Shown in pieces: positions 1-64,000 of a DNA stretch of 64,000 nt. The notes under the pieces were generated by a model. It ran no database searches. It was given only the letters and a program-made list of their open reading frames with translations, and was not told the DNA's origin. The translations under genes were made by a program, and so were the position numbers. Within the stretch, counting starts at the first letter, position 1; every line of letters begins with the position of its first letter. The DNA comes from Synechococcus sp. JA-2-3B'a(2-13) (GTDB taxonomy: Bacteria > Cyanobacteriota > Cyanobacteriia > Thermostichales > Thermostichaceae), in NCBI RefSeq assembly GCF_000013225.1, contig NC_007776.1, forward strand, positions 1,951,001 to 2,015,000. Direction: 5' to 3'.

Positions 1-576
1 TTCAGGATGGAGAAGCAGCTCCAAGCCTGCCCGCGCATCTCCGTGGGGCCCTGTTACCACCAGCCAATCGCCGGGTTGAGCCCGTCTGCGCTGAATGGCC
101 CGCCCCGGCTGCACCGATCCCAGGGCCGTGATTGCCACAAATCGATGCGGCGACCGACACAGATCCCCTCCCACCAGTTGGCATTCCCAGCGGGCGCAAC
201 AGTCCCGCATCCCTTGATAAAGCTCCTCCACCCAAGCAACCGGTGTGGAGCCCGGCAAGCCCAAACCCACCACCAACGCCTGCGGACGGGATCCCATCGC
301 GGCCAGATCCGACAGATTGGCGGCCACCGCGCGCCAGCCCACCGCATGGGCCGGGGTCGTCAGATCGCTGAAGTGAACTCCCTCCACCAACACATCGGTT
401 GTCACCACCAACTGCCCCTCCGGAGCAGCCAACACCGCCGCATCGTCTCCCACCACCTGGGCCGGACAGTAGCGCTGCACGATCTGCAGCAGCCCTGCCT
501 CCCCAATTGCCGAGATGGGTAGGGGGGAAGGATTGCCGTTTTGTGGGGAAGCACTGTCAGGAAGACCGGAGAACAA
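1..576 (-). CDS. thiL: thiamine-monophosphate kinase, partial (3' end outside window)
   Basis: ThiL phosphorylates thiamine monophosphate to the cofactor thiamine diphosphate. About 192 codons are present and the reading frame runs off the left edge; the family is usually about 320 residues. Visible in order are an N-terminal IGEAGLLQIV stretch, the nucleotide/Mg site VVGDDAAVL, TTDVLVEGVHF, the family hallmark AANLSDLAAMGS, VGGDLCR, and GDWLVVTGPHGDARAG near the edge. No ATG is in frame upstream of the conserved part; the TTG at 576 is a guess and the true start could be downstream of it. Product assignment is firm, start is not. Confidence 0.85.
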   Translation of the reverse strand, partial: MFSGLPDSASPQNGNPSPLPISAIGEAGLLQIVQRYCPAQVVGDDAAVLAAPEGQLVVTTDVLVEGVHFSDLTTPAHAVGWRAVAANLSDLAAMGSRPQALVVGLGLPGSTPVAWVEELYQGMRDCCARWECQLVGGDLCRSPHRFVAITALGSVQPGRAIQRRRAQPGDWLVVTGPHGDARAGLELLLHPE

Positions 577-690
577 GACAGACCTCTGAGGGTAGCGAGG
601 ATAGCAAAGCTGAAAAAGCTGATGGATGATGGGTTCTTGTTGGATATTTCCAAGGATCCCGCCTGCACGCCACAGGCAAGCTGGAGAATT

Positions 691-1434
691 CTACCCCGCC
701 GTCCGCTGTCCAATCAGGGCATAGAAGGGATCCCCGCCTCCGCCTGCCCAAAAGCCCAGCCAACCCATAGGGGCAGGCCGCTGGATCACCTTCACCACCG
801 CAAACCCTGGCACCGACTCAAAATAGCGCCTGACCAACTCCACCCGCCCCGCCTCAGAGTTGTCCCGCCAAGCCTGGATCGCCTTCTGGAAAAACATGCG
901 ATTGGAGAAGCTGACGATGAACAGGCCCTGGGGCTTTAGAATGCGATACACCTCGGCAAACACCTGCTCTGGCTGCTGCAGATATTGCACCGAGACCGTG
1001 TTTAGCACCGCGTCGAAGGATTGATCAGGGAAGGGCAGACTTGGGTTTTGGTTCAAGTTCTGGATGAAGAAGTGATCCAGCCGGGGGTTGGCCGCCAGTT
1101 CCTCCGGGTTCATCCCATGCCCCTCCACATGGGCAAACTCCATCTCAGGCGGCAAATGGGAGACCCAACTGCTCATCAGATCGAGAATCCGGGTCTGGGG
1201 CCGCAAATGCTCGCGGTATAGATCGGTGAGCTGGCCGATGAAGCCAGAATCCACATGAGTCACGAAGCGAGGATAGCTGTAAAAGAGGGCATCGTCGCTG
1301 GGATCCAACTTGGAGCGCTGCCAATCCTTGAGCACCACCATGGCCAAACGGTTGCAAATCTTAATCAAAGCTAACATTTTGGAAGCTTCGGAAAAGGGGT
1401 GGGCGTGATACCTTAGCAGAGCAACAGTGGCCAT
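691..1434 (-). CDS. class I SAM-dependent methyltransferase-like protein
   Basis: This 247-residue protein has the C-terminal half of a Methyltransf_11 fold: SFDAVLNTVSVQYL (motif II/post-I region) followed by ILKPQGLFIVSFSNRMF, the usual strand-turn after the active site. The SAM-binding motif I is degenerate: the expected GxGxG is replaced by ILDLMSSWVSHLP, with no glycine. Activity is therefore uncertain, although the remaining fold is well kept. The substrate is unknown. The start is ambiguous: ATG at 1434 and an internal ATG at 1377 both lack a clear ribosome binding site. It is followed at a distance by the minus-strand thiL and is divergent from the small ORF at 1455. Confidence 0.7.
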   Translation of the reverse strand: MATVALLRYHAHPFSEASKMLALIKICNRLAMVVLKDWQRSKLDPSDDALFYSYPRFVTHVDSGFIGQLTDLYREHLRPQTRILDLMSSWVSHLPPEMEFAHVEGHGMNPEELAANPRLDHFFIQNLNQNPSLPFPDQSFDAVLNTVSVQYLQQPEQVFAEVYRILKPQGLFIVSFSNRMFFQKAIQAWRDNSEAGRVELVRRYFESVPGFAVVKVIQRPAPMGWLGFWAGGGGDPFYALIGQRTAG

Positions 1435-1454
1435 TTCGCGAAGGACTCTTTGCC

Positions 1455-1673
1455 GTGATGTCTGTGTCTCACCCCTCTTCAGCGGCTCCTTCTTCTTCTG
1501 GGTCTAACTTTGGCCTGCGGGAGTACGTAACCGAACTGCAGCTCCACATGGCTCTGCAGGCTCGCAGCCTTACTCCTTCTCTCAGCGTTTCCCCAGCCCA
1601 GGACAGCCCCCTGGCTCTGGTGCAGCGGGCACAGGCAGCTATGGAGAAGTCCGTTTCCCGCCAGTGGCTTTGA
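1455..1673 (+). CDS. small hypothetical protein
   Basis: A 72-codon ORF starts GTG-ATG (GTG at 1455, ATG at 1458) just 20 bp from the divergent methyltransferase. It is rich in serine and alanine at the N-terminus, followed by LREYVTELQLHMALQARSL, which could form an amphipathic helix. No family is recognised and there is no membrane segment. It fills an otherwise empty interval between two minus-strand genes, which is mild support for it being real. It could equally be a chance frame. Confidence 0.4.
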   Translation: MMSVSHPSSAAPSSSGSNFGLREYVTELQLHMALQARSLTPSLSVSPAQDSPLALVQRAQAAMEKSVSRQWL

Positions 1674-1697
1674 GCGGCACAGCCTGGGCAGAGATGC

Positions 1698-2552
1698 TCA
1701 GGCCAAGCTTTTGCGCAACACCCCCTGCACCAGTAGAACCGACACCCCCACAAACCCCGTCAAAAGGCCCAGGGATCCCGCCAGGGTGAGATCGCCCCAG
1801 GGAGCCTGCAGCACCACATCGGCCCAGCTCCAATGGCTGCTGCGGTAAACATGGCGGATGGGCTCGATGGCAAAAGTGAGGGGGTTGAGGCTGGCCACCC
1901 AACGCAGCCAGGTGGGCATAAAGCTCAGGGGAGCCAAGGCCGTGCTGGAAAAGATCAGGGGCAAGTTCACCAAAAAGATGAAAGCCAGCAATTGCTGGTG
2001 CCCCGGCATGGCAAAGGCCAAGCCCAAGCTCAGCGCCGTGAAGCCCAAGACCAACAGGCCCACGATCAGGGCCACCACCGCCAAGCCTGGCCCGTCGGGG
2101 ATCCCGGCCCCAAGGGCGTAATCTGCCCCCACAATCACCGCCGTCTGCAGCAGCGCCAAGCTGACGATGAACAGGCTAGAAGCAAGAACAATGGAAAAAC
2201 GAGAGGTGAGGGGAGCCACCAACAACCGGTTCAAAAAGCCAAATTCTCGGTCGAAAATCACCGGCACTCCGGCATTCAAGGCTCCACCAAAAGCCGTAAA
2301 CACGATGACTCCCGCCCCCAAAAACTGGGTGTAGTTTTGTCCGGCCCCGAAAATGCCGGCAGGAGCATTCTGAAACAAGGCTCCAAATAGAATCAGCCAG
2401 AGCAACGGCTGGATAATGCCGGCCAGCAAGGTTGTGGGGCGACGCTGCAGTTGGATAAACAAGCGGCGGGTGAGGGCAAAGGTCTCCTGCCAAAAATCAG
2501 CCGTCAGAAGGGGGATCGGGTTAGATTGAACCGGGGAAGAGGCAGAGGTCAT
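1698..2552 (-). CDS. ABC-2 type exporter permease
   Basis: Membrane subunit of a DrrB/ABC-2-type exporter, 284 residues. An N-terminal cytoplasmic stretch (TRRLFIQLQRRP) is followed by about six hydrophobic segments beginning LLAGIIQPLLWLILFGALF. The PTTLLAGIIQPLLW and LNPLTFAIEPIRHVYR patterns are typical of this family, the second near the C-terminus. The ATG at 2552 is preceded by AGGAG at a suitable distance; the TTG six bases upstream is too close to that site. The partner ATPase lies immediately upstream at 2693-3718, so the two form a complete two-component exporter of the drug, lipid or polyketide type. Substrate cannot be told from sequence. Confidence 0.88.
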   Translation of the reverse strand: MTSASSPVQSNPIPLLTADFWQETFALTRRLFIQLQRRPTTLLAGIIQPLLWLILFGALFQNAPAGIFGAGQNYTQFLGAGVIVFTAFGGALNAGVPVIFDREFGFLNRLLVAPLTSRFSIVLASSLFIVSLALLQTAVIVGADYALGAGIPDGPGLAVVALIVGLLVLGFTALSLGLAFAMPGHQQLLAFIFLVNLPLIFSSTALAPLSFMPTWLRWVASLNPLTFAIEPIRHVYRSSHWSWADVVLQAPWGDLTLAGSLGLLTGFVGVSVLLVQGVLRKSLA

Positions 2553-2692
2553 ACCCAAGCTCCTGTAGAGTTGTGATCAATGAATGTGTGATGAATGAAT
2601 GCAGTATCTAATCCATCAACCAATACAACCAATAAATATCTCGATATGCCTTTGTACAGGGATCAATGGGGCTCGATCATGAGGTGATGAAG

Positions 2693-3718
2693 TTACTTTT
2701 TCTTTTTGCCCAGATTGGCCTCGGCAGCGGCCAGCTCCGCATCCATGAGGGTTTGCCCGGTTGCCGCCAAATACACATCATCCAAGCTGGGACGAGACTG
2801 GGTGCTGCTGAACACCTCTAGCCCATGAGCTTGCAAGTGAGCGCGGATCTGGCTGAGGGGATCCTCCCCATTCCGCTGCACCACCAGGTTCAAGGCGTTG
2901 CCCTGGGCGCTGTTGATCACCACCTTCTGGACAAAGGGCAGGGATCCCAGCAGTTGGGCACCCCGTTGGGCCAGTTCCGCCGGGGCAAATTCCTGCAGCT
3001 TGACGGTGATGCGCTCGCCGCCGACGCGGGTTTTCAGCTCCTCGGGGGTTCCCTCGGCAATCACCTTGCCCCGGTCGATGATGGCCACCCGATCCGCCAG
3101 CAGGTCGATCTCCTCCAGGTAGTGGCTGCTGAGCACCACCGTGATCCCTGTGTTCTTGAGTTGGCGCAAAAAATCCCAGATGGCCAGCCGACTGGGAATG
3201 TCCAGGCCCACCGTGGGCTCGTCCAAGACCAGCACCTGGGGTTGATGGAGCAGTCCTGCCGCCAGATCCAAGCGTTTGCGCAGCCCGCCGGAGTAGGTAC
3301 CGATGCGCTGGTCGGCGCGGTCGGTCAGCCCCAGCAGCTCCAGGACGGCAGCGATTCGCTCTTGAGCCAAGGGGCGCGGCAGGTGGTGGAGGTCGGCCTG
3401 CAACTGCAACAATTCTCGCCCGGTCAGCACCTTATCCAAAGCCACCTCTTGGGCAACAAACCCCAGTTTTTCTCGTACCGCTTTGGGGTTTTCGCTGGCT
3501 GGGATCCCGTACACCTCTATCCGGCCCGCATCGGGACGAAGCAAGGTGCAGAGGCAATGCAAAGTGGTGGTCTTGCCGGCCCCATTGGGGCCGAGAATGC
3601 CGTAGATCTGGCCGGGTTCCACCTGAAATGAGACGTCCGCCACGGCCACTGTGGATCCGTAGCGCTTCTGAAGTTGCTCTACCAAGACCGCAGGAGTATC
3701 TGACATGGGTATCCACAT
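2693..3718 (-). CDS. ABC exporter ATP-binding subunit (DrrA/CcmA type)
   Basis: A 341-residue ATPase with Walker A GPNGAGKTTT, Q-loop FVAQE, signature YSGGLRKRLDLA, Walker B VLVLDEPTVGLD and H-loop SSHYLEE. The C-terminal ~100 residues carry the DrrA-type accessory domain and end in a lysine-rich tail. The first ATG (3718) has a well-spaced GAGG; the ATG at 3706 (MSDTPAV) is closer to where the conserved part starts but lacks one. It is transcribed with the permease at 1698-2552 (140-bp gap) and together they should make a homodimeric exporter. A TnpB element sits just upstream. Confidence 0.9.
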   Translation of the reverse strand: MWIPMSDTPAVLVEQLQKRYGSTVAVADVSFQVEPGQIYGILGPNGAGKTTTLHCLCTLLRPDAGRIEVYGIPASENPKAVREKLGFVAQEVALDKVLTGRELLQLQADLHHLPRPLAQERIAAVLELLGLTDRADQRIGTYSGGLRKRLDLAAGLLHQPQVLVLDEPTVGLDIPSRLAIWDFLRQLKNTGITVVLSSHYLEEIDLLADRVAIIDRGKVIAEGTPEELKTRVGGERITVKLQEFAPAELAQRGAQLLGSLPFVQKVVINSAQGNALNLVVQRNGEDPLSQIRAHLQAHGLEVFSSTQSRPSLDDVYLAATGQTLMDAELAAAEANLGKKKK

Positions 3719-3816
3719 CTCGCTTCCTCTAGGCTATCAAGCCTGTTCGGGAGATGAGGCCAGGGATCGCCACCATTTCTTGCTCGTTGCCGCCAGCCCC
3801 CTAGGGATGGTGGGAG

Positions 3817-3990
3817 GTAAACTACCCGGCTCCGACCGCTAAGCGGTACGGAGCGGGCTTTCAGTAGCCCTGAGCCTGTTCTGCTCTACCAGAGAACAAA
3901 ACAAGCCCGGACCTCTAGGCTGGTTTACGACAGCCCCCAAGAGCGCAATCACATTCGCACCATTCAAATCCGCATCCCCTTCCCATCCAC
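3817..3990 (-). ncRNA. possible omega (guide) RNA at the tnpB 3' end
   Basis: In IS200/IS605 elements the guide RNA scaffold overlaps the tnpB 3' end and the right terminus. Here the minus strand carries a stable hairpin at 3854-3829 just before GGGTAGTTTAC, after which the guide would begin in flanking DNA (below 3817). The 5' limit is a guess and expression cannot be seen. Confidence 0.35.
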
Positions 3991-5077
3991 AGTGCCCACA
4001 CTTGAACGACTTGCCACTGCGGTAGGATTGCGCAGGATCGGGATGGATGTGTAAACACTTGTGGCAGGTCTGCGACGTGTAGGCGGGCGGCACAAGAATC
4101 AGAGCAACCCCTGCAACCCTCGCCTTGTACTCCAGAAACTGACGTAGTTGGTAGAACGCCCAACTGTTGGTCCTACGCCGCTCGGCTTTGCTGCGTGGCT
4201 GTTGATTGACCCTTTCCCGGATCCCTGTCAGGTCTTCCAGAGCAATAGCGCTGTTGGTAGCTTTTGCCCTAGAGACAATAGCTTTGGAGATGCGATGATT
4301 GACCCACGTTTTTGCTACGCAACGCTGACGCGACTGAAAGCGTCTCTCCTTGCCAGACAGCCGTTGCAACAGTTCTCTGCATCTGCGCCGCGAACTGCGT
4401 GTGCCCTTACTGGCTTTGCGTTGGAGTGCCGCCCTCAGCTTGGAGTAGTGGTCGCGGACTCGGTTCAACTGCTGTCCATTCCAGTTGTCCCCCTCTGACG
4501 TATGGGCGATATCCGTCCTGCCCAAGTCCACCCCGATCACCCTGTCGGTATCTTGTTGCTTGGGCGGGTTTTTCTCTACGCAAATCTGGATGTCGTAGGA
4601 GCCGTCTTTCCGCTGGACTAGGGTGGCCGATTTGGGGTTAGAGCCAGCCAGCATTCCCCTCTGGTAGTTACCAATGGCTAGCTCAAAGCGTTCTCTCCCT
4701 TCAACCGTGGTCAGCGACACCGTCCAGTCTTTCTCGCGGAATGAGAAGATACGTGCGTCGTAGGTAACGAACCTACGCTTGAACTCTTTAATCGGACGGT
4801 TGCGCTGTCTCGCCACTTTGCGAGCGCCTGCCACCCGTCTGCACACCTGTTGAGCCAAGTTACTGGACAAGCCGAACCGGGCTCGAATCTCGTAGTAGCA
4901 AAGGGATTGCAGTTTGACCGCGTTGACGATCTTCTCCGGCGTGTTCTGGTTGACCCAGTTCAAGGCTTGGCCAAAAGCCTCCAAAGTCGCGTCCAATTTG
5001 GCGGCTTGCGACTGGGACGCCTTGAGCTTACAGGATATGGTCAGGACTTGGCTCATAAGTTCATTGTACTTCATCAA
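3839..5077 (-). CDS. tnpB: TnpB RNA-guided nuclease of IS200/IS605 family
   Basis: TnpB proteins are RNA-guided DNA endonucleases ancestral to Cas12. The 412-residue frame is intact. RuvC-like acidic residues are visible at D184 (IGVDLGRTDI), E281 (IALEDLTGIRE) and the DAD at 368-370 (GDADLNGANVI). The zinc ribbon has its four cysteines at 338, 341, 360 and 363. An unusual feature is the stretch SRQRCVAK at 249-256, just before TWVNHRISK; it is encoded by a dispersed repeat (4311-4334) and looks inserted relative to the family pattern. The end of the gene and the right end probably also encode the guide (omega) RNA. Confidence 0.9.
   Translation of the reverse strand: MMKYNELMSQVLTISCKLKASQSQAAKLDATLEAFGQALNWVNQNTPEKIVNAVKLQSLCYYEIRARFGLSSNLAQQVCRRVAGARKVARQRNRPIKEFKRRFVTYDARIFSFREKDWTVSLTTVEGRERFELAIGNYQRGMLAGSNPKSATLVQRKDGSYDIQICVEKNPPKQQDTDRVIGVDLGRTDIAHTSEGDNWNGQQLNRVRDHYSKLRAALQRKASKGTRSSRRRCRELLQRLSGKERRFQSRQRCVAKTWVNHRISKAIVSRAKATNSAIALEDLTGIRERVNQQPRSKAERRRTNSWAFYQLRQFLEYKARVAGVALILVPPAYTSQTCHKCLHIHPDPAQSYRSGKSFKCGHCGWEGDADLNGANVIALLGAVVNQPRGPGLFCSLVEQNRLRATESPLRTA
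4311..4334. repeat. dispersed repeat, family R1, inside tnpB
   Basis: TTTGCTACGCAACGCTGACG followed by CGAC matches, with few changes, the R1 core seen at 28232 and 28655 (reverse complement GCGTTGCGTAGCAA). It is read in frame as SRQRCVAK within TnpB. Confidence 0.6.
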
Positions 5078-5263
5078 AGCGCATTCCTCCCGGCACTGAC
5101 CCTACGGGTACAGTGCGGGGCTCCTGCGATTTCTAGCTGAACCGAGGCTCACGGTATAGTGGTTCAGGCGAATCCGATGAGTGCAGAGGGATCCCCGCCC
5201 ATCCTCAACTCAGTCCGGTTGGGTTTAACCCTCGCCAAGGTGTCTGTTGTGGAGAGGAGATGA

Positions 5264-6358
5264 ATGCTGAAGCCAAAGCATGCCTGCCGGCCCCTGCTGC
5301 CGACTTGTGGGAGCTCGGATTCCCCTATCGAAAAAGGATGCTCTGTTGTAGCTTATACAGCCTTGGCCATTTTAGCGCTTGGCTTGGTCGGTTGCGGCGA
5401 GGGAACAACTCCTCTGGGCCCACTGGAAAATGTCTTTCTGCGGGCAGATGATTTTGAAATTACAGGGGGATCCCCGGCAGCGGGCGCAGTGGGGCCCTAC
5501 CTACAGTTCAACATGCGGCGGCAGCGGGATAACCAAATCCTAAATCGCCCCCTTAATGTCTATGTGGACAATGCCGGGCTGGCAGAAAGGCGGAATCCCC
5601 TTTTGGATAACCAAAACCGTCCTATTCTCTTACAGCGCTCGGTGGCCTTCTTGGGCAATGGGCTGGATCTGAACAGAGATGGCCAGCCGGATCTGCCCCC
5701 CAAAGAACCCCCTAACTTCACCAGTGGCCCGCTGCTGCCCTACACCCCGCCCAATCAGTGGCAAAGCCGGGCTGCCCTTGCCTATGTCCCCGGACAGGCC
5801 AATATCCCCGGACGGAGTCCCAGCGACCGCTTTGGCATCTACTTTTCTTCCATCCTGCCCTACACCGGGCAGCTTCGCTTTCGCGCCCGCGACGAGCTGG
5901 GCAATGCCTTTGCCCGCACCTTTGAGGTCACCTACCCGCCGGCAGCCAGCCGCGCCACGGTCACGGTTACCTTGGCCAACCTCACCGCCACTGCCCAAGA
6001 GCCGGTTCTCATTGCCATTTGTAACCAGTTGGGAGCTGCTGCCGTGGTGGGCCTGCGGAGTGGCACGTTCACCGAGCTGGTGGATCTCCTGCCGGCCCCA
6101 GGGCTGCCGGTAGATCCCACCTTGAGCGAGCCCATCCGCTATGTGGCCGAGGCTTATCAATTTAACCGCGATCGAGCCGTCATCCGCGTTTCCCAGAATC
6201 CCACGGATCCCAGCCGCATGAGCGTTCCTCTACTGGGATTTGAAGGGACAACCGGTCGGGCAGATCTGACGCTGGTGAACTCCGCAGGGGATCGGCTGAC
6301 TTGCTTCAACGATCGGCTTTCGGATCTGCGGGATACGTTTTCTGACTTTTTCAGATAG
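5264..6358 (+). CDS. predicted lipoprotein of unknown function
   Basis: A 364-residue protein with an N-terminal export signal: a polar stretch of about 30 residues, a hydrophobic core ALAILALGL and a lipobox ending in VGC at about residue 45, predicting lipid attachment and location in the membrane or periplasm. The start at 5264 follows GAGAGGAG at good spacing; an overlapping ATG four bases earlier opens only a short frame. The mature part is beta-rich and proline-rich with a phrase SPSDRFGIYFSSILPYTG, reminiscent of extracellular beta-sandwich proteins, but no domain is recognised. It stands alone between the TnpB element and a gene-poor stretch. Confidence 0.7.
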   Translation: MLKPKHACRPLLPTCGSSDSPIEKGCSVVAYTALAILALGLVGCGEGTTPLGPLENVFLRADDFEITGGSPAAGAVGPYLQFNMRRQRDNQILNRPLNVYVDNAGLAERRNPLLDNQNRPILLQRSVAFLGNGLDLNRDGQPDLPPKEPPNFTSGPLLPYTPPNQWQSRAALAYVPGQANIPGRSPSDRFGIYFSSILPYTGQLRFRARDELGNAFARTFEVTYPPAASRATVTVTLANLTATAQEPVLIAICNQLGAAAVVGLRSGTFTELVDLLPAPGLPVDPTLSEPIRYVAEAYQFNRDRAVIRVSQNPTDPSRMSVPLLGFEGTTGRADLTLVNSAGDRLTCFNDRLSDLRDTFSDFFR

Positions 6359-6777
6359 TCAATTCAAATAGCAATGAGACACTGGCCAGTAGAATAGTCC
6401 GACTCGCAAAAGCAGGCCTTGTCACTTCATCAACAGAAGTTCCTCCATCTGCATGCATCCTTGCCCTCTTGAAAGCACTGCGGTCGCTTCAAACTAGATT
6501 GAGACGCTCCCCAAGCGTTCCGCGCTGCTTTTACCGACTCCCATACCCTTCCCTTCCGCTGTATGACCGGCTTTGTACGTCTGTGGGTCTGCTCCCTTCC
6601 TGGACATGCCCTACGACTCTCTCAGTCAAGGCTTCTTTCTGAGGTCTACTGGCATGCCATCCTACCTGTAACGTCATCTCATCCTCAACTGAATTGACCA
6701 TAGATCTGGAATCGTTTTACTGGTGTGCGAAGCAACTATACTTGCAATGTCGTGAAAGCGGCTCAACCGACAAAACC
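6359..6777. other. intergenic region without a supported gene
   Basis: A 419-bp stretch between the end of the lipoprotein gene and the end of the convergent aminotransferase gene. Its octamer and base usage differ from neighbours (no GGATCC, many CTTCC/CTCC runs). A plus-strand open stretch from about 6555 to 6695 has no sensible start or family. It may be decayed mobile DNA; nothing can be named. Confidence 0.4.
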
Positions 6778-7998
6778 TCAGGGCAGATGCTGCAAGGCCA
6801 GCGCCAACTGTTCGTACTCTGCCAAACGGTTGTAGACCTGGGCCGAGATGCGTACCCAAAGCTGCCCGGCGAAGGGGATGATCGGAACCTCAATGCGGTA
6901 CTTGTACCAGAGGTAATCGTGAAGCCGACGGGCGCGCTCCTCAAGAGGAAGCTCAGGGATCCACTGCTGCCAAAATGGCGGCAAGGGTAGGGTGGCCATA
7001 AAGCCCAACATCTTTTCGGGGGCGGGCGGGATCCCCTCAAGAGCCTCCAAGAGCAACTGCCGCGCCTGCAGCAGCAGAGTGTGGTTGTGCTGACGGATAT
7101 TGTCCAGTCCCACCCCTTGGATAAACGCCAGGGCTGCTGAAATGGCCAACCAAGCGCTGGGATCCCGTGTGCCCACCCAGTCGAACTCCGCTGTGAACCC
7201 TTGCCTATAGCCGTGGGAGATCACCGTAGGATGGGTTTGGGCCTGTCGATAGGGGGCCACCCACAAAAAGGCACAGCCTTTCGGGGCAAACAGCCACTTG
7301 TGGGCATTGCCGGTGTACCAATCGGCTCCTAGCTTTTCCAACTCCAAGGGGAGAACTCCGGGGGCATGGGCGCCATCCACCAAAACCGGGATCCCGCGCT
7401 CCCGACAGAGGCCGATCAGCTCAGGCAGGGGGTAGATCAGAGCCGTAGGCGAGGTGAGGTGATCCAACACCGCCAGGCGAGTTTGGGGAGTGAGGATGGC
7501 CTCGAAGGCCGCGATAACCTGCTCTGGCCCCGCAATGGGGAAAGGGATCTGCGCCTCAACTGGGATGGCTCCCCACTGGGCACAGATGTACTGCAATGCC
7601 TGACGAACGGCCCCGTAACCGTGATTGGTGCAGGCGATCTGATCCTCTGGCCGGAACCGCAGCGAGCGCAAAACGGCATTGACCCCGCTGGTGGCATTTT
7701 CCACAAACACCAAATTTTCGGGTTCGGCCCCGACGAAATGGGCCAGTTCTGCTGCCGCCGCCCGCAAGGCTCGAGGAAGTTCCTCTCCCATAAACTGCAC
7801 CGGCTGAGCCTCAAGGCGTTCCCGCCATACACTCTGGGCCTGCAACACCTTTTTCGGGGTCGCGCCGTAGGAGCCGTGATTCAAAAAAACGGCTTGCGGA
7901 TCCAGTCCCCACAAGGAGCGTTCGCAAAGTGGCGCACAAGCACTGAGGGCAGCGCCAAAGTGGGGAGAATCGGATCCCAGGTTGGAGAAGAAAGGCAT
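6778..7998 (-). CDS. class V PLP-dependent aminotransferase (isopenicillin-N epimerase-like)
   Basis: A 406-residue fold-type I PLP enzyme of the class V group. It has the substrate-site LNHGSYGATP near residue 40, ENATSGVNAVLRSL binding the cofactor phosphate, VDGAHAPGVLPL carrying the aspartate that contacts the pyridine nitrogen, and TGNAHKWLFAPKG carrying the Schiff-base lysine. WVGTRDPSAWLAI is typical of the isopenicillin-N epimerase/cysteine desulfurase-like subgroup. Start at 7998 has GGGAG seven bases upstream. Members act as epimerases, desulfurases or lyases, so substrate is not predictable. It sits downstream of prfC on the same strand with 186 bp between. Confidence 0.87.
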   Translation of the reverse strand: MPFFSNLGSDSPHFGAALSACAPLCERSLWGLDPQAVFLNHGSYGATPKKVLQAQSVWRERLEAQPVQFMGEELPRALRAAAAELAHFVGAEPENLVFVENATSGVNAVLRSLRFRPEDQIACTNHGYGAVRQALQYICAQWGAIPVEAQIPFPIAGPEQVIAAFEAILTPQTRLAVLDHLTSPTALIYPLPELIGLCRERGIPVLVDGAHAPGVLPLELEKLGADWYTGNAHKWLFAPKGCAFLWVAPYRQAQTHPTVISHGYRQGFTAEFDWVGTRDPSAWLAISAALAFIQGVGLDNIRQHNHTLLLQARQLLLEALEGIPPAPEKMLGFMATLPLPPFWQQWIPELPLEERARRLHDYLWYKYRIEVPIIPFAGQLWVRISAQVYNRLAEYEQLALALQHLP

Positions 7999-8146
7999 GG
8001 TTCACTCCCTCTGTCCCTGGACGATGCAGGAAAAAGATGGGGGAATTGCTGCGATCTGTGTGAGGGGTTTGCTCAGAAATCCGAAGATATCAACACCTAT
8101 CAACACCGCTGATGTGGAGACCAATGGCATCTCGACTGAATGTCAG

Positions 8147-8181
8147 AACCTAAGGCTCTTTGAGACGGATTCTCTTAGGTT
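8147..8181. terminator. inverted repeat after prfC, possible terminator
   Basis: AACCTAAG (8147-8154) and CTTAGGTT (8174-8181) form an 8-bp perfect stem with a 19-nt loop a few bases after the prfC stop. There is no T-run on either strand, so it may act as a 3' stabiliser rather than an intrinsic terminator. Confidence 0.35.
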
Positions 8182-8184
8182 GAT

Positions 8185-9828
8185 CTATTGGCCGTCACCC
8201 AATTCTGGGCCGAGATCCGAGATAGGGGCAATTTTGCTGAGCTTGATTTTAGGGTTGCTGGCAGCAAATTGCTGTAAAGTCCACTCGTTCTTAAACAGAA
8301 GAACGGGCCTGTCTTGAATGTCTTTAACAACTAGGGTGTTAAACAAGCTGGGAATATTCTCCAGCGCCTTCCAGCCATTCTCGACCCAGCGAGCCAGTGT
8401 GTAGGGCAACATCTCCAGTCGGGTTTCGACGTTGTATTCACTTTCAAGGCGATACTGCAAAACCTCAAACTGCAACTGGCCCACCGCTGCCACAATCGGA
8501 TCCCGTTTGGAATCGTCGATAGAGTACATGATTTGTACAGCCCCTTCTTCCCGCAGTTCCGCTACCCCTTTCTGGAACTGCTTAAACTTGGAAGGATTGG
8601 GATTCTTCAAGTAGGCAAACAGCTCAGGAGAAAAGCTAGGGATCCCGGCGTAGCGCAGCTTCGGGCCGGTGTAGATGGTATCCCCAATGGTGAAGATGCC
8701 GGGATTATTCAGGCCGATCACATCCCCAGGGTAAGCTTCATCGATGGAGATGCGCTCTTGAGCAAACAACTTCTGGGGATAAGATAGGCGAATGGGACGA
8801 TTGAGGCGGGCATGGTTGACCACCATATCCTTCTCAAACTTGCCGGAACAGATGCGCACAAAAGCAACGCGATCCCGATGGCGGGGATCCATGTTGGCCT
8901 GCAGTTTAAAGACGAAGCCCGTAAACTCAGGATGTTCGGGCGGGATTAGCCCAGCAGTGCTCTCGTGAGGCATTGGCGGTAAGGAATACTCCAAAAATGC
9001 ATTGAGGAAAAGCTCCACCCCAAAATTGGTCATGGCACTGCCGAAAAAGACCGGGGTTTGTTTGCCAGAATGCACCTGTTTTAGATCCAAGGTGGGCATG
9101 AGACCATCCAGCAGTTCCAGCTCTTCCTTGAATTGGTAATACAAGTCCTTGTCGATCAACTCCTCAATTTGCGGATCCCCAAGTTTAATGACGGTATCTT
9201 GAACTCTTAGCCGCCCCCCAGATACCCGCTCAAAGAAATGAAACTCCTGAGTTCGGCGGTCAAATAGCGCAGTAAACCGCTCGCCTGAGCCAATTGGCCA
9301 GTTGACAGGATAGGGCTTGAGGCCCAGTTCTGTCTCAATTTCATCCATCAGCTCCAAGGGATCCCGACTTGGGCGATCCATCTTGTTGATAAAGGTAAAA
9401 ATCGGCAGCCCCCGCATCTGACACACTTCAAACAGCTTGCGGGTCTGGGTTTCCAACCCTTTGCCGGCATCTTCCAGCATCACGGCATTGTCAGCCGCTG
9501 CTAGGGTGCGATAGGTGTCTTCGCTGAAGTCCTGGTGGCCGGGAGTATCCAGCAGATTGAGACGAATGTTGCGGTAATCAAATTGCAGGACGGTAGAGGT
9601 GATGGAAATACCCCGCTGCTTTTCCAGTTCCATCCAGTCGGAAGTGGCCCGCTTTTGCGCCCGACGGGCCTTCACAGCTCCCGCTTCTTGAATGGCCCCC
9701 CCGTACAACAGCAGCTTTTCGGTGAGGGTGGTCTTCCCCGCATCGGGATGGGAAATAATGGCAAAGGTGCGCCGTTGCTCTACAGCTTTGGCCAAATCAA
9801 GTTCTTTCATCAACTGTTGCCGCTCCAC
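8185..9828 (-). CDS. prfC: peptide chain release factor 3
   Basis: RF3 is the GTPase that removes RF1/RF2 from the ribosome after peptide release. At 547 residues it is of normal length. G1 is [16 protein letters not shown], the switch region has [14 protein letters not shown]3 is [15 protein letters not shown]4 is INKMDRPS. The segment [18 protein letters not shown] separates RF3 from EF-G. The C-terminal domain has [19 protein letters not shown]. The ORF begins with GTG at 9828; an ATG at 9810 (MKELDLAK) is an alternative. It stands alone, followed by an inverted repeat and the aminotransferase gene. Confidence 0.97.
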
Positions 9829-10104
9829 TACAACCTGGTCGCCTTAAAGAAGATTCCGCCGCGATGTTGTCCCCTAAAGGATGGGAGAAATACGGAGAAG
9901 GAAAAAATAGAAAATCAGTGGGAAATACGCTTGAGAATAATGAGGTTGGGTTGCCGCCAGGTAGCGAGGGGGAGAGAGCACAGGCCGAAAAGCGCGAAAA
10001 GCCAACAGAACCATTTTGACCCTAGCACAGGAACAGGGATCCCTGTTGTCTGGCATACTGGCGGAGATCTTGAGGGGGAATTTCCCAGGCCAACCGGCCA
10101 GAAC

Positions 10105-10938
10105 TCAAAGCAGATGCTGCTCGTTGTTGTTGCGCAACGCTGACGTGAAGAGCAGTTGCTCAATCGTGGCAATGGTGAAGTTTTGGCTGATCACCAGCCG
10201 CTCGACGCGAATGCGGTGGGCTTGCAGGAGGCAATCTTGCTGCAAGGGCTTGGGCAATTGTTCCCAATGATCCAGCAAGACTTCCAGCAAAATCTCGCCC
10301 GGTAGGCCGGTGGCGCTTTCCAGGGATCCCAGCTTTTCTACCCTCTCGGCAGACCATTTGAGGGTAAGCTTTTGCAGGCCCAGTTGTGCATCCAGAGCCT
10401 CGCGGGGATCCGACTGGGCACCCTGCCCATTGGGGGTGCCATTGCGGCGAACCCCATTGTCGGTGCAAGCAGTAGCAGGGGGCAAAAGCTCGGCTGGCTT
10501 TTCAGTTGGCAGCGAAGTATTGGCCCATTTGGCCAGACTGACCTGGGGTGGGGAGACAACCCTTTCCACCTCGACCGGAGCGGGCGACAAGTTGGACAAG
10601 GGATCCGCATCCCGAGAAGGAGCTTCAGGTGTGGAGAGCACACTGGCCAGGAGAGGCATCCGTCCTGCCTCTGGTGGGGTTGTGGCAACCTGGCACAGAG
10701 GGGACGAGGCGGCGGCAGATGGATCGGGCTCAACATCTAATGCCGCAGGGTGAGGCAGATCCAGGGAATCCGTCCCCCTGTTGTCCTCTGGACGGTGCGG
10801 AGCCTCAACGCCATCGGCAGCCGTAGGCGCAAGTTCCATCGGCTCTGGCTGCTTATTCACCCCCATGCGCGAGAGCAAATCTGCCTTGGTGGGGCCGGTG
10901 GGCAATTTTTTTTTGGGAGGCTTCTTGGCGGTAGCCAT
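10105..10938 (-). CDS. hypothetical partner of ParA-like ATPase; basic N-tail, disordered middle
   Basis: The ATG at 10938 lies one base after the stop of the ParA-like gene, so the two are almost certainly co-translated; an upstream ATG (10974) would overlap parA and is less likely. The 277-residue product has three parts: a strongly basic start (MATAKKPPKKKLPTGPTK), a long proline/serine/acidic low-complexity middle, and a folded C-terminal ~75 residues (KLTLKWSAERVEKLGSLE ... LLDHWEQLPKPLQQDCLLQA). A basic N-tail next to a ParA is what ParB-like and McdB-like activators have, but no family was recognised. The last codons contain a GCGTTGCGCAAC motif resembling the dispersed R1 repeat. Confidence 0.65.
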   Translation of the reverse strand: MATAKKPPKKKLPTGPTKADLLSRMGVNKQPEPMELAPTAADGVEAPHRPEDNRGTDSLDLPHPAALDVEPDPSAAASSPLCQVATTPPEAGRMPLLASVLSTPEAPSRDADPLSNLSPAPVEVERVVSPPQVSLAKWANTSLPTEKPAELLPPATACTDNGVRRNGTPNGQGAQSDPREALDAQLGLQKLTLKWSAERVEKLGSLESATGLPGEILLEVLLDHWEQLPKPLQQDCLLQAHRIRVERLVISQNFTIATIEQLLFTSALRNNNEQHLL

Positions 10939-10939
10939 G

Positions 10940-11740
10940 TTAGCGGGCCTCCAACACAGCCTTGAGGACCTCACGATAAGGTTGGGCCAGGAGATCTTCC
11001 CCCGCCTCCGCCAAGGACCAGCCCATGCTGTTGGTTTGCTGCACCACTGTACTTTGCCGCACCGGCGTGAAAATGGGGATCCCTTGCATCATTTCCGCCA
11101 AGGCTTCCACCGCGGCCCGCGACATTTTGGTGCGGTTGTTGCCCACCCACTGTTCCCGTGTGGGGAGCACCCCCAAAAACTTGGGCACATGAAAATCCAG
11201 CTCTTCCAATTCTTTCAACAGCACCAGGGTACTTAGGGCCCCCATCACCCCCTTTTGGGTACATTCCGTCGGCACCACCAGCAGATCGGCGCTGAGAATG
11301 CTGTTGTAGGTGAGCAACCCTTTCGAGGGGGGGCTGTCGATGACCAAAAAGTCATACTCCGGCAGAATCGGTCGCAAAGCCCGCTTCAAAAACAGCTCCC
11401 GCCCCGGCTCCATCACGATCGCATCCATAGCCCGCGAGAGACTGTAATCGCTGGGGGCCAACCACAGCCGCTCCTGGCGATCCTCATTCAACGGCGGACG
11501 GATAATCTCCCGAATGTGAACCCGATCCGCCCCCGGCAAAATCGTCTCGGCAATGGTGGCCGACTCCGACAGATCCGTCCAGCCCATCCACTGGCTCAGG
11601 TTGCCCTGTGGGTCAAAGTCAACGGCCAGCGTCTTGCCATGCTCGGCCAACATGATGGCCAGGTTGAGGGCGGCTGTGGTCTTTCCGGATCCCCCACTCA
11701 AACAGGCAACGGTGATGACAAGCGCCGTTCTGCCAGACAT
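10940..11740 (-). CDS. ParA/McdA-like positioning ATPase lacking the signature lysine
   Basis: A 266-residue P-loop ATPase of the ParA/MinD superfamily. The Walker A region reads CLSGGSGKTTAALNLA: the ParA-defining KGGxGKT lysine is serine here, while the catalytic GKTT is kept. Walker A' is LAVDFDPQGNLSQWMG and Walker B is YDFLVIDSPPSKGLL, followed by VVPTECTQKGVMGA. Loss of the signature lysine is known for the carboxysome-positioning ATPase McdA of Synechococcus elongatus. The gene is followed after one base by a partner with a basic N-tail, as in McdAB and ParAB pairs. It is unlikely to be the main chromosome ParA, because no parB-like gene is present. Cargo is inference. Confidence 0.85.
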   Translation of the reverse strand: MSGRTALVITVACLSGGSGKTTAALNLAIMLAEHGKTLAVDFDPQGNLSQWMGWTDLSESATIAETILPGADRVHIREIIRPPLNEDRQERLWLAPSDYSLSRAMDAIVMEPGRELFLKRALRPILPEYDFLVIDSPPSKGLLTYNSILSADLLVVPTECTQKGVMGALSTLVLLKELEELDFHVPKFLGVLPTREQWVGNNRTKMSRAAVEALAEMMQGIPIFTPVRQSTVVQQTNSMGWSLAEAGEDLLAQPYREVLKAVLEAR

Positions 11741-11898
11741 GAGTTATCCCCTCGTAGCCCATCCCCTAACACTATAGCTAGGGTTAAGCAATAGTGTTCA
11801 CACTTCAGATAGGGATCCCGCCGCTGGGAATGGCCTACAGGGATCCAGCCGCTGGGAGCTGAGCTTCCTCAGTTCTTTTCGATCCTCGGATTGAATTC

Positions 11899-13080
11899 TC
11901 AGAGGGAAGACACAAACCGGTGCAGCCGCTGCAGCCCTTTTTCGAGGGTGGTGCGATCGGCAGCATAGGAAAGGCGAATGTAGGAATCTGCCCCAAAGGC
12001 TACCCCCGGCACAGCAGCCACGTGGTGTTCCTTGAGCAGCTGCCGGCAAAACTCCACCGAACTTAACCCGGTTTGGCCGATGTTGACAAACACATAAAAT
12101 GCACCTTCTGGCTCCGGGCAAGTCGCCCCTGGCAAGGTGCGGATCCCGTCCAGCATCAGATCCCGCCGCTGCCAGAATTCTTGGCGCATTTTTTCCACAG
12201 CCGCTGCCGATAGGGGGCTGGTCAGGGCTTCCAGAGCACCGTACTGGGCGAAGGTGCAGACATTGGAGGTGCTGTGGCTTTGCAGGTTGATGGCCGCCTC
12301 AATGATGGGCTTGGGCCCGGCCAAGTAGCCCACCCGCCAGCCGGTCATGGCGTAGGCTTTGGCAAAGCCACTGCTGAGAATCAGGCGCGGCATCAAGTCA
12401 GGGCAAAGGGATCCCAGGCTGATGTGGCGGGCTTGTCCATAAACCAGCTTTTCGTAGATCTCGTCGCAGATCACGTACAGATGGGGGGCGGAGAGGATCA
12501 CCTCTGCCAGAGCTGCCAGCTCGTGCTGGTGGTAAACGGCTCCGGTGGGGTTGGCCGGCGAGTTGAGAATCAGCAGCTTGCTACGGGGGGTGAGGGCCTG
12601 GCGCAGTTGGGCGGCGGTGAGCTTGAACCCCTGGGCCTCTTCCGTCTGCACCTGCACAACCTTTGCCCCTGCCAAAATGGCAATTTCGGGGTAGCTGACC
12701 CAGTAGGGAACAGGCAGGATCACTTCATCGCCGGGATCCAGCAGCACCATGGCCAGGTTAAACAGGGTTTGCTTGCCGCCGTTGCTGATCAGGATTTGGT
12801 CGTGGCTGAACTCCAGGCCGTTTTCCTGCCGCAGCTTATCGGCCACTGCTTGGCGAAGGGCGGGGATCCCAGCGGTGGGGCCGTAACGGGTTTTGCCCTC
12901 TTCCAGAGCACGGATGGCCGCGGCCCGAATGTGGTCAGGCGTATCGAAATCCGGCTCGCCCGCGCTCAAGCTACACACATCCAGCCCCTCTGCCTGCATG
13001 GCTTTAGCCAGAGCCGAAATGGATAGCGTGGGGGAAGGGGATAGATGGGCGACCCGTTGGGACAAGCCGGCAGCAGACAC
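11899..13080 (-). CDS. aspC: class I aspartate-type aminotransferase
   Basis: A fold-type I PLP enzyme moving the amino group between aspartate and 2-oxoglutarate or related pairs. Visible are LSAGEPDFDTP, YGPTAGIPALRQAVA, ISNGGKQTLFN, NSPANPTGAVY (binding asparagine), VICDEIYEKLVYG (binding aspartate/tyrosine) and SSGFAKAYAMTGWRVGYLAG with the Schiff-base lysine. The ATG at 13080 gives 393 residues, the normal size; an upstream TTG at 13131 would add 17 non-conserved residues. It follows a hypothetical gene and ftsX on the same strand with short gaps. Other possibilities are LL-diaminopimelate or prephenate specificity within subgroup 1-beta. Confidence 0.92.
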   Translation of the reverse strand: MSAAGLSQRVAHLSPSPTLSISALAKAMQAEGLDVCSLSAGEPDFDTPDHIRAAAIRALEEGKTRYGPTAGIPALRQAVADKLRQENGLEFSHDQILISNGGKQTLFNLAMVLLDPGDEVILPVPYWVSYPEIAILAGAKVVQVQTEEAQGFKLTAAQLRQALTPRSKLLILNSPANPTGAVYHQHELAALAEVILSAPHLYVICDEIYEKLVYGQARHISLGSLCPDLMPRLILSSGFAKAYAMTGWRVGYLAGPKPIIEAAINLQSHSTSNVCTFAQYGALEALTSPLSAAAVEKMRQEFWQRRDLMLDGIRTLPGATCPEPEGAFYVFVNIGQTGLSSVEFCRQLLKEHHVAAVPGVAFGADSYIRLSYAADRTTLEKGLQRLHRFVSSL

Positions 13081-13140
13081 CATCGGTTGGGAAGCTCTTT
13101 GGTTTATTTTAAGGTTCTCAAGCAGGGCCAATCTAGATAG

Positions 13141-13743
13141 CTAGGCTACTGCGGTCAACAGGCGGGTACCATCCACCAACAGCAGTTTGTTGCCCTCTCG
13201 CTCTGCCAACAGATCCCAAAACTCGCCCGCCACAGCTCCGGGCAAGAACCCTTCCAAGCGCAATTGCAGAGGAGCAAATTGCTTGGTTCCCTGGGGCTTG
13301 CGCCGCACGGTCACCTCAACAAAGCCATCGTGGGGCTCGACAATGCCGCGGATGTTAAAGCCTTCCTCTGTGTCCTCAGGGGCAGGCAAAAACGGTTCTT
13401 CTTCCCACTCTGGGTCTTGCTCCTCTTCCGGCAGGGCCAGGATGCGGATGATGCTCAAGCCCAAAGCCCCCCCTGAACGCGGCTGCGGCTGCACGTAGTA
13501 CCAGTAGGTATGGCCGCTCTTGATGCAGTGCTCGAAGGGGCCGAGAAGCTCGGCGCGTCCGGGGGTAGCCGGATATTCTGCTCCGTCAGAGGCAACCAAG
13601 GTTGCCTGCGCATAAGTCTTGGGGATCGATTTCAGGGATCCCTTAATCAGGCCCAAAGCGCGGAACTGGTAGGGGTGGGCGGGAGGAGGCAATGGGTTCA
13701 TGGCGGCCAGATCTTGGAAAGCCAGGGAAGTAGAGTCCATCAT
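13141..13743 (-). CDS. conserved-looking hypothetical protein
   Basis: A 200-residue soluble protein with two segments separated by an acidic linker (EEEQDPEWEEEPFLPAPEDTEE, about residues 110-130). The first half contains FRALGLIKGSLKSI and HTYWYYVQPQP; the second contains VEVTVRRKPQG and LQLRLEGFLPG. No catalytic motif or membrane segment is present and I do not recognise the family. The ATG-ATG start follows TCCTATAAG-like sequence rather than a strong ribosome site. It lies between ftsX (61 bp upstream) and the aminotransferase (61 bp downstream), all on the minus strand, so co-transcription is plausible. Confidence 0.65.
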   Translation of the reverse strand: MMDSTSLAFQDLAAMNPLPPPAHPYQFRALGLIKGSLKSIPKTYAQATLVASDGAEYPATPGRAELLGPFEHCIKSGHTYWYYVQPQPRSGGALGLSIIRILALPEEEQDPEWEEEPFLPAPEDTEEGFNIRGIVEPHDGFVEVTVRRKPQGTKQFAPLQLRLEGFLPGAVAGEFWDLLAEREGNKLLLVDGTRLLTAVA

Positions 13744-13804
13744 CTTATCCTATGGCGATCCTCAGATTGGAATATCCAGGGCTTTCCTCAGCATCGCCTC
13801 CAGC

Positions 13805-14716
13805 TCATCGCCCTGCCGACTTGCGCACCGCGATCAAGCTGCTGGTGGTGCCCAGAAAAACCCCCATCCCCAACAACATCGACGGCAAGAGCCAAAACTC
13901 CAGTTGGCTGCGATCTGCCTGCATCACCTTGAGGAAGGGCAAGACAATCAACTGCTCCAGCAGCTCCTGCAGCAACTGCTGGGATCCCAAGATCAATCCC
14001 CAAGCTCCCACTGCGCTGATCACCCCAAACAGGCACCCTTGCAAAATAAAGGGCAAGTAAATCCAGGCTGCCGTCGCCCCCACCAATTGCATCACCTCGA
14101 TCTCCCGCCGCCGCGCCATGACGATGAGGCGAATGGTGGTGGTGATGACCGCCACCGCTGTCAGGGCCAACACGCCGGTAATGGTCAGGGATCCCAGCCG
14201 TAGCATGTCCTGGAGCTGGGCCAGTTGCTCCACAATGCGGTCGCCGTAGTAGACCTCATCCACCCCTTCCAGTTGGCGAATCTGCTCCGCCACTTCCCCC
14301 AAGGCTTCGGTGGAATCCGCCTTAACCCGCAGAGCATCCACCAAGGGGTTCTCCCCCAACTGGGTTTCCATGGCCGCCTCGTCTTGGATCCCCATCTCGA
14401 TCAAGAGGGTGCGCCAAGCTTGGTCTTTGGTGATGACCTTCACCTCGGCCACATGAGGCAGTTGGGCGACCTGAGGTTGCAGCTCCACCCCCTGCCGTTC
14501 CGGCTCCAGGTAGACGGAGATCTCCAGTTGTCCTCCCAGCGACTGCACCGTGGCATCCAGGCCCCAGGACAGCTCAACGCCGATCCCCACCAAGAACAGC
14601 AACACCAGCAGGGTGCTCACAGCGGCCCAGTTCAGCCAGCCCCCCCGCCGCAACCCCAAAAAAGTCTCCTGTAGGAGATAGCGGATTTTATTGAGAAATC
14701 GGGAGAGAGATTGCAT
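13805..14716 (-). CDS. ftsX: cell-division ABC permease FtsX
   Basis: FtsX, with FtsE, couples ATP hydrolysis to activation of peptidoglycan hydrolases at the division site. The product (303 residues from the ATG at 14716, preceded by GGAG) has a short cytoplasmic start ETFLGLRRGGW, a first membrane segment (STLLVLLFLVGIGVEL), a periplasmic domain of about 120 residues (EISVYLEP ... VDEVYYGD), then three membrane segments, with VMARRREIEVMQLVGAT between them. Its normal partner ftsE is not adjacent: it lies 8.4 kb away at 23254, with a transporter operon and metE in between and a duplicated ftsE tail upstream of ftsX. The two earlier in-frame ATGs lack good ribosome sites. Confidence 0.92.
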   Translation of the reverse strand: MQSLSRFLNKIRYLLQETFLGLRRGGWLNWAAVSTLLVLLFLVGIGVELSWGLDATVQSLGGQLEISVYLEPERQGVELQPQVAQLPHVAEVKVITKDQAWRTLLIEMGIQDEAAMETQLGENPLVDALRVKADSTEALGEVAEQIRQLEGVDEVYYGDRIVEQLAQLQDMLRLGSLTITGVLALTAVAVITTTIRLIVMARRREIEVMQLVGATAAWIYLPFILQGCLFGVISAVGAWGLILGSQQLLQELLEQLIVLPFLKVMQADRSQLEFWLLPSMLLGMGVFLGTTSSLIAVRKSAGR

Positions 14717-14806
14717 GCTGTTCTCCATCCAACAATCAATGGGCTCAGACCCTTGCCCCCTGGAGCTCAACAGAGCCTGTGGAGAGCAAAATAGGGATCC
14801 CGGCAG

Positions 14807-14903
14807 CCCTCAGCGCAGATCATACAGGCGCCCTCCCTCCATGCGCACCACCCGGTGGCCGGCCCGCTCCACCAGATAGGGGTCATGGCTGGTCATGATG
14901 ACG
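14807..14903. repeat. copy A of 97-bp perfect direct repeat (ftsE 3' end)
   Basis: Bases 14807-14903 are identical to 23251-23347, the last codons of ftsE plus its stop. Weaker similarity continues to about 14780 (AGAGCAAAATAGGGATCCCGG versus AGAGCAAAGTAGGGATCCCGG). Offset between copies is 8444 bp. This copy forms the 3' end of the importer ATPase gene. Confidence 0.95.
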
Positions 14904-15484
14904 TAGCGGCTGCAGAGCCGTTCCAGGAGAAAGCGATCATGACTGATGACCAAAAGCCCCATCTGATGTGCCCGCCCATAGGCCAAGACAGCTTGCCAGA
15001 TCAGGGCTTGGGTATTGGCGTCGAGCATGGCTGTCATCTCATCTGCAATCAAATAGCGAGTTTGTGGGTTGAGAACCCGGGCGATGACAACCCGCTGCAA
15101 TTCTCCCCCGCTTAGCTCATGGGGATAGCGGTTGAGCCAACTGGGGGAAATGCCTAAGGTGTGGAGAACCTCTGGCTGGGGAGGAGGCCCTTCCCGCAAG
15201 ACCTGAGCTATGCGCCAGTGGGGGTTAACGGCCTGCTCTGGATGTTGAAAGACAAGCTGCACTGGGCAGTACCCTCGCCGAGGCAAAGGCTGCCCTGTCA
15301 CACTCACCCGACCTTGGCTGGGGGTAAGGTAGCCCGCCAGCAACTTGGCCAGAGTAGTTTTGCCAAAACCAGAGGGAGCCATCAGCCCTACGACTTCCCC
15401 AAGTTCTACTTGAAGGGTCTGATCTTGCACCACCCAAGGCAGATGCCGTCCATAGCGAAACCAGAGATGCTCACCCTTGAGCAT
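14810..15484 (-). CDS. importer ATPase 2 (OppF/NikE-like), chimeric with FtsE C-terminus
   Basis: A 224-residue ABC ATPase with Walker A APSGFGKTTLAKLL, signature LSGGELQRVVIARV and Walker B RYLIADEMTAMLD. The usual catalytic DEP is DEM here. After the H-loop ISHDRFLLERLCSRY the sequence switches to VIMTSHDPYLVERAGHRVV and continues identically to the FtsE C-terminus, giving a second H-loop-like SHD. The native OppF/NikE tail is missing. The DNA of this tail is the 97-bp repeat shared with ftsE. The start overlaps the upstream ATPase gene by 14 bases, the last member of a tightly coupled five-gene set. Whether the chimera still works is unknown. Confidence 0.85.
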   Translation of the reverse strand: MLKGEHLWFRYGRHLPWVVQDQTLQVELGEVVGLMAPSGFGKTTLAKLLAGYLTPSQGRVSVTGQPLPRRGYCPVQLVFQHPEQAVNPHWRIAQVLREGPPPQPEVLHTLGISPSWLNRYPHELSGGELQRVVIARVLNPQTRYLIADEMTAMLDANTQALIWQAVLAYGRAHQMGLLVISHDRFLLERLCSRYVIMTSHDPYLVERAGHRVVRMEGGRLYDLR

Positions 15485-16400
15485 GGATACACCTCACCCA
15501 CCCTCCTCCAACCGCCCGCAGAGGCGGATGCTCAGCTCGACAGATTTCACTTGCCCAGGGGCAGCGATCCCCAAACAAACAACCCGCAGGCAGTGCCTCA
15601 GGGTCAGGCTGGTTGCCCGGCAGGGGAGCAAACTCATTTTGGGGCAGGGATCGCCACAGAGCTTGAGTGTAGGGGTGGCGCAAGTTTCCCCTTTCGAAAT
15701 CCTGAGCCGAGGCCAACTCGACTGTAGTGCCCGCATAGAAGACTGCCACTCGATCTGCCACCGACAACGCCGCCTGAATATCGTGTGTAATCAACATAAC
15801 GCCTCGGCCCTCCTGGGCCAGTTCCCGCAGATGGGCAAGGGTCTCAGCCACCACCTCCGCGTCCAAGCCTGGCGTGGGCTCGTCGGCTATCACCAGCTTG
15901 GCTCTGCTAACTGCCGCCGTCGATACCAGCACCCGCCGTGCCATGCCTCCGGAGAGCTGGAAAGGGTAGAGGCCCTCTGTTCCCGGCGGCAAGCTATAGC
16001 GGGCAAAGATGCGGCTCACTGCTCTACGGGCCTCGCCTTGGGAGGCACCGCTGAGCCGAGCTACCCGCTGTACCTGGGATCCTACTTGCATGAGGGGATC
16101 CAGGTAGTCCACAGACTGGGGGATGAGAGCAATGGCCTTGCCGCGCAGTTGCCTACACCGCTCAGGGGTCAAGGGCTGCCCCTGAAATAGGAGAGTACCG
16201 CGCAGGGTAGCGTTCTCTGGCAAAAGACCCAAGAGGGCATGGGCCAGCAAACTTTTGCCCGATCCGCTGGCCCCCACCACTGCCACCACCTCCCCTGCCT
16301 TAACCTCCAGATCCAGATCTGTAATCACCTGAAGGTAGCGGCGGCGCAGCCCCCGCTCGTATCGGCTGAACCTAATGTTTAGGCCGGAGACCACCAACAT
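15471..16400 (-). CDS. importer ATPase 1 (OppD/NikD-like)
   Basis: A 309-residue ATP-binding subunit of a peptide/nickel-type ABC importer. Walker A is VGASGSGKSLLAHALLG, signature is FQLSGGMARRVLVSTA, Walker B is LVIADEPTPGLD and the H-loop is LITHDIQAAL. The C-terminal oligopeptide-transporter extension is present with its cysteine pattern (PAGCLFGDRCPWASEICR), which in OppD/DppD homologues can hold an iron-sulfur cluster. The ATG at 16400 follows AGGAG and lies 4 bases after the permease stop; longer N-terminal extensions overlap that gene. It is coupled by a 14-base overlap to the next ATPase gene. Confidence 0.88.
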   Translation of the reverse strand: MLVVSGLNIRFSRYERGLRRRYLQVITDLDLEVKAGEVVAVVGASGSGKSLLAHALLGLLPENATLRGTLLFQGQPLTPERCRQLRGKAIALIPQSVDYLDPLMQVGSQVQRVARLSGASQGEARRAVSRIFARYSLPPGTEGLYPFQLSGGMARRVLVSTAAVSRAKLVIADEPTPGLDAEVVAETLAHLRELAQEGRGVMLITHDIQAALSVADRVAVFYAGTTVELASAQDFERGNLRHPYTQALWRSLPQNEFAPLPGNQPDPEALPAGCLFGDRCPWASEICRAEHPPLRAVGGGWVRCIHAQG

Positions 16401-16404
16401 TTCC

Positions 16405-17298
16405 CTACTCCTGAGCCGTACGCGGATTGAGAAGGGCCTGCAGGTTTTCTCCCAGCCAGTCAAAAGCCTTGACCGACAGCAGCAGCAGCAGTCCAGGCAT
16501 AACCCCCAGCCACCAGTAGCCGGTGGAGAGGTGGCGCATGGATTCGGCCAGAATAATGCCGATGGCCGGTAGGTGCGGCGAAATACCTACCCCAATGAAT
16601 GAGAGGGCTGCTTCGTGCAAAATGGCGTGGGGAAACAGCAGAATAAGTCCCACTAGGAGCTGGGGCAAAATGTGAGGCATCATATGGTAGCGGGCAACCC
16701 AGAGGGAAGAGCGGCCCAGTCGGTAAGAACTCTGGGCATAGTCAGAACTGCTGACCTGTAACACCTCGGCCCGCACCAGGCGCGCTAGGCTGGGCCAGTG
16801 GGTGAGGGCAACGGCAACAATGACTCCCCGAACTCCGCCGCCGACAGCAAAAGCTATAAGGATCTGCACCACCAGGTGAGGCAGGCTGAAACATAGGTCA
16901 ATCATCCAGCAGATCGAGGCATCCACCCAGCCTCCCACCGTGCCACTCACCAAACCCAAAACAGCGGCGATCACCACGCTGACGGCGGCAGCCAGCATGC
17001 CTACCCACAGACTAAGGGACATCCCGTGCAAGGATCGGGCCAGCATATCCCGCCCCAGCCAGTCGGTGCCGAAGGGATGGGCCAGGGAAGGAGGCTGATT
17101 CCGCTGAGTTAGGTTCGGGCTCAGTCCGGTATCGCCGATAAGCCCAGCGCTGCAGAGGATAGACACCAAAAAAAAAGCACACAGTCCAATTGCCCACAGA
17201 GTCTGCCGCCTGCGCTCTCCTTTGACAGAGGACTCTGAGAATTTCATCCCCCCATCGGCATCAGCAGCAGCAACACGAGGCGATGCAAAAGGGATCAT
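16405..17298 (-). CDS. importer permease 2 (DppC/NikC-like)
   Basis: A 297-residue inner-membrane permease. After a hydrophilic N-terminus come a first membrane segment (AIGLCAFFLVSILCSAG), the family phrase HPFGTDWLGRDMLARSLHG, and five further membrane segments. The EAA loop that docks on the ATPase is visible as ALSFIGVGISPHLPAIGIIL. The start overlaps the stop of the upstream permease as ATGA (17298-17295), so translation is coupled. Its partners are the permease at 17295-18296, two ATPases downstream and the binding lipoprotein upstream. Confidence 0.9.
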   Translation of the reverse strand: MIPFASPRVAAADADGGMKFSESSVKGERRRQTLWAIGLCAFFLVSILCSAGLIGDTGLSPNLTQRNQPPSLAHPFGTDWLGRDMLARSLHGMSLSLWVGMLAAAVSVVIAAVLGLVSGTVGGWVDASICWMIDLCFSLPHLVVQILIAFAVGGGVRGVIVAVALTHWPSLARLVRAEVLQVSSSDYAQSSYRLGRSSLWVARYHMMPHILPQLLVGLILLFPHAILHEAALSFIGVGISPHLPAIGIILAESMRHLSTGYWWLGVMPGLLLLLSVKAFDWLGENLQALLNPRTAQE

Positions 17299-18296
17299 CC
17301 TATCCTCCCGCCAAGGCGAATGCGTGGATCGACAATCTGGTAGGACAGGTCAGCTAGGGTATTGCCGGCATAGACAAACAAGGCGCTGAAAAACACAATG
17401 CCCACCAACAGAGGCACATCACTGCGCAAAGCTGCCTGTACCGTTGCTTGTCCCAGTCCTGGATAAGCAAACACCTGTTCCACTAACACTGAGCCACCAA
17501 ACAGTTCCCCAAAGGAGGCAAATTGCAGCGTCAGCGCAGGCAGCAAGATATTCCGCAAGCCGTGGTACCACAGGATCCCAGCCAGGCTTTCCCCCTGGGC
17601 ACGAGCAAACAGCACATAGTTGCTGTGCAACACGTCAATGAGCTTCTGACGAGTGTGCAAGGTGATGTTGGCAACGCCGATGAAAGTTAGGGTGAAAGCA
17701 GGCAAGAGCAAGTGGTGTAAGCGCTGCCAAAAAGTCACCTCCTCCGCCAACGCGCCAGGTGGCGCGGCGCAACAGATAGGTGTTAGACCCAGCTCTACCG
17801 AAAACGCGATCAAGAGTAGCAGCGCCACCCAGAAAGGGGGAGAAGAGGCGAGGGTGTAGGCGTAAAGACGAATACTGCGGTCAACCCAAGCGCCCTGAAA
17901 CGCTGCGGCCAAAACCCCCAACCCCACTCCCAGGAAACCGGAAAGCAGCCAGGCAATTGCCAGTAAGGGCAGCGATAGCTCAAACCGCTGTTGAATGACC
18001 TGCACCACTGGCTGATCGAACACCATTGAGGTGCCCCAGTTGCCTTGAACCATCTGCCCAAGCCAGTTCCCAAAGCGAAGCAGCATGGGCTGATCCAGCC
18101 CCCAACGCTGGGCAATCAGGTCTCGTTGGGCTGGGCTGATCTGCAGCATGTCGGCCCCTACATAGGCTTGTACGGGATCAACAGGGGAGAAGCTGAGCAG
18201 GGCAAACGTCAGGACTGCCACAGCCGCCAGCAGCAACCCCAGCCGAGTCAGCTTATAAGCCAGAAACAGCAGAACTGACCTCAGTTGCACGTCCAT
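17295..18296 (-). CDS. importer permease 1 (DppB/NikB-like)
   Basis: A 333-residue permease with six predicted membrane segments. Features are LLLAAVAVLTFALLSFSPVDPV at the N-terminus, ISPAQRDLIAQRWGLDQP (typical NikB/DppB loop), and the C-terminal SVLVEQVFAYPGLGQATVQA, which is the EAA docking loop. The ATG at 18296 overlaps the binding-protein gene by 16 bases; the longer frame running back to 18461 has unlike composition and lies inside that gene, so it was rejected. It forms the channel with the permease at 16405. Confidence 0.9.
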   Translation of the reverse strand: MDVQLRSVLLFLAYKLTRLGLLLAAVAVLTFALLSFSPVDPVQAYVGADMLQISPAQRDLIAQRWGLDQPMLLRFGNWLGQMVQGNWGTSMVFDQPVVQVIQQRFELSLPLLAIAWLLSGFLGVGLGVLAAAFQGAWVDRSIRLYAYTLASSPPFWVALLLLIAFSVELGLTPICCAAPPGALAEEVTFWQRLHHLLLPAFTLTFIGVANITLHTRQKLIDVLHSNYVLFARAQGESLAGILWYHGLRNILLPALTLQFASFGELFGGSVLVEQVFAYPGLGQATVQAALRSDVPLLVGIVFFSALFVYAGNTLADLSYQIVDPRIRLGGRIG

Positions 18297-19906
18297 TTCC
18301 AACGGGTGATGTTGGCTGTGATTGGCCAACCATGGCCATGAGGCTGTACCTGCGGCTGGCCTATATCCAAGCACTCTTGGACAAAGTAGGTATGATCCAG
18401 GTTCACCAACCAAGCCCAGGCTGCATCTCCTTTGGCAGTAAAGCCTTGCTTTCCATCCCACTGGGCTGCCCGCCAGAAGGGGATAGCTTCAGCTTCAGAG
18501 GGGGCCTCCATAGCCAGATCCAGCATTCGATCCACAAACGGGTTGGCATAGTAGCCGGCATTGAAAAATCCCCCCTGGGCCGCTTTGCTGTGGTAGAGGT
18601 TGTACACCTCAGTTGGGTCATGGCTGCCCCAGCCAAACAGCACCACGTTGCTGTGCATGAGCGGAGTGATGTCATCCCAACTTTTGCCCTCGACATTGAC
18701 TCGGATGCCCACAGGCCGCAGCATTTCTGCAACAGCTAGGGCCAGGGCTTGGCGAATGCTGTCGTTGGCCGGGTAGAGCACGGTGAACTCAGCCCGCAGC
18801 CCGTTTTTTTCCACTACCCCATCCCCATCTTTATCGCTCCAGCCTCCCTCAGCTAGAATCTGACGGGCCAGGTCTGGATTGTTGTCCTCAATCTTGGCGG
18901 TCGGCTCTTCCCAGGGCAAACCGCTGACTGGGCCATAGGCAGGGGATCCGTAGCCTTCTAGGACTCCATCCACCAGCGCCTGTCGGTCAATGGCGAAGTT
19001 GACCGCCTTGCGAATCGCCAAGTCAGAAGTCACATCGTTGCCGATGGGGTATCCCTTTGGGGTTGTCGCACCGGTTTTAGGGGGAAAGGGGAACATCAGC
19101 CCTCGGTTATCCACACTGGGAATGGCGTGAAGCTTCATGCCCTCAACAGTTTGCTTAGCCAAAGACTGAGGCACGCTAACCACGTGTACCTGTCCGGCTC
19201 GGGCTGCTGCAAAGGCTGCATCCTCCTCCAGGAAAAGGAAAACCAGCCGCCGAATGCCAGGAGTCTGGCCGTAATATAAGGGATTTGCCTCCACAATCAG
19301 TTGTTGCCCCTCATCCCACTGCACCAGTCGGTAGGGGCCAGAGCCAATGGGTTTGCGAGCATAATCAGGCCCGTGGGCATGTTGAGGCACGATACCCAAG
19401 GTGATGAGGCGGTTGACAAAAGTACTTTGGGGTTTTTGCAGCCGCAGCTCCACCGTATGAGTGTCGATAGCTACTGCTTCCTTTAGGGCGGTTAGGTCGA
19501 CCAGACCACCACTCCGAGCTGCTTGGTTAAAGGTGTAAGCCACGTCCGCTGCTGTGACAGGTTTTCCATCGGAGAAGACTGCATCCTTTCGTAGGGTTAC
19601 CGTCCAGGTTAGGCCATCTTGGCTGACAGTGTAGCCAGTCGCCAGGTCGTTTACAATCTCAAGGTTCTCGTCCCGCCGCAGCAGAGTGCTTTGGAACAAA
19701 GGCGAACCGTAACGTCCCCAGCCCAGGGTGGGATCAAATCCTTCTTCCCTTTCCCCTCCAATGGCCAGCACGATTTGATCGCTGGATCCTGCTAGCTTTG
19801 GATCGAAAGCTGTCCGCTCAGCAGCATTCTGAGCGCATCCAGCCCACATCTGGCTCAGCAAGAAGAGGCCCACAGACCACACAGTTACTTTTAAGCTTGA
19901 TGCCAT
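18281..19906 (-). CDS. substrate-binding lipoprotein of peptide/nickel-type ABC importer
   Basis: A 541-residue extracytoplasmic solute-binding protein of family 5 (SBP_bac_5). The ATG at 19906 starts a lipoprotein signal (hydrophobic VTVWSVGLFLLSQ, lipobox WAGC). Family landmarks are LLRRDENLEIVNDLATGY, WTVTLRKDAVFSDGKPVTAADVAY shortened here to its core SDGKPVTAADV, PIGSGPYRLVQWD and FAIDRQALVDGVL. It is the first gene of the operon and overlaps the permease gene. The family imports peptides, nickel, haem or metallophores; nothing visible settles which. It is divergent from the cobalamin riboswitch/metE unit 250 bp away, which makes a metal or sulfur-amino-acid role conceivable but unproven. 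Confidence 0.88.
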   Translation of the reverse strand: MASSLKVTVWSVGLFLLSQMWAGCAQNAAERTAFDPKLAGSSDQIVLAIGGEREEGFDPTLGWGRYGSPLFQSTLLRRDENLEIVNDLATGYTVSQDGLTWTVTLRKDAVFSDGKPVTAADVAYTFNQAARSGGLVDLTALKEAVAIDTHTVELRLQKPQSTFVNRLITLGIVPQHAHGPDYARKPIGSGPYRLVQWDEGQQLIVEANPLYYGQTPGIRRLVFLFLEEDAAFAAARAGQVHVVSVPQSLAKQTVEGMKLHAIPSVDNRGLMFPFPPKTGATTPKGYPIGNDVTSDLAIRKAVNFAIDRQALVDGVLEGYGSPAYGPVSGLPWEEPTAKIEDNNPDLARQILAEGGWSDKDGDGVVEKNGLRAEFTVLYPANDSIRQALALAVAEMLRPVGIRVNVEGKSWDDITPLMHSNVVLFGWGSHDPTEVYNLYHSKAAQGGFFNAGYYANPFVDRMLDLAMEAPSEAEAIPFWRAAQWDGKQGFTAKGDAAWAWLVNLDHTYFVQECLDIGQPQVQPHGHGWPITANITRWKWTCN

Positions 19907-20162
19907 AGAAACCCCGATCTGTCGCTTTTTCAGCAAAAAGGAGCAAACCCCCTTGCCTCCTGGACAAGACTTATGGCAGCTAAGCTATCACTGCCTTATC
20001 TTGAGAGCAATGCAGGGGGGGAGGATGCTTAGAGGGTTCCGATGACTTCCTGCAAGACCGCTGGGTGAAAGGTGAGGTCTGGTAGCTCCAAAGGCTGCTG
20101 GCTTGGTGATGATTGAAGCACTCTACTCCCGTCTCTGAACTCCGTGATACGATGTAGCTCAG

Positions 20163-20342
20163 CTATCGGTTCTGACGGGGATCAGCCGCCAGAGGAAACG
20201 GGGAAAGAGCAGTGAGAATCTGCCGCTGTCCCGCAGCTGTGATCCGGTTTAGGAGAAGTTCTGCAGCAAATCTCTAGAGTCATTCGCTGCCGATCCAGAT
20301 CTTGTCCCCCAAAACCGTGTCAGTCAGAATGCCCGCCGATGG
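20163..20342 (+). promoter_or_regulatory. cobalamin (B12) riboswitch
   Basis: The conserved core AACGGGGAAAGAGCAGTGAG, AATCTGCCGCTGTCCCGCAG and CTGTGATCC match the cobalamin riboswitch pattern (GGGAA ... GGTGxAAATC ... GCxGxCCCGCxxCTGT). The 3' conserved part AGTCAGAATGCCCGCC is at 20323-20337. A closing stem P1 can form between ATCGG (20165-20169) and CCGAT (20336-20340). It points at metE downstream, a classic target: adenosylcobalamin binding would switch off the B12-independent enzyme. Confidence 0.88.
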
Positions 20343-20799
20343 TTTTTCTAAACTTCACAACATCTGCGAGGTACAGATGGTAACTGTCTTGGCTTTAGCT
20401 CGTTTCTGCTTTCGTTATCCTGAGCATTTTCCCGGCGTTGCTCCCACAAGCTTTCGGTACTCCTCAGCAGTAGAAATAAGTCCAAGAACCCAAGCAAGAC
20501 TCTGAGCCAGTTGGCCGGGAGAGAGTAAATTTTGGGTGCTGTTGCACCAAGATCTATCAAGATCTACAGCCCGCCTACGCGAAGGAAAGAGTGAGATGTC
20601 AGGCTTCCTGACTTCAATTGGTAGGCTGGCAAGTAGCCACTGCGATCGCTGGCTGCGTTGAGTATCTTTTTTGCGCAAAAGGCAGTGTTTTGTTGGGGTT
20701 CCAGAGGCAAGAGAGGAACAGCCGGTTTCTTCCTTGGCGGGCGGGATCCCAGTTGAGGGCGAATTGAACGCAGGAAAATTAGAAAACTCAGTATTTGGG
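20343..20799 (+). other. long metE leader / expression platform region
   Basis: 457 bp lie between the riboswitch and metE with no supported gene. A hairpin ACATCTG/CAGATGGT occurs around 20364-20385 and could be part of the switching platform, though no T-run follows. A partial R1-type repeat (CGCCTACGCGAAGG) lies at about 20573 and one HIP1 octamer GCGATCGC at 20642-20649. Confidence 0.4.
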
Positions 20800-23076
20800 A
20801 TGGCACACAACATGACTGCACAAACCATGACATTGGGGTATGCCCGCATGGGCAAGCGCCGCGAGCTCAAAAAAGCTTTGGAAGGCTTTTGGAGTGGTGC
20901 CCTAGGGTCAGAGGCTCTGCTGGCTACCTTTTGGGATTTGGAGACTCAAGCCTGGCAGACTCAGCTACAAGCTGGGATTGATCACATTGCGGTAGGGGAT
21001 CAGACTCTCTACGACCATGTACTGGACTGGGCCACCTGGCTGGGGCTGATCCCCTCTCGGTTCCGAGGTCTGTCGGGTTTAGACCGCTACTTTGCCATGG
21101 CGCGGGGGCGGGAGGGCCTGCCGGCTTTGGAAATGACCAAGTGGTTTGACACCAACTACCACTACTTGGTACCCGAAATTGAGCCGGAAGCCGATCCCAG
21201 TCCTAACTTTGGGGATTTTTTGGAAAGAGTTCGGCGGGCCCAAGGGATCCTAGGGGAGCGCACCAGCCCCGTTGTCCTCAGTCCAGTGACTTTGCTCTGC
21301 CTTAGCCAGCGATCTGGGGATCTGCGGGCGGACTTGGAAAAGCTCCTTCCTCTGTACCGGGATCTCCTCCAGGAGTTAAAACAGCTGGGGATCCCAGAAG
21401 TCCAGATTCACGATCCCATTTTGGTTACCAGCCAGGGAAGTGGCCTGCGGGAAGCTGTGGAAATGAGCTACCGCCAGTTGGCAACCGCCGGGATCCCTGT
21501 CCACTTGGTCACCTACTTCGATGACCTGGGGGAGACTTACCCCTGGGTGGTGCAACTGCCGGTGGCCGGCATTAGCCTTGACTTTACCCGTGGCCACACC
21601 CTGGATCTGGTAAGAACCTATGGCTTTCCGGCTGACCAGATCCTAGGTGCTGGCGTAGTGGACGCTCGGAATGTCTGGAAGGTTCAGCCTGAGACCGTCT
21701 TGGCCAGCCTGCGGGAGCTGCAGGGGGTAGCTCCCAACCTACGGGTGCAGCCTTCCGCTTCGTTGCAATTTGTGCCCCACGACGCTGCTCTGGAAGCCCA
21801 GTTGCCGGAACCCCTCAGAAATGTCCTCAGCTTTGCCGAACAGAAGCTGGCCGAAGTAGCTCTCCTGGCGCGAGCCCTCAACGGCGAAGACACTGCTGCC
21901 CAGCAGGCGGAAATCCAGCAGCAATGGCAGAGCTTTGCGCAGTTTAGCCCCCCCAACCCCCAAGTGCGCCAGGCTTTGGCCAACCTCAAGCTCCAGGACT
22001 TCGAGCGATTCCTGCCCTACGAGCAGCGCCTAAGTCGGCAGGTTCAGCTACCACCTTTGCCCACCACCACCATTGGCTCCTTCCCCCAAACTCCAGAGGT
22101 GCGGCAGTGGCGAGCTAAGTACAAAAGAGGGGAGGTTTCGCAGGCGGAGTACGAAGCAGCCATTGACGCTGAGATTGCCAAGTGCATCCGCATTCAAGAA
22201 GAGATTGGCCTGGATGTGTTGGTGCATGGGGAATTTGAGCGCACCGACATGGTGGAGTACTTTGCCCAGAAGCTGGAAGGCTTTGCCTTCACTGAACACG
22301 GCTGGGTGCAGAGTTACGGCAGCCGCTGCGTGCGCCCTCCCATTCTCTACGGCGACGTGGTTCGCCCCCAACCCATGACAGTGCGGGAATTCCAAGTAGC
22401 CCAGTCCCACACCCAAAAGCCGGTGAAAGGCATGCTCACGGGGCCAGTGACTATGCTCAACTGGTCCTTTCCCCGTGTTGATATTCCCCGGCGGGAGCAG
22501 GCTTTGCAGATTGCCCTGGCCTTGAGAGCCGAAGTGGCAGATCTGGAAGCGGCTGGAGCGGTGATGGTGCAAGTGGATGAGCCGGCACTGCGGGAGGGGC
22601 TACCTCTGAAAAAAGAACGCTGGCCAGAATACCTCAGCTGGGCAGTGGATGCCTTTCGCCTAGCTACCGGCGGGGCCAAGCCGGAAACCCAGATTCACAC
22701 CCACATGTGCTACTCAGAGTTTGGGGACATCATCGAGCACATTGAGCGGCTGGATGCCGACGTGCTTTCCATTGAAAACAGCCGCAGCAACAACAAAACC
22801 CTGCTGCAAATTGCCCAGGCTGGGTATCGTCACCAGGTGGGCAACGGCGTTTACGATGTCCACAGCCCTGCGGTGCCGAGCGTTGAGCAAATCCTGCAGC
22901 AGCTGCGCACAGGACTGGCCCACTTGCCTGTGGAGCAAACTTGGGTTAATCCCGATTGTGGCCTCAAGACCCGCCGCTGGGAGGAGGTGATCCCCGCACT
23001 GAAAAATATGGTGGCTGCCGCTCATCAGCTAGGGGAGGAGCTTCTGGAAACCCAACCTGAGGGTCTGCGCGAGTAA
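20800..23076 (+). CDS. metE: cobalamin-independent methionine synthase
   Basis: MetE transfers the methyl group of 5-methyltetrahydropteroyl-triglutamate to homocysteine, without B12. From the ATG at 20800 it has 758 residues, normal for the family; the frame runs open further upstream but conservation begins at TLGYARMGKRRELKKALE. The C-terminal catalytic half contains TIGSFPQTPEVRQWR, GEFERTDMVEYFAQKL, GPVTMLNWSFPR, and the zinc ligands in HTHMCYSEFGDI and NPDCGLKTRRWEE. A cobalamin riboswitch lies upstream, so the gene is expected to be off when B12 is plentiful, implying a MetH elsewhere. It is convergent with ftsE. Confidence 0.97.
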   Translation: MAHNMTAQTMTLGYARMGKRRELKKALEGFWSGALGSEALLATFWDLETQAWQTQLQAGIDHIAVGDQTLYDHVLDWATWLGLIPSRFRGLSGLDRYFAMARGREGLPALEMTKWFDTNYHYLVPEIEPEADPSPNFGDFLERVRRAQGILGERTSPVVLSPVTLLCLSQRSGDLRADLEKLLPLYRDLLQELKQLGIPEVQIHDPILVTSQGSGLREAVEMSYRQLATAGIPVHLVTYFDDLGETYPWVVQLPVAGISLDFTRGHTLDLVRTYGFPADQILGAGVVDARNVWKVQPETVLASLRELQGVAPNLRVQPSASLQFVPHDAALEAQLPEPLRNVLSFAEQKLAEVALLARALNGEDTAAQQAEIQQQWQSFAQFSPPNPQVRQALANLKLQDFERFLPYEQRLSRQVQLPPLPTTTIGSFPQTPEVRQWRAKYKRGEVSQAEYEAAIDAEIAKCIRIQEEIGLDVLVHGEFERTDMVEYFAQKLEGFAFTEHGWVQSYGSRCVRPPILYGDVVRPQPMTVREFQVAQSHTQKPVKGMLTGPVTMLNWSFPRVDIPRREQALQIALALRAEVADLEAAGAVMVQVDEPALREGLPLKKERWPEYLSWAVDAFRLATGGAKPETQIHTHMCYSEFGDIIEHIERLDADVLSIENSRSNNKTLLQIAQAGYRHQVGNGVYDVHSPAVPSVEQILQQLRTGLAHLPVEQTWVNPDCGLKTRRWEEVIPALKNMVAAAHQLGEELLETQPEGLRE

Positions 23077-23190
23077 GGCCCACGACCCGCTGATGTAACT
23101 GGTCGGGCTGGCTTGACAAGTCGCCGCGGGCGGTGCCGCTGTTGTGCTGATGCGGCTGGCTTAGGGCCTACGGTCTGCTGATGCAACCGG
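23077..23190. repeat. two copies of dispersed repeat family R3
   Basis: GGCCCACGACCCGCTGATGT (23077-23096) and GGCCTACGGTCTGCTGATGC (23165-23184) are imperfect copies separated by about 88 bp, directly after the metE stop. Related sequences are at about 29929 (GGCCTACGGCCCGCTAGCGC) and 41073 (GGCTCACGGCTCGCTGACGC). Confidence 0.5.
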
Positions 23191-23250
23191 CAAAGCTGCT
23201 CTCCGGGATCTCAAAAAGCTTGTGAAGAGCAAAGTAGGGATCCCGGTAGC

Positions 23251-23347
23251 CCCTCAGCGCAGATCATACAGGCGCCCTCCCTCCATGCGCACCACCCGGT
23301 GGCCGGCCCGCTCCACCAGATAGGGGTCATGGCTGGTCATGATGACG
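23251..23347. repeat. copy B of 97-bp perfect direct repeat (native ftsE 3' end)
   Basis: Identical to 14807-14903. Here the sequence continues as normal ftsE coding DNA, so this is taken as the original copy. The repeat covers the last 30 codons or so of ftsE, its stop and three bases beyond. Confidence 0.95.
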
Positions 23348-24093
23348 GTCACCCCAAAGGAATTGAGCCGCTCCAAAATCTGGAGAACCAAGAGCGAGTT
23401 TTCCGGATCCAGATTCCCCGTCGGCTCGTCCGCCAGCAGCAGCACCGGCATGTTGACAATGGCCCGGGCCAGGCTAAGGCGCTGCTGTTCCCCCCCCGAA
23501 AGCTCATGGGGAAAGTGATCTCGCTTTTCGGTCAGCCCCACCATCTTTAGGGTCGGCCCGATGCGACGGCGGATTTCTGCGGGGGACAGCCCTTGGGCGC
23601 GCAGCACGAAGGCCACATTTTCTGCCAGAGTGCGGTTGGCCAGAAGGCGATAATCTTGGAAAACCACCCCCAAGCGCCGCCGCAACATGGCCAGCGGACG
23701 CGGTGGGATGCGGTAGGGTCGCCGCCGCCCTTCAGAAGAAAAGAGACAGACTTGATCGACGATGACCGTGCCCTCGGTGGCCTGTTCCGCCCCGTAGAGT
23801 AGCCGCAGCAGGGTGGACTTGCCCGCCCCGGAGACCCCAGTTACGAACACAAACTCGCCGCGGCGCACCTCCAAGTTCACATCCTGAAAAATTAAGTTGC
23901 CGTTGGGAAAGACCTTGCTCACGCCCCGCAAGGACACCATGCTGGCCGGGGCTTGCAGGGATCCGGATTGGGTGCTGCTGTAAAAGCCCAGGGTGGCCTC
24001 TGGATGGGCTGGGGCAGGGGGATGAGGGGTCGGAGCCGTACCCGCCCAACGGTGTAAGCGAGGAGGATAGCCGATGTGCTGACCGATCACCAT
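23254..24093 (-). CDS. ftsE: cell-division ABC ATPase FtsE
   Basis: FtsE is the ATPase partner of FtsX. Walker A is VTGVSGAGKSTLLRLLYG, the Q-loop region is LGVVFQDYRLLANRTLAENV (diagnostic FtsE phrase), signature is HELSGGEQQRLSLARA and Walker B is LLLADEPTGNLD. The H-loop is VIMTSHDPYLVERAGHRVV. The 279-residue frame includes about 50 proline-rich N-terminal residues; an internal ATG at 23940 (MVSLRGVSKVF) would give a standard-size protein, and neither start has a good ribosome site. ftsX should follow directly but is 8.4 kb downstream, beyond metE and a transporter operon, suggesting the pair was split. Confidence 0.93.
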   Translation of the reverse strand: MVIGQHIGYPPRLHRWAGTAPTPHPPAPAHPEATLGFYSSTQSGSLQAPASMVSLRGVSKVFPNGNLIFQDVNLEVRRGEFVFVTGVSGAGKSTLLRLLYGAEQATEGTVIVDQVCLFSSEGRRRPYRIPPRPLAMLRRRLGVVFQDYRLLANRTLAENVAFVLRAQGLSPAEIRRRIGPTLKMVGLTEKRDHFPHELSGGEQQRLSLARAIVNMPVLLLADEPTGNLDPENSLLVLQILERLNSFGVTVIMTSHDPYLVERAGHRVVRMEGGRLYDLR

Positions 24094-24133
24094 AGTAAGC
24101 GCCTAGACAGAGGAGGGAGAGAGCGCCGGCAGA

Positions 24134-24979
24134 CTAGGGGCGCAAACGAGAAGAGGGATCCCACAGCACTCGCCAGACAAAGCTGGGCAGAGCTAACATG
24201 CGTCGCCAGCGCCAGGGTTCCTGATAGAGACGATACAACCATTCCAGGTGATGGTCACGCCACCAACGGGGCGCTCGCCGTTTTTGGCCGGCCCAAATGT
24301 CCAAGCTGCCCCCCACCCCCATCCAGATGGCTTGGGGCAAAAGGGGACGCCACTTTTGGATCCACAGCTCCTGCCGCGGGGATCCCAGCCCCACCCACAC
24401 CAGTTGCGGTCGAAATTCCTGGAGAGCTTGCAGAAGCTCTTTTTCTTCCTCGCTAGAGAAGTAGCCGTGGTAGCCCCAGAGGGCCAAAGCAGGACACTGG
24501 GCTTGCCAATATCGAATTGCTGCCCGGTTGACTTCCGGCCTTCCCCCCACCAGGGCCAAGCGCCACCCCCGTTCTGCCGCCAACGGGATCAGGGTTTCTG
24601 CCAGCTCGATCCCCGGCACCCGCTGGACGCGGATCCCCTGCCGTCGCAAAGCCCACACCACCCCGATGCCGTCGGGGATCACCAGCTCTGCTGCCTGCAG
24701 CACCTGGGCAAAGGCCAGATCCCGCTGCGCCTGCATGATCATTTCCGGGTTGCAGGTAACCACCTGAGCGCCCTGACCCTCCCGAATACGCGCCTCAATC
24801 CAGGTGGCGTAGCTCTGTAGGCTGGCCTCCGGCAGAGCAAGGTGCAGGTTCACGCCCAGAATCGCATGGATGGATAACGACACTACCGACCGAATGCTGG
24901 CCCCCACTGGAGCCGTTGGACACGCTTTTAAGATAGCCCGGACCTTCTCCCAGAGGGAGAGGGGAGTTCGAGGAGGCAT
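24134..24979 (-). CDS. WecG/TagA/CpsF-family glycosyltransferase
   Basis: A 281-residue cytoplasmic-face glycosyltransferase of the GT26 family, which adds N-acetylmannosamine(-uronate) type sugars to lipid-linked intermediates of wall or surface polymers. Landmarks are VVTCNPEMIMQAQRD, ELVIPDGIGVVWALR, RVPGIELAETLIPLA, ALVGGRPEVNRAA, and VGLGSPRQELWIQKW followed by MGVGGSLDIWAGQKRRAP. About 35 N-terminal residues precede the conserved domain. It is upstream of ftsE on the same strand (40-bp gap), a possible operon linking envelope synthesis and division. The donor and acceptor cannot be told. Confidence 0.87.
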   Translation of the reverse strand: MPPRTPLSLWEKVRAILKACPTAPVGASIRSVVSLSIHAILGVNLHLALPEASLQSYATWIEARIREGQGAQVVTCNPEMIMQAQRDLAFAQVLQAAELVIPDGIGVVWALRRQGIRVQRVPGIELAETLIPLAAERGWRLALVGGRPEVNRAAIRYWQAQCPALALWGYHGYFSSEEEKELLQALQEFRPQLVWVGLGSPRQELWIQKWRPLLPQAIWMGVGGSLDIWAGQKRRAPRWWRDHHLEWLYRLYQEPWRWRRMLALPSFVWRVLWDPSSRLRP

Positions 24980-25130
24980 TTCATGGCTATTTGACCACGA
25001 AAATCTCTTCCCTCAGGCATCCGCGGCGGCATCCACGGCGTATCTCCATCAGACCAGGCCAGAGGGAATTGCCCGACCCAGAGCAAGCCCCTGAAGGTTG
25101 GTTGCCATCTTTCGAGACAGGAGACTTGAG

Positions 25131-25796
25131 ATGAAGACTGCAAAGACTCCCTTCGCTCTGCCTCAATTGGCCGCCGAATGGGATCCCAGCCCTGCAACTT
25201 CCCGCCGCAGCTTGTTGTTGGCTGGTTTGCTGGCGGGCGTAGGTGGAGCAATTGGATTGCGCACCCTGCCCGGTGCCGCCCAGTCCAACACTGCCGACAT
25301 CGCCATCCTCAACGCGGCCATTGACTTGGAACAGCAGGCGATCTGGGCCTACAAAACCGCTGCCGGCAAGTTGAGCAATACTGAGGTGGGCAAGATCGTG
25401 TTGGAAGTGGCCACCAAGAACCTGAAGGATCACGAACAGCACCGGGATCTGCTGGCGGGCGCCGTGCGCCAACTGGGAGGGATACCCTCTCGGGCCCGGG
25501 ATAGCTACGACCTTTCCACCTACATCGACAACAAAGAAGGCAATCTCGACTCCGATGCCAACATCGCCAAGCTGGCCCTGGCTCTGGAGTTCGATGCGGC
25601 CCTAGCCTACAACGATGCCTTTGTCCAGCTTTCCAACAAAGACCTGGTGGCTGCCGCCAGCACCATTGGCCCCAACGAAGTTGCCCATGCCACTGCAATC
25701 CGGGCCGTGTTCCACAGCCTTGATCCCAGCATTCTGGTGGTGCCTGCCCCCTTTGTCAGCGCCGAGACTCGGGAGCGCTGGATCCTGAAGGTGTAA
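25131..25796 (+). CDS. exported ferritin-like domain protein
   Basis: A 221-residue protein starting at the ATG at 25131 (AGGAG seven bases before). A twin-arginine-like signal SRRSLLLAGLLAGVGG around residues 25-40 predicts Tat export. The mature part is a four-helix ferritin-like domain with carboxylate and histidine candidates at LEQQAIWAYKTAAG, LKDHEQHRDLL, LEFDAALAYNDAF and NEVAHATAIR. Export by Tat would suit a protein that folds around metal before translocation. It opens a plus-strand set with a cupredoxin and a membrane protein, suggesting periplasmic or extracytoplasmic metal-redox chemistry. Substrate and metal are not known. Confidence 0.78.
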   Translation: MKTAKTPFALPQLAAEWDPSPATSRRSLLLAGLLAGVGGAIGLRTLPGAAQSNTADIAILNAAIDLEQQAIWAYKTAAGKLSNTEVGKIVLEVATKNLKDHEQHRDLLAGAVRQLGGIPSRARDSYDLSTYIDNKEGNLDSDANIAKLALALEFDAALAYNDAFVQLSNKDLVAAASTIGPNEVAHATAIRAVFHSLDPSILVVPAPFVSAETRERWILKV

Positions 25797-25884
25797 AGCC
25801 CCTGCCGGCGATGACTTCCAGCTAAAGCCGCCAACCCCCGGCGACAGCAAGGTGTAGAACCCCCACCGGCGCTGATCTCCAAAG
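25788..25884. repeat. imperfect 61-bp-period direct repeat
   Basis: AAGGTGTAAAGCCCCTGCCG (from 25788, spanning the stop codon of the ferritin-like gene) recurs as AAGGTGTAGAACCCCCACCG (from 25849), with similarity continuing through GGCG(A/C)TGA(C/T)(T/C)TCCA. Shortly after, CTTTGGAGGT occurs twice (about 25924-25945). Confidence 0.55.
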
Positions 25885-26030
25885 CCTTCCAACGTCCTCT
25901 GTAGGATCTTGGGGTTTGGAGATCTTTGGAGGTTCTTTGGAGGTCAAGGTGTTCCACACCGCTGTCGCAATCGCCTTCTTCTGAACGCCTCAGCTTTTTT
26001 TCGCTTCCTAACCTGTGTGGAGAAAGCCCT

Positions 26031-26417
26031 ATGCCAATGACGCGGCGGTTGCTGTTGCTCAGTGGGCTGGGATCCCTGCTCAATGTGGGGGCCATCTTGG
26101 CCGTGGATCGGTGGCGACAAGCCAGCTCCGTTGCGGAGCGGGATCCCGTCGAAGCAACGGCGGCAGCAGAGGTAATCATTCGGGGGTTTCAATACCTGCC
26201 CTCGGAGGTTACCCTCAAGCGGGGGGGCAAGGTGACCTTCACCAACCTGGATTCCACCCCCCACACGGCTACTCCTGTGGAGGGAGCGCAGTTTCAAGGG
26301 ACGGGACGGCTAAGTCGCAACGAGAGCAAAGCGGTGGTGTTCGAAGTAGCTGGGATCCAGGACTATTTCTGCGATATCCACCCCAGCATGGTGGGCCGCA
26401 TTGTCGTCGTCGATTAG
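26031..26417 (+). CDS. exported cupredoxin (type I copper protein)
   Basis: A 128-residue plastocyanin/halocyanin-like protein. The ATG at 26031 follows GGAG; a TTG frame upstream to 25926 was rejected. A signal with paired arginines (TRRLLLLSGLGSL) leads into a cupredoxin domain: FQYLPSEVTLKRGGKVTFTN, then the first copper histidine in STPHTATP, then DYFCDIHPSM supplying cysteine, histidine and methionine. All four type I ligands are present. It would carry single electrons outside the cytoplasm. The neighbouring ferritin-like and membrane proteins suggest a dedicated redox partner set rather than photosynthetic plastocyanin. Confidence 0.85.
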   Translation: MPMTRRLLLLSGLGSLLNVGAILAVDRWRQASSVAERDPVEATAAAEVIIRGFQYLPSEVTLKRGGKVTFTNLDSTPHTATPVEGAQFQGTGRLSRNESKAVVFEVAGIQDYFCDIHPSMVGRIVVVD

Positions 26418-26426
26418 GTGGAGGCC

Positions 26427-26939
26427 ATGCAAACCCCTCTTCCCTTCTGGAACATTTGTCGGCGGGTGTACCTGGTTTGGGCCGTCCTTTTGGGGATTGG
26501 GTTTGCTGCCACCCAGTTTCACCAAGAGGCCAACATCAACTGGCTGTGGCTGGTGATTTCCCTGATTGGGTTGGGCTACATGGTGCGGCAGACTAGCTTG
26601 CCGGAGTTTCGAACAGCCGGACTGGCCCACCTCTACTTTGTGGGTTTGGTGTGGACGTTGGTGATCGCCCAGGGCATGATCCTCTCGGTGCTGCCCTTTG
26701 TCGGGCGTACCCCTTTGGCAGCTTTGAGCCCATACCTGGGGGTGTTTTGGCTGTGGCAAATGGGGCTGGGCCACTGGCTCAACGGCTTGGTGGATCCGCC
26801 GCGCCTCCCCTACTGGATCACCGGTGGGATCCAGATCCTGGCCGGAGTTGCCTGCCTGCTGTGGGGGCTGGAATGGCAGTTTGCGGTGGCAGGGGGAATC
26901 GGGGCCTTGGCCATGCTTCTTTTGATCCGGTTGCACTGA
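26427..26939 (+). CDS. integral membrane protein, unknown function
   Basis: A 170-residue protein with about five membrane segments (for example VWAVLLGIGFAATQF, LWLVISLIGLGYMV, LYFVGLVWTLVIAQGMILSVL, ITGGIQILAGVACLLWGL and AVAGGIGALAMLLLIRL). The ATG at 26427 has GGAGG just upstream; a GTG directly after the preceding stop (26418) is the alternative. Histidines at AHLYF and GLGHWLNG sit near membrane edges and could be haem ligands, but this is not established. It abuts the cupredoxin gene, so the two are surely co-transcribed. No family recognised. Confidence 0.65.
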   Translation: MQTPLPFWNICRRVYLVWAVLLGIGFAATQFHQEANINWLWLVISLIGLGYMVRQTSLPEFRTAGLAHLYFVGLVWTLVIAQGMILSVLPFVGRTPLAALSPYLGVFWLWQMGLGHWLNGLVDPPRLPYWITGGIQILAGVACLLWGLEWQFAVAGGIGALAMLLLIRLH

Positions 26940-26944
26940 CCCGT

Positions 26945-27196
26945 TCACTGATCTGACTTTGGGGTCTTATCCAGGCGCACTCGCCAAACTCCACCTCCCA
27001 CGGCCACCTCATCTCCTGAGCGCAGCTTGCGTCCCCGCCGGGTTTCCACCTCGCCATTCACCCGCACTTGCCCCGCTTGGATGAGCTGCTTGGCCTGCCC
27101 ACCGGTGGGAGCAACCCCCGCCAGCTTGAGGAACTGATCCAGCTTGATCACGGGATCCGTCGCCGGCTGGGGATCCCTTTGAGGAGTCTCCGCCAT
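26945..27196 (-). CDS. small S4-domain RNA-binding protein
   Basis: An 83-residue protein of the YbcJ/YaaA S4 type. The S4 core reads IKLDQFLKLAGVAPTGGQAK, IQAGQVRVNGEVETRRG and KLRSGDEVAVGG. Such proteins bind structured RNA, usually rRNA, and function in ribosome assembly or quality control. The ATG at 27196 overlaps the TGA of the dehydrogenase gene as ATGA, indicating translational coupling; an earlier ATG at 27208 lies inside that gene. It converges with the membrane protein gene, with only 5 bp between stops. Confidence 0.82.
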   Translation of the reverse strand: MAETPQRDPQPATDPVIKLDQFLKLAGVAPTGGQAKQLIQAGQVRVNGEVETRRGRKLRSGDEVAVGGGVWRVRLDKTPKSDQ

Positions 27197-28581
27197 CACT
27201 TCACCCAAATGGTTTTGACATTTACAAATTCCAGGATCCCTTCCCGGCTCAGTTCCCGTCCATACCCTGAGCGTTTGATGCCGCCGAAGGGAAGGCGCGG
27301 GTCGGACTTGACCATGCCATTGATGAACACGGATCCCGCCTCCAGCTCCTCCAGCAGGCGCTCTTGTTCCTCTGGATCGGTTGTCCAGGCGCTGGCACCC
27401 AGGCCAAAGGGCGTGCCGTTGGCCAGCTCGATGGCTGCCGACACATCCGGGACGGTGAACAACAGCGCCACCGGCCCGAACACCTCCTGGTGGGCCACCG
27501 GATGATCCGGGGGGATGTCGCTCAGGATTGTGGGCGGGTAAAAATTCCCTCCCCAGGGGGAGCCACCGATGTGAACTTTGGCCCCCGCCTGCACCAAAGC
27601 CTGCACCTGTCCATCCACCTCTTGCAGAATGCTGGCAGTAGCCAGAGGCCCCACGTCCGTTTGCGGATCCAAGGGATCCCCTACCTTGAGCCGGCGAAAT
27701 CGCTCCGTCATGGCAGCCGTGAAAGGTTCGGCGATAGCCCTGTGTAGGATAAATCGTTTGGCGGCAATGCAGGACTGGCCGTTGTTGATCAGACGGGCCG
27801 TGACCGCTGTGGCGACTGCTGCCTCCAGATCGGCGCTGGGCAGCACGATGAAGGGATCGCTCCCTCCCAGTTCCAGCACTGTTTTTTTCAGATATTGACC
27901 GGCCAAACGGGCCAGGCTGGAGCCGGCGGCTTCGCTCCCGGTGAGGGCGGCCCCCCGCACCCGTTCATCCGCCACCACCTCTGCCACCTGGGCTGCTGTG
28001 ATCAGCAGGGTTTGAAAGACCCCTGGCGGAAATCCCCCCTCCCGAAAGATCTGCTCTAGGGTCAAAGCCGATTGGGGCACGTTGGAAGCATGTTTCAGCA
28101 AGAGGGTGTTGCCCGCCATCAGGGCCGGGGCTGCACAGCGAAACACCTGCCAAAAGGGAAAGTTCCAGGGCATCACCGCCAAAATCACCCCCAGCGGCTG
28201 GTAGCGGATCCCGCTGCGGCTGGCATCGCTGGCGTTCGCGTAAGCGTTGCGTAGCAATATGGAGCGCTCGGCCAAGAATCCCTCTGCCTCCTCGGCATAG
28301 TAGCGACAAACCCAAGCGGATTTTTCCACTTCCGCAACGGCAGAGGCCAAGGTTTTGCCCATCTCCAGGCTGATTAGGCGGCCAAACTCCGCTTTGCGCT
28401 CCTCCAGGATCCCTGCCACCCGCTTCAGCCAGGCGGATCGTTGAGCAAACGGGATCCGACGATAGCTCTGAAACCGCTCGTGGGCTTGGGCGATACAGCT
28501 TTGGATCTGCCCAGCGTCGAAAACGGGGTAGCGAGCCAATTCCTCTCCGGTGGCGGGGTTGATGCTGACCAGGTGCCCCAT
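27196..28581 (-). CDS. gabD: aldehyde dehydrogenase, succinate-semialdehyde type
   Basis: A 461-residue NAD(P)-dependent aldehyde dehydrogenase oxidising succinate semialdehyde to succinate, part of the cyanobacterial TCA bypass/GABA shunt. Visible are PWNFPFWQVFRCAAPALMAG (cofactor site), the Glu-loop VLELGGSDPFIVL and the catalytic cysteine in NNGQSCIAAKRF, then EVFGPVALLF. Residues 108-117 (ILLRNAYANA) are encoded by a dispersed R1 repeat and look like an added loop before DASRSGIRYQPLG. The frame is open, so the repeat has been absorbed rather than breaking the gene. The stop overlaps the S4 gene start. Related aldehyde specificities are possible. Confidence 0.88.
   Translation of the reverse strand: MGHLVSINPATGEELARYPVFDAGQIQSCIAQAHERFQSYRRIPFAQRSAWLKRVAGILEERKAEFGRLISLEMGKTLASAVAEVEKSAWVCRYYAEEAEGFLAERSILLRNAYANASDASRSGIRYQPLGVILAVMPWNFPFWQVFRCAAPALMAGNTLLLKHASNVPQSALTLEQIFREGGFPPGVFQTLLITAAQVAEVVADERVRGAALTGSEAAGSSLARLAGQYLKKTVLELGGSDPFIVLPSADLEAAVATAVTARLINNGQSCIAAKRFILHRAIAEPFTAAMTERFRRLKVGDPLDPQTDVGPLATASILQEVDGQVQALVQAGAKVHIGGSPWGGNFYPPTILSDIPPDHPVAHQEVFGPVALLFTVPDVSAAIELANGTPFGLGASAWTTDPEEQERLLEELEAGSVFINGMVKSDPRLPFGGIKRSGYGRELSREGILEFVNVKTIWVK
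28232..28262. repeat. dispersed repeat, family R1, inside the dehydrogenase gene
   Basis: GCGTTCGCGTAAGCGTTGCG plus TAGCAATATGG; identical over 31 bases to 28655-28685. In the dehydrogenase frame (minus strand) it encodes ILLRNAYANA. Confidence 0.9.
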
Positions 28582-28654
28582 CTTTTTCCCTCAACGCCTG
28601 TTTCTCCACTCTGGCATTTGCGCTCTGCCTGGAATAGTGCTCCGCACTGCTACT

Positions 28655-28685
28655 GCGTTCGCGTAAGCGTTGCGTAGCAATATGG
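28655..28685. repeat. dispersed repeat, family R1, intergenic
   Basis: Same 31-base sequence as 28232-28262, in the gap upstream of the dehydrogenase gene and downstream of the beta-lactamase-fold gene. It is preceded by GTGCTCCGCACTGCTACT, an additional palindromic piece also recalled at 31540 and 54275. Confidence 0.9.
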
Positions 28686-28707
28686 AAAGATTTGTGGAGT
28701 GGAAGAC

Positions 28708-29988
28708 TTAGCGTTCCAGGCTGCCCATGGAGTCCTTGGCCGTTGGATCCTCGGGAGCAGACCAGAACTCGTAGGCTGCTTGCGACAGGCTGGCGATCAG
28801 CCCTTCGGCTCTGGGGTCGTTGGGGGTTTCTCGCTTCACCCACACCGCCGCCACATAGCGCCGCCCGTTGGGCAAATCCAGGATCCCGGCATCTCCCACC
28901 ACGGAGCCCAGGGTTCCCGTTTTGTGGGCAATGCGCACCTCTTGGCCCAGATTGGGCCGGAAGTAGGAGAGCCGTTGGGTGCGCCAGAGAATATCCAAAA
29001 AGCGGTCGCGGCTGCGGCGGTTCAACATGCGCCCCTGTTCCACCTGGCTGAGCAACCAAACCATGTCGCGCGGGCTGCTGGTGTTGGTGCCCTCCAGATC
29101 CGGTAGCCACCAAGAAATTTGCGTGTGTTGTAGTCCCCACTGGCGAAATTTTTGGTTGAGAGTCTCCTGTCCACCCAGGCGATCGATGATCAGATTGGTG
29201 GCGAAGTTGTCGCTGAGGGTGATCATCAGGGTGGCCGCTTCCAAAGCAGAAACCTGGGATCCGAGGGGTCGGGTTTGCAACACACCAGCTCCCCCTCCCT
29301 TGAGATCTTCCCGCAGAGTGAGCTGTTCATCCAGCCGCACCTGTCCGGTTTCCACAGCCTGGAAAAAAGCCAAGAGAATGGGGATCTTAATCACACTGGC
29401 GGCAGGAAAAGCCTGATCCGGCCTAACCCCGGCAAAGGCGCCAGTTTCCACCTCCCAGAACAGAGCCCCTGCCGTCAAGCCCGGTTGGTCGGCCAAAGCG
29501 GCCAAGCGCTCCTGCAAAGCCGGGATCGCTTCTCCCGGCAGAATGTTACTCGGGAATGCCGACGGGGGAGGATCCCCAAGCTGCGTCGTGGACTGTTCTG
29601 TCCGGCCAGCGGTGGTCGATTGCAGCAGTTGCGAGAGGCCCGCCATCGTCAGGCCCAGGATAAGACTTAAGCTTAGTCCCCTGAGCAACACTTGCCCGAG
29701 AGATGGAGAACGTCTCAAGCGGCGAGGCCGGGCAGCCCGTTGGCGCAGACGAGCAATGGCTTTTTGGCGGGCAAGACGCAGCGGTTGAGGACGGGAAACC
29801 AATAGGGATCCCCTAGGGGCAGGAAGCAGGCGACCAGAACCTGTTTGCGGCTTTGACCCCTCTGGAGGCGGGACGGCGTTCTTGGCAGGTTGTGGAGGGC
29901 GGCGGGGATCCCGCGACTTCTCTGGCAAAGGCCTACGGCCCGCTAGCGCGGATGGATCGGTGCCTTTCCTCTCCCTTGCTCTGGTCAT
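28708..29988 (-). CDS. membrane-anchored serine hydrolase, class A beta-lactamase fold
   Basis: A 426-residue protein. The first ~90 residues are rich in arginine, proline and lysine and end at one membrane segment (LLRGLSLSLILGLTMAG), so the catalytic domain is outside the cytoplasm. That domain has the SxxK motif in FPAASVIKIPILL, SDN in TLSDNFATNL and KTG in RIAHKTGTLGSVVGDAG. The omega-loop usually carrying Glu166 reads LPDLEGTNTSSPRD and looks shortened, so penicillin hydrolysis is doubtful; a peptidoglycan or housekeeping hydrolase role is as likely. An R3 repeat is translated in the N-tail (LAGRRPLP). The start at 29988 is not well supported. Confidence 0.8.
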   Translation of the reverse strand: MTRARERKGTDPSALAGRRPLPEKSRDPRRPPQPAKNAVPPPEGSKPQTGSGRLLPAPRGSLLVSRPQPLRLARQKAIARLRQRAARPRRLRRSPSLGQVLLRGLSLSLILGLTMAGLSQLLQSTTAGRTEQSTTQLGDPPPSAFPSNILPGEAIPALQERLAALADQPGLTAGALFWEVETGAFAGVRPDQAFPAASVIKIPILLAFFQAVETGQVRLDEQLTLREDLKGGGAGVLQTRPLGSQVSALEAATLMITLSDNFATNLIIDRLGGQETLNQKFRQWGLQHTQISWWLPDLEGTNTSSPRDMVWLLSQVEQGRMLNRRSRDRFLDILWRTQRLSYFRPNLGQEVRIAHKTGTLGSVVGDAGILDLPNGRRYVAAVWVKRETPNDPRAEGLIASLSQAAYEFWSAPEDPTAKDSMGSLER

Positions 29989-30376
29989 AAGAACGATTGC
30001 CTTAACACCATACTTCTGACAGACACTGCTGGCAGTTTCACCGACTCCACTCCGGTGAGCTTGGCTTAATTAAACCCACATTAAACCCACAAATTGGCCA
30101 ACCTGCCCTGACCTAGATTGCAAAACGCCCATCAAACCGTCCTCGCGACACGAAGCCTAGCAACAACCCCGCCAAAGGCAGGATGAGTCCCTGTTGCCAG
30201 AGCATCCACTCGGAGTCGTTTTAAAAACTTAGGTTGATCCGTGACCCCCCTTTCCCTCTGGAAGAGGGGCTGGGAATAGTCGCGGAAGCGGCGCGGAGCG
30301 CTTTTGCCAAGTCCAGGAAAACCGTCAGATCTGTTCTCTCTGAGGGGGCTCACACCCATGGGGAGCCAGCTCCCGG
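29989..30376. other. intergenic region with short repeats
   Basis: 388 bp between the hydrolase start and the end of sasA. It contains a tandem TTAAACCCACA TTAAACCCACA (about 30067-30091), a C-rich/G-rich inverted pair (CCCCCCTTTCCCTCT...AGAGGGGCTGGG, about 30245-30275) and an R1-like GTCGCGGAAGCGGCGCGGAG at about 30280. No gene is supported. Confidence 0.45.
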
Positions 30377-31510
30377 CTAGCGCTTGCAGAGCCGATACAC
30401 GGGCAAAGTGAAATGAAAGCTGCTGCCTTTGCCCAAGGAAGACTCCACCCAAATCTGGCCGTAGTGAGCGCGCACGATCCGTCGGCAGAGGGAAAGGCCG
30501 ATGCCATAGCCCTCCTGCTGTTGATCCCGGGACAGACGGACGGAATCGGAGAAGATGCTCTCTTGGTCGGCTTCCGGGATCCCAGGGCCAGTATCGCTGA
30601 CGGTCACCTGCACCTTTTGGCTGGTGCGATGGAGGACATCGAGGCGGATGGATCCCCCGGCGGGGGTGTACTTGATGGCGTTGTCCAGCAGGTTGAACAG
30701 AACTTGGCGGATCTTGTCGGGATCCACGTGAACAGAGGGCAGATCCACGGGAATATCCGCTTGAAACTGCAGCCGCTTGCCTTGAATGCGCGGCCATAGC
30801 TCCTCGATCACCGCCTGACACAAGCCGGGCAACTGGGTTTCTACGGCTCGAATCCTCAGCTCCGAGGCAGCGCCACGGGCCGACTCCAGGATATCGGTGA
30901 TCATGCTGTCCATCTTGCGCAGTTGCTGGCGGGCATGGTCGAACAACTGCCGCTCTAGCGCTTTGTCCAGGGATCCCTCGCGCCCCTGCTGCAGGGTTTC
31001 GACCGCCAGAGCCGTGGCCGTCAGGGGACTGCGCAAATCATGCACCAGCATGGCCAGAACGCGATCTTTGAAGTCCAACTGCTCCCGCAATTGGGCCCGC
31101 TCCTGCCGCAGCAAAAACACCTCTTCCGACATTTGCAACAGTGCCTCGGTGGTCGGAGGGGAGGCGGGATCCCGTCCTGCTCCTTCTTGATGGGCGGCCA
31201 AAGCCGCTTGGCCTTGCCAACGAGGCCACCACACTTCCAACTGCGTCGCCAAGTCTGCGCCCGCCAAAACTTGAGCGGGCAAGGGCTCAGCCTTGACCAG
31301 AGCCGGAGTGGCCACCAGCTTGTAATGCTCTGCCAGGTAGGGGTGCTCCTCCAGCGGCACCACTTCCAGTTGGGCAGGGTATTGGCCGGGCAACCCCTGG
31401 ATGTGCTGGCGCAGATGCTCCTCAAGCTCGGCAACAACAGCTCGACTCTTGGCGAACAGCAGCAGGCGAATGACAGAACGAGCGGAGGTGAGGTCTGGCG
31501 AAGTTTGCAT
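30377..31510 (-). CDS. sasA: clock-output histidine kinase SasA
   Basis: SasA binds KaiC through a KaiB-like sensor domain and relays circadian phase to the regulator RpaA. The N-terminal ~90 residues (VIRLLLFAKSRAVVAELEEH ... ATPALVKAEPLPAQVLAG) are KaiB-like. Then come a linker coiled coil (LLRQERAQLREQLDFKDRV), the H-box LAMLVHDLRSPLTATALAVE with the phospho-histidine, N-box LFNLLDNAIKYTPAGG, and G-boxes VSDTGPGIPEADQ and GYGIGLSLCRRIV. The ATG at 31510 (MQTSPDLTS) gives 377 residues. A longer frame from 31579 translates a dispersed repeat and is rejected. No kai genes are in the window. Confidence 0.93.
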   Translation of the reverse strand: MQTSPDLTSARSVIRLLLFAKSRAVVAELEEHLRQHIQGLPGQYPAQLEVVPLEEHPYLAEHYKLVATPALVKAEPLPAQVLAGADLATQLEVWWPRWQGQAALAAHQEGAGRDPASPPTTEALLQMSEEVFLLRQERAQLREQLDFKDRVLAMLVHDLRSPLTATALAVETLQQGREGSLDKALERQLFDHARQQLRKMDSMITDILESARGAASELRIRAVETQLPGLCQAVIEELWPRIQGKRLQFQADIPVDLPSVHVDPDKIRQVLFNLLDNAIKYTPAGGSIRLDVLHRTSQKVQVTVSDTGPGIPEADQESIFSDSVRLSRDQQQEGYGIGLSLCRRIVRAHYGQIWVESSLGKGSSFHFTLPVYRLCKR

Positions 31511-31523
31511 AGGCCAAAGTCCA

Positions 31524-31640
31524 GTCGCGTTAGCGCTCGCGATAGCGGTGCGTAGCACATTGCGTAGCATTAAAGCCAAAGGTTGGCGTTTCAGCAGCCG
31601 GGATTGCCGTGCGCTCGTTCGCGGAAGCGGACCGTAGGTC
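31524..31640. repeat. cluster of R1-type repeats upstream of sasA
   Basis: GTCGCGTTAGCGCTCGCGAT plus AGCGGTGCGTAGCACATTGCGTAGCAT (31524-31570) and CTCGTTCGCGGAAGCGGACCGTAGG (about 31613-31637) are diverged copies of the R1 family. They start 14 bp from the sasA ATG, so they lie in its leader or promoter. Confidence 0.6.
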
Positions 31641-31808
31641 TAACCGTAGGAGCCATTGCTGCTTGTTCCTTCCTAACACTAACCTTGGGAAAAGCTTAAA
31701 AAGGGACATGGAGTGTAACAAGAAAGACCCCTCAGCGTGTATCTTTCCCGGCCGAGGAACAGCCGCAGGAGAGTATGGCCAGAACCCGCCCACGGAACTT
31801 AACAGAAC

Positions 31809-32009
31809 TTAGTGAAACAGGTAGGCCAGCCCCACCAGCAGGGCCACCAACCCCACCGCCGTCAGGGTGAAGTGCAGCAGGGAGGTCTTGCCTTTGCGCA
31901 CCATGTTGCGCATGGCCAGGCGGGTATAGCTGGGGGAGGATCCCTGTTGCTCCGCAACGCTTGCGCGAACGCCAACCGACGGAGAATCTGTAGAAGAGGG
32001 CTGCGCCAT
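31809..32009 (-). CDS. DUF3285 cyanobacterial small membrane protein
   Basis: A 66-residue protein with the cyanobacterial DUF3285 core SYTRLAMRNMVRKGKTSLLHF followed by one membrane segment (TLTAVGLVALLVGLAYLFH) at the C-terminus. The function of this family is unknown to me. The N-terminal part VGVRASVAEQQ is encoded by an R1-type dispersed repeat (31947-31973), so the natural N-terminus may have been replaced or extended by it. It is divergent from the CbiO-like ATPase gene. Confidence 0.82.
   Translation of the reverse strand: MAQPSSTDSPSVGVRASVAEQQGSSPSYTRLAMRNMVRKGKTSLLHFTLTAVGLVALLVGLAYLFH
31947..31973. repeat. dispersed repeat, family R1, in the DUF3285 gene
   Basis: TTGCTCCGCAACGCTTGCGC plus GAACGCC is a near match to the reverse complement of the R1 unit at 28232 (TTGCTACGCAACGCTTACGCGAACGC). 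Translated in frame as GVRASVAEQ. Confidence 0.75.
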
Positions 32010-32177
32010 TGGGATAACCAGAGCGATAATTTACCCTACCTTCAGGCTAGCTTAATCTGCTCCTCCGGATAGAGGTGTTTCCCAAGCTTCGACCTTCCCG
32101 CTGAAGAAGGGCCATAGCTGTCGCGCGGGGATCTTCCGGTGCCAAAATAACGACAGCATCCCCCTCTTTTGCCCCCC

Positions 32178-32828
32178 ATGTTGCAAGTTCAGCATCTTTC
32201 CTACCATCCGGCAGGCGTTTCCCAGCCCATTCTCAACGATCTTTCCTTTGAGTTGGGCCTGAACCAGTTGGGGCTGATCGTGGGCAAAAGTGGGGCGGGC
32301 AAGAGCACCCTGCTGGAGATTTTGGCTGGCTTGGCGCGGCCCACCCAAGGACGGATTACCTGGGGAGGGGCAGAACTTTCCCCCAACCGCTTGCGCAGCA
32401 TGGCGGGGTTGGTGTTTCAGTTTCCAGAGCGCCACTTTTGCGGCTTGACGGTGCTGGAGGAAATGCGCTTTGGTTATCCAGAGCTACAGAGAAAAGAGAT
32501 CGAAAACGCCCTCAGACAGGTGGGATTGGAAGGGATCCCTCTACATACCTCCCCAAACCGCCTCAGCGGCGGGCAACAGCGGCGCTTGGCCCTGGCCGTC
32601 CAGTTGATCCGTGGCCCGTTTTTGCTGTTGCTGGATGAGCCGACGGCAGGATTGGATTGGTCGGTGCGACGGCAGTTGATCGAGCTGTTGGCTCGGCTAA
32701 AGTCCACCTGGACGGTGTTGGTGGTTTCCCACGACCCGGAGGAGCTGTCCTCCATTGCCGATGTGCGGTGGACATTGCAGGCGGGATCCCTGAAGCTGTT
32801 GCCGACGGAGGCTTTGCTTCACAGGTAG
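32178..32828 (+). CDS. CbiO/ECF-like ABC ATP-binding protein
   Basis: A 216-residue ATPase with Walker A VGKSGAGKSTLLEILAG, Q-loop VFQFPERHFCGLTVLEE (the QFPE phrase is typical of the CbiO/EcfA group), signature RLSGGQQRRLALAVQLI, Walker B LLLLDEPTAGLDW and H-loop VVSHDPEEL. The ATG at 32178 is preferred over a TTG nine bases upstream. No transmembrane partner (CbiQ/EcfT) is adjacent, so it must work with subunits encoded elsewhere. The 3' end overlaps the convergent peptidase gene by 10 bases. Confidence 0.85.
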   Translation: MLQVQHLSYHPAGVSQPILNDLSFELGLNQLGLIVGKSGAGKSTLLEILAGLARPTQGRITWGGAELSPNRLRSMAGLVFQFPERHFCGLTVLEEMRFGYPELQRKEIENALRQVGLEGIPLHTSPNRLSGGQQRRLALAVQLIRGPFLLLLDEPTAGLDWSVRRQLIELLARLKSTWTVLVVSHDPEELSSIADVRWTLQAGSLKLLPTEALLHR

Positions 32829-33997
32829 CGGCGGGGATCCACCGGTTGGCCATTGACGCGCACTTCAAAGTGAACATGGGGCCCGGTGGAGAGGCCGGTG
32901 GAGCCGGAAGCAGCAATTGCTTGCCCCCGCTGTACCTGCTGGCCTACCCCAACGGCAACGCGGCTGTTGTGGGCGTACAGGGTGGTGATGCCGCCCCCGT
33001 GATTCACAATCACCGTGTAGCCATAGCCGCCGTACCAGCCGGCGTAGATGACGGTGCCCCGGTCGGAGGCTCTCACCGCAGTGCCGGTGGGCACACCAAA
33101 ATCGATCCCCGCATGAAAGCGGCGACTGCGGTAGATGGGGTGAACCCGCCAGCCAAAGCCGCTGGTGATCGGCCCGCGCACCGGAGCAATGAATCGGCCT
33201 GTCCCTTGAACGGGATCCCTGCCCCCCTGCTGTTGGGCCTGCTGGGCGATCAGTTGCTGGATGAGGAGAGTCAACTGTTGGGAATCGGCTTCCAGCCGCC
33301 GTTGGGCTGCTTCATAGGCCGCGCGTTCGTTGGCCAAGCGGCTCAACAGCTGCTCTTGGGCGACCGCCTGCTGCTGCAGTTGGTTCTTCTGGGCGGCCAG
33401 CTCCTGCAAAATCAAAGAGATCTCGTTGCGCTGCATCTCCAGGGCAATGCGCTGTTGATCCACCTCCTTGGCCATTGCTTGCAGCTCTTGGATCAACTGC
33501 CGATCCGCCTCGATCAACAGTTGCAGTTGGTGGCGGCGGTCGAAAAACTCGTTCAAGTCACGGCTGGTGAGCAGCAGAGCCCACCAATGTTCAGCCCCCT
33601 GCCGCTGCATGTAGCGCAAACGGGCCGCCGTGCCCTGTTGCTGCCGTCTCAGGCGGTCTTCCAGCTCCTGTAGCTCCTTTTGAGCTTGCTCCAGGGCTTT
33701 CTGGGCTTGTTCCAGACGATACTGATTGTCGCGAAGGCTGGATTCGGTCTGTCGAAGGTTTTGCCGCAGGGATCCCATGCGGCGGCGGGCTTCTTCTTCT
33801 GCTTGGCGCAGTTCTCCCAAGCGGCGCTGAGTGCTCTGGATTTGGTGCTGGATCTGCTGCTGCCGCTGTTGCAATTGGTTGACATTCTGCGCCTGAGACG
33901 GGGCAACCCCCCCCAGTCCCCCCAACAGCAAGAGGGTGAGCAATCCGAGCGCTATCCACCCTTTTAGCCTGTGTGCCCCACGACTGAGACTCGTCAT
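32819..33997 (-). CDS. EnvC-like M23 peptidase with coiled coil
   Basis: A 392-residue exported protein: signal peptide (LKGWIALGLLTLLLLGG, cleavage near APSQAQN), then a long glutamine/arginine-rich coiled coil (about residues 38-260), then a C-terminal LytM/M23 domain. Zinc-site motifs are complete: FHAGIDFGVPTGT (H and D) and TGPHVHFEVRVNG (HxH), with a further histidine in TLYAHNSRV. EnvC proteins are activated by FtsEX to trigger amidases, but unlike E. coli EnvC the metal ligands are intact, so this one may cut peptidoglycan itself. ftsE and ftsX in this window make a functional link reasonable. Start at 33997 follows TGAGGA. Confidence 0.9.
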   Translation of the reverse strand: MTSLSRGAHRLKGWIALGLLTLLLLGGLGGVAPSQAQNVNQLQQRQQQIQHQIQSTQRRLGELRQAEEEARRRMGSLRQNLRQTESSLRDNQYRLEQAQKALEQAQKELQELEDRLRRQQQGTAARLRYMQRQGAEHWWALLLTSRDLNEFFDRRHQLQLLIEADRQLIQELQAMAKEVDQQRIALEMQRNEISLILQELAAQKNQLQQQAVAQEQLLSRLANERAAYEAAQRRLEADSQQLTLLIQQLIAQQAQQQGGRDPVQGTGRFIAPVRGPITSGFGWRVHPIYRSRRFHAGIDFGVPTGTAVRASDRGTVIYAGWYGGYGYTVIVNHGGGITTLYAHNSRVAVGVGQQVQRGQAIAASGSTGLSTGPHVHFEVRVNGQPVDPRRYL

Positions 33998-34629
33998 TCC
34001 TCACACCCTCTGCGACTGACCCATCGACCCTAAGGATACAAAGATCCCCACGGATCTGAATCGGGCCTGAGCTGGCTATTTAGGGCTACTCCGAACAGCA
34101 ACAGAAGAGCCAGACAGTAGCGACTCCACCTCCGGATCCCACAGGCCTGACGGCATGCAACTCAAGCGGCAGCAACCTCAACGGACTAGAAAAACTAGGA
34201 AATGACGATAAACTGGCCGCTCACCTGCTGGCAAACCTCACGCTTAGAAGGCCAACCAAAAAGTTGCCTCATACAGACGGGATACCTTGCGGCACCTTTG
34301 GTTTGAGGAATCTTCCTCCTCTTCTCTGCTGAGTTCAGCACCGGTTAGGGAGACAACAAGGCCAGAGCAGGAACCAGCAACGCCGTGAAAAGCTGGGAAA
34401 AGCAAACACTCTGGCAAAGGCCACGAACGCGCAAACAGTTGCCCCTATAAAACACCGGCTTTGCTTGTTCCTGAGTCATCTGCTAGGCTTTCCCTTGAAA
34501 GAAAAGACGTTTAGGCTTTATGGTTTGTCATTATTTCATTGGCAGGCTGACTTTTTCGTTTTTGGATTGCAATTAAACTTAAGCTAAACCCAAGCAACTG
34601 CAAAACACTGAGCGGGTATTTTCCTACAG
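33998..34629. other. 632-bp intergenic region
   Basis: Between divergent envC-like and aldolase genes. No ORF of note on either strand. The right half is AT-rich with TTTTTCGTTTTTGG and AATTAAACTTAAGC (about 34553-34585), plausible promoter DNA for the aldolase gene. A sequence ATTCCTCACACCC at 33998 resembles part of Yfr1 but lacks its hairpins. Confidence 0.4.
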
Positions 34630-35343
34630 ATGGCATTCGAGGATGCTGAGTGCAGTTTCAGAAAAGGGTCACAGCACCCCTGGTTACTCCATCTGTGGCA
34701 GCAGCCGCTGATTGCCGTGATCCGCCTCTGGGCCAGCCCAGCCCAAGCTCTCGAGGGAGCCATGCTGGCCATCCGAGCCGGGATCCGCCACATTGAAATC
34801 ACCACGCAAGTTCCCCAATATTTGGAGCTGATTGCCCAACTGCGACAAGACCACCCGCAGTGTTGGATAGGGGTGGGCACTGTTCTCGATCGGCAGGTGG
34901 CGGAGCAGGCTTGGCAGGCAGGAGCCCAGTTTTGCGTTTGCCCCTTCACCGATGAGCAAGTTATCCGCTGGGGTCGGGAGGTGGGGCTGCCCATCGTGCC
35001 CGGTGCCCTCACCCCCAGCGAGATCTGGAGGGCGTGGCAGGCGGGGGCAACGGCAGTGAAGGTGTTTCCGGTGGAGAGCATGGGGGGATCCCGCTACCTG
35101 CGCCATCTACAATCGGTGCTGGGATCCCTGCCGTTGATCCCCACCGGGGGAGTCACCTTGGCCAAGGCAGCGGAATACCTGCAAGCAGGGGCCTGGGCAG
35201 TGGGCATTGCCGGGGATCTGTTCCCGCCAGAGGATTTGCATTCGGGCTGCCATGAGCTGGAGAATCGACTACGACAGGCGCTGAAACAGCTGGCAGAGCA
35301 AAGAAGCAAAACCTGGCCCAATCTGGGCAAACCAGTAGAATAA
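34630..35343 (+). CDS. eda: KDPG/KHG aldolase
   Basis: A 237-residue class I aldolase that splits 2-keto-3-deoxy-6-phosphogluconate to pyruvate and glyceraldehyde 3-phosphate (Entner-Doudoroff pathway) and/or 4-hydroxy-2-oxoglutarate. Motifs: PLIAVIRLWASPAQALEGAM, the catalytic glutamate in HIEITTQVP, GVGTVLDRQVAEQAWQAGA, FCVCPFTDE, VPGALTPSEIWRAW and the Schiff-base lysine in TAVKVFPVESMGG, then PTGGVTLAKAAEYLQAG. It starts a plus-strand set with ybeY (10 bp later) and dgkA. The first ~15 residues are not conserved, so the start is tentative. Confidence 0.92.
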   Translation: MAFEDAECSFRKGSQHPWLLHLWQQPLIAVIRLWASPAQALEGAMLAIRAGIRHIEITTQVPQYLELIAQLRQDHPQCWIGVGTVLDRQVAEQAWQAGAQFCVCPFTDEQVIRWGREVGLPIVPGALTPSEIWRAWQAGATAVKVFPVESMGGSRYLRHLQSVLGSLPLIPTGGVTLAKAAEYLQAGAWAVGIAGDLFPPEDLHSGCHELENRLRQALKQLAEQRSKTWPNLGKPVE

Positions 35344-35353
35344 GGGGCGTGGT

Positions 35354-35860
35354 GTGAGTGAGGCCCGCATGGATGGATTTTTAGATCTCTATCTGCAATT
35401 CAACATCCCAAGCCCGATTGAAGAAGCCACTTGGCGTCATTGGTTCGAGATCTGGCTGAAAGAGCTGGGAGTCCAGGAGCCATGCGAGCTCAGCCTTTGC
35501 CTCACTTCCGATGAACACATCCGCCAGCTCAACCGCGAGTTTCGCCATCTCGACGAGCCCACCGATGTGTTGGCCTTTGCCGCACAGGAGATGCTTGCCC
35601 CCTTTGGGATCCAAGACATAACGGGGGTACGCCTACTGGGGGATATTGTGATTTCGGTGCCCACCGCCCGCGCACAGGCCAAGGCGCAGGGGCATCGTCT
35701 TTCGCAAGAGTTGGCCTGGTTGGCCAGCCACGGGTTGCTCCATCTGCTGGGGTGGGATCACCCGGATGAACTGTCCCTACAGCGCATGTTGCAGCAACAG
35801 CGACAGTTGCTCGCAGCCATCCAACTGGATGGGGAGGTGGCCCATGGCCAACAGCCCTAG
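35354..35860 (+). CDS. ybeY: endoribonuclease YbeY (rRNA maturation)
   Basis: YbeY is a zinc-dependent single-strand RNase needed for 16S rRNA 3'-end processing and ribosome quality control. In this 168-residue protein the three metal histidines lie in LASHGLLHLLGWDHPDE, preceded by LNREFRHLDEPTDVLAFAAQ and LLGDIVISVPTARAQAKA. The start is GTG at 35354 or the ATG five codons later. The gene lies 10 bp after the aldolase gene and overlaps dgkA; the ybeY-dgkA pairing is common in bacteria. Confidence 0.95.
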   Translation: MSEARMDGFLDLYLQFNIPSPIEEATWRHWFEIWLKELGVQEPCELSLCLTSDEHIRQLNREFRHLDEPTDVLAFAAQEMLAPFGIQDITGVRLLGDIVISVPTARAQAKAQGHRLSQELAWLASHGLLHLLGWDHPDELSLQRMLQQQRQLLAAIQLDGEVAHGQQP

Positions 35861-36389
35861 TCGGTTGCCGGAGCGTTCTCGCCTGGCGGTGTTCCGGCGG
35901 CGCGTCCATTCCAGAGACCCAGCGCAGCCATCTGAGGCGGATCGGGCAGCCAGTGCCGAGCCTTTGGGAAGGGATCCCTGGCGACGCCCCCCCTCTTGGC
36001 AAGTGGCCGACAACTTGGGCAAAAGTTTCTACTACGCGGGCAAGGGCTTGGTCTATGCCATCCGCACCCAGCGCAACTTGCGCATCCACATGGCGGTGGC
36101 GGTGATAGCCTTTGGCCTTGGGCTGGGCCTGCGGCTGAGCGCTGTGGAAATGGCCCTGATCAGCCTGACCAGCGGTTTGGTGATGGCGCTGGAGCTGGTG
36201 AATACCGCTCTGGAAGCAGTGGTGGATCTCACCCTGGGCAGCAAGTACCATCTCCTGGCCGAGATCGCCAAAGATTGCGCGGCGGCAGCGGTGTTGATGG
36301 CGGCAGTGGCGTCCTTGATGGTGGCGGCTTGGCTATTTCTTCCGCCCTTGGTGTTGCTGCTGCAAGATGGCTTCCCGGCAGCAGGGTAG
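35844..36389 (+). CDS. dgkA: diacylglycerol (or undecaprenol) kinase, DgkA family
   Basis: A 181-residue integral membrane kinase. The ATG at 35844 is preceded by GGGGAGG and overlaps the ybeY 3' end by 17 bases. About 55 N-terminal residues are arginine/proline-rich and precede the domain SFYYAGKGLVYAIRTQRNLRIH. Three membrane segments follow, and the active-site signature is ALELVNTALEAVVDLTLG with KYHLLAEIAKDCAAAAVLM. In Gram-positive bacteria and cyanobacteria such proteins often phosphorylate undecaprenol rather than diacylglycerol, which cannot be decided here. Confidence 0.92.
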   Translation: MANSPSRLPERSRLAVFRRRVHSRDPAQPSEADRAASAEPLGRDPWRRPPSWQVADNLGKSFYYAGKGLVYAIRTQRNLRIHMAVAVIAFGLGLGLRLSAVEMALISLTSGLVMALELVNTALEAVVDLTLGSKYHLLAEIAKDCAAAAVLMAAVASLMVAAWLFLPPLVLLLQDGFPAAG

Positions 36390-36413
36390 CTCCCCGATTG
36401 GACAGGAAGTTTC

Positions 36414-37340
36414 CTATCCAGACGGCTGGGAGTGGATCACCACCCGTCCTCCCTGCCGGTCCAGGTTGAGCAGTTTGGCCTCCGCTTCAATATCCAACTG
36501 CGCCCAAGCGCTGACCATCGCGGATCCCACCCGTTCCCGATTCTCGGGAGCACAGAGGGCCAGAAGAGTGGGGCCGGCTCCGCTGATCACCACTCCATAG
36601 GCTCCGGCAGCCATGGCTGCAGCTTGAACCGTTTTGAACCCGGTGATCAGCTCCATACGCGCCGGCTGGTGCAGCCGATCCTGCAGGGCCACCTTCAGCC
36701 AGTCCACCCGCCCCGACTGCAGGCTGCGGATGAGTAGGCCCAGATGGCTGCTGGAAAAAACTGCATCCGCCAAGCTGACGGATTTGGGCAGGATCTCGCG
36801 GGCCGCTTGGGTGGAAAGCTTAAAGTTGGGCACTACGGCCAGGATGCCAATGCTCTCATGCCACTCCACCGGACAGAACACCCATTGCCCCTGCTGTCCC
36901 TGCACACAAAGCTGACAACTGCCCTGCAGGGCGGGCACCACATTGTCTGGGTGGCCCTCCAAGGCAATAGCCAGTTGTAGAAGGGTTTCGGGAGCTAAGT
37001 TGAGTGCTCCAATGGCATTGGCCCCCAGCAAGCCGCCGACAATGGCGGTGGCAGAACTGCCCAACCCCCGCGCCAGGGGCACGTTGAGGGTAATTTCGAT
37101 TTCTACCCCCGGCACAGGCTTACTCAGCAACTCAAAGGCGCGGCAAAAAGCCCGGTACACCAGGTTGTCCTTGCTTTGGCTGATGTGGTCGCTGCCGCGG
37201 TAGTGGATGCTGAGGCCAGAAGGGATCTCGCGAAAATAGAAGTGATTGTAGAGCTCTAGGGCTGCACCGATGCAGTCGAACCCTGGCCCCAAGTTGGCGG
37301 TGGTGGCCGGGACGATCACCTCTACGCGTTCTTTGACCAA
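36414..37340 (-). CDS. thrB: homoserine kinase
   Basis: ThrB phosphorylates homoserine in threonine synthesis. The 308-residue GHMP-family enzyme shows VPATTANLGPGFDCIGAALE at the N-terminus, the ATP loop PLARGLGSSATAIVGGLLGA, LEGHPDNVVPALQGSCQL and, near the C-terminus, GAYGVVISGAGPTLLAL. The frame begins with TTG at 37340 (LVKERVEV region); no ATG is available before the conserved sequence, so a non-ATG start is needed. It converges with dgkA (24 bp between stops). Confidence 0.95.
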   Translation of the reverse strand: MVKERVEVIVPATTANLGPGFDCIGAALELYNHFYFREIPSGLSIHYRGSDHISQSKDNLVYRAFCRAFELLSKPVPGVEIEITLNVPLARGLGSSATAIVGGLLGANAIGALNLAPETLLQLAIALEGHPDNVVPALQGSCQLCVQGQQGQWVFCPVEWHESIGILAVVPNFKLSTQAAREILPKSVSLADAVFSSSHLGLLIRSLQSGRVDWLKVALQDRLHQPARMELITGFKTVQAAAMAAGAYGVVISGAGPTLLALCAPENRERVGSAMVSAWAQLDIEAEAKLLNLDRQGGRVVIHSQPSG

Positions 37341-37655
37341 GGGGACAACTCCTCAGTGAACGGTGGGTAACTCAATGTTTGCGGGTTAGTGCCTGCGGGC
37401 TCCCATTATCCTACGAACGATGGCCAGACCTTGGATATTCTCGCCACCTCTGCTCGGTCTGCAGCTCGCCGAGGCAAACGCGCTGATCCAGCGGAGCTTT
37501 TGGACTATCCCGAAAGGTTTCTGACCATGATTGGTTCTTGTGACTTATTTGTGACTTCATTGAGTATCGGGAATGTTGGGCCTGTTTCAACTCCAGCCTT
37601 TGCCATTGGCTGAACCCATCAGGGATCCTGAAAGAAGTGCGGGAGGGATCGGGGG
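37341..37655. other. 315-bp intergenic region
   Basis: Between the divergent thrB and transporter genes. It holds TTGTGACTTATTTGTGACTTCATTGA (about 37538-37563), a near-duplicate of TTGTGACTT that could be a regulator site. A 75-codon plus-strand frame here has no family features. Confidence 0.4.
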
Positions 37656-38891
37656 GTGCAGGGGCTGTCTTGGTTGGTGTTGGGTTTGAGCTATGTCGGG
37701 TTGGGACTGGGATCCCTGCCTAGGTTGCGTATGAACCGGGCCACCATCGCCCTGGTGGGATCCGCCCTGTTGATTGGCTTGGGGACCTTGTCGCTACGGC
37801 AGGCTTGGGAAGCCATTGACCCGACCACGATTGTGTTTCTCCTGAGCATGATGGTGGTAAATGCCAGCTTGTCCTATGGGGGGGCTTTTCAGTTGGCTTT
37901 GCTGGGCTTGATTCGGGTGAGCCGCAGCCCCTTTGGTCTGTTGATCATGCTGGTGTTCGGCAGCGGGCTGCTCTCGGCTTTCCTGCTCAACGACACGCTG
38001 GCGCTGGTATTCACCCCCCTAACTTTGCAAGTCACAACGGTGTTGGGGTTAAACCCGATCCCCTACCTGCTGGGCTTGGCGGCAGCCACCAACCTGGGAT
38101 CCGTCGCCACCCTGAGCGGCAACCCGCAGAATATCCTGATCGGCTCCTTCTCTGGGATCGGCTACCTGGAGTTTGCTGCCCAGATGACCCCCATTGCCGT
38201 GGTGGGGCTGCTGCTGGAAGTGGGGTTGCTGTGGCTGTACTACCCTGAGGTGCGCTCGTTGAAACCCTTTGCTCGGGTGCCTTGGCTGCCGCTGCGGCTC
38301 TACCCGCCCCTGTTGCGCAAGAGCGTGGTGATTACGGGGGGGCTGTTTGTGGCCTTTGTAGCCGGACTTCCCTTGGCAGAATCGGCCTTGGTGGCGGCAG
38401 CCCTGTTGTTGATTACCCGCAGGCTGAAGCCGGAGCGATTTTTGGGGCAGGTGGACTGGAATCTGCTGGTGATGTTTTCCGGGCTATTTATCCTGACGCG
38501 GGCAACGGGAGAGCTGGTAACTGTTTGGGGGATGAGCTTGGGATCCTTGGCAGAGAGTCTGGCGGGATCCCCTCTTGCCCTGCTGAGTAGTGTGGCCGTT
38601 TTATCCAACCTCATCTCCAATGTGCCGGCGGTGCTGTTGCTGCAATCGTTCCTGCCTCGGCAGGAGACCACCGCTTGGCTGTTGCTGGCTGCCGGCTCCA
38701 CTTTGGCGGGCAATTTGACTCTATTTGGGGCGGTGGCCAATCTGATCACGGTTGAGGCAGCGGCCAAAAAAGGCTACGTGCTCTCGTTTGGGGAACATCT
38801 GCGCTTTGGCCTGCCCCTCACTCTCCTAACCCTGGGGTTCAGTGGGTTGTGGCTGTGCCAGCCTTTCCTGTCTTCTCCACCGCTCAGATGA
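37656..38891 (+). CDS. ion transporter superfamily membrane protein (ArsB/NhaD/SLC13-like)
   Basis: A 411-residue protein with about ten membrane segments. Landmarks are PTTIVFLLSMMVVNASLSYG, LLSAFLLNDTLALVFTPL and AAATNLGSVATLSGNPQNIL, the last being the conserved half-membrane loop of the ion-transporter superfamily, repeated weakly as NLISNVPAVLLL and LAGNLTLFGAVANLI in the second half. Related proteins export arsenite, exchange sodium for protons or import sulfate/dicarboxylates. No ars genes or regulator are adjacent, so the substrate stays open. The start at 37656 is GTG; the first hydrophobic helix begins within ten residues. Confidence 0.85.
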   Translation: MQGLSWLVLGLSYVGLGLGSLPRLRMNRATIALVGSALLIGLGTLSLRQAWEAIDPTTIVFLLSMMVVNASLSYGGAFQLALLGLIRVSRSPFGLLIMLVFGSGLLSAFLLNDTLALVFTPLTLQVTTVLGLNPIPYLLGLAAATNLGSVATLSGNPQNILIGSFSGIGYLEFAAQMTPIAVVGLLLEVGLLWLYYPEVRSLKPFARVPWLPLRLYPPLLRKSVVITGGLFVAFVAGLPLAESALVAAALLLITRRLKPERFLGQVDWNLLVMFSGLFILTRATGELVTVWGMSLGSLAESLAGSPLALLSSVAVLSNLISNVPAVLLLQSFLPRQETTAWLLLAAGSTLAGNLTLFGAVANLITVEAAAKKGYVLSFGEHLRFGLPLTLLTLGFSGLWLCQPFLSSPPLR

Positions 38892-38975
38892 CCTCTGTCG
38901 AGGGATCCAGTGGGGCTGTGACTGGCTTGTCGGGATCCCTGTGTATGATGGGAAAAAGAGTTTAAGAAACGTAAC

Positions 38976-39704
38976 GTGTCTTCTCCGCTATCGCAGGCAG
39001 TTATTTTGATCACAGGGGCAACAGGGGGTATCGGCAGCGTCCTGGTGCCCATGCTGGCTCAGGCCGGATCCCATCTGGTGTTGGCCGCTCGGCGAGAAGA
39101 GCCCCTGCGAGCTCTGGTGGAGAAATCAGCCTCTTTGGGGGCTGCCTCTGGATTGGGGATCCCTACTGATGTGACGGACTATGCCCAGGTAGAGGCCCTG
39201 GTCAACCAAACGGTGCAAAAGCATGGGCGCATTGACGTGCTGATTAACCTGGCCGGGGCCGGGATCCTGAAGCCTGCTCCCCAGCTAACCCCCGCAGACC
39301 TGGAGCGAATGCTGGCGGTCAACCTGAAGGGCAGCTTCTACACCAGCCAACTGGCTGCCAACCCCATGCGGGAGCAAAAATCCGGCCACATCCTCAATTT
39401 TCCCGGCGTCCTTGGACGTTATCCCATGGCGATGGCCTCTGCTTACTGTGCGGCCAAGTTTGGGGTGGTCGGGTTTAGCAAGTGCATGGCCGATGAGCTG
39501 AAGCGCTTTGGGGTCAGATTTACGCTGTTTTACTTCGGGGGCATCGACTCACCCTTCTGGGATCCCATCAGCCTGAAGGTGCAACGAGACAAGATGCTCA
39601 GCCCTGCCACGGCTGCGGAAGCCATCTGCTTTGCCCTTACAGCGCCCGCTGGTGCTGTACCGAGCGAGATAGTGTTGCAGCCGGAAAGCCACCAATTCCT
39701 TTGA
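38976..39704 (+). CDS. short-chain dehydrogenase/reductase family protein, catalytic serine absent
   Basis: A 242-residue SDR protein. The NAD(P) motif ITGATGGIGSVLVPMLAQAG, the arginine site AARREE (NADPH preference likely), NLAGAG and VNLKGSFYTSQ are all normal, and the YxxxK pair is present in SAYCAAKFGVVGFSK. The position where SDRs carry the catalytic serine (NISSxxG) reads LNFPGVLGR, with proline and glycine instead. It may therefore be a weak enzyme, a binding protein or use another residue. The start is GTG at 38976. The downstream neighbour is a decayed gene on the other strand. Confidence 0.87.
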   Translation: MSSPLSQAVILITGATGGIGSVLVPMLAQAGSHLVLAARREEPLRALVEKSASLGAASGLGIPTDVTDYAQVEALVNQTVQKHGRIDVLINLAGAGILKPAPQLTPADLERMLAVNLKGSFYTSQLAANPMREQKSGHILNFPGVLGRYPMAMASAYCAAKFGVVGFSKCMADELKRFGVRFTLFYFGGIDSPFWDPISLKVQRDKMLSPATAAEAICFALTAPAGAVPSEIVLQPESHQFL

Positions 39705-39801
39705 CCAAGTGTTTTGCCGTCCTTTTGCTGGGGTTGAGGCGGCAGCAGCTTGTCTTTTGGTGAAACAAGCGCTCGAGTTTCTCTCTTGGGCTCCCCCCGT
39801 C

Positions 39802-40400
39802 TCAATCTTGCTCTCTGCAGCCCAAAGCGCCAGCAGGGATCCTCATTTCTTGGCGGCAACGTTGGATCAGATCTCCCGACACCCCCACCAACCGTCCTAG
39901 CCATTCGTCCGGCACAGAAGCAAGCAACGCCGGCCCAAACTGCTGATGAAGATGCTGCCAGAGAAGGGCAGCCCGCCGCGGCTGGGGTAAGCCTCTGTCA
40001 ACTTTTGCAGGATCTCGGTGCTGCGAGCGCGACGACGATAGCCCCACTGACGCTCCAAAAAAGTGGCAGGGGCCTGCAGATACACTTGGCCAAAAGGACT
40101 CCGTCCCGCTTACGCGATCGGCAAAACCGCTCGGCAATCGCGATCGATGGCCAGGCCAACGGCTGCACCAAACTCCAGCAGCTCGACAATATGAGCTTTC
40201 TCCAGCAACAGCCCATGGGATCCCATTCCCTTAACCAGCCAAACCTGACCGCTGCGTACCTGCTCCAGAAGGGTAGAGGGATCCCGAAGCCTAGCCCAGA
40301 GTGGCGGTTCAACCTGCTTTCCAGGGCACGTCTGACCCGTACAGCCCAGTGAGTCAGAGCCGTTGATGGGTGTGGGGGTGCTGTTTGATGTTGTCGGCAT
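39802..40400 (-). pseudogene. decayed gene interrupted by a dispersed repeat
   Basis: Three minus-strand fragments read as one ancestral protein: LLEQVRSGQVWLVKGMGSHG ... DRDCRAVLPI; then FGQVYLQAPATFLERQWGYR ... LTEAYPSRGGLPF; then LWQHLHQQFGPALLASVPDE ... GVSGDLIQRCRQEM. Between the first and second an R2 repeat (40094-40121) supplies an in-frame TAA. Between the second and third a frame change near 39980 is needed. The 5' end overlaps the upstream gene by 47 bases, so the original start is unclear. I do not recognise the family. An alternative is that only one fragment is expressed. Confidence 0.55.
40094..40121. repeat. dispersed repeat, family R2
   Basis: AAGGACTCCGTCCCGCTTAC plus GCGATCGG; close to 58883-58910 (AAGGACTCCGTCCCGCTGACGCGACCGG) and, reversed, to 43921-43944 and 41337-41360. 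Confidence 0.8.
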
Positions 40401-40845
40401 CCTTCACCTCCACAACCGCGTTGAGGATCCGTCGGGGCTCAACGCTGTGATTGAGCTTAAACACCCCCCGCTCTGGAGTGCAGGTTTGGTGCAGGGGGAT
40501 ATGGCGAAACTGGGGCTTGTTGCGATAGGTGCGGGCCGCTGCCTGCACCCGTTCCACGAAGTCTTCTCCCAACAACACCCCTGGCGGGAAAACATCGGCA
40601 GGCAAAGTTGGGATCCCGTTGTTCACGATCTCGGCATAGGTTGTGGCGTAGAGGAGAAGATAGGAAGTGCTGCGGCGTTCTTGGGCCAGGCAGTCCAAAT
40701 CGGCAGCAGGCACCGGCTCGGCCACCAAAACCTCTACCAGGCGACCTTCCTGATCCTGCTGGAAGCAAGTGGCCACTCCCAGCACCACGTACTGCAGTCC
40801 TTGCACTGGGCTGGAGCCAAGGTGAGTTTGAGCAGTATCCGACAT
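40354..40845 (-). CDS. hypothetical protein
   Basis: A 163-residue soluble protein from the ATG at 40845 (MSDTAQTHLGSS); a longer frame from 40899 is less likely because its first 18 residues are arginine-rich and unlike the rest. The body contains LQYVVLGVATCFQQDQEGRL, VLVAEPVPAADLDCL, STSYLLLYATTYAEIV and FKLNHSVEPRRILNAVVEV. The regular pattern suggests a conserved cyanobacterial family but I cannot name it. No membrane segment or catalytic motif is seen. It is followed by the decayed gene. Confidence 0.6.
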   Translation of the reverse strand: MSDTAQTHLGSSPVQGLQYVVLGVATCFQQDQEGRLVEVLVAEPVPAADLDCLAQERRSTSYLLLYATTYAEIVNNGIPTLPADVFPPGVLLGEDFVERVQAAARTYRNKPQFRHIPLHQTCTPERGVFKLNHSVEPRRILNAVVEVKDADNIKQHPHTHQRL

Positions 40846-41336
40846 CGGTGCCGATCTCCAAGCGGGGGAGCGAACTTTCACGGCTCCGGCAAGCGCCAAG
40901 ATCCCTCAAGCCGGGCGCAGTTCTCACCATAGCAACAATTTTTGCGTCGGGCAGCGGGAGCTGTTGCAAGATAGAAGGCGGATCCCAGCCCAGCTCTCTG
41001 TAAAGGATGGCAAGGGCGGCACTTGGCTGCAGGGATCCAAACTTTGCTTTACCCAAAAACTGGGCCCTCAAGGCTCACGGCTCGCTGACGCAGTCGCGAC
41101 AGCTTGCGGAGCAGTAGGGAGCGGCTTTGTGCTATGCTGCCGGCAGCGGCAGGGTAGTCAACCGCTGCAGAAGCCCAACGGTTTAACGACTGGGTCAAAC
41201 CCAAACAAATAATAAATAAATAGTTTTGTAATAGTTTTTTGTTGTCTGCAACAACACCCTAGGGCAGGGGGAAGCCGCCTTGAAAAAGAAAACCACTGGG
41301 GAGACAAGCGCCGCTGTCGTAGAGGGGAAACCTTCT

Positions 41337-41360
41337 TGCGAAAGCGAGACGGAGTCCTTT
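41337..41360. repeat. dispersed repeat, family R2 (diverged)
   Basis: TGCGAAAGCGAGACGGAGTC plus CTTT shares GACGGAGTCCTT with the R2 copies at 43921 and, reversed, 40094 and 58883. Confidence 0.55.
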
Positions 41361-41379
41361 ACGGTAAGTGCTGTCACGG

Positions 41380-41425
41380 AACCAGTAACTGGAATCCTCG
41401 CCCTCTAGAGCAGGGAGCATGTCAA
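41380..41425 (+). mobile_element. possible IS200/IS605 right-end relic
   Basis: ACCAGTAACTGGAATCCTCG, CCCTCTAGAGCAGGG and AGCATGTCAA resemble the common right-end pattern of TnpB elements: GAATCCCC, a G/C hairpin, then GGGGAGxxTGTCAA. The hairpin here is imperfect and no tnpB remains next to it. Confidence 0.35.
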
Positions 41426-41539
41426 TGGGGCAAAGCGGGGTCAGTACTGCCCGAGGGGAGCAAGGGGTTGGGTTCCAGGCACCTTTGGCAACCCTTGATT
41501 CATCATTATCTAGGAAATACTTGCTCTAAGGATCCGACC

Positions 41540-42676
41540 ATGGCGGATGGCGAATACAGACCAGGCTTGGAAGGCGTTCCGGCCACACGCTCCAACATTA
41601 GTTTTGTGGATGGCCAGGCGGGGATCCTGGAATATCGGGGCATCCCCATCGAGGAATTGACCGCCCACAGTACCTTTCTGGAGACAGCCTACTTGCTGAT
41701 CTTTGGAAAGCTGCCGACCCAATCGGAGCTGGACAACTTTGATCAGGCAATCCGCAGTCATCGACGGGTGAAATACCGCATCCGCGACATGATCAAGTCG
41801 TTTCCGGAGTCGGGCCACCCGATGGATGCTCTGCAAACCTGTGTGGCGGGCTTGGGGCTGTTTTACCCGCTGCGGGAGATGGATCCCGACTATGTGTTCG
41901 GCACCGTCACCCGCTTGCTCTCCAAGCTGCCGACCATGGTGGCCATGTTCCACCAGATGCGACAGGGCAATGATCCCATTCCCCCGGACGACAACCTGGA
42001 TCATGCTGCCAATTTCCTATACATGCTCTCGGGCAAGAAGCCGGATCCCTGGTTGGCCCGCATTTTTGACATCTGCCTGATCCTGCACGCCGAGCACACG
42101 GTCAATGCCTCTACGTTTGCCCTTCTGGTGAGCGCTTCCACGCTGGCTAACCCCTACAGCAGCCTGGCCACGGCGGTGGGTACCCTTTCGGGGCTGTTGC
42201 ACGGGGGGGCCAACCAACAGGTGATGATGCTGCTGCGGCAAATCGGCTCGGTGGAAAATGTGCGCTCGTTTATCGAGGAGAAGCTGGCCAAAAAACAGCG
42301 CATCATGGGCATGGGCCACCGAGTCTACAAGGTGAAGGATCCGCGGGCCACCATCCTGCAGCGGCTGGCCGAAGAGCTATTTGAGCGCTACGGCCACGAC
42401 AAGTACTACGACATTGCCCTGGAGGTGGAGCGGGTGTGTGAGGAGTTGTTAGGGCCGAAGGGGATCTACCCGAATGTGGACTTCTACTCAGGGTTGGTCT
42501 ACGCCAAGTTGGGGATCCCAGAAGATTTGTTTACACCGGTGTTTGCCATTGCCCGAGCGGCGGGTTGGCTGGCCCATTGGCGGGAGCAGTTGTCCGATAA
42601 TCGGCTTTTCCGACCCACCCAGGTGTACACAGGTGAACGCCAGCAACGCTACATCCCTATAGAAGAGCGGGGTTGA
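41540..42676 (+). CDS. gltA: citrate synthase
   Basis: Joins oxaloacetate and acetyl-CoA to form citrate. The 378-residue protein from the ATG at 41540 (AAGGA upstream) is of usual bacterial type II-short length. Motifs: ILEYRGIPIEELTAHSTFLE, then the substrate-site histidine in LILHAEHTVNASTFALLVSA, catalytic LSGLLHGGANQQVMMLL, the signature GMGHRVYKVKDPRATIL with histidine and arginine, and the catalytic aspartate in NVDFYSGLVYAKLGIP. The GMGHRVYK phrase marks it as true citrate synthase or methylcitrate synthase; cyanobacterial context favours the former. Confidence 0.96.
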   Translation: MADGEYRPGLEGVPATRSNISFVDGQAGILEYRGIPIEELTAHSTFLETAYLLIFGKLPTQSELDNFDQAIRSHRRVKYRIRDMIKSFPESGHPMDALQTCVAGLGLFYPLREMDPDYVFGTVTRLLSKLPTMVAMFHQMRQGNDPIPPDDNLDHAANFLYMLSGKKPDPWLARIFDICLILHAEHTVNASTFALLVSASTLANPYSSLATAVGTLSGLLHGGANQQVMMLLRQIGSVENVRSFIEEKLAKKQRIMGMGHRVYKVKDPRATILQRLAEELFERYGHDKYYDIALEVERVCEELLGPKGIYPNVDFYSGLVYAKLGIPEDLFTPVFAIARAAGWLAHWREQLSDNRLFRPTQVYTGERQQRYIPIEERG

Positions 42677-42743
42677 GAGCCGTTTGACAGGGCGCTGGGC
42701 CGGGATCCAAACTCAGTAAGGCCCAAGTCGTGCGTGAGGTGGT

Positions 42744-43811
42744 GTGTTGAGCCTCTTGGACTCTCCCCTTTGGCGAGACGGGTTCACCCTGTTTCTGAGC
42801 CTTGTGGTGCAGGCCATGCCATTTTTGCTGCTAGGGGTGTTTCTATCGGGGCTGCTGGCGGTGTTTGTCGAGGGATCCCAGTTGGCCCGTTTCCTGCCCA
42901 AAGGCAAAATCGGCAGCGCGGTGGCCGGTGGCGCTTTAGGATTCTTTTTCCCGGTGTGCGAGTGCGGCAACCTGCCGGTGGCCCGTCAACTGGTGATCAA
43001 AGGGATCCCACCCCACGTGGCGGTGGCCTTTCTGTTGGCGGCGCCGGTGTTTAACCCGGTGGTGATCTTTTCCACTTGGATTGCCTTTCGCTCCATGCCG
43101 GAGCTGGTGATCTACCGAGTTCTCTTTTCCTTTGGCATTGCGGTTGTCGTCGGCTTGATCTTCAGCCTGCAAAAGGATTTCCAGCCTCTGTTGCAGCCGT
43201 CAGTCTGGCGGGAGCTGCAGCGCAATTGCTCCCAAGAAGCTGATCCGAAGAACATCTCCCGCTCGCCGTTGTTGCAGGGGGGCACCTTCTGGATTGGATC
43301 CCAGGGCTATGCCCAAGGGGCCTCTGGCCGATCCCTGGCCACTTTACAAACGGCTGAAGATGTGTATCGCTCTGCTCTGGCCGCTGCGCCTTCTCCCTCC
43401 AGGCGACAAAAAGGAGTTCTCCTGCTGCAGACCTGGGCCAGGGAGATCCGCGAATTGGGATCCGTGCTCATCTTGGGCTCGGCGATGGCGGCCCTGATTC
43501 AAACGGTGATCCCGCGTTCGTTTGTGCTGGATTATGGCCAAGATGCATTGCTCTCAATCCTGATCATGATGGCCCTGGCCGGGATCATCTCCATCTGCTC
43601 GACAGTGGATGCCTTTTTCGCCCTCTCCTTTGCCGCCACCTTCACGCCGGGATCCCTGTTGGCTTTTATGGTGTTTGGGCCGATAGTAGACTTGAAAGCC
43701 ATAGGCTTGATGCTCACTCTGTTCAAGCCCCGCGCCATTTTCTACTTCGTGATCTTGGTCTTTCAGCTTACTCTGGTGGGAGCTTTAGCCATCAACTACT
43801 ATGGCAGTTAA
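42744..43811 (+). CDS. DUF318/UPF0718 permease
   Basis: A 355-residue membrane protein, GTG start at 42744 with GAGG upstream. Eight or so membrane segments are split by a hydrophilic loop (about residues 155-235). The family hallmark is a cysteine pair in FFPVCECGNLPVARQLV, with a related ISICSTVDAFFALSFAATFT in the second half and GIPPHVAVAFLLAAPVFNPV after the first. These YraQ-like permeases are of uncertain substrate; the cysteines suggest metal or thiol chemistry. It lies 67 bp after gltA but a functional link is not evident. Confidence 0.85.
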   Translation: MLSLLDSPLWRDGFTLFLSLVVQAMPFLLLGVFLSGLLAVFVEGSQLARFLPKGKIGSAVAGGALGFFFPVCECGNLPVARQLVIKGIPPHVAVAFLLAAPVFNPVVIFSTWIAFRSMPELVIYRVLFSFGIAVVVGLIFSLQKDFQPLLQPSVWRELQRNCSQEADPKNISRSPLLQGGTFWIGSQGYAQGASGRSLATLQTAEDVYRSALAAAPSPSRRQKGVLLLQTWAREIRELGSVLILGSAMAALIQTVIPRSFVLDYGQDALLSILIMMALAGIISICSTVDAFFALSFAATFTPGSLLAFMVFGPIVDLKAIGLMLTLFKPRAIFYFVILVFQLTLVGALAINYYGS

Positions 43812-44166
43812 AGCGTTTGTTTGAACCTTTCTCCACAGGGACACCCTCTCCATCCACTCTCCGTCAAATATTCGTCAAATATAGTTGCTTCAGTTTAGGG
43901 TAAGACGCCTGGGCTTCTGATCGCGCCAGCGGGACGGAGTCCTTGAAAAGCCTTCCGGCTCGGTGCACTTTAAGTGTGGGTGCAGTGTCCTGCTTTAAAT
44001 CGAAATGACTATAGAAAGAGTTGCCTGGATAAGGTTTGTCACCAGAGGACTCTGCTCCCAGACGGTTGAGAACTCAGGTGTTACAGGTTTTATTGTAGTA
44101 AACTCAAGAAGGACGTAGTCTGGATTTCATAATTATCGCGACCCTATTTTTCAGCAGGACAAAGCT
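43812..44166. other. 355-bp intergenic region with R2 repeat
   Basis: Contains the R2 copy at 43921-43944, a tandem GTCAAATATTCGTCAAATAT (about 43862-43882), and a low-GC stretch just before the DUF29 gene (GGATTTCATAATTATCGCG near 44120-44140) that may hold its promoter. No gene is supported. Confidence 0.45.
43921..43944. repeat. dispersed repeat, family R2
   Basis: TCGCGCCAGCGGGACGGAGT plus CCTT; reverse orientation of the copies at 40094 and 58883. Confidence 0.75.
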
Positions 44167-44601
44167 ATGAGCAATCTATACTCGACAGACTTTAACTTGT
44201 GGATTGACCGAACAACCCGGCTATTGCGGGAAAGGCGCTGGCATGAAATTGACCTAACACACTTAATTGAAGAGGTTGAGAATTTGGGTAAGAGCGAACG
44301 ACGAGGGATTACCAGTCAATTAACTCGCCTTCTGCTGCATCTGCTCAAGTGGCAATATCAACCTCAGCGCCGTTCAGATAGCTGGCTAGATTCCATTACA
44401 GATGCGCGAACCCAAATCGGATTGGCCATAGAAGATAGCCCTAGCCTAAAAGGTTATCTGGTAGAGCAACTTGAAGAGAGTTATCAACGGGCGCGCCGCC
44501 AAGCAGCCAGGCAAACGGGGATAGAAATCTCGACATTTCCAGATGTCTGTCCCTACTCTCCAGAGTTGGTGCTGGCAGAAGATTGGCTGCCGGAAGTTTG
44601 A
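44167..44601 (+). CDS. DUF29 family protein
   Basis: A 144-residue helical protein of the DUF29 family, abundant in cyanobacteria and of unknown function. Typical landmarks are YSTDFNLWIDRTTRLLRERR, DLTHLIEEVENLGKSERR, LTRLLLHLLKWQYQP and, at the end, FPDVCPYSPELVLAEDWLPE. A second DUF29 protein is encoded at 59830-60303 inside the sulfur operon. Compared with neighbours this gene is lower in GC and carries no GGATCC, hinting at a different history. It stands alone with wide gaps on both sides. Confidence 0.88.
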   Translation: MSNLYSTDFNLWIDRTTRLLRERRWHEIDLTHLIEEVENLGKSERRGITSQLTRLLLHLLKWQYQPQRRSDSWLDSITDARTQIGLAIEDSPSLKGYLVEQLEESYQRARRQAARQTGIEISTFPDVCPYSPELVLAEDWLPEV

Positions 44602-44759
44602 CAGTCCACACCACAAAGCATTTAACGGTGGACAGCATTCCCACAGTACTGACTGTAGAGCTTTGGACTGGTGTTGTCCTGCCCAGACAATCCATCAGGG
44701 ATTAAACATGGGCAATACAGATAGACCAAGGCCAATTGCTGTGCTACTGTTGCTATTCC

Positions 44760-46127
44760 TCAAGCAGAGGCGCGCTCCTGCCAGGTGCGCATCTTGCCCG
44801 GATTGAGCAGGCCATAGGGATCCACTTCTTCTTTAAAACGAATCTGGCGCGGATCCATCACTTTGCGCCCGCCGTCTTCGATGATGAAAGTGTGGGGGTT
44901 GGCAATAAATACTCCCTGCTCTTCGTGGTAGCGCATGATCTCGTTCAGGCGCTCTTCGGTGGTAAAGCGGACAATTTGCAGGCCGACGGGGGTAGCTTGC
45001 CCGTTGATGCGAATCCACTCCAGGTGCATCAGCACTTCGTCGCCAAAATACTCGTACATGTGCTGCACCAGCTTCAGCTCCCGATCGGCAGGAAAAGCCG
45101 ATTGTAAATAAGTCAGGCTGGGATCCACGCTGCGGCAGTGCAAAGTGGTGTGGTTCCAAGAAAATTCCCCCAGCGAGATCCCCTTGCTGGCCTCCTGGGC
45201 CGTTTTGTTGTAAACCACTTGGCCCCCATGTTCCCGGACAAGCTCCAACAGCGGCTCCAGGCTGCATTCGGCCACCATCAACAGGGCCACAGCGGATCCT
45301 TCTGGCAAATGACCCCGCAGCGGTGCAAAGTAGCTGGGGATCGGCCAAGCGTGCAGGCTGATCATCTTCTTGATGATCCCATCCGCATCGCCCAGGGCCT
45401 GGCCAAAATGGGCACAGGGCATAAACCCTCCTGCGGGGGGAAAAGCCACCACCAGCTCTGCCCAAGGGTAAGCAGGCGCCAGCGGGATCTCCACCTCGGT
45501 GATGATCCCATTGAGGCCCCAGGCATGGCTCACTTGGAACACCTCGTCTCCCCGCAGCTCCAGCACCCGCGGCTCTTCCTCCAGGGTGACCACCCGCAAA
45601 CCCAAGATGTTGCCGCGATCCCGCAGTTGGCCGTAGGTCACAGAGCCAATGCCGCCGCTGCCGCCGGCAATGAACCCCCCGATGGTGGCCGTGCGATAGG
45701 TGGAAGGAGCCATGCGGATCTCCCAGCCCATCTCCCGGGTGTGTTTGTCGATGGCCATCAACTTGGCCCCCGCCTGCACCCGCGCCAAGCCCGGCTTTGC
45801 CCAAAGCACCTGGTTGAGCTTGCCCATGTCCAGGATCACACCCCCGGCCAGCGGGATACATTGGCCGTAATTACCGGTACCGGCACCGCGCACCGTAACC
45901 GGGATCCGCAGCCTGGCACAGGCCGCTGCCACCCGCATCACCTCGGCCTCATCGGCGGGGCGCACCACCAAATCTCCCCGCTTGTCGCTCAGTTGTCGGC
46001 TCAGCACGGGGCTGTAGTGGTAAAAATCCAACGACAACTTGGCCACCTGAGCCGGATCAGTGATGATCTCAATACCCTCTAAGTCAGAAGGCAAAGCCTG
46101 CAGCTTGTCAGGAGCGGCAACGATCAT
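44760..46127 (-). CDS. FAD-linked oxidase (GlcD/FAD-PCMH type)
   Basis: A 455-residue flavoprotein with an N-terminal PCMH FAD-binding domain: DLVVRPADEAEVMRVAAACA, VTVRGAGTGNYGQCIPLAGG, APSTYRTATIGGFIAGGSGG and GIGSVTYGQLRDR. Relatives oxidise glycolate, D-lactate or other 2-hydroxy acids, and a glycolate dehydrogenase is expected in cyanobacteria. This protein, however, lacks obvious GlcD C-terminal signatures, so the substrate is open. ATG at 46127. The pst operon ends just upstream (110 bp), probably a separate unit. Confidence 0.85.
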   Translation of the reverse strand: MIVAAPDKLQALPSDLEGIEIITDPAQVAKLSLDFYHYSPVLSRQLSDKRGDLVVRPADEAEVMRVAAACARLRIPVTVRGAGTGNYGQCIPLAGGVILDMGKLNQVLWAKPGLARVQAGAKLMAIDKHTREMGWEIRMAPSTYRTATIGGFIAGGSGGIGSVTYGQLRDRGNILGLRVVTLEEEPRVLELRGDEVFQVSHAWGLNGIITEVEIPLAPAYPWAELVVAFPPAGGFMPCAHFGQALGDADGIIKKMISLHAWPIPSYFAPLRGHLPEGSAVALLMVAECSLEPLLELVREHGGQVVYNKTAQEASKGISLGEFSWNHTTLHCRSVDPSLTYLQSAFPADRELKLVQHMYEYFGDEVLMHLEWIRINGQATPVGLQIVRFTTEERLNEIMRYHEEQGVFIANPHTFIIEDGGRKVMDPRQIRFKEEVDPYGLLNPGKMRTWQERASA

Positions 46128-46239
46128 AGGTATCCGTATTTGGGTGCAACGGTTCTTCAGACTCCATCATCGGCAGAAATTGCCTGCAAAAGGGTTTGCC
46201 GAGAACAGTATGGGAAGGATCCCTGTCCGGCCAGGTCGA

Positions 46240-47037
46240 TTAGCCGAAGCGGCCCTCCACATAATCTCTTGTGGCTTGCTTGGTGGGGCTGTTGAAGATG
46301 ACTTCAGTTCTGTCAAATTCAATCAGCTCGCCCACACGGTTGGATCCCACCAGCTCCACGCTGAAGAAAGCCGTCATATCCGAGACGCGGCTGGCCTGCT
46401 GCATGTTGTGGGTGACGATGATGATGGTATATTCCTCCTCCAGCTCCTTCATCAGCTCTTCGATACGGCGGGTGGAAATGGGATCCAGTGCCGAACAGGG
46501 CTCATCCATCAAAATCACATCCGGCTGTACCGCCAGAGCGCGGGCAATACACAAGCGCTGCTGCTGCCCTCCCGACAGCGACTGACCATTTTCTTTCAAC
46601 TTGTCTTTGACTTCATCCCAGAGGGCAGCCCGTTTCAGCGAGGTTTCCACCACCTCGTCCAAGTCTACCTTCATCCCCAGCACCCGCGGGCCGTAGGCCA
46701 CGTTGTCGTAAATGCTTTTGGGGAAGGGATTGGGTCTTTGGAAGACCATGCCGATACGCCGCCGCACCGCCACCGGATCGACCTCTTTGGCGTAGAGATC
46801 CTTGCCGTGGTAGGTGAGCTTGCCCTCTACACGAGCACCGGGGATCAAATCGTTGGTGCGGTTGAAGCAACGTAGGATCGTGCTTTTGCCACAGCCGGAA
46901 GGGCCGATAAACGCAGTAATCTGTCGGGCTGGGATGTCCAGAGTAACATTTTTTACCGCCAGATTGGAGCCATAGTAGACATTCAGGTTCTCGGTCCTGA
47001 AAACGTAAGAGGTCTGGTTAAGAGATTGAGTTTGCAT
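46240..47037 (-). CDS. pstB: phosphate importer ATPase PstB
   Basis: ATPase of the high-affinity phosphate importer. The 265-residue protein has Walker [18 protein letters not shown], the PstB-type Q-loop [20 protein letters not shown], signature [16 protein letters not shown], Walker [17 protein letters not shown] and H-loop [13 protein letters not shown]. The ATG at 47037 (MQTQSLNQT) is preferred over an arginine-rich extension to 47085. It is the last gene of pstS-pstC-pstA-pstB. No phoU follows in the window. Confidence 0.96.
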
Positions 47038-47107
47038 GGCAGCACTCACAAAAAGAGCTAGAGTTCGACGAAGAGTTCGATTCAAGACTTTGTTGAGAAT
47101 CCTCAGG

Positions 47108-48001
47108 CTATTTCCTGGTCTTGTACACCAAAAAGCGAGCGGTCAAGCTGGCCGCCAAAACAATGGCTAACAAAACCAAAGCGCCCGCCCAAGCCAGCTC
47201 CTGCTGCACCCTGTAGGGAATGATGGAGAAAAAGTAGACCATCACCGGCAAGGTAGCCACCGGGCCAAAGAGATTAGTAGACCAGAAATTGTTGTTGAAG
47301 GCGGTAAAGAGCAGAGGTGCAGCCTCGCCTGCCGCTCGGGCCAAAGCCAGGATTAGCCCGGTTACGATGGCCGGTGCCGCTGCCGGCAAAACAACGCGCA
47401 TTGTGGTCTGAAAGCGATTTGAGCCCAGGCCAAGGGAAGCCAAGCGCATGTCGGGCGAAACCAGCAGCAACGCCTCCTCGGTGGAGCGGATGACAATCGG
47501 CAGCATCAGCACGCCAAAAGCCACCCCTCCCGAGAAAGCCGAAAAGCCGGATCCCCTCACCACCACAGCATAGGCAAACAGGCCGCAGAGAATGGCCGGT
47601 ACCCCCGTGAGCACATTGCAGGAAAACTTAACCAGATAAGCCAAGCGGGTGCCGCGACCGAATTCAGACAAGTACACTGCCGCCAAGATGCCGAAGGGAA
47701 AGCTCAAAGCCGCCCCCGTAGCCAGCACCATTAAATTGCCGACAATTGCGTGACCAAAGCCCCCTTCCGCCAGGCCAGGGGCAGGGTAGCGGGTCTGGGT
47801 GAGGACATCCCAATTTATCCGCTGGATGCCTTCCTTGCCCACATCCCACAGCACCCAAGATAGGGAAGCTATGATCACCGCCACAAAGAGGCCACTCAGC
47901 AGGGTTAGGACAATGCCTGTGTAATTGCGGACAGGGGCAATGGCGGCACGAGTAATGTCGATGTCAACCTTCTCAGGGGCAAGCTGTGCTGAGTCGGACA
48001 T
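47108..48001 (-). CDS. pstA: phosphate importer permease PstA
   Basis: One of the two membrane subunits of the Pst phosphate channel, 297 residues. After a ~25-residue cytoplasmic start come six membrane segments. Family landmarks are [40 protein letters not shown] and the EAA docking loop [20 protein letters not shown]. It lies 38 bp after pstC and 70 bp before pstB on the minus strand and should be co-transcribed from the Pho-regulated promoter ahead of pstS. Confidence 0.95.
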
Positions 48002-48039
48002 GATAACAGTGCTCCTTCATCTTCTTTCTGCTTCCCAAG

Positions 48040-49023
48040 TTACTGCTCCAAGTTTTGAAACTTGCGGATGATGATCTCGGCAACAATGTTGACCAATAAC
48101 GTCAGCACCATCAGCACCACGCCGGCATACATGAGAGCCGAAACCTGCAAGCGTCCTGCCTCGCCAAACTGAGAGGCAATCAAGCCAGTAATGGTGGATC
48201 CCGGCTGCATTAGGGAGATATTGATGCGGTTGGCGTTGCCGGAAAGCATGGCCGCCACCATGGTCTCTCCCAGGGCCCGTCCCAGCGCCAGCATGATCGA
48301 GCTGACAATGCCCGACAGGCCGGCAGGGATCATCACCGTTAAGAGGGTCTCCCAGCGGGTTGCCCCCAGAGCCAAAGCGCCCTCTTTTAGGCTGCGTGGT
48401 AGAGATTCAAAGGTACTGCGGGTAATGGAGATGATGATGGGAGAGATCATGATCCCCAGCACCATAGCCACTATCAACAAGCTGGGCCCCCGCGGAGCCG
48501 GGCCACCCAAGAAAGGGATCCAACCCAGCGTCTGGTTAATGGCTCGAAAGATGGGCCGCACTGCTGGAATCAGCACAAAGATCCCCCATAGCCCCAGCAC
48601 CACACTGGGAGTGGCCACGATCAGCTCAATGGCAAAGCCAATCGGCTCCGTTACCCACTTGGGGGCAAAACCTTCCGTCAGGAAGATGGCAGTGCCAATG
48701 CCCAGAGGGATGGCAAAAATCAAAGCCACCAGAGAGGTTACCAAACTGCCATAAATCTGTGGTAGCACCCCGTAGATGTTTTCCACCGGGTTCCAGCGGG
48801 CAGTAACCAGGAAGCCCAAGCCAAACTGCTGAATCGCCAGCAGAGCCGCTTCGGTGGTTTGAAGAATCACCCAGATGAGGATAATGCCGGCAAACCCTGC
48901 CAAGGCCAGCGTCAGGCGGACAAAGCCCACATCAACAGCCCGAGACAGGCTCGCCTTTTTCTCAATGTCAACATCGATATCCGGGTTTGGTGGTGAACCA
49001 TAACCCGTAGCCGCTGAAGTCAT
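48040..49023 (-). CDS. pstC: phosphate importer permease PstC
   Basis: The second Pst channel subunit, 327 residues and six membrane segments. Landmarks: LGFLVTARWNPVENIYGVLP, IPLGIGTAIFLTEGFAPKWV, ELIVATPSVVLGLWGIFVLI and the EAA loop EGALALGATRWETLLTVMIP. The ~25-residue hydrophilic N-terminus contains DIDVDIEKKASL; the PstA N-terminus has a similar KVDIDITRA. It follows pstS after 148 bp and precedes pstA. Confidence 0.95.
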   Translation of the reverse strand: MTSAATGYGSPPNPDIDVDIEKKASLSRAVDVGFVRLTLALAGFAGIILIWVILQTTEAALLAIQQFGLGFLVTARWNPVENIYGVLPQIYGSLVTSLVALIFAIPLGIGTAIFLTEGFAPKWVTEPIGFAIELIVATPSVVLGLWGIFVLIPAVRPIFRAINQTLGWIPFLGGPAPRGPSLLIVAMVLGIMISPIIISITRSTFESLPRSLKEGALALGATRWETLLTVMIPAGLSGIVSSIMLALGRALGETMVAAMLSGNANRINISLMQPGSTITGLIASQFGEAGRLQVSALMYAGVVLMVLTLLVNIVAEIIIRKFQNLEQ

Positions 49024-49171
49024 AGCCTCTCTCCCATGATCATCTTCGGTTCAAAATCTTTCCTAAAAATCCCACCGTGCAAGGTAACCCCAGCAGCCGA
49101 CCGAGAAAGCCTCACCTGCCTCCTCAGCCGGCCACCAGCTCCACTCTAGTGGAGTTCAGGCTGCAACCCAG

Positions 49172-50233
49172 TCATCGCACCGCATTGGGGTTAACGGTGA
49201 TGGCATCCAGCTCTGCAAAGATCCGCTGGATAGCCGCCTCAGGCATAGGGATGTAGTCCAGCTCCTTGGTGATGGCTTGACCCTCTGGCCCCTGGGTCCA
49301 CTTCAGAGCCTCCACCAGCTTGGTCAGCTTCTGCTGATCGGGATACTCGCGGTACAGCATCACCCAGAACAAGCCCACGATTGGGTAGTCATTTGGCCCT
49401 TCAGGGTCGGGCACCAACAGCGCAAAGTTATCAGGAATGGGAGCATCCAGCGCCGAGGTAGCTGCCTCAGTCGAGAACTCAACAATGTTGCCCGCTTTGT
49501 TTTCCAAGCGAGCAGTGGCCATCTTTTCCAGCTTGGCATAGGACTGGTTCACGTAGCCAATTGCCCCTGGCTCCTGCTTGATGGTGGCGGCTACGCCCTC
49601 ATTCCCTTGGGCTCCAATGCCAACAGGCCACTCGACAGAAGTACCAGCACCGGCTGTCCAATTAGGGCAGACAGTTCTGATGTGGTTGGTGAACACAAAG
49701 GTAGTCCCAGAACCATCAGAGCGGTGTACCCAGGTGATGTCCAGGGGTGGCAGCTTGTTTGCTATGCGTGGGTTCTCGGCCTTGATGCGAATGTCGTCCC
49801 AGCGAGTGATCTCGCCGGTCACGATGCCGCAGTAGGTTTTCCGCTTCAGGATGAGCTCTCCGTCTTCAATGCCGGGCAGGTTATAGGCAAACTCGATGGA
49901 CCCTCCCGCCATAGGCAACTGTAGGGGCTCATAGCGGTATTTAGCTCGGAAGCTTTCCAGGCGAGCACCGGAGAAAGGCGCCTCGGAAGCGCCGAAGTCC
50001 ACAGTGCCATTGATCACCTGCTCTAGGCCAGCACCACTACCGACAGACTGATAGCTGACTTGCACAGTGGGGTCTACGGTGCGGTTGTAGGCGTCAAACC
50101 AACGTTGCAGCAAAGGAGCCGCAAAGGTCGCGCCCGCCCCGGAGATTTGCACGGTTTGGGCTTGAGCCGAGGTCGCTGTTAGAAATCCTACTGTTAGAGC
50201 GGTGAGGGAGAAAGCAGAAAGCAGGGTTCGCAT
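49172..50233 (-). CDS. pstS: periplasmic phosphate-binding protein PstS
   Basis: Captures phosphate outside the membrane and delivers it to PstCA. The 353-residue precursor has a standard signal peptide (SAFSLTALTVGFLTATSAQA, cleaved near AQAQT). Phosphate-site motifs are ISGAGATFAAPLLQRWFDAY, SYQSVGSGAGLEQVINGTVD, DFGASEAPF, and VHRSDGSGTTFVFTNHI. No lipobox is present, so it is soluble. A five-unit Pho-box array sits 35 bp upstream of its ATG, indicating induction under phosphate starvation by the SphS/SphR system. Confidence 0.96.
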   Translation of the reverse strand: MRTLLSAFSLTALTVGFLTATSAQAQTVQISGAGATFAAPLLQRWFDAYNRTVDPTVQVSYQSVGSGAGLEQVINGTVDFGASEAPFSGARLESFRAKYRYEPLQLPMAGGSIEFAYNLPGIEDGELILKRKTYCGIVTGEITRWDDIRIKAENPRIANKLPPLDITWVHRSDGSGTTFVFTNHIRTVCPNWTAGAGTSVEWPVGIGAQGNEGVAATIKQEPGAIGYVNQSYAKLEKMATARLENKAGNIVEFSTEAATSALDAPIPDNFALLVPDPEGPNDYPIVGLFWVMLYREYPDQQKLTKLVEALKWTQGPEGQAITKELDYIPMPEAAIQRIFAELDAITVNPNAVR

Positions 50234-50267
50234 AGGTAATATCTGTGGCGAATCAACATTTTCAACC

Positions 50268-50319
50268 CTATAACCTCAAAGTTAACAGAGGGATATCTAA
50301 AGGTTAACTTTGGGTTAAG
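50268..50319 (-). promoter_or_regulatory. Pho box array upstream of pstS
   Basis: On the minus strand: CTTAACCC aaa GTTAACCT tta GATATCCC tct GTTAACTT tga GGTTATAG. These are five 8-bp units spaced by 3 bp (11-bp period), matching the cyanobacterial Pho box pattern (YTTAACCT-like repeats bound by SphR/PhoB). The array ends 35 bp from the pstS start codon. Confidence 0.85.
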
Positions 50320-50750
50320 TCAAGAGAAAAAATCGATATTTTTGAGTGTGCTGGCTCGTTTCCAAACCTTGATTTTCCATCTGGTGGTTTTGGCCAGTTT
50401 GGATTTCAGCAAAATCAGGATCCTGGAGCCCAGGATCCGCGAAAAGGTCTAGCTGCTGAACTTCTATCTCATTTGACAACCAATCAAACGGACACAACTT
50501 GAATAAGAGCTAAGCTGGGACGGCTGCAAAAAAACTCGATCCAGATCCAAGATGTGTAAAATTTGAGACAAAGATGTTGCTCACCTCTCGGCAAGCTTGG
50601 ACATGATTTCAGCAGGGCGGGAAAAGCTCTGGCCAGAGCTTCTTCCGACTTTTGACAGTTTTGACAGAGAGAATTAGCTAGGAGATGGACTTCAACACTC
50701 CAGACGTGGGGCAGCTCTACATGTTCCCCGAGCAGAGAAAGATCTGGGCT
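50320..50750. other. intergenic region with perfect hairpin
   Basis: 431 bp between the pstS promoter and the pyrB stop. It contains a perfect 9-bp stem with 3-nt loop, GGATCCTGG-AGC-CCAGGATCC, at 50418-50438, without a T-run. No gene is supported. Confidence 0.5.
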
Positions 50751-51731
50751 CTAAGCTGGGATCCGCCCGCCCCCCATGAGGTACAGCAGGGCCATGCGCA
50801 CCGCCACGCCGTGGGTGACCTGCTGCTCAATCAGGTTCAAGCCGGGATCCTCCATCACCTCGGAGCTGAGTTCCACACCGCGATTGACCGGGCCGGGGTG
50901 TAAAACCCTCACCTCTGGGTGGCACAGGCGCAGCCGCTGCCGCGTGAGGCCGAAGAAGTGATGGTACTCCTGCAAGCTGGGGAGAAGGAACTCGCCCATG
51001 CGCTCCTGTTGCAGGCGCAAGGTGATAACAAAACGCGCCCCTTCTAGGGCAGGCTCCAGCTGCCAATGGATAGGGAGCGTGTGGCCGGGTACAAACTGGG
51101 CAAAATCTTTGGGCAATAGGGTGGGAGGGCCGGCTAAGTGAACCTCAGCTCCGGCGGCCACCAAGGCATAGATATCGGAGCGGGCCACCCGCGAGTGGAG
51201 AATATCGCCGACAATGGCGATTTTGATCCCTTGCAGCAACTCCAGACGGGGACGCCGGGGATCCAGATGGCTGCAGAGGGTAAACAAATCCAGCAAACCT
51301 TGGGTGGGATGTTCGTGCAGTCCATCCCCGGCATTGAGAACGCCCACAGGGGATCCGCGGCGGTCGATCTCGGCAGCTAATTGTTGGGGCACTCCTGCCT
51401 GGGCATGGCGAACGATTAAGAGATCGGATCCCATGGCCAGAAAGGTGCGGGCCGTATCCAAAAGCGTCTCCCCTTTGCTCAAGGAAGAGGTGCCTGGGGA
51501 AAAGTTGAGCACATCTGCCGAAAGGCGCTTGGCCGCCAGCTCAAAACTGGTACGGGTGCGGGTGGAAGGCTCGAAGAACAGCGTCACCACCACCTTCCCC
51601 TGCAAGGTGGGCACCTTGGGCAACCGCCGCGTCAACACCTCCTGGAAACTGGCGCTGGTCTGCAAAACCATCTGGTATTCTTCGGGAGTAAAATCCGCCA
51701 AGCCCAAGACGTGCTGCCGCTGCCAAACCAT
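50751..51731 (-). CDS. pyrB: aspartate carbamoyltransferase catalytic subunit
   Basis: Second step of pyrimidine synthesis: carbamoyl phosphate plus aspartate to carbamoyl-aspartate. The 326-residue protein has the carbamoyl-phosphate loop [19 protein letters not shown], the [14 protein letters not shown]-type segment (here [19 protein letters not shown]), [17 protein letters not shown] and [18 protein letters not shown] at 51731 has GAGG overlapping the purB stop region, 9 bp after it, so purB and pyrB form one unit. No regulatory PyrI is seen. Confidence 0.97.
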
Positions 51732-51740
51732 AGGGGATCC

Positions 51741-53036
51741 TCAAATGCCCAAGCGGGCAAAGATCTCGTCCAAATGGGTTAGGTGGCGCCGCGGATCAAA
51801 ACAAGCCTGCAGTTCCGCCTCGCTGAGGTGGGCCATCACTCGGGGATCCGCCAGCAGATTGGCGCGGAAATCCCCGCCGGGCTGGTTCCAGGCGCGGTGA
51901 GCATTTTCCTGCACCAGGCGGTAGGCTTCCTCGCGGCTAAGGCCCTTCTCCACCAAAGCCAGCAGCACCTGCTGGCTGAAGATGACGCCGCCGTAGAGGT
52001 TGAGATTGCGCTCCATGTTGCGAGCGTGAACCTGCAGCTGGCCCACCAGCTCCGCCATGTTGACCAACAGATAGTGGCAGAGGATGGAGGCATCCGGCAG
52101 GATGACCCGCTCTACGGAGCTGTGGGAGATGTCCCGCTCATGCCAAAGAGGAATGTTTTCCAGAGCCGGAAGGGCATACCCCCGCAGGAGGCGGGAAATC
52201 CCGGTTAGCTGTTCAGATTTGATGGGGTTGCGCTTGTGGGGCATAGCAGAGGATCCCTTTTGGCCGGGGGCAAAGTACTCCTCAGCCTCCAGTACCTCTG
52301 TTCGCTGCAGGTGGCGGATTTCAGTAGCAAAGCGCTCTAGGGAAGAGCCAATCAGAGCCAAGGTTTGCACGTATTCAGCGTGGCGATCCCGCGAGATTAC
52401 CTGTGTCGAGGCTGTATCGGGCTTCAGGCCCAGGCGAGCGCAGGCCAACTGCTCCACCTGGGGAGGCACGTTGGCGTAGGTGCCCACGGCGCCAGAGATC
52501 TTGCCCACCGCCACCACTTCCCGCAGGCGAGCTAGGCGCTCTTGGTGGCGCAGGCACTCGGCCAGCCACCCTGCCAGCTTAAAGCCAAAGGTAATCGGCT
52601 CGGCGTGAACACCGTGGGTGCGGCCGATCATGAGGGTGTAGCGGTGCTGCCGAGCTTGGTCGCGGATAGCAGCGATGAGGTCGGCCAGGCGGGCTTGCAA
52701 GATCTCCACCGAGGCCACAAGCTGCAGGGCCAGGGCCGTATCCAACACATCCGAGCTGGTCAGGCCCAGGTGGATGTAGCGCCCTGCCTCGCCCACGTGC
52801 TCGTTGAGGTTGGTTAAGAAGGCAATAACATCGTGCTTCACTTCCGCCTCAATTTCCAAAACCCGCGCCGGGTCAAAGGCGGCTTTGGCTCTGATCTCCT
52901 GCAGGGCTTCTTGCGGGATCCGCCCCAGCTCCGCTTGCGCTTCACAGACAGCCAGCTCCACCTGCAGCCAGGTCTGGAGCTTGTGGGCAGTGGACCAAAT
53001 CTGGCCCATTTCGGGCAGAGTGTAGCGCTCGATCAA
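51741..53036 (-). CDS. purB: adenylosuccinate lyase
   Basis: PurB releases fumarate from SAICAR and adenylosuccinate in purine synthesis. The 431-residue protein has the N-terminal phrase IERYTLPEMGQIWS, the histidine site GRTHGVHAEPITFGFKLAGW, GAVGTYANVP and the fumarase-superfamily signature GSSAMPHKRNPIKSEQ with the catalytic serine. The start codon must be TTG (53036), because the conserved MIERYTLPEM-type N-terminus begins exactly there with AAGG upstream. Co-transcribed with pyrB. Confidence 0.97.
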   Translation of the reverse strand: MIERYTLPEMGQIWSTAHKLQTWLQVELAVCEAQAELGRIPQEALQEIRAKAAFDPARVLEIEAEVKHDVIAFLTNLNEHVGEAGRYIHLGLTSSDVLDTALALQLVASVEILQARLADLIAAIRDQARQHRYTLMIGRTHGVHAEPITFGFKLAGWLAECLRHQERLARLREVVAVGKISGAVGTYANVPPQVEQLACARLGLKPDTASTQVISRDRHAEYVQTLALIGSSLERFATEIRHLQRTEVLEAEEYFAPGQKGSSAMPHKRNPIKSEQLTGISRLLRGYALPALENIPLWHERDISHSSVERVILPDASILCHYLLVNMAELVGQLQVHARNMERNLNLYGGVIFSQQVLLALVEKGLSREEAYRLVQENAHRAWNQPGGDFRANLLADPRVMAHLSEAELQACFDPRRHLTHLDEIFARLGI

Positions 53037-53169
53037 GGTGCCTTTTCCGTCGGTACAGTAGGATGAGCTAGGCTATTTTAGCCTTTGGCGTCCCCCCTCG
53101 AGGAAAAGCCGCTGGGGGATCCCTGCGGGCTTGGCTTGCGGTGTCGAAGGAGCAGCAAGGAGTTTGCAG

Positions 53170-53751
53170 ATGACCGTCGGAGCTGTGCCAACTCAGGGAA
53201 AAAGAGCTTGGACAGCCGAAGAATTCATGGCGTTGTCCAGGGAGGGACATCGCTACGAGATTGTTGATGGGAAGCCAATTGATATGGGAAGCGCGGGGGC
53301 ACTCCATGGTTATGTCTGCAGCCTCCTATTGGCAGCTTTGACCCCCTACGTTTTGTCCAACAAGCTGGGGATCGTTTTAGATTCCAGCACTGCTTTTAAG
53401 ATGAAGAGTGGAAATTGGCGCTCCCCTGACATCTCTTTTTTTGCTAAAGAACGCTTGCAGGGCATGGCTGAACTGCCCACAGGATTTTTGGAAGGCGCTC
53501 CAGATCTGGCTGTTGAAGTGCTTTCCCCCCGCAATACGGTTGAAGAAATTCATGACAAGCTGGTGGAGTACTTTGAAAATGGCAGCCGCCTGGTTTGGCT
53601 GGTTCACCCCAGCGAGCACTACGTCCTGGTGTATCGCAGCTCTCAAGAGCCTGACCGCCTCCTGAAATCGGTTGATCTTCTAGAAGGTGAAGAGGTTATT
53701 CCAGGATTTGCCCTGCCGGTGGCTCATCTATTCCAGAAGCTTTCCTTGTAA
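53170..53751 (+). CDS. Uma2/DUF820 family PD-(D/E)XK protein
   Basis: A 193-residue protein of the Uma2 family, very expanded in cyanobacteria, with a restriction-endonuclease-like fold and no settled function. Motifs: WTAEEFMALSREGHRYEIVD, the acidic WRSPDISFFAKERLQ, PDLAVEVLSPRNTVEEIHDK with the glutamate and lysine, and LVEYFENGSRLVWLVHP. The ATG at 53170 follows AAGGAG at seven bases; the earlier ATG-like start at 53131 lacks one. It is divergent from purB. Confidence 0.88.
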   Translation: MTVGAVPTQGKRAWTAEEFMALSREGHRYEIVDGKPIDMGSAGALHGYVCSLLLAALTPYVLSNKLGIVLDSSTAFKMKSGNWRSPDISFFAKERLQGMAELPTGFLEGAPDLAVEVLSPRNTVEEIHDKLVEYFENGSRLVWLVHPSEHYVLVYRSSQEPDRLLKSVDLLEGEEVIPGFALPVAHLFQKLSL

Positions 53752-54222
53752 CATCCCCCCGCCCTCACTCTAGCCAATAGAGCTTGGGCCTCCCAACCTT
53801 GCCATTGGGCATTCCTGCCCCGCGTCACAGAACGACTTGGCAGAGGAGTCGGTATCTCGACCCTGACTTTCCCGCCAGAGCGCGGAACTTGTAGCTCCCC
53901 GCACCCCTTGCAAGTTAAGTGCAGGGGGTTGCCCCTCTCGCCGACGGTCTATATTGAACTAGTTCGGGATCCGAAGAGCATGACTCTAGTCAATAATAAG
54001 CTCAACTATACTGAAAATAATGTATAATATGTTCAGTACGGATTACTACCAGTTGATCTTTCTGTTTACTTTCGAGTCTGCCAACATGGTAGCCAAAGCA
54101 AAGCAGAAAATTGGTAGTAAGACGACACGGAAACTGCGCTTTGGGTATTCTACTCAAAGCTTTGCGGGATACCGCCATTCTGTTTGGAAACAAACAGAAT
54201 GCTATCGCTGCATAGTTGAACA
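53752..54222. other. 471-bp intergenic region, AT-rich right half, one strong hairpin
   Basis: A 10-bp stem hairpin ACCCCTTGCA-AGTTAAG-TGCAGGGGGT lies at 53903-53929 and, with the preceding AGCTCCCCGC, resembles the left-end hairpin of the TnpB element at 5089-5120. From 53980 the DNA is AT-rich (ATAATGTATAATATG at about 54017-54031 contains TATAAT). A 68-codon plus-strand frame (54020-54226) with a lysine-rich middle has no recognisable family and was not called. Confidence 0.45.
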
Positions 54223-54771
54223 GTGATGTTCAGCAGTGTTCAGCGTAAATGTATCAGGACGTCATTAGCGGTGCGGAGCACAATCAAGTGTCGATGGGGA
54301 AGGATAGCTCTGATAGGTTTCTTGGCAGCATTCCTCGCTCCTGCCCCTGCCATCTCTTTGCCTGCCTTCCCACCTCCTCCTGAGAAGACCTCGGCCCCAA
54401 ACACCGCTTCCGAGTTCAACTGGCAGGGATCCCTCAAGTTGCTGCGGGGGGATCCCGTGGCTGCCCTGTCGGATCTGGATCGGGCGGTGCAGTTGGATCC
54501 CAGCTATGCGCCGGCCTATGTGAACCGCAGCTACGTCTACAACCAGTTGCGCCAGCCGGAAGAAGCTCTGGCCGATGCGGAGCGGGCCATTCAGTTGAAT
54601 GCAGGGATCCCAGAAGCCTACTTTAGCCGCGGGGTGGCCTATCTTCAGTTGGGGGATCGAGAAGCGGCGATGGCCGACTTTCGCCAGGCGTTGGCTCTCT
54701 TCTCCAAGAGTGGCAACTTTGCCAACCAGGCCATCCTGCAGCAACTGCTGCGCCAGTTGGGGGTGGAGTAG
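54223..54771 (+). CDS. exported TPR protein
   Basis: A 182-residue protein with an N-terminal hydrophobic segment (RIALIGFLAAFLAPAPAISL) that looks like a signal peptide or anchor, a proline-rich linker and three helical repeats of TPR type: GSLKLLRGDPVAALSDLDRA, APAYVNRSYVYNQLRQPEEA and PEAYFSRGVAYLQLGDREAA. TPR domains hold protein partners. The N-terminal ~25 residues include RTSLAVRSTIK, encoded by a sequence (54262-54287) resembling the R1 repeat near sasA, so the real start may lie further in. Function is unknown. Confidence 0.75.
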   Translation: MMFSSVQRKCIRTSLAVRSTIKCRWGRIALIGFLAAFLAPAPAISLPAFPPPPEKTSAPNTASEFNWQGSLKLLRGDPVAALSDLDRAVQLDPSYAPAYVNRSYVYNQLRQPEEALADAERAIQLNAGIPEAYFSRGVAYLQLGDREAAMADFRQALALFSKSGNFANQAILQQLLRQLGVE

Positions 54772-54831
54772 CCGCCCTTGGATTAAACCTAGGGCCACCT
54801 CGAAGTTGGGTAACCTGTCTGGTCTTTCCCC

Positions 54832-55620
54832 TCACTTGCGCTTAGGCGTCTGAGCGGTTGATTCTCCCAGCAACTTGTCAGAAAGCCGAGGCTCTCCCAA
54901 CCACTCGGCCAGGGAAACTGCCTGAGCCTGCAGCCCAAAGACCTGACAGAACGACTCCACCAGCACCGGAGCTACGGCAGCCATCGTTACCTCCGGACAA
55001 AAGTGCACCAGGGATCCCACCGGGCGATCAGGGATCCCACAGGGCACGATGGCCTCGAAGGCAGCTAGATCCGGGCAGACGTTGAGGGCAAAGCCGTGGT
55101 AGGTCACCCAGCGGGAGACCTTGATGCCGATGGCCGCCACTTTGCGGCCCTGCACCCAAACTCCTGTCAAGCCAGGGATCCGCTCCCCCTGTAGGCCGAA
55201 GTGGGCCAAGGTCTGGATGACCACCTCTTCTAGCTGGCGTAGGTACTCGTGGAGATCTGGGCGGTGGCGCTTTAGGTTCAGCATCGCATAGCCCACCCAC
55301 TGCCCCGGCCCATGGTAGGTCACTTCGCCGCCGCGCTCCACCCGTAGGATTTCCGGCTCTTGTTCAGAAGGAGATTCCGGGTGGATAGCCGGGGATCCTA
55401 TCGGCTGAGAAAGGCTCTTGAGAAACTTGGGATCGGCTCCTGCCCCCAAGGTGTAAACCGCAGGATGGGTGAGCAGCAGTAATCCGTCCGGCAACTGGGG
55501 ATCCCGGATCATATGGGCCAGTCTTGCCTGCTGCCAAGCCCAGGCAGTGCGGTAGGGCACTTCACCCGGCAGGTGAACCTGCAGAAGCGGCAGTTGCACG
55601 GGGGATCCAGAAAAGTTCAC
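54832..55620 (-). CDS. lipB: octanoyl-ACP:protein octanoyltransferase
   Basis: LipB transfers octanoyl from acyl carrier protein to lipoyl domains, the first step of lipoate synthesis. In this 262-residue protein the motifs are [40 protein letters not shown], the lysine in [19 protein letters not shown] and the catalytic cysteine in [12 protein letters not shown]. The start at 55620 is GTG without a clear ribosome site. trxA ends 13 bp upstream, so the two are probably co-transcribed. Confidence 0.95.
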
Positions 55621-55633
55621 CTAGCTTACAGGT

Positions 55634-55954
55634 TTAGTTAACCTGCGCCCGCAACCGCTCCAACAGGGCCCGCGGCTGCAACAGCCCCTCAATGCGGTCA
55701 ATCGGCTTCCCATCTTTGAAGAGGATCAGCGTTGGCACCGCTTGAATGCCCCAGCGAGCAGCGATGGTTGGGTACTTTTCGGTGTCAACCTTCACAAAAG
55801 TAACCGCATCCCCCACCTGAGGTTTTACCTGCTCCAACACTTGCGCCATAACCTGACAAGGGCCGCACCAGGAAGCATAAAAATCCACCAGGATCGGGGT
55901 TTTGGATCCCTGAATCATGTCGGCAAAACTTTTGAATTGCTGTTTGTGCGCCAT
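55634..55954 (-). CDS. trxA: thioredoxin
   Basis: A 106-residue thioredoxin with the redox centre DFYASWCGPCQVMAQVL, the cis-proline loop AVPTLILFKDGKPIDR and the usual C-terminal helix. ATG at 55954 follows GGGAG. It would reduce protein disulfides in the cytosol. It precedes lipB by 13 bp. Confidence 0.95.
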   Translation of the reverse strand: MAHKQQFKSFADMIQGSKTPILVDFYASWCGPCQVMAQVLEQVKPQVGDAVTFVKVDTEKYPTIAARWGIQAVPTLILFKDGKPIDRIEGLLQPRALLERLRAQVN

Positions 55955-56180
55955 AGGAAACTCCCAGAGTGTTCTGAAAAGCCTGAAATGAAATCTATTT
56001 GTAAGCTAACTGTTTGAGACTAAAAATTAGGTAGGGATCCCGCTACGGCCTGCTTCGGTTTCCCGGTAGGATGGCTAGGGTTCAGGAGAAGAGCTAGAGC
56101 GTACCCGTAGTCTAGGGTGTTGTGGTGGACAAAGGGGCAGACTTTAGCAGGGTTTAAGGACTTGGAGGAGTGGGATCCCA

Positions 56181-57440
56181 ATGGCAACAAGTAGCAGCAT
56201 GGTGAATCGTGGCGTATTGGCCACAGTGCTGGCCGGGGTAGGACTCAGCCTATGGGGGGCTTGGCGTTGGCTGTGGGATCCCTGGGGCTGGGCTCAGGTA
56301 GTGGCCGGGTTGCTGCTGAGTTTGGGCAGCTTGCTCTACTGGCTCAAGACCCGCCCCGCTGACCAGCTGGTGGTGGAACCCAAGGGCTGGGGCATAGGCC
56401 GCCACACCCCCGAGCACTGGGTCATTCAAGCGGAGTTTGTGGCTCGCAACCTCAACCCCCTCTTTGAGGTCACCTTGGCCCAGGTGGAGCCGCGACTGCA
56501 TTTGCTCAGCGCCGGATCCCTAGAAGGCATTGACACCCGCCTACGCCTGCGCTCTCGCCATCCGGATCTTCCCCCCCGGCAAGACAACTACTGGCAGGCT
56601 TATATCCTCACCCCCCAGAGCCAGACTGGCCTAGAAGTCGAGATCGAGCTGAAGGGGAAAGGGCTAGCGGATCTGCGCTCGGCCTGGCTCCAGCTGGACT
56701 ACATTCAGTACGGGCGGCAGCGGCGCACCCTCAAGACCAGCCACCTCATCCTGCCGTTGCAAGAGGTGGATCCCTTGCCGGAGCTGAACTGGCAGCAGCA
56801 GGGATCCCTCCTTTGGGCCGCCGTTCCCACCCATCTGCTGACCCCCAGCGATGACTTGGCCGAGGTGCTACGGCGGTATGTAGGCCCTCACATCCAGCCC
56901 GGCGATATGGTGGCCATCTCGGAAAGCGCCGTGGCTATTGTCCAGGGCAACTTCCGCCATCCCCTGCAGGTGCAGCCCGGCTGGCTGGCCCGCACCCTGT
57001 GCTACTTCTTCCCCTCCAAGACCAGTCTTTCAAGCTGCTACGGGATGCAGACTTTGATCGACTGCTCCGGGGCCTGGCGGGTGGTGTGGGCTTTTGTGGT
57101 GGGATCCCTGGCCAAACTGCTGGGGATCCCGGGGGTCTTTTATGCCCTGGCGGGGGAGCAGGCCGATCTCATCGACGACGTTACTGGCACCCTGCCTCCC
57201 TATGACCAGTTCATCGTGCTGGGGCCGCGGGATCCGGCCAAGTTGGTGGGGGATCTGCATCGGCAGACGGGCTACGAAGTGGCCATCGTGGATGCCAACG
57301 ATCTGGGGCAGGTCAAGATCCTGGCAGCCAGCCCCGGCGTAGAGCGGGAGCTGGTGGAGCAAGCCCTGGGCAAGAACCCCGCCGGCAATGCCGCTGAACA
57401 AACCCCCCTTGTGCTGATCAGGAAGATGACACCTGACTGA
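56181..57440 (+). CDS. membrane-anchored CofE-like (gamma-glutamyl ligase family) protein
   Basis: A 419-residue protein: two N-terminal membrane segments (VLATVLAGVGLSLWGAWRWL and VVAGLLLSLGSLLYWL), a beta-rich domain of about 140 residues, then a region resembling coenzyme F420-0:gamma-glutamyl ligase (YVGPHIQPGDMVAISESAVA ... ALAGEQADLIDDVTGTLPPY ... VAIVDANDLGQVKILAAS). In F420 makers CofE adds glutamates to F420-0. Cyanobacteria commonly encode this longer form; its real substrate is not established. The ATG at 56181 follows GGAGGAG. It converges with sulP, overlapping by 23 bases at the 3' ends. Confidence 0.82.
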   Translation: MATSSSMVNRGVLATVLAGVGLSLWGAWRWLWDPWGWAQVVAGLLLSLGSLLYWLKTRPADQLVVEPKGWGIGRHTPEHWVIQAEFVARNLNPLFEVTLAQVEPRLHLLSAGSLEGIDTRLRLRSRHPDLPPRQDNYWQAYILTPQSQTGLEVEIELKGKGLADLRSAWLQLDYIQYGRQRRTLKTSHLILPLQEVDPLPELNWQQQGSLLWAAVPTHLLTPSDDLAEVLRRYVGPHIQPGDMVAISESAVAIVQGNFRHPLQVQPGWLARTLCYFFPSKTSLSSCYGMQTLIDCSGAWRVVWAFVVGSLAKLLGIPGVFYALAGEQADLIDDVTGTLPPYDQFIVLGPRDPAKLVGDLHRQTGYEVAIVDANDLGQVKILAASPGVERELVEQALGKNPAGNAAEQTPLVLIRKMTPD

Positions 57441-59232
57441 GGCTCTGCTGGGATCCGAGGGCTTGCATCGCCTGGTGAGTGGAGAGGAAGAAGCGCTCAG
57501 CGCCCACTTTCTCCACAAACCCAGCCTTTTGGAGGCGATCCATTACCGGCCCCTTCACCTCGGCCATGGCAAAGCCCACCCCTGCCTGCTGCAAACGTTC
57601 CACCAACTGGGTCAGCACTTCCAAAGCGCTGCCGTCGATGAAGTTGATGGCGCTGGCAACGAGCAGCACCTGCTCCACTGTGGGTCGCGCCGCCACCTCT
57701 CGCAGCAGATACTCCTGCAAGTAGGCTGCGTTGGCAAAAAACAGGCTCTCGTCCACCCGCACTGCCAAGATACGGGGATCGGTAATCACCTCATGGCGCT
57801 GCACGTTGCGGTAGTGCTCCGTACCGGGCACCTGACCCACGATGGCAATGTGAGGACGGCTAGCCCGCCAAAGAAAGAGCAGGATGGAGACTAACACCCC
57901 TATTCCGATCCCCTGCTCCACTCCGATCCCCAGCACACTGGCAAAGGTTACCAACCAAACCAGGGCATCGCCGCGGTCGTAGCGCCAGCTTTGCAGCAGG
58001 GGGTGAAAATCCACCAGGGCCAGCACCGCCACCAGAACGATGGCCGCCAGGGTGGTCTGGGGCAAGAAGGTGAACAGTGGCATCAGCCAGATGACCGTCA
58101 AAGCCACCAACAGGCCGGTGATTAGGGAGGCCAGGCCACTGTTGGCGCCTGCTTGAAAGTTCACCACCGACCGGCTGATGCCTCCCGTTACCGGATAGCC
58201 GCCACTGCAAGCTGCTGCCAAGTTGGCTGCCCCCAAAGCCACCAGATCTTGGTTGGGATCCACCTTCTGCCGCCGCTGGCTGGCCAAGGACTGCCCCACA
58301 GCATAGCTTTCCGTGAAGCCCACCAAGCTGATGGCCAAGGCGGTGGGCAGAAGCGCTGTCCACTGTCCCCAGCTCAACGAGGGAAAGCCCAAGGGGGGCA
58401 ACCCGGAAGGAATGGAGCCAACAACGGATACCCCTGCCCTCTCCGAGAGGTTTAGGCCCCAGACCAACAGGCTGGTCACGAGCACAGCCGCTAGCGGTGC
58501 CCCCTTGGTCAAAATCAAGGCCCAACCTGGAGGCACACCCCAACGCCGCAGTTGGTGGGGCAACTTTCGCTGAGCGTACACCAGCAGGGATACGGCCAGC
58601 AGCCCTAGGCCAAAGGTTGCCCAGTTCACCTTGTCCAGGCTTTGCCACAGCCGCTGCACCAACAGCAAGAAGGACTCCGTATTGGCGATCTTGACCCCCA
58701 GGAGGTGGCGGAGCTGGCTGAAGCCGATGATCAAGGCCGCCGCGCTGCCAAAGGCAGTCACCACCGTGTGGCTTAAGAAATTGGCCAAAAACCCCAGCCG
58801 CAACAACCCCATGGCCCCCTGGACCAGACCCACCTCCAAGGCCAGCCCCAAAGCCAACTGTCCATACTCCGGGCTGCCCGGCAAGGACTCCGTCCCGCTG
58901 ACGCGACCGGCCAGCGGCTCTAACCCTGCCGCCACCAAGAGGGAGATGATGGCCACTGGCCCTACCGCCAAGGCGCGGCTGGATCCCAGTAGTCCATAGA
59001 CGATCACCGGCAAAATACTGGCGTACAGGCCCACTTGGGGGGGCAACCCGGCCAACAGGGCATAGGCCATGCTCTGGGGCACCAACAGAATGGCCACCAC
59101 AAGGCCGGCGATCAGATCTCCCGGCAAATCTGATCGTTGATAGTGGAAGACCCAAAGGGACTCCTTAGCAAAGGGCAGGTACCGCGCCAGGATCCCTTGC
59201 CCCCCAGAGGAAGTAGAAGGGATCCCACTCAT
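57418..59232 (-). CDS. SulP family anion transporter with STAS domain
   Basis: A 604-residue SulP transporter: about ten to twelve membrane segments starting at LPGDLIAGLVVAILLVPQSM, the family phrases GLPPQVGLYASILPVIVYGLLG and SVVNFQAGANSGLASLITG, then a C-terminal STAS domain (ILAVRVDESLFFANAAYLQE ... ASAINFIDGSALEVLTQLVE). SulP proteins carry sulfate, bicarbonate or other anions. The ATG at 59232 overlaps the rhodanese stop as ATGA. The sequence GRVSGTESLP (before GSPEYGQLAL) is encoded by an R2 repeat and appears added. The sulfur operon context favours a sulfur oxyanion, by inference. Confidence 0.9.
   Translation of the reverse strand: MSGIPSTSSGGQGILARYLPFAKESLWVFHYQRSDLPGDLIAGLVVAILLVPQSMAYALLAGLPPQVGLYASILPVIVYGLLGSSRALAVGPVAIISLLVAAGLEPLAGRVSGTESLPGSPEYGQLALGLALEVGLVQGAMGLLRLGFLANFLSHTVVTAFGSAAALIIGFSQLRHLLGVKIANTESFLLLVQRLWQSLDKVNWATFGLGLLAVSLLVYAQRKLPHQLRRWGVPPGWALILTKGAPLAAVLVTSLLVWGLNLSERAGVSVVGSIPSGLPPLGFPSLSWGQWTALLPTALAISLVGFTESYAVGQSLASQRRQKVDPNQDLVALGAANLAAACSGGYPVTGGISRSVVNFQAGANSGLASLITGLLVALTVIWLMPLFTFLPQTTLAAIVLVAVLALVDFHPLLQSWRYDRGDALVWLVTFASVLGIGVEQGIGIGVLVSILLFLWRASRPHIAIVGQVPGTEHYRNVQRHEVITDPRILAVRVDESLFFANAAYLQEYLLREVAARPTVEQVLLVASAINFIDGSALEVLTQLVERLQQAGVGFAMAEVKGPVMDRLQKAGFVEKVGAERFFLSTHQAMQALGSQQSLSQVSSS
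58883..58910. repeat. dispersed repeat, family R2, inside sulP
   Basis: AAGGACTCCGTCCCGCTGAC plus GCGACCGG; translated in frame on the minus strand as RVSGTESL. Same family as 40094-40121. Confidence 0.8.
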
Positions 59233-59810
59233 AGCGCCTGACCTCGGTTCCAGGGCATGCGAGCCAAGAGCAGAGCCATGCCACAGGTGTTGGTTACACC
59301 CGCAAACACCAGCCCGGCGCCCACAAAGCCACTCAGCAGCAGCCACCAGGGGTTGACAAAGGCCCCCAGAAGGGTTCCGGTGAGCACCAGGGATCCCGCT
59401 GCAATCTGCACCTGCCGCATGATGGAGATGGGCGCATTTTGGGTGCGGGTAACGGGCAGCTTGGCCGCTTTCCAAGCCTCGATCCCTCCCTTGAGGCTAA
59501 TGACCTCCGGCCAGCCGCGGTCTAGCAACTGACAACCGGCGCGGATGGAGCGGCTGCCCATGCGGCAGTGCAACACCACCGGCTTCTCTGGCGTGGAAGC
59601 AGGCACTTTGGCCGGGTCAAAGGTAGATAGGGGCATGTTGATGGCCCCCGGGATCCGCTCATCGGCATATTCTCCCGGCTCCCGCACATCAATGAGCTGG
59701 ACTCGCCCCTGATCCAGCCACTGTCTTATGGTCAGGGCATCGATCTCCTTGAGACGGGGATCCCGTTCCTGCTGAGCGGAAGGCGTAGGATTTTGTCGGG
59801 CTACAGTCAT
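59229..59810 (-). CDS. rhodanese-domain protein with membrane tail (DUF2892-like)
   Basis: A 193-residue protein. Residues 20-115 are a rhodanese domain (LIDVREPGEYADERIPGAIN ... catalytic cysteine in VLHCRMGSRSIRAG ... LKGGIEAWKAAKLPV), which shuttles sulfane sulfur. The C-terminal part has two membrane segments (QIAAGSLVLTGTLLGAFV, LLLSGFVGAGLVFAGV) of the DUF2892 type ending in TNTCGMALLLARMPWNR. The ATG at 59810 has AGGAGGA upstream. It overlaps sulP (ATGA) and follows the DUF29 gene by 19 bp. A role passing persulfide sulfur at the membrane is inferred. Confidence 0.9.
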   Translation of the reverse strand: MTVARQNPTPSAQQERDPRLKEIDALTIRQWLDQGRVQLIDVREPGEYADERIPGAINMPLSTFDPAKVPASTPEKPVVLHCRMGSRSIRAGCQLLDRGWPEVISLKGGIEAWKAAKLPVTRTQNAPISIMRQVQIAAGSLVLTGTLLGAFVNPWWLLLSGFVGAGLVFAGVTNTCGMALLLARMPWNRGQAL

Positions 59811-59829
59811 TGGTTTCCTCCTCGGGTAA

Positions 59830-60303
59830 CTAACCTTCTTCCTCAAGCAACCTGCTGGGCTCGCCAGGGTAAAACTGGCTATCCAGGATTTGCTCGGGAG
59901 CGTAAGGACACGTCTTGGGAAAAGTCTTTCTGGGCAGCTTGGTCTCTTCCAGGGCTAGCTGGAGCGCCCTCAGGTAAGACTTGGCGATGGCCTCCGGCAA
60001 ATAGGGCCTCAGTCTTGGGCTTTCCTCCAGCAGATCCAGAACTTCCTGCCGCTGCACCTGTAGGGTGAGAAGCCAGCTTACAGATCTAGCCTGCGGCTGA
60101 TACTCCCATTTCAGGAGGTGCCCCACCAAAACCCCCAGCCGGTTGCGCAGCTCTTGCCGCTGTTGCCTGCCCAACGATTCCATCTCCTCAATCAAATGGG
60201 GCAGGTCTAGCTTCTCCCAAGCCCGCTCCCGCAGAAATTGAGCTTGTTGCTGAGTCCAAGCATAGAAATCCTTCTCATAGAGGCTTTCTGGATCCACTCT
60301 CAA
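59830..60303 (-). CDS. DUF29 family protein in the sulfur operon
   Basis: A 157-residue DUF29 protein: EKDFYAWTQQQAQFLRERAW, DLPHLIEEMESLGRQQRQEL, LVGHLLKWEYQPQARS and the closing FPKTCPYAPEQILDSQFYPG. It is the second DUF29 gene of the window (the other is at 44167) and only about one third of positions look shared. Its place between the persulfide dioxygenase and rhodanese genes, 19 bp from the latter, puts it in the same transcript. No function is known for the family. Confidence 0.86.
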   Translation of the reverse strand: MRVDPESLYEKDFYAWTQQQAQFLRERAWEKLDLPHLIEEMESLGRQQRQELRNRLGVLVGHLLKWEYQPQARSVSWLLTLQVQRQEVLDLLEESPRLRPYLPEAIAKSYLRALQLALEETKLPRKTFPKTCPYAPEQILDSQFYPGEPSRLLEEEG

Positions 60304-60394
60304 CCCTCCCCCTTCTGACCCGCCAGCTCAGAGAAGTCTAGCTAGCCCCGCAGGCTTTACAGCCAGGCTCTCCCACCCAAGAGGGTTTGCCCCA

Positions 60395-61111
60395 CTAAAC
60401 CGCGGCTGCCACTTGGCCGCACTGCTCGTTGGCCGGCACCGCTTCCTGGATCTTCTTCGGCTGGGGCAGGTTGAGGCTGTTCATGAGGGCAATGAAGCTC
60501 TCACGGGAACGCAGGTTGCCCGTTTCCGGATCCACAAAGCGCGGGTTCCAGCGCTTCTCCTCGCCAATGGTGGAGACGGTGTGCCCGCGATAGTCGTGGC
60601 CAGGATAGACCAGCGTCTCATCGGGCAGCGTAAACAAGTGCTGGGTAACATGGTCGTACATCAGGCCGGGATCCCCGCTTTGGAAATCCGTGCGCCCACA
60701 GCCGCGGATCAGCAGGGCATCTCCGGTAAGGACGCGATCCCCATTCACGCGGTAGGTCATGTGGCTGTCGGTGTGGCCCAGGGTAGCGATGGCTTCAATG
60801 ACGACGGATCCCACTTGCAGCGTTTCCCCATGACCGATGAAACGATCTGCACACTGAGCCTTAGCCTGTACCGGCACCACCCCTTGGCAACCGGTCAGTT
60901 CCCGCAGCTTCCCGGTTCCCGTGATGTGATCCGCGTGAACGTGGGTTTCCAGGCAGTACTTCAAGGTTAGACCCAATTCCCGAATCAACTTCAAATCCCG
61001 CTCCACCTGCTCCAGTACCGGATCCACCAGGGCGGCCTCGCGGGTTGCCGGATCCGCGATTAAATAGGTGTAGGTGCTTGTTTCTGCGTCGAACAGTTGG
61101 CGAAATAGCAT
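60395..61111 (-). CDS. persulfide dioxygenase (ETHE1-like metallo-beta-lactamase fold)
   Basis: A 238-residue MBL-fold enzyme of the ETHE1/PDO type, which oxidises glutathione persulfide to sulfite with an iron centre. Metal motifs: CLETHVHADHITGTGKLREL (HxHxDH), ATLGHTDSHMTYRVNG, LTGDALLIRGCGRTDFQSGD (the RTDFQ phrase is diagnostic) and YPGHDYRGHTVSTIGEEKRW. ATG at 61111 follows GGAGGG at close spacing; the longer frame to 61201 crosses the operator. It is the first gene of a minus-strand sulfur operon and divergent from an ArsR regulator. Confidence 0.93.
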   Translation of the reverse strand: MLFRQLFDAETSTYTYLIADPATREAALVDPVLEQVERDLKLIRELGLTLKYCLETHVHADHITGTGKLRELTGCQGVVPVQAKAQCADRFIGHGETLQVGSVVIEAIATLGHTDSHMTYRVNGDRVLTGDALLIRGCGRTDFQSGDPGLMYDHVTQHLFTLPDETLVYPGHDYRGHTVSTIGEEKRWNPRFVDPETGNLRSRESFIALMNSLNLPQPKKIQEAVPANEQCGQVAAAV

Positions 61112-61163
61112 AGTGCCCTCCTGTCTGGTATCGAAAGCCCGACGTGAACTTGGGCTTTCTAGG

Positions 61164-61187
61164 AACACTATATAACTATCTAGTGTT
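61164..61187. promoter_or_regulatory. ArsR-type operator between persulfide dioxygenase and regulator genes
   Basis: AACACTATATAACTATCTAG followed by TGTT: a 24-bp inverted repeat with perfect 7-bp arms (AACACTA/TAGTGTT) and 20 of 24 bases symmetric. It lies in the divergent promoter region, 53 bp from one start and 59 bp from the other, and contains TATATAACTA, a possible -10 element. Such sites are typical for ArsR-family repressors. Confidence 0.8.
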
Positions 61188-61245
61188 AAAATTAAAATCA
61201 AGTTGACGAACGGCGCAAGCAGGTTTGTTGATTGGGGAAAAGCCG

Positions 61246-61626
61246 GTGAGCAGAGCGGATGTGAATAAGTGTCGCACGATCCTGACGCCGCAGGTTCTCG
61301 ACAGCGTGGCAGAGTACTTCAAGGTTTTGGCGGAACCCAGCCGCCTGCAGATCCTGTGTCAGTTGCGCTCGGGGCCCAAGAACGTCACCCAAATCTTGGA
61401 AGCTACGGGTATGGGCCAGGCCAATGTTTCCAAGCACCTCAAGATCCTGACCCAGGCAGGGATCGTCAGCCGTCAGCCCAAGGGGGTGAGTGTTTATTAC
61501 CAAATTGCGGATCCCATGTGCTTTGAGCTGTGTGAAGTGGTATGTCGGCAGTTGGTGAGTCGGCTACAACAGCAAGCCCGCCAACTGGAGCCGCTGGCAG
61601 CCATTCACCCAGGTCAATCGAGCTGA
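61246..61626 (+). CDS. ArsR-family repressor, SqrR/BigR-like candidate
   Basis: A 126-residue winged-helix repressor (GTG at 61246 preferred, TTG at 61225 possible). The helix-turn-helix is VTQILEATGMGQANVSKHLK, with the wing at RQPKGVSVYYQIADP. It has no CxC metal box as in ArsR/SmtB sensors; instead cysteines are at 9, 38, 92, 96 and 100 (counting from the GTG). One cysteine in the second helix (LQILCQL) and one in the last helix (CEVVC) match the two-cysteine layout of the persulfide sensors SqrR/BigR, spaced 62 apart here versus 66 in those. With the divergent persulfide dioxygenase operon, sulfide/persulfide sensing is the best guess. Confidence 0.85.
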   Translation: MSRADVNKCRTILTPQVLDSVAEYFKVLAEPSRLQILCQLRSGPKNVTQILEATGMGQANVSKHLKILTQAGIVSRQPKGVSVYYQIADPMCFELCEVVCRQLVSRLQQQARQLEPLAAIHPGQSS

Positions 61627-61675
61627 GGCGAAAATGGTTCTCAAACGGGTTGGGGTTGTCGGGAGCACCTGATGA

Positions 61676-62623
61676 TTAGTCCAGCCCCAGCCGCTGACGA
61701 AAGTAAGGGATGGTCTGTTGCAGCCCAACCTGCAAAGGGATCCGAGGTTCCCACCCCAAGAGGGCGCGGGCTTTGCCAATATCCGGCTGCCGTTGTCTGG
61801 GATCGTCCGTCGGCAGAGGCCGGTAAACGATGGGAGAAGGGCTGCCGGTGAGGGCGAGCACCTGCTGGGCCAGCTCCAGGATGGTGAACTCCTCTGGGTT
61901 GCCCAAGTTAAAGGGTCCGGGGTAGGGGCTGTTCATCAGCCGGATCAAGCCTTCCACCAGGTCGGAGATGTAGCAAAAGCTGCGGGTCTGGGATCCATCC
62001 CCATAGACCGTCAGGGGATCCCCGCGCAGGGCCTGGACGATAAAGTTGCTCACCACGCGGCCATCGTCCTCCCGCATGGCAGGGCCGTAGGTGTTGAAGA
62101 TGCGGGCCACCCGGATCTCCGTCTGGTATTGCCGCTGCCAGTCGAAGGTGAGGGTTTCCGCCAAGCGCTTGGATTCGTCGTAGCAGGCCCGCGGGCCGAT
62201 GGGGTTGACGTGGCCCCAGTAGTCTTCCGGTTGGGGATGCACTTGGGGATCCCCGTACACTTCTGAAGTCGAGGCCAGCAGGAACCTCGCTCCCGTTTTC
62301 TGGGCCAGTTGCAGCAGGTGGTAGGTGCCCCAGAGGCTGGTGCGGATGGTGCGGATGGGATCCGCTTGGTAGTGGGGGGGAGAAGCGGGGCAGGCCAGGT
62401 GGTAGATCTGCTGGATCCCAGCCTCTGCCAAAGCGGGCGGCAAGGGATCCGCCACGTCGTGCCAGATGAGCTGAAAGGCGGGGTTGTCCAGATGGGCCTG
62501 GACATTGAGCTGCCGGCCCGTGTAGCCGTTATCCAGACAAATGACCCAGTGGCCTTCTTGCAGAAGGCGGGTTACCAAGTGGGATCCAATAAATCCCAGG
62601 CCACCTGTAACCAGGATCTTCAT
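61676..62623 (-). CDS. uxs: UDP-glucuronate decarboxylase (UDP-xylose synthase)
   Basis: A 315-residue extended-SDR enzyme making UDP-xylose from UDP-glucuronate. Motifs: [37 protein letters not shown] and [40 protein letters not shown], the catalytic pair in [16 protein letters not shown] and [20 protein letters not shown], all typical of the UXS group. The ATG at 62623 lies 24 bp after the ugd stop, and ugd makes the substrate, so the two genes form a pathway pair. The sugar would feed surface polysaccharides. Confidence 0.92.
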
Positions 62624-62647
62624 GATTTCCCCTGATTTCCCCAGCGC

Positions 62648-64000
62648 CTACCAGCCCACTCCGATGAGGGTTATGCCCGCCTGCCGCACTGCCTCCCGAT
62701 CCAGACAGTTACGGCCATCGATGAGCAAGGGCCGCCGCATCAGCTCTGCAATCCGTCGGTAATCCAGCGACAAAAACTCCGGCCACTCCGTCACCAGCAC
62801 CAGGGCATCGCAATCTTGGGCCAGGCGAAACACATCCGTTTCCACCACCACATGGGCTAGCCCCTCCCGCATCCCCGAGGCGGACACAACGGGATCATAC
62901 GCCTTCACCTTTGCCCCAAGGCGGTGGAGCTGCTCGATTAAGGTCAGGGAAGGGGCATCCCGCAGGTCGTCGGTGTGGGGTTTAAACGTCAGACCCAGTA
63001 GGCCAACGGTTTTTCCCTTGAGCACCTTGAGGGCCTGCTGCAGCTTTTCCACCAGGCGCTGCCGCTGTTCTCGGTTAACCTCCACCGTGGCCTGCAACAG
63101 CTTGGCCTCATAGCCGTAGTCAGCAGCGGTTTGGATAAGAGCCGCCAGATCTTTGGGGAAGCAGCTTCCGCCCCACCCTATGCCGGCGTTGAGAAAGGCG
63201 CGGCCAATGCGCCTATCTAGGCCGATCCCTTCTGCCACCTGGGTGATGTCGGCGCCGGTGCGCTCACAGATGTTGGCCATTTCGTTGATGAAGCTAATCT
63301 TGGTGGCCAGGAAGGCGTTGGCGGCATACTTGATCATTTCGGCAGAAGCCAGGTCGGTCACCAGCAAAGGCACGGGATCCCCTTGCAGGCCCTGCTGGCG
63401 GTTGAGGATGGGTTCATACAGCTGCCGCATGATTTCAATGGCGCGGGGGCTGTTGGAGCCAATCACAATGCGATCCGGGTAGAAGGTATCTTGGATGGCA
63501 CTGCCCTCCCGCAGAAACTCGGGGTTGCTCACCACGTCAAACTGCGGCGTCCAAGGGGAGAGCTCTAAGGTGAGAGATCTGGCCTCAGGATCCCTCCCCA
63601 CTTCTCGGCTGCTCAGCCGCTGCTTGGCGGCTTCGGCGGCCCCGTCCAAAATGAGCATGCGCACCCAGTCCCCAGAGCCAATGGGCACAGTGGATTTGTT
63701 GACAATGACTCGATAGTGCTCGTCCAGATGCTGGCCAATTTCCCGCGCCACTGCTTCCACGTAGCGCAGATCGGGATCCCCGCTGGGCAGGGCCGGGGTG
63801 CCCACGGCAATAAACACCACCTCGCTGGCCTGGATCCCAAGGCCCAGATCGGTGGTAAAGTGCAGCCGACCCGCCGCAGTTCCCTCCCGCACCAGCTCTT
63901 CCAGGCCGGGCTCGTAGATGGGCAGGCAACCCCGCTGCAGCCCTTCAATCTTGGCGGGGTTGTTGTCCACACAGATAACGCTATTTCCTAGGTGAGCCAG
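62648..64000 (-). CDS. ugd: UDP-glucose 6-dehydrogenase, partial (5' end outside window)
   Basis: Oxidises UDP-glucose to UDP-glucuronate with two NAD+. The frame is open to the right edge, where LAHLGNSVICVDNNPAKIEG is the end of the Rossmann start, so only about 20 N-terminal residues are missing; an internal ATG at 63970 is not the true start. Further motifs: LPIYEPGLEELV, VFIAVGTPALPSGDPDLRYV, NKSTVPIGSGDWVR, NAFLATKISFINEMANICER and the catalytic cysteine in GIGWGGSCFPKDLAALI, then LTFKPHTDDLRDAPSLTLIE. Pairs with uxs immediately downstream. Confidence 0.95.
   Translation of the reverse strand: MAHLGNSVICVDNNPAKIEGLQRGCLPIYEPGLEELVREGTAAGRLHFTTDLGLGIQASEVVFIAVGTPALPSGDPDLRYVEAVAREIGQHLDEHYRVIVNKSTVPIGSGDWVRMLILDGAAEAAKQRLSSREVGRDPEARSLTLELSPWTPQFDVVSNPEFLREGSAIQDTFYPDRIVIGSNSPRAIEIMRQLYEPILNRQQGLQGDPVPLLVTDLASAEMIKYAANAFLATKISFINEMANICERTGADITQVAEGIGLDRRIGRAFLNAGIGWGGSCFPKDLAALIQTAADYGYEAKLLQATVEVNREQRQRLVEKLQQALKVLKGKTVGLLGLTFKPHTDDLRDAPSLTLIEQLHRLGAKVKAYDPVVSASGMREGLAHVVVETDVFRLAQDCDALVLVTEWPEFLSLDYRRIAELMRRPLLIDGRNCLDREAVRQAGITLIGVGW

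Follow-up and report, generated by a model that had tools for sequence, protein, structure and literature searches.

What does a ParA-type ATPase position when it lacks its signature lysine? The question is raised by a gene pair on the minus strand of the single 3,046,682-base contig of Synechococcus sp. JA-2-3B'a(2-13), a hot-spring cyanobacterium nowadays grouped with Thermostichus, for which the initial annotation had proposed either a divergent carboxysome positioner or a system for another cargo. Within the window, that is, the whole stretch of 64,000 nucleotides that was analysed, the two genes and their parts are as follows.

10940..11740, minus strand: lysine-less ParA/McdA-like ATPase, 266 residues, ATG start (Pfam AAA_31, 4e-34; best solved match McdA 6NOO)
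11675..11698, minus strand: deviant Walker A motif SGGSGKTT, residues 15-22, with Ser15 replacing the signature lysine (from the sequence)
11252..11254, minus strand: Lys163, in ungapped alignment with Lys151 of the Cyanothece PCC 7424 McdA chain
10105..10938, minus strand: partner or adaptor, 277 residues counted from the ATG, behind ParA in 7/7 Thermostichaceae loci examined
10858..10938, minus strand: basic N-terminal tail of the partner, residues 1-27 (KKPPKKKLPTGPTKADLLSR), the expected ATPase-stimulating segment; PKKKLPTGP invariant in 7/7
10411..10857, minus strand: disordered, fast-evolving Pro/Ala-rich linker, residues 28-176 (pLDDT <50, 3.4% Gln)
10261..10380, minus strand: ribbon-helix-helix (RHH)-like domain, residues ~187-226 (hhalign against an RHH profile, E 6e-6; VIA matches)
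10111..10251, minus strand: long C-terminal helix, residues 230-276, without a terminal aromatic (AF2 models, tally of C-termini)

Both reading frames are taken as real genes because of the high identity of ParA in congeners and the low dN/dS values. The amino-acid identity of ParA is 94-100% across four congeners carrying the same pair and 76-78% in two further Thermostichaceae genera, where the pair is present too, so that it is retained across three genera. The dN/dS ratios (0.02-0.06 for ParA, 0.02-0.07 for the basic tail of the partner and 0.06-0.12 for its C-terminal domain) indicate strong purifying selection on ParA and on the first 28 and the C-terminal 92 residues of the partner. The linker, unlike the tail and the C-terminal domain, changes rapidly in sequence. 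The pair is flanked by an aminotransferase gene and prfC in one genus and by different genes in the two others.

The ATPase is a small ParA without an N-terminal HTH, its Pfam match beginning at residue 8. The initial annotation had read its Walker A as SGGSGKTT instead of KGGxGKT, which is correct, and the same motif is found in every orthologue. The accompanying suggestion that the protein is McdA-like was borne out by its structural matches and by its clustering with S. elongatus McdA. Among solved structures the top three matches were the Cyanothece McdA entries 6NOO (E 2e-35), 6NON and 6NOP, at least ~32 bits ahead of every other solved ParA. Lys163 is invariant throughout the aligned lysine-less ParAs; Schumacher is said to have described in 2019 how a distal lysine (Lys151 of Cyanothece McdA) takes over the ATP contact from the signature lysine.

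Relatives of ParA were sought in 39 genomes, and the best matches outside its own family were SGGQGKT ParAs with a small basic-tailed protein downstream. At two of these loci the partner has 152 residues and ends in Trp; it was read as S. elongatus McdB because the length of 152, W152 and the SGGQGKT of the ParA agree with PMC11321042 and PMC9178275. The window ParA is 36-37% identical to S. elongatus-type McdA and has in common with it a 4-5-residue insertion (QWVGN) relative to K-type ParAs; a large extension in the middle of the protein is among the marks of type 1 McdA. In a maximum-likelihood tree of 43 rows the lysine-less ParAs form one clade (support 99/94) apart from the K-type ParAs, and the window ParA is a member of this McdA-type clade. 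Because the root was placed at the midpoint and the K-type ParAs form a small outgroup on the other side, the order of the first branches, in which the Thermostichaceae ParAs (100/99) are sister to all other sampled lysine-less ParAs (100/100), is to be read with care. The S. elongatus-type McdAs are placed amid pairs whose partners lack a C-terminal Trp (W-less) and which are often plasmid-borne.

The partner begins one base (10939) after the ParA stop. As initially described, it consists of a basic tail, a disordered middle and a compact C-terminal domain, and the layout of a ParA-stimulating adaptor is thus supported. Seven Lys/Arg fall within residues 1-27; in the AF2 model pLDDT is <50 over residues 28-173 of the ~150-residue linker, and the C-terminal domain is helical with pLDDT ~85-93. 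The linker is Pro/Ala-rich (31%), not Gln-rich. The partner had been considered longer than McdB, but its length is not unusual, because β-McdBs span 132-394 residues (PMC11321042). All orthologues share Trp225, located at the end of helix B. None of the 7 partner orthologues has W, Y or F within the last 10 residues, where 4/4 W-type controls have one.

Pfam and NCBIfam scans of the single partner sequence found no family; ParB_N (PF02195) is accordingly absent from it, the genome's only ParB_N-like match being elsewhere. A full-length profile comparison of the partner with a McdB-like set was suggestive only (probability 19%, E 0.0012), and it was trimming the profiles to the domain, together with shuffle controls, that turned this weak signal into a clear one. 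Against a reference profile of 27 cyanobacterial RHH domains, the Thermostichaceae partner domain gave an hhalign score of 29.0 over 39 collinear columns, with a probability of 85% and an E-value of 6e-6 (hhalign E-values throughout are for single comparisons). None of 300 column shuffles did as well (maximum 15.4), and the reversed profile scored 10.3. The McdB-like core scored 30.6 against RHH (shuffle maximum 14.7, 0/300 as good) and the Thermostichaceae domain scored 26.5 against the McdB-like core (shuffle maximum 18.9, again 0/300), with ParA alignment segments reaching at most 12.6 against RHH as a control. The domain comparisons were repeated using 32 W-less partners. Once profiles are used, then, the partner is related to the McdB-like family, and the initial statement that it was not recognisably so does not stand. 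W-type and W-less McdBs are themselves homologous (hhalign E 3e-13); W-type McdBs, whose strand has apparently degenerated, match RHH weakly (E 2e-3).

Several annotations point the same way. Of the Pfam families, RHH_1 matches McdB-like partners most often, though weakly and in 3/24; the PHROG ‘Arc-like repressor’ has matches on two plasmid partners, one being the solved McdB homologue (0.019) and the other that of Nostoc MS1 (9e-5); and RefSeq names the latter ‘ribbon-helix-helix protein, CopG family’. CopG, Reg576 and Arc, all RHH proteins, rank with the 6NOY McdB among the best VIA alignments of the AF2 model, at low Z (3.4-4.2). Foldseek gave no significant match for the whole AF2 model or for the partner domain alone (E 9.6); CopG recurred most consistently among the weak ones (E 3.6 with the whole model). 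No strand was seen in the AF2 monomer of the partner; the RHH strand pairs only within the dimer. Against an RHH fold, the 6NOY relative has reportedly been presented as a unique fold, and not as an RHH protein. It is described as a coiled-coil domain that forms an antiparallel dimer (PMC10554743). The strand residues vary over the three genera, being K-T-K in one and P/D in another, and since they are not conserved, DNA contact by the partner may have been lost. On profile evidence, the C-terminal domain appears RHH-like, resembling RHH DNA-binding proteins. The initial annotation had counted a match to an unrelated family as evidence against a carboxysome positioner; a family was indeed matched, yet RHH is also McdB-related and so not unrelated.

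Upstream of ParA, two further features were found.

11768..11798, no strand assigned: dyad AACACTATNGCT-N7-AGCNATAGTGTT, putative operator or partition site, once per genome in 5/5 pair-holding congeners
11771..11800, minus strand: sigma-70-like promoter TGAACA-18-TATAGT, overlapping the dyad (consensus scan)

With ≤3 mismatches allowed, exactly one dyad is present in each of the 5/5 genomes with the pair, only upstream of the pair, and chance alone would yield no match in the window. It is absent from G001, a congener that has lost the pair. Conservation among five congeners extends over some 80 bases ahead of the ParA start, the dyad included, but not further out. The promoter is weak on its own, the scan having found 1 against 0.8 expected. 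At a locus of another genus, TTCTACAC-N15-GTGTAGAA stands at about equal distance upstream of ParA; a comparable dyad was not found in the genus of loci L017 and L025. Compared with mononucleotide shuffles, upstream dyads were present at ~9/22 W-less and 0/4 W-type loci, which is suggestive only. Next to ParA we saw one conserved dyad and no repeat array, and such a lone dyad is more operator-like than centromere-like. The simplest reading is that it is an operator to which the partner is predicted to bind. A 19-nt direct repeat, AGGGATCC[C/A]GCCGCTGGGA, occurs twice at window 11811-11857, upstream of the dyad; it is clear only in the window and, in part, in its closest relative.

No carboxysome gene is found near the pair, the carboxysome shell genes being ~80 kb away. 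The four BMC domains of the genome lie together at a single ccm-like locus and were read as its sole microcompartment, the carboxysome. In G001, a sister species (2,932,766 bases), most of the pair has been deleted between the same neighbours. The remnant (G001:C1:827040-827530; locus L140 7040-7530) comprises the last ~37 codons of ParA, frameshifted, and 85 codons of the partner, in which the linker is deleted and the tail is fused to the RHH-like domain. Despite this loss, G001 keeps four intact BMC shell domains.

A canonical lysine-less McdAB, which the initial annotation had named as grounds for rejecting a carboxysome role, was not found elsewhere in the window genome; what was found is a second ParA followed by a coiled-coil adaptor with a C-terminal aromatic. 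With the domain match to RHH, the outcome of the two checks is mixed. This second pair (G000:C1:1106361-1107664; locus L014 5362-6665) consists of a ParA with NNKGGTGKST (1106361-1107155) and a 169-residue, Gln-rich coiled-coil partner, and is present in all eight Thermostichaceae genomes read, with the partner C-terminus MPx[YF][LM]LD invariant in 8/8. As in the window pair, a ParA is followed by a basic-tailed adaptor. Unlike it, the second pair has the signature lysine and the conserved C-terminal aromatic motif, its partner is related by profile comparison to neither partner family, and it was kept in G001, where the window pair was lost. It is the better candidate for the carboxysome positioner of Thermostichaceae. 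In a 194-genome phylum sample its ParA had no close match; the ParA is otherwise seen in one unrelated genome (G027), where the protein encoded next is a very long coiled coil.

Other ParA loci were noted in passing. At G000:C1:1273388-1274430 (locus L013 3389-4431), a third small ParA with a 110-residue RHH-like partner has the layout of a plasmid-partition cassette on the chromosome. A 449-residue protein at G000:C1:824573-825922 (locus L002 1003-2352) has an N-terminal domain, by eye resembling a restriction-enzyme-like nuclease, followed by a ParA-type ATPase. At L034 1941-2579, a small frame lies behind a K-type ParA from another cyanobacterial family; its acidic C-terminus, EPEDLMGYLD, contains an aromatic residue and resembles that of McdB-like adaptors.

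ParAs of the lysine-less type are also carried on 50 plasmid records in PLSDB (Nostoc, Calothrix, Tolypothrix, Stanieria, Microcystis and others), and in 13/14 records opened the annotation shows a small partner gene adjoining the ParA. Identical copies of the solved McdA (6NOO) and McdB (6NOY) are encoded by a pair on the conjugative plasmid pP742402 of Gloeothece citriformis (Cyanothece) PCC 7424, and the plasmid origin of this McdB-like protein had been noted earlier (PMC10554743). Like the window pair, the pP742402 pair combines a lysine-less ParA with a W-less partner, and 6NOY has a strand-helix-helix-like domain and a long C-terminal helix (VIA Z 4.2 over 71 residues, rmsd 5.8). It differs in being plasmid-borne and in its shorter partner (156 residues) with a DALxRL N-terminal motif, and the two ParAs fall on opposite sides of the deepest split in the lysine-less clade.

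Type 1 β-McdAB of Synechococcus elongatus PCC 7942 resembles the window pair in the Ser at the signature-lysine position, the McdA-type sequence over the full length, the partner gene directly downstream and the basic disordered N-terminus; the W-type and W-less partner families are homologous, and the window partner resembles the W-less core. In contrast to type 1, however, the window partner has neither a C-terminal Trp nor a Gln-rich region, its linker being Pro/Ala-rich, its RHH match is far stronger (E 6e-6 versus 2e-3 for W-type McdBs), there is an upstream dyad, and the ParA branches outside the McdA-holding group. ParA systems of type Ib with an RHH partner (ParF/ParG, δ/ω) have a small ParA without HTH, a flexible basic tail and a site beside the promoter. 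The window pair shares the small HTH-less ParA, a basic-tailed partner that appears RHH-like by profile, and a putative site adjoining the promoter, but has Ser15 in place of the signature lysine, a much longer linker, and one dyad instead of a repeat array.

Taken together, the pair has about an even chance of being a two-component, nucleoid-surfing positioning system of the DNA-partition type, composed of a ParA and an RHH-like adaptor and chromosomal in Thermostichaceae. In such a system ATP-bound ParA dimers would coat the nucleoid, with Lys163 compensating for the serine at the signature-lysine position. The partner would dimerise through its RHH-like domain and long helix and bind DNA at a site for which the dyad covering its own promoter is the simplest candidate; the basic tail, reaching out on the disordered linker, would trigger hydrolysis by ParA. 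The predicted outcome is repression of the operon, and movement or holding of the bound DNA through ParA gradients. Computation establishes the family of ParA, its operonic pairing with the partner, conservation of tail and domain, the profile similarity to RHH, the dyad and the loss from G001; DNA binding, ATPase stimulation, autoregulation and DNA as the cargo are what we infer. The pair would then be a chromosomal, vertically kept branch of a lysine-less ParA/RHH-adaptor family found otherwise largely on cyanobacterial plasmids, with the carboxysomal McdAB of S. elongatus as the relative carrying a C-terminal Trp. We know of no member of this family with a proven partition function.

A carboxysome positioner whose partner grips the shell through a site distinct from a C-terminal Trp now seems unlikely. 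Such a reading would account for McdA being the nearest solved structure and for the identity to S. elongatus-type McdA, as well as for the McdB-like basic tail and disorder; in its favour, too, the carboxysome is the only microcompartment read in the genome, and Trp225 is invariant. The C-terminal Trp is, however, invariant and required for carboxysome association in characterised carboxysomal McdBs (PMC11321042), and the missing terminal aromatic in 7/7 orthologues, the linker without Gln richness, the ~80 kb distance, the loss of the pair from G001 with the shell genes intact and the RHH match all speak against it, as does the second pair with its conserved C-terminus in all eight genomes. 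The other proposal of the initial annotation, a system for another cargo, fits better. An alternative to DNA as cargo would be a protein structure, for example a storage granule, a pilus or a chemotaxis cluster, with the RHH-like domain serving for dimerisation only. Many protein cargos are positioned by ParA-family ATPases (PMC8262871), and the strand residues that would touch DNA differ between genera; but no consistently adjacent cargo gene was found among the neighbourhoods of the three genera, and the conserved dyad points to DNA binding; we regard a protein cargo as improbable. Least probable is a captured plasmid-partition cassette that has outlived its use and is now in decay or does no more than autoregulate. 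The deletion in G001 and the relatives on ~50 plasmids favour such a cassette, but the strong purifying selection on ParA and retention across three genera speak against it.

If the DNA-partition reading is followed further, the lysine-less Walker A might have been born in cassettes for DNA partition that had RHH adaptors; the Thermostichaceae pair would be their deepest living chromosomal branch, and type 1 McdAB a later derivative that lost the DNA-binding ribbon and gained the C-terminal Trp. This order of events is offered tentatively, as a possibility that falls somewhat short of even. The part most worth testing is that the carboxysomal lysine-less McdA and McdB are nested within a family of plasmid cassettes whose adaptors are RHH-like.

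As the pair shows, absence of the signature lysine is not on its own the mark of a carboxysome system, and its presence in one and loss from the other of two closely related hot-spring cyanobacteria provides a natural loss experiment. McdB has, to our knowledge, been described as being without recognisable relatives. If McdB-like partners are linked by profile to the RHH proteins of plasmid partition, the machinery that positions carboxysomes would gain an origin, and the switch of the adaptor's cargo from DNA to organelle would become testable. Because a McdA-related pair has an adaptor that lacks the carboxysome tag and resembles a DNA-binding partition protein, there are hints that the carboxysome machinery derived from plasmid segregation systems. 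If this is true, an organelle positioner would have evolved out of a system for segregating plasmids.
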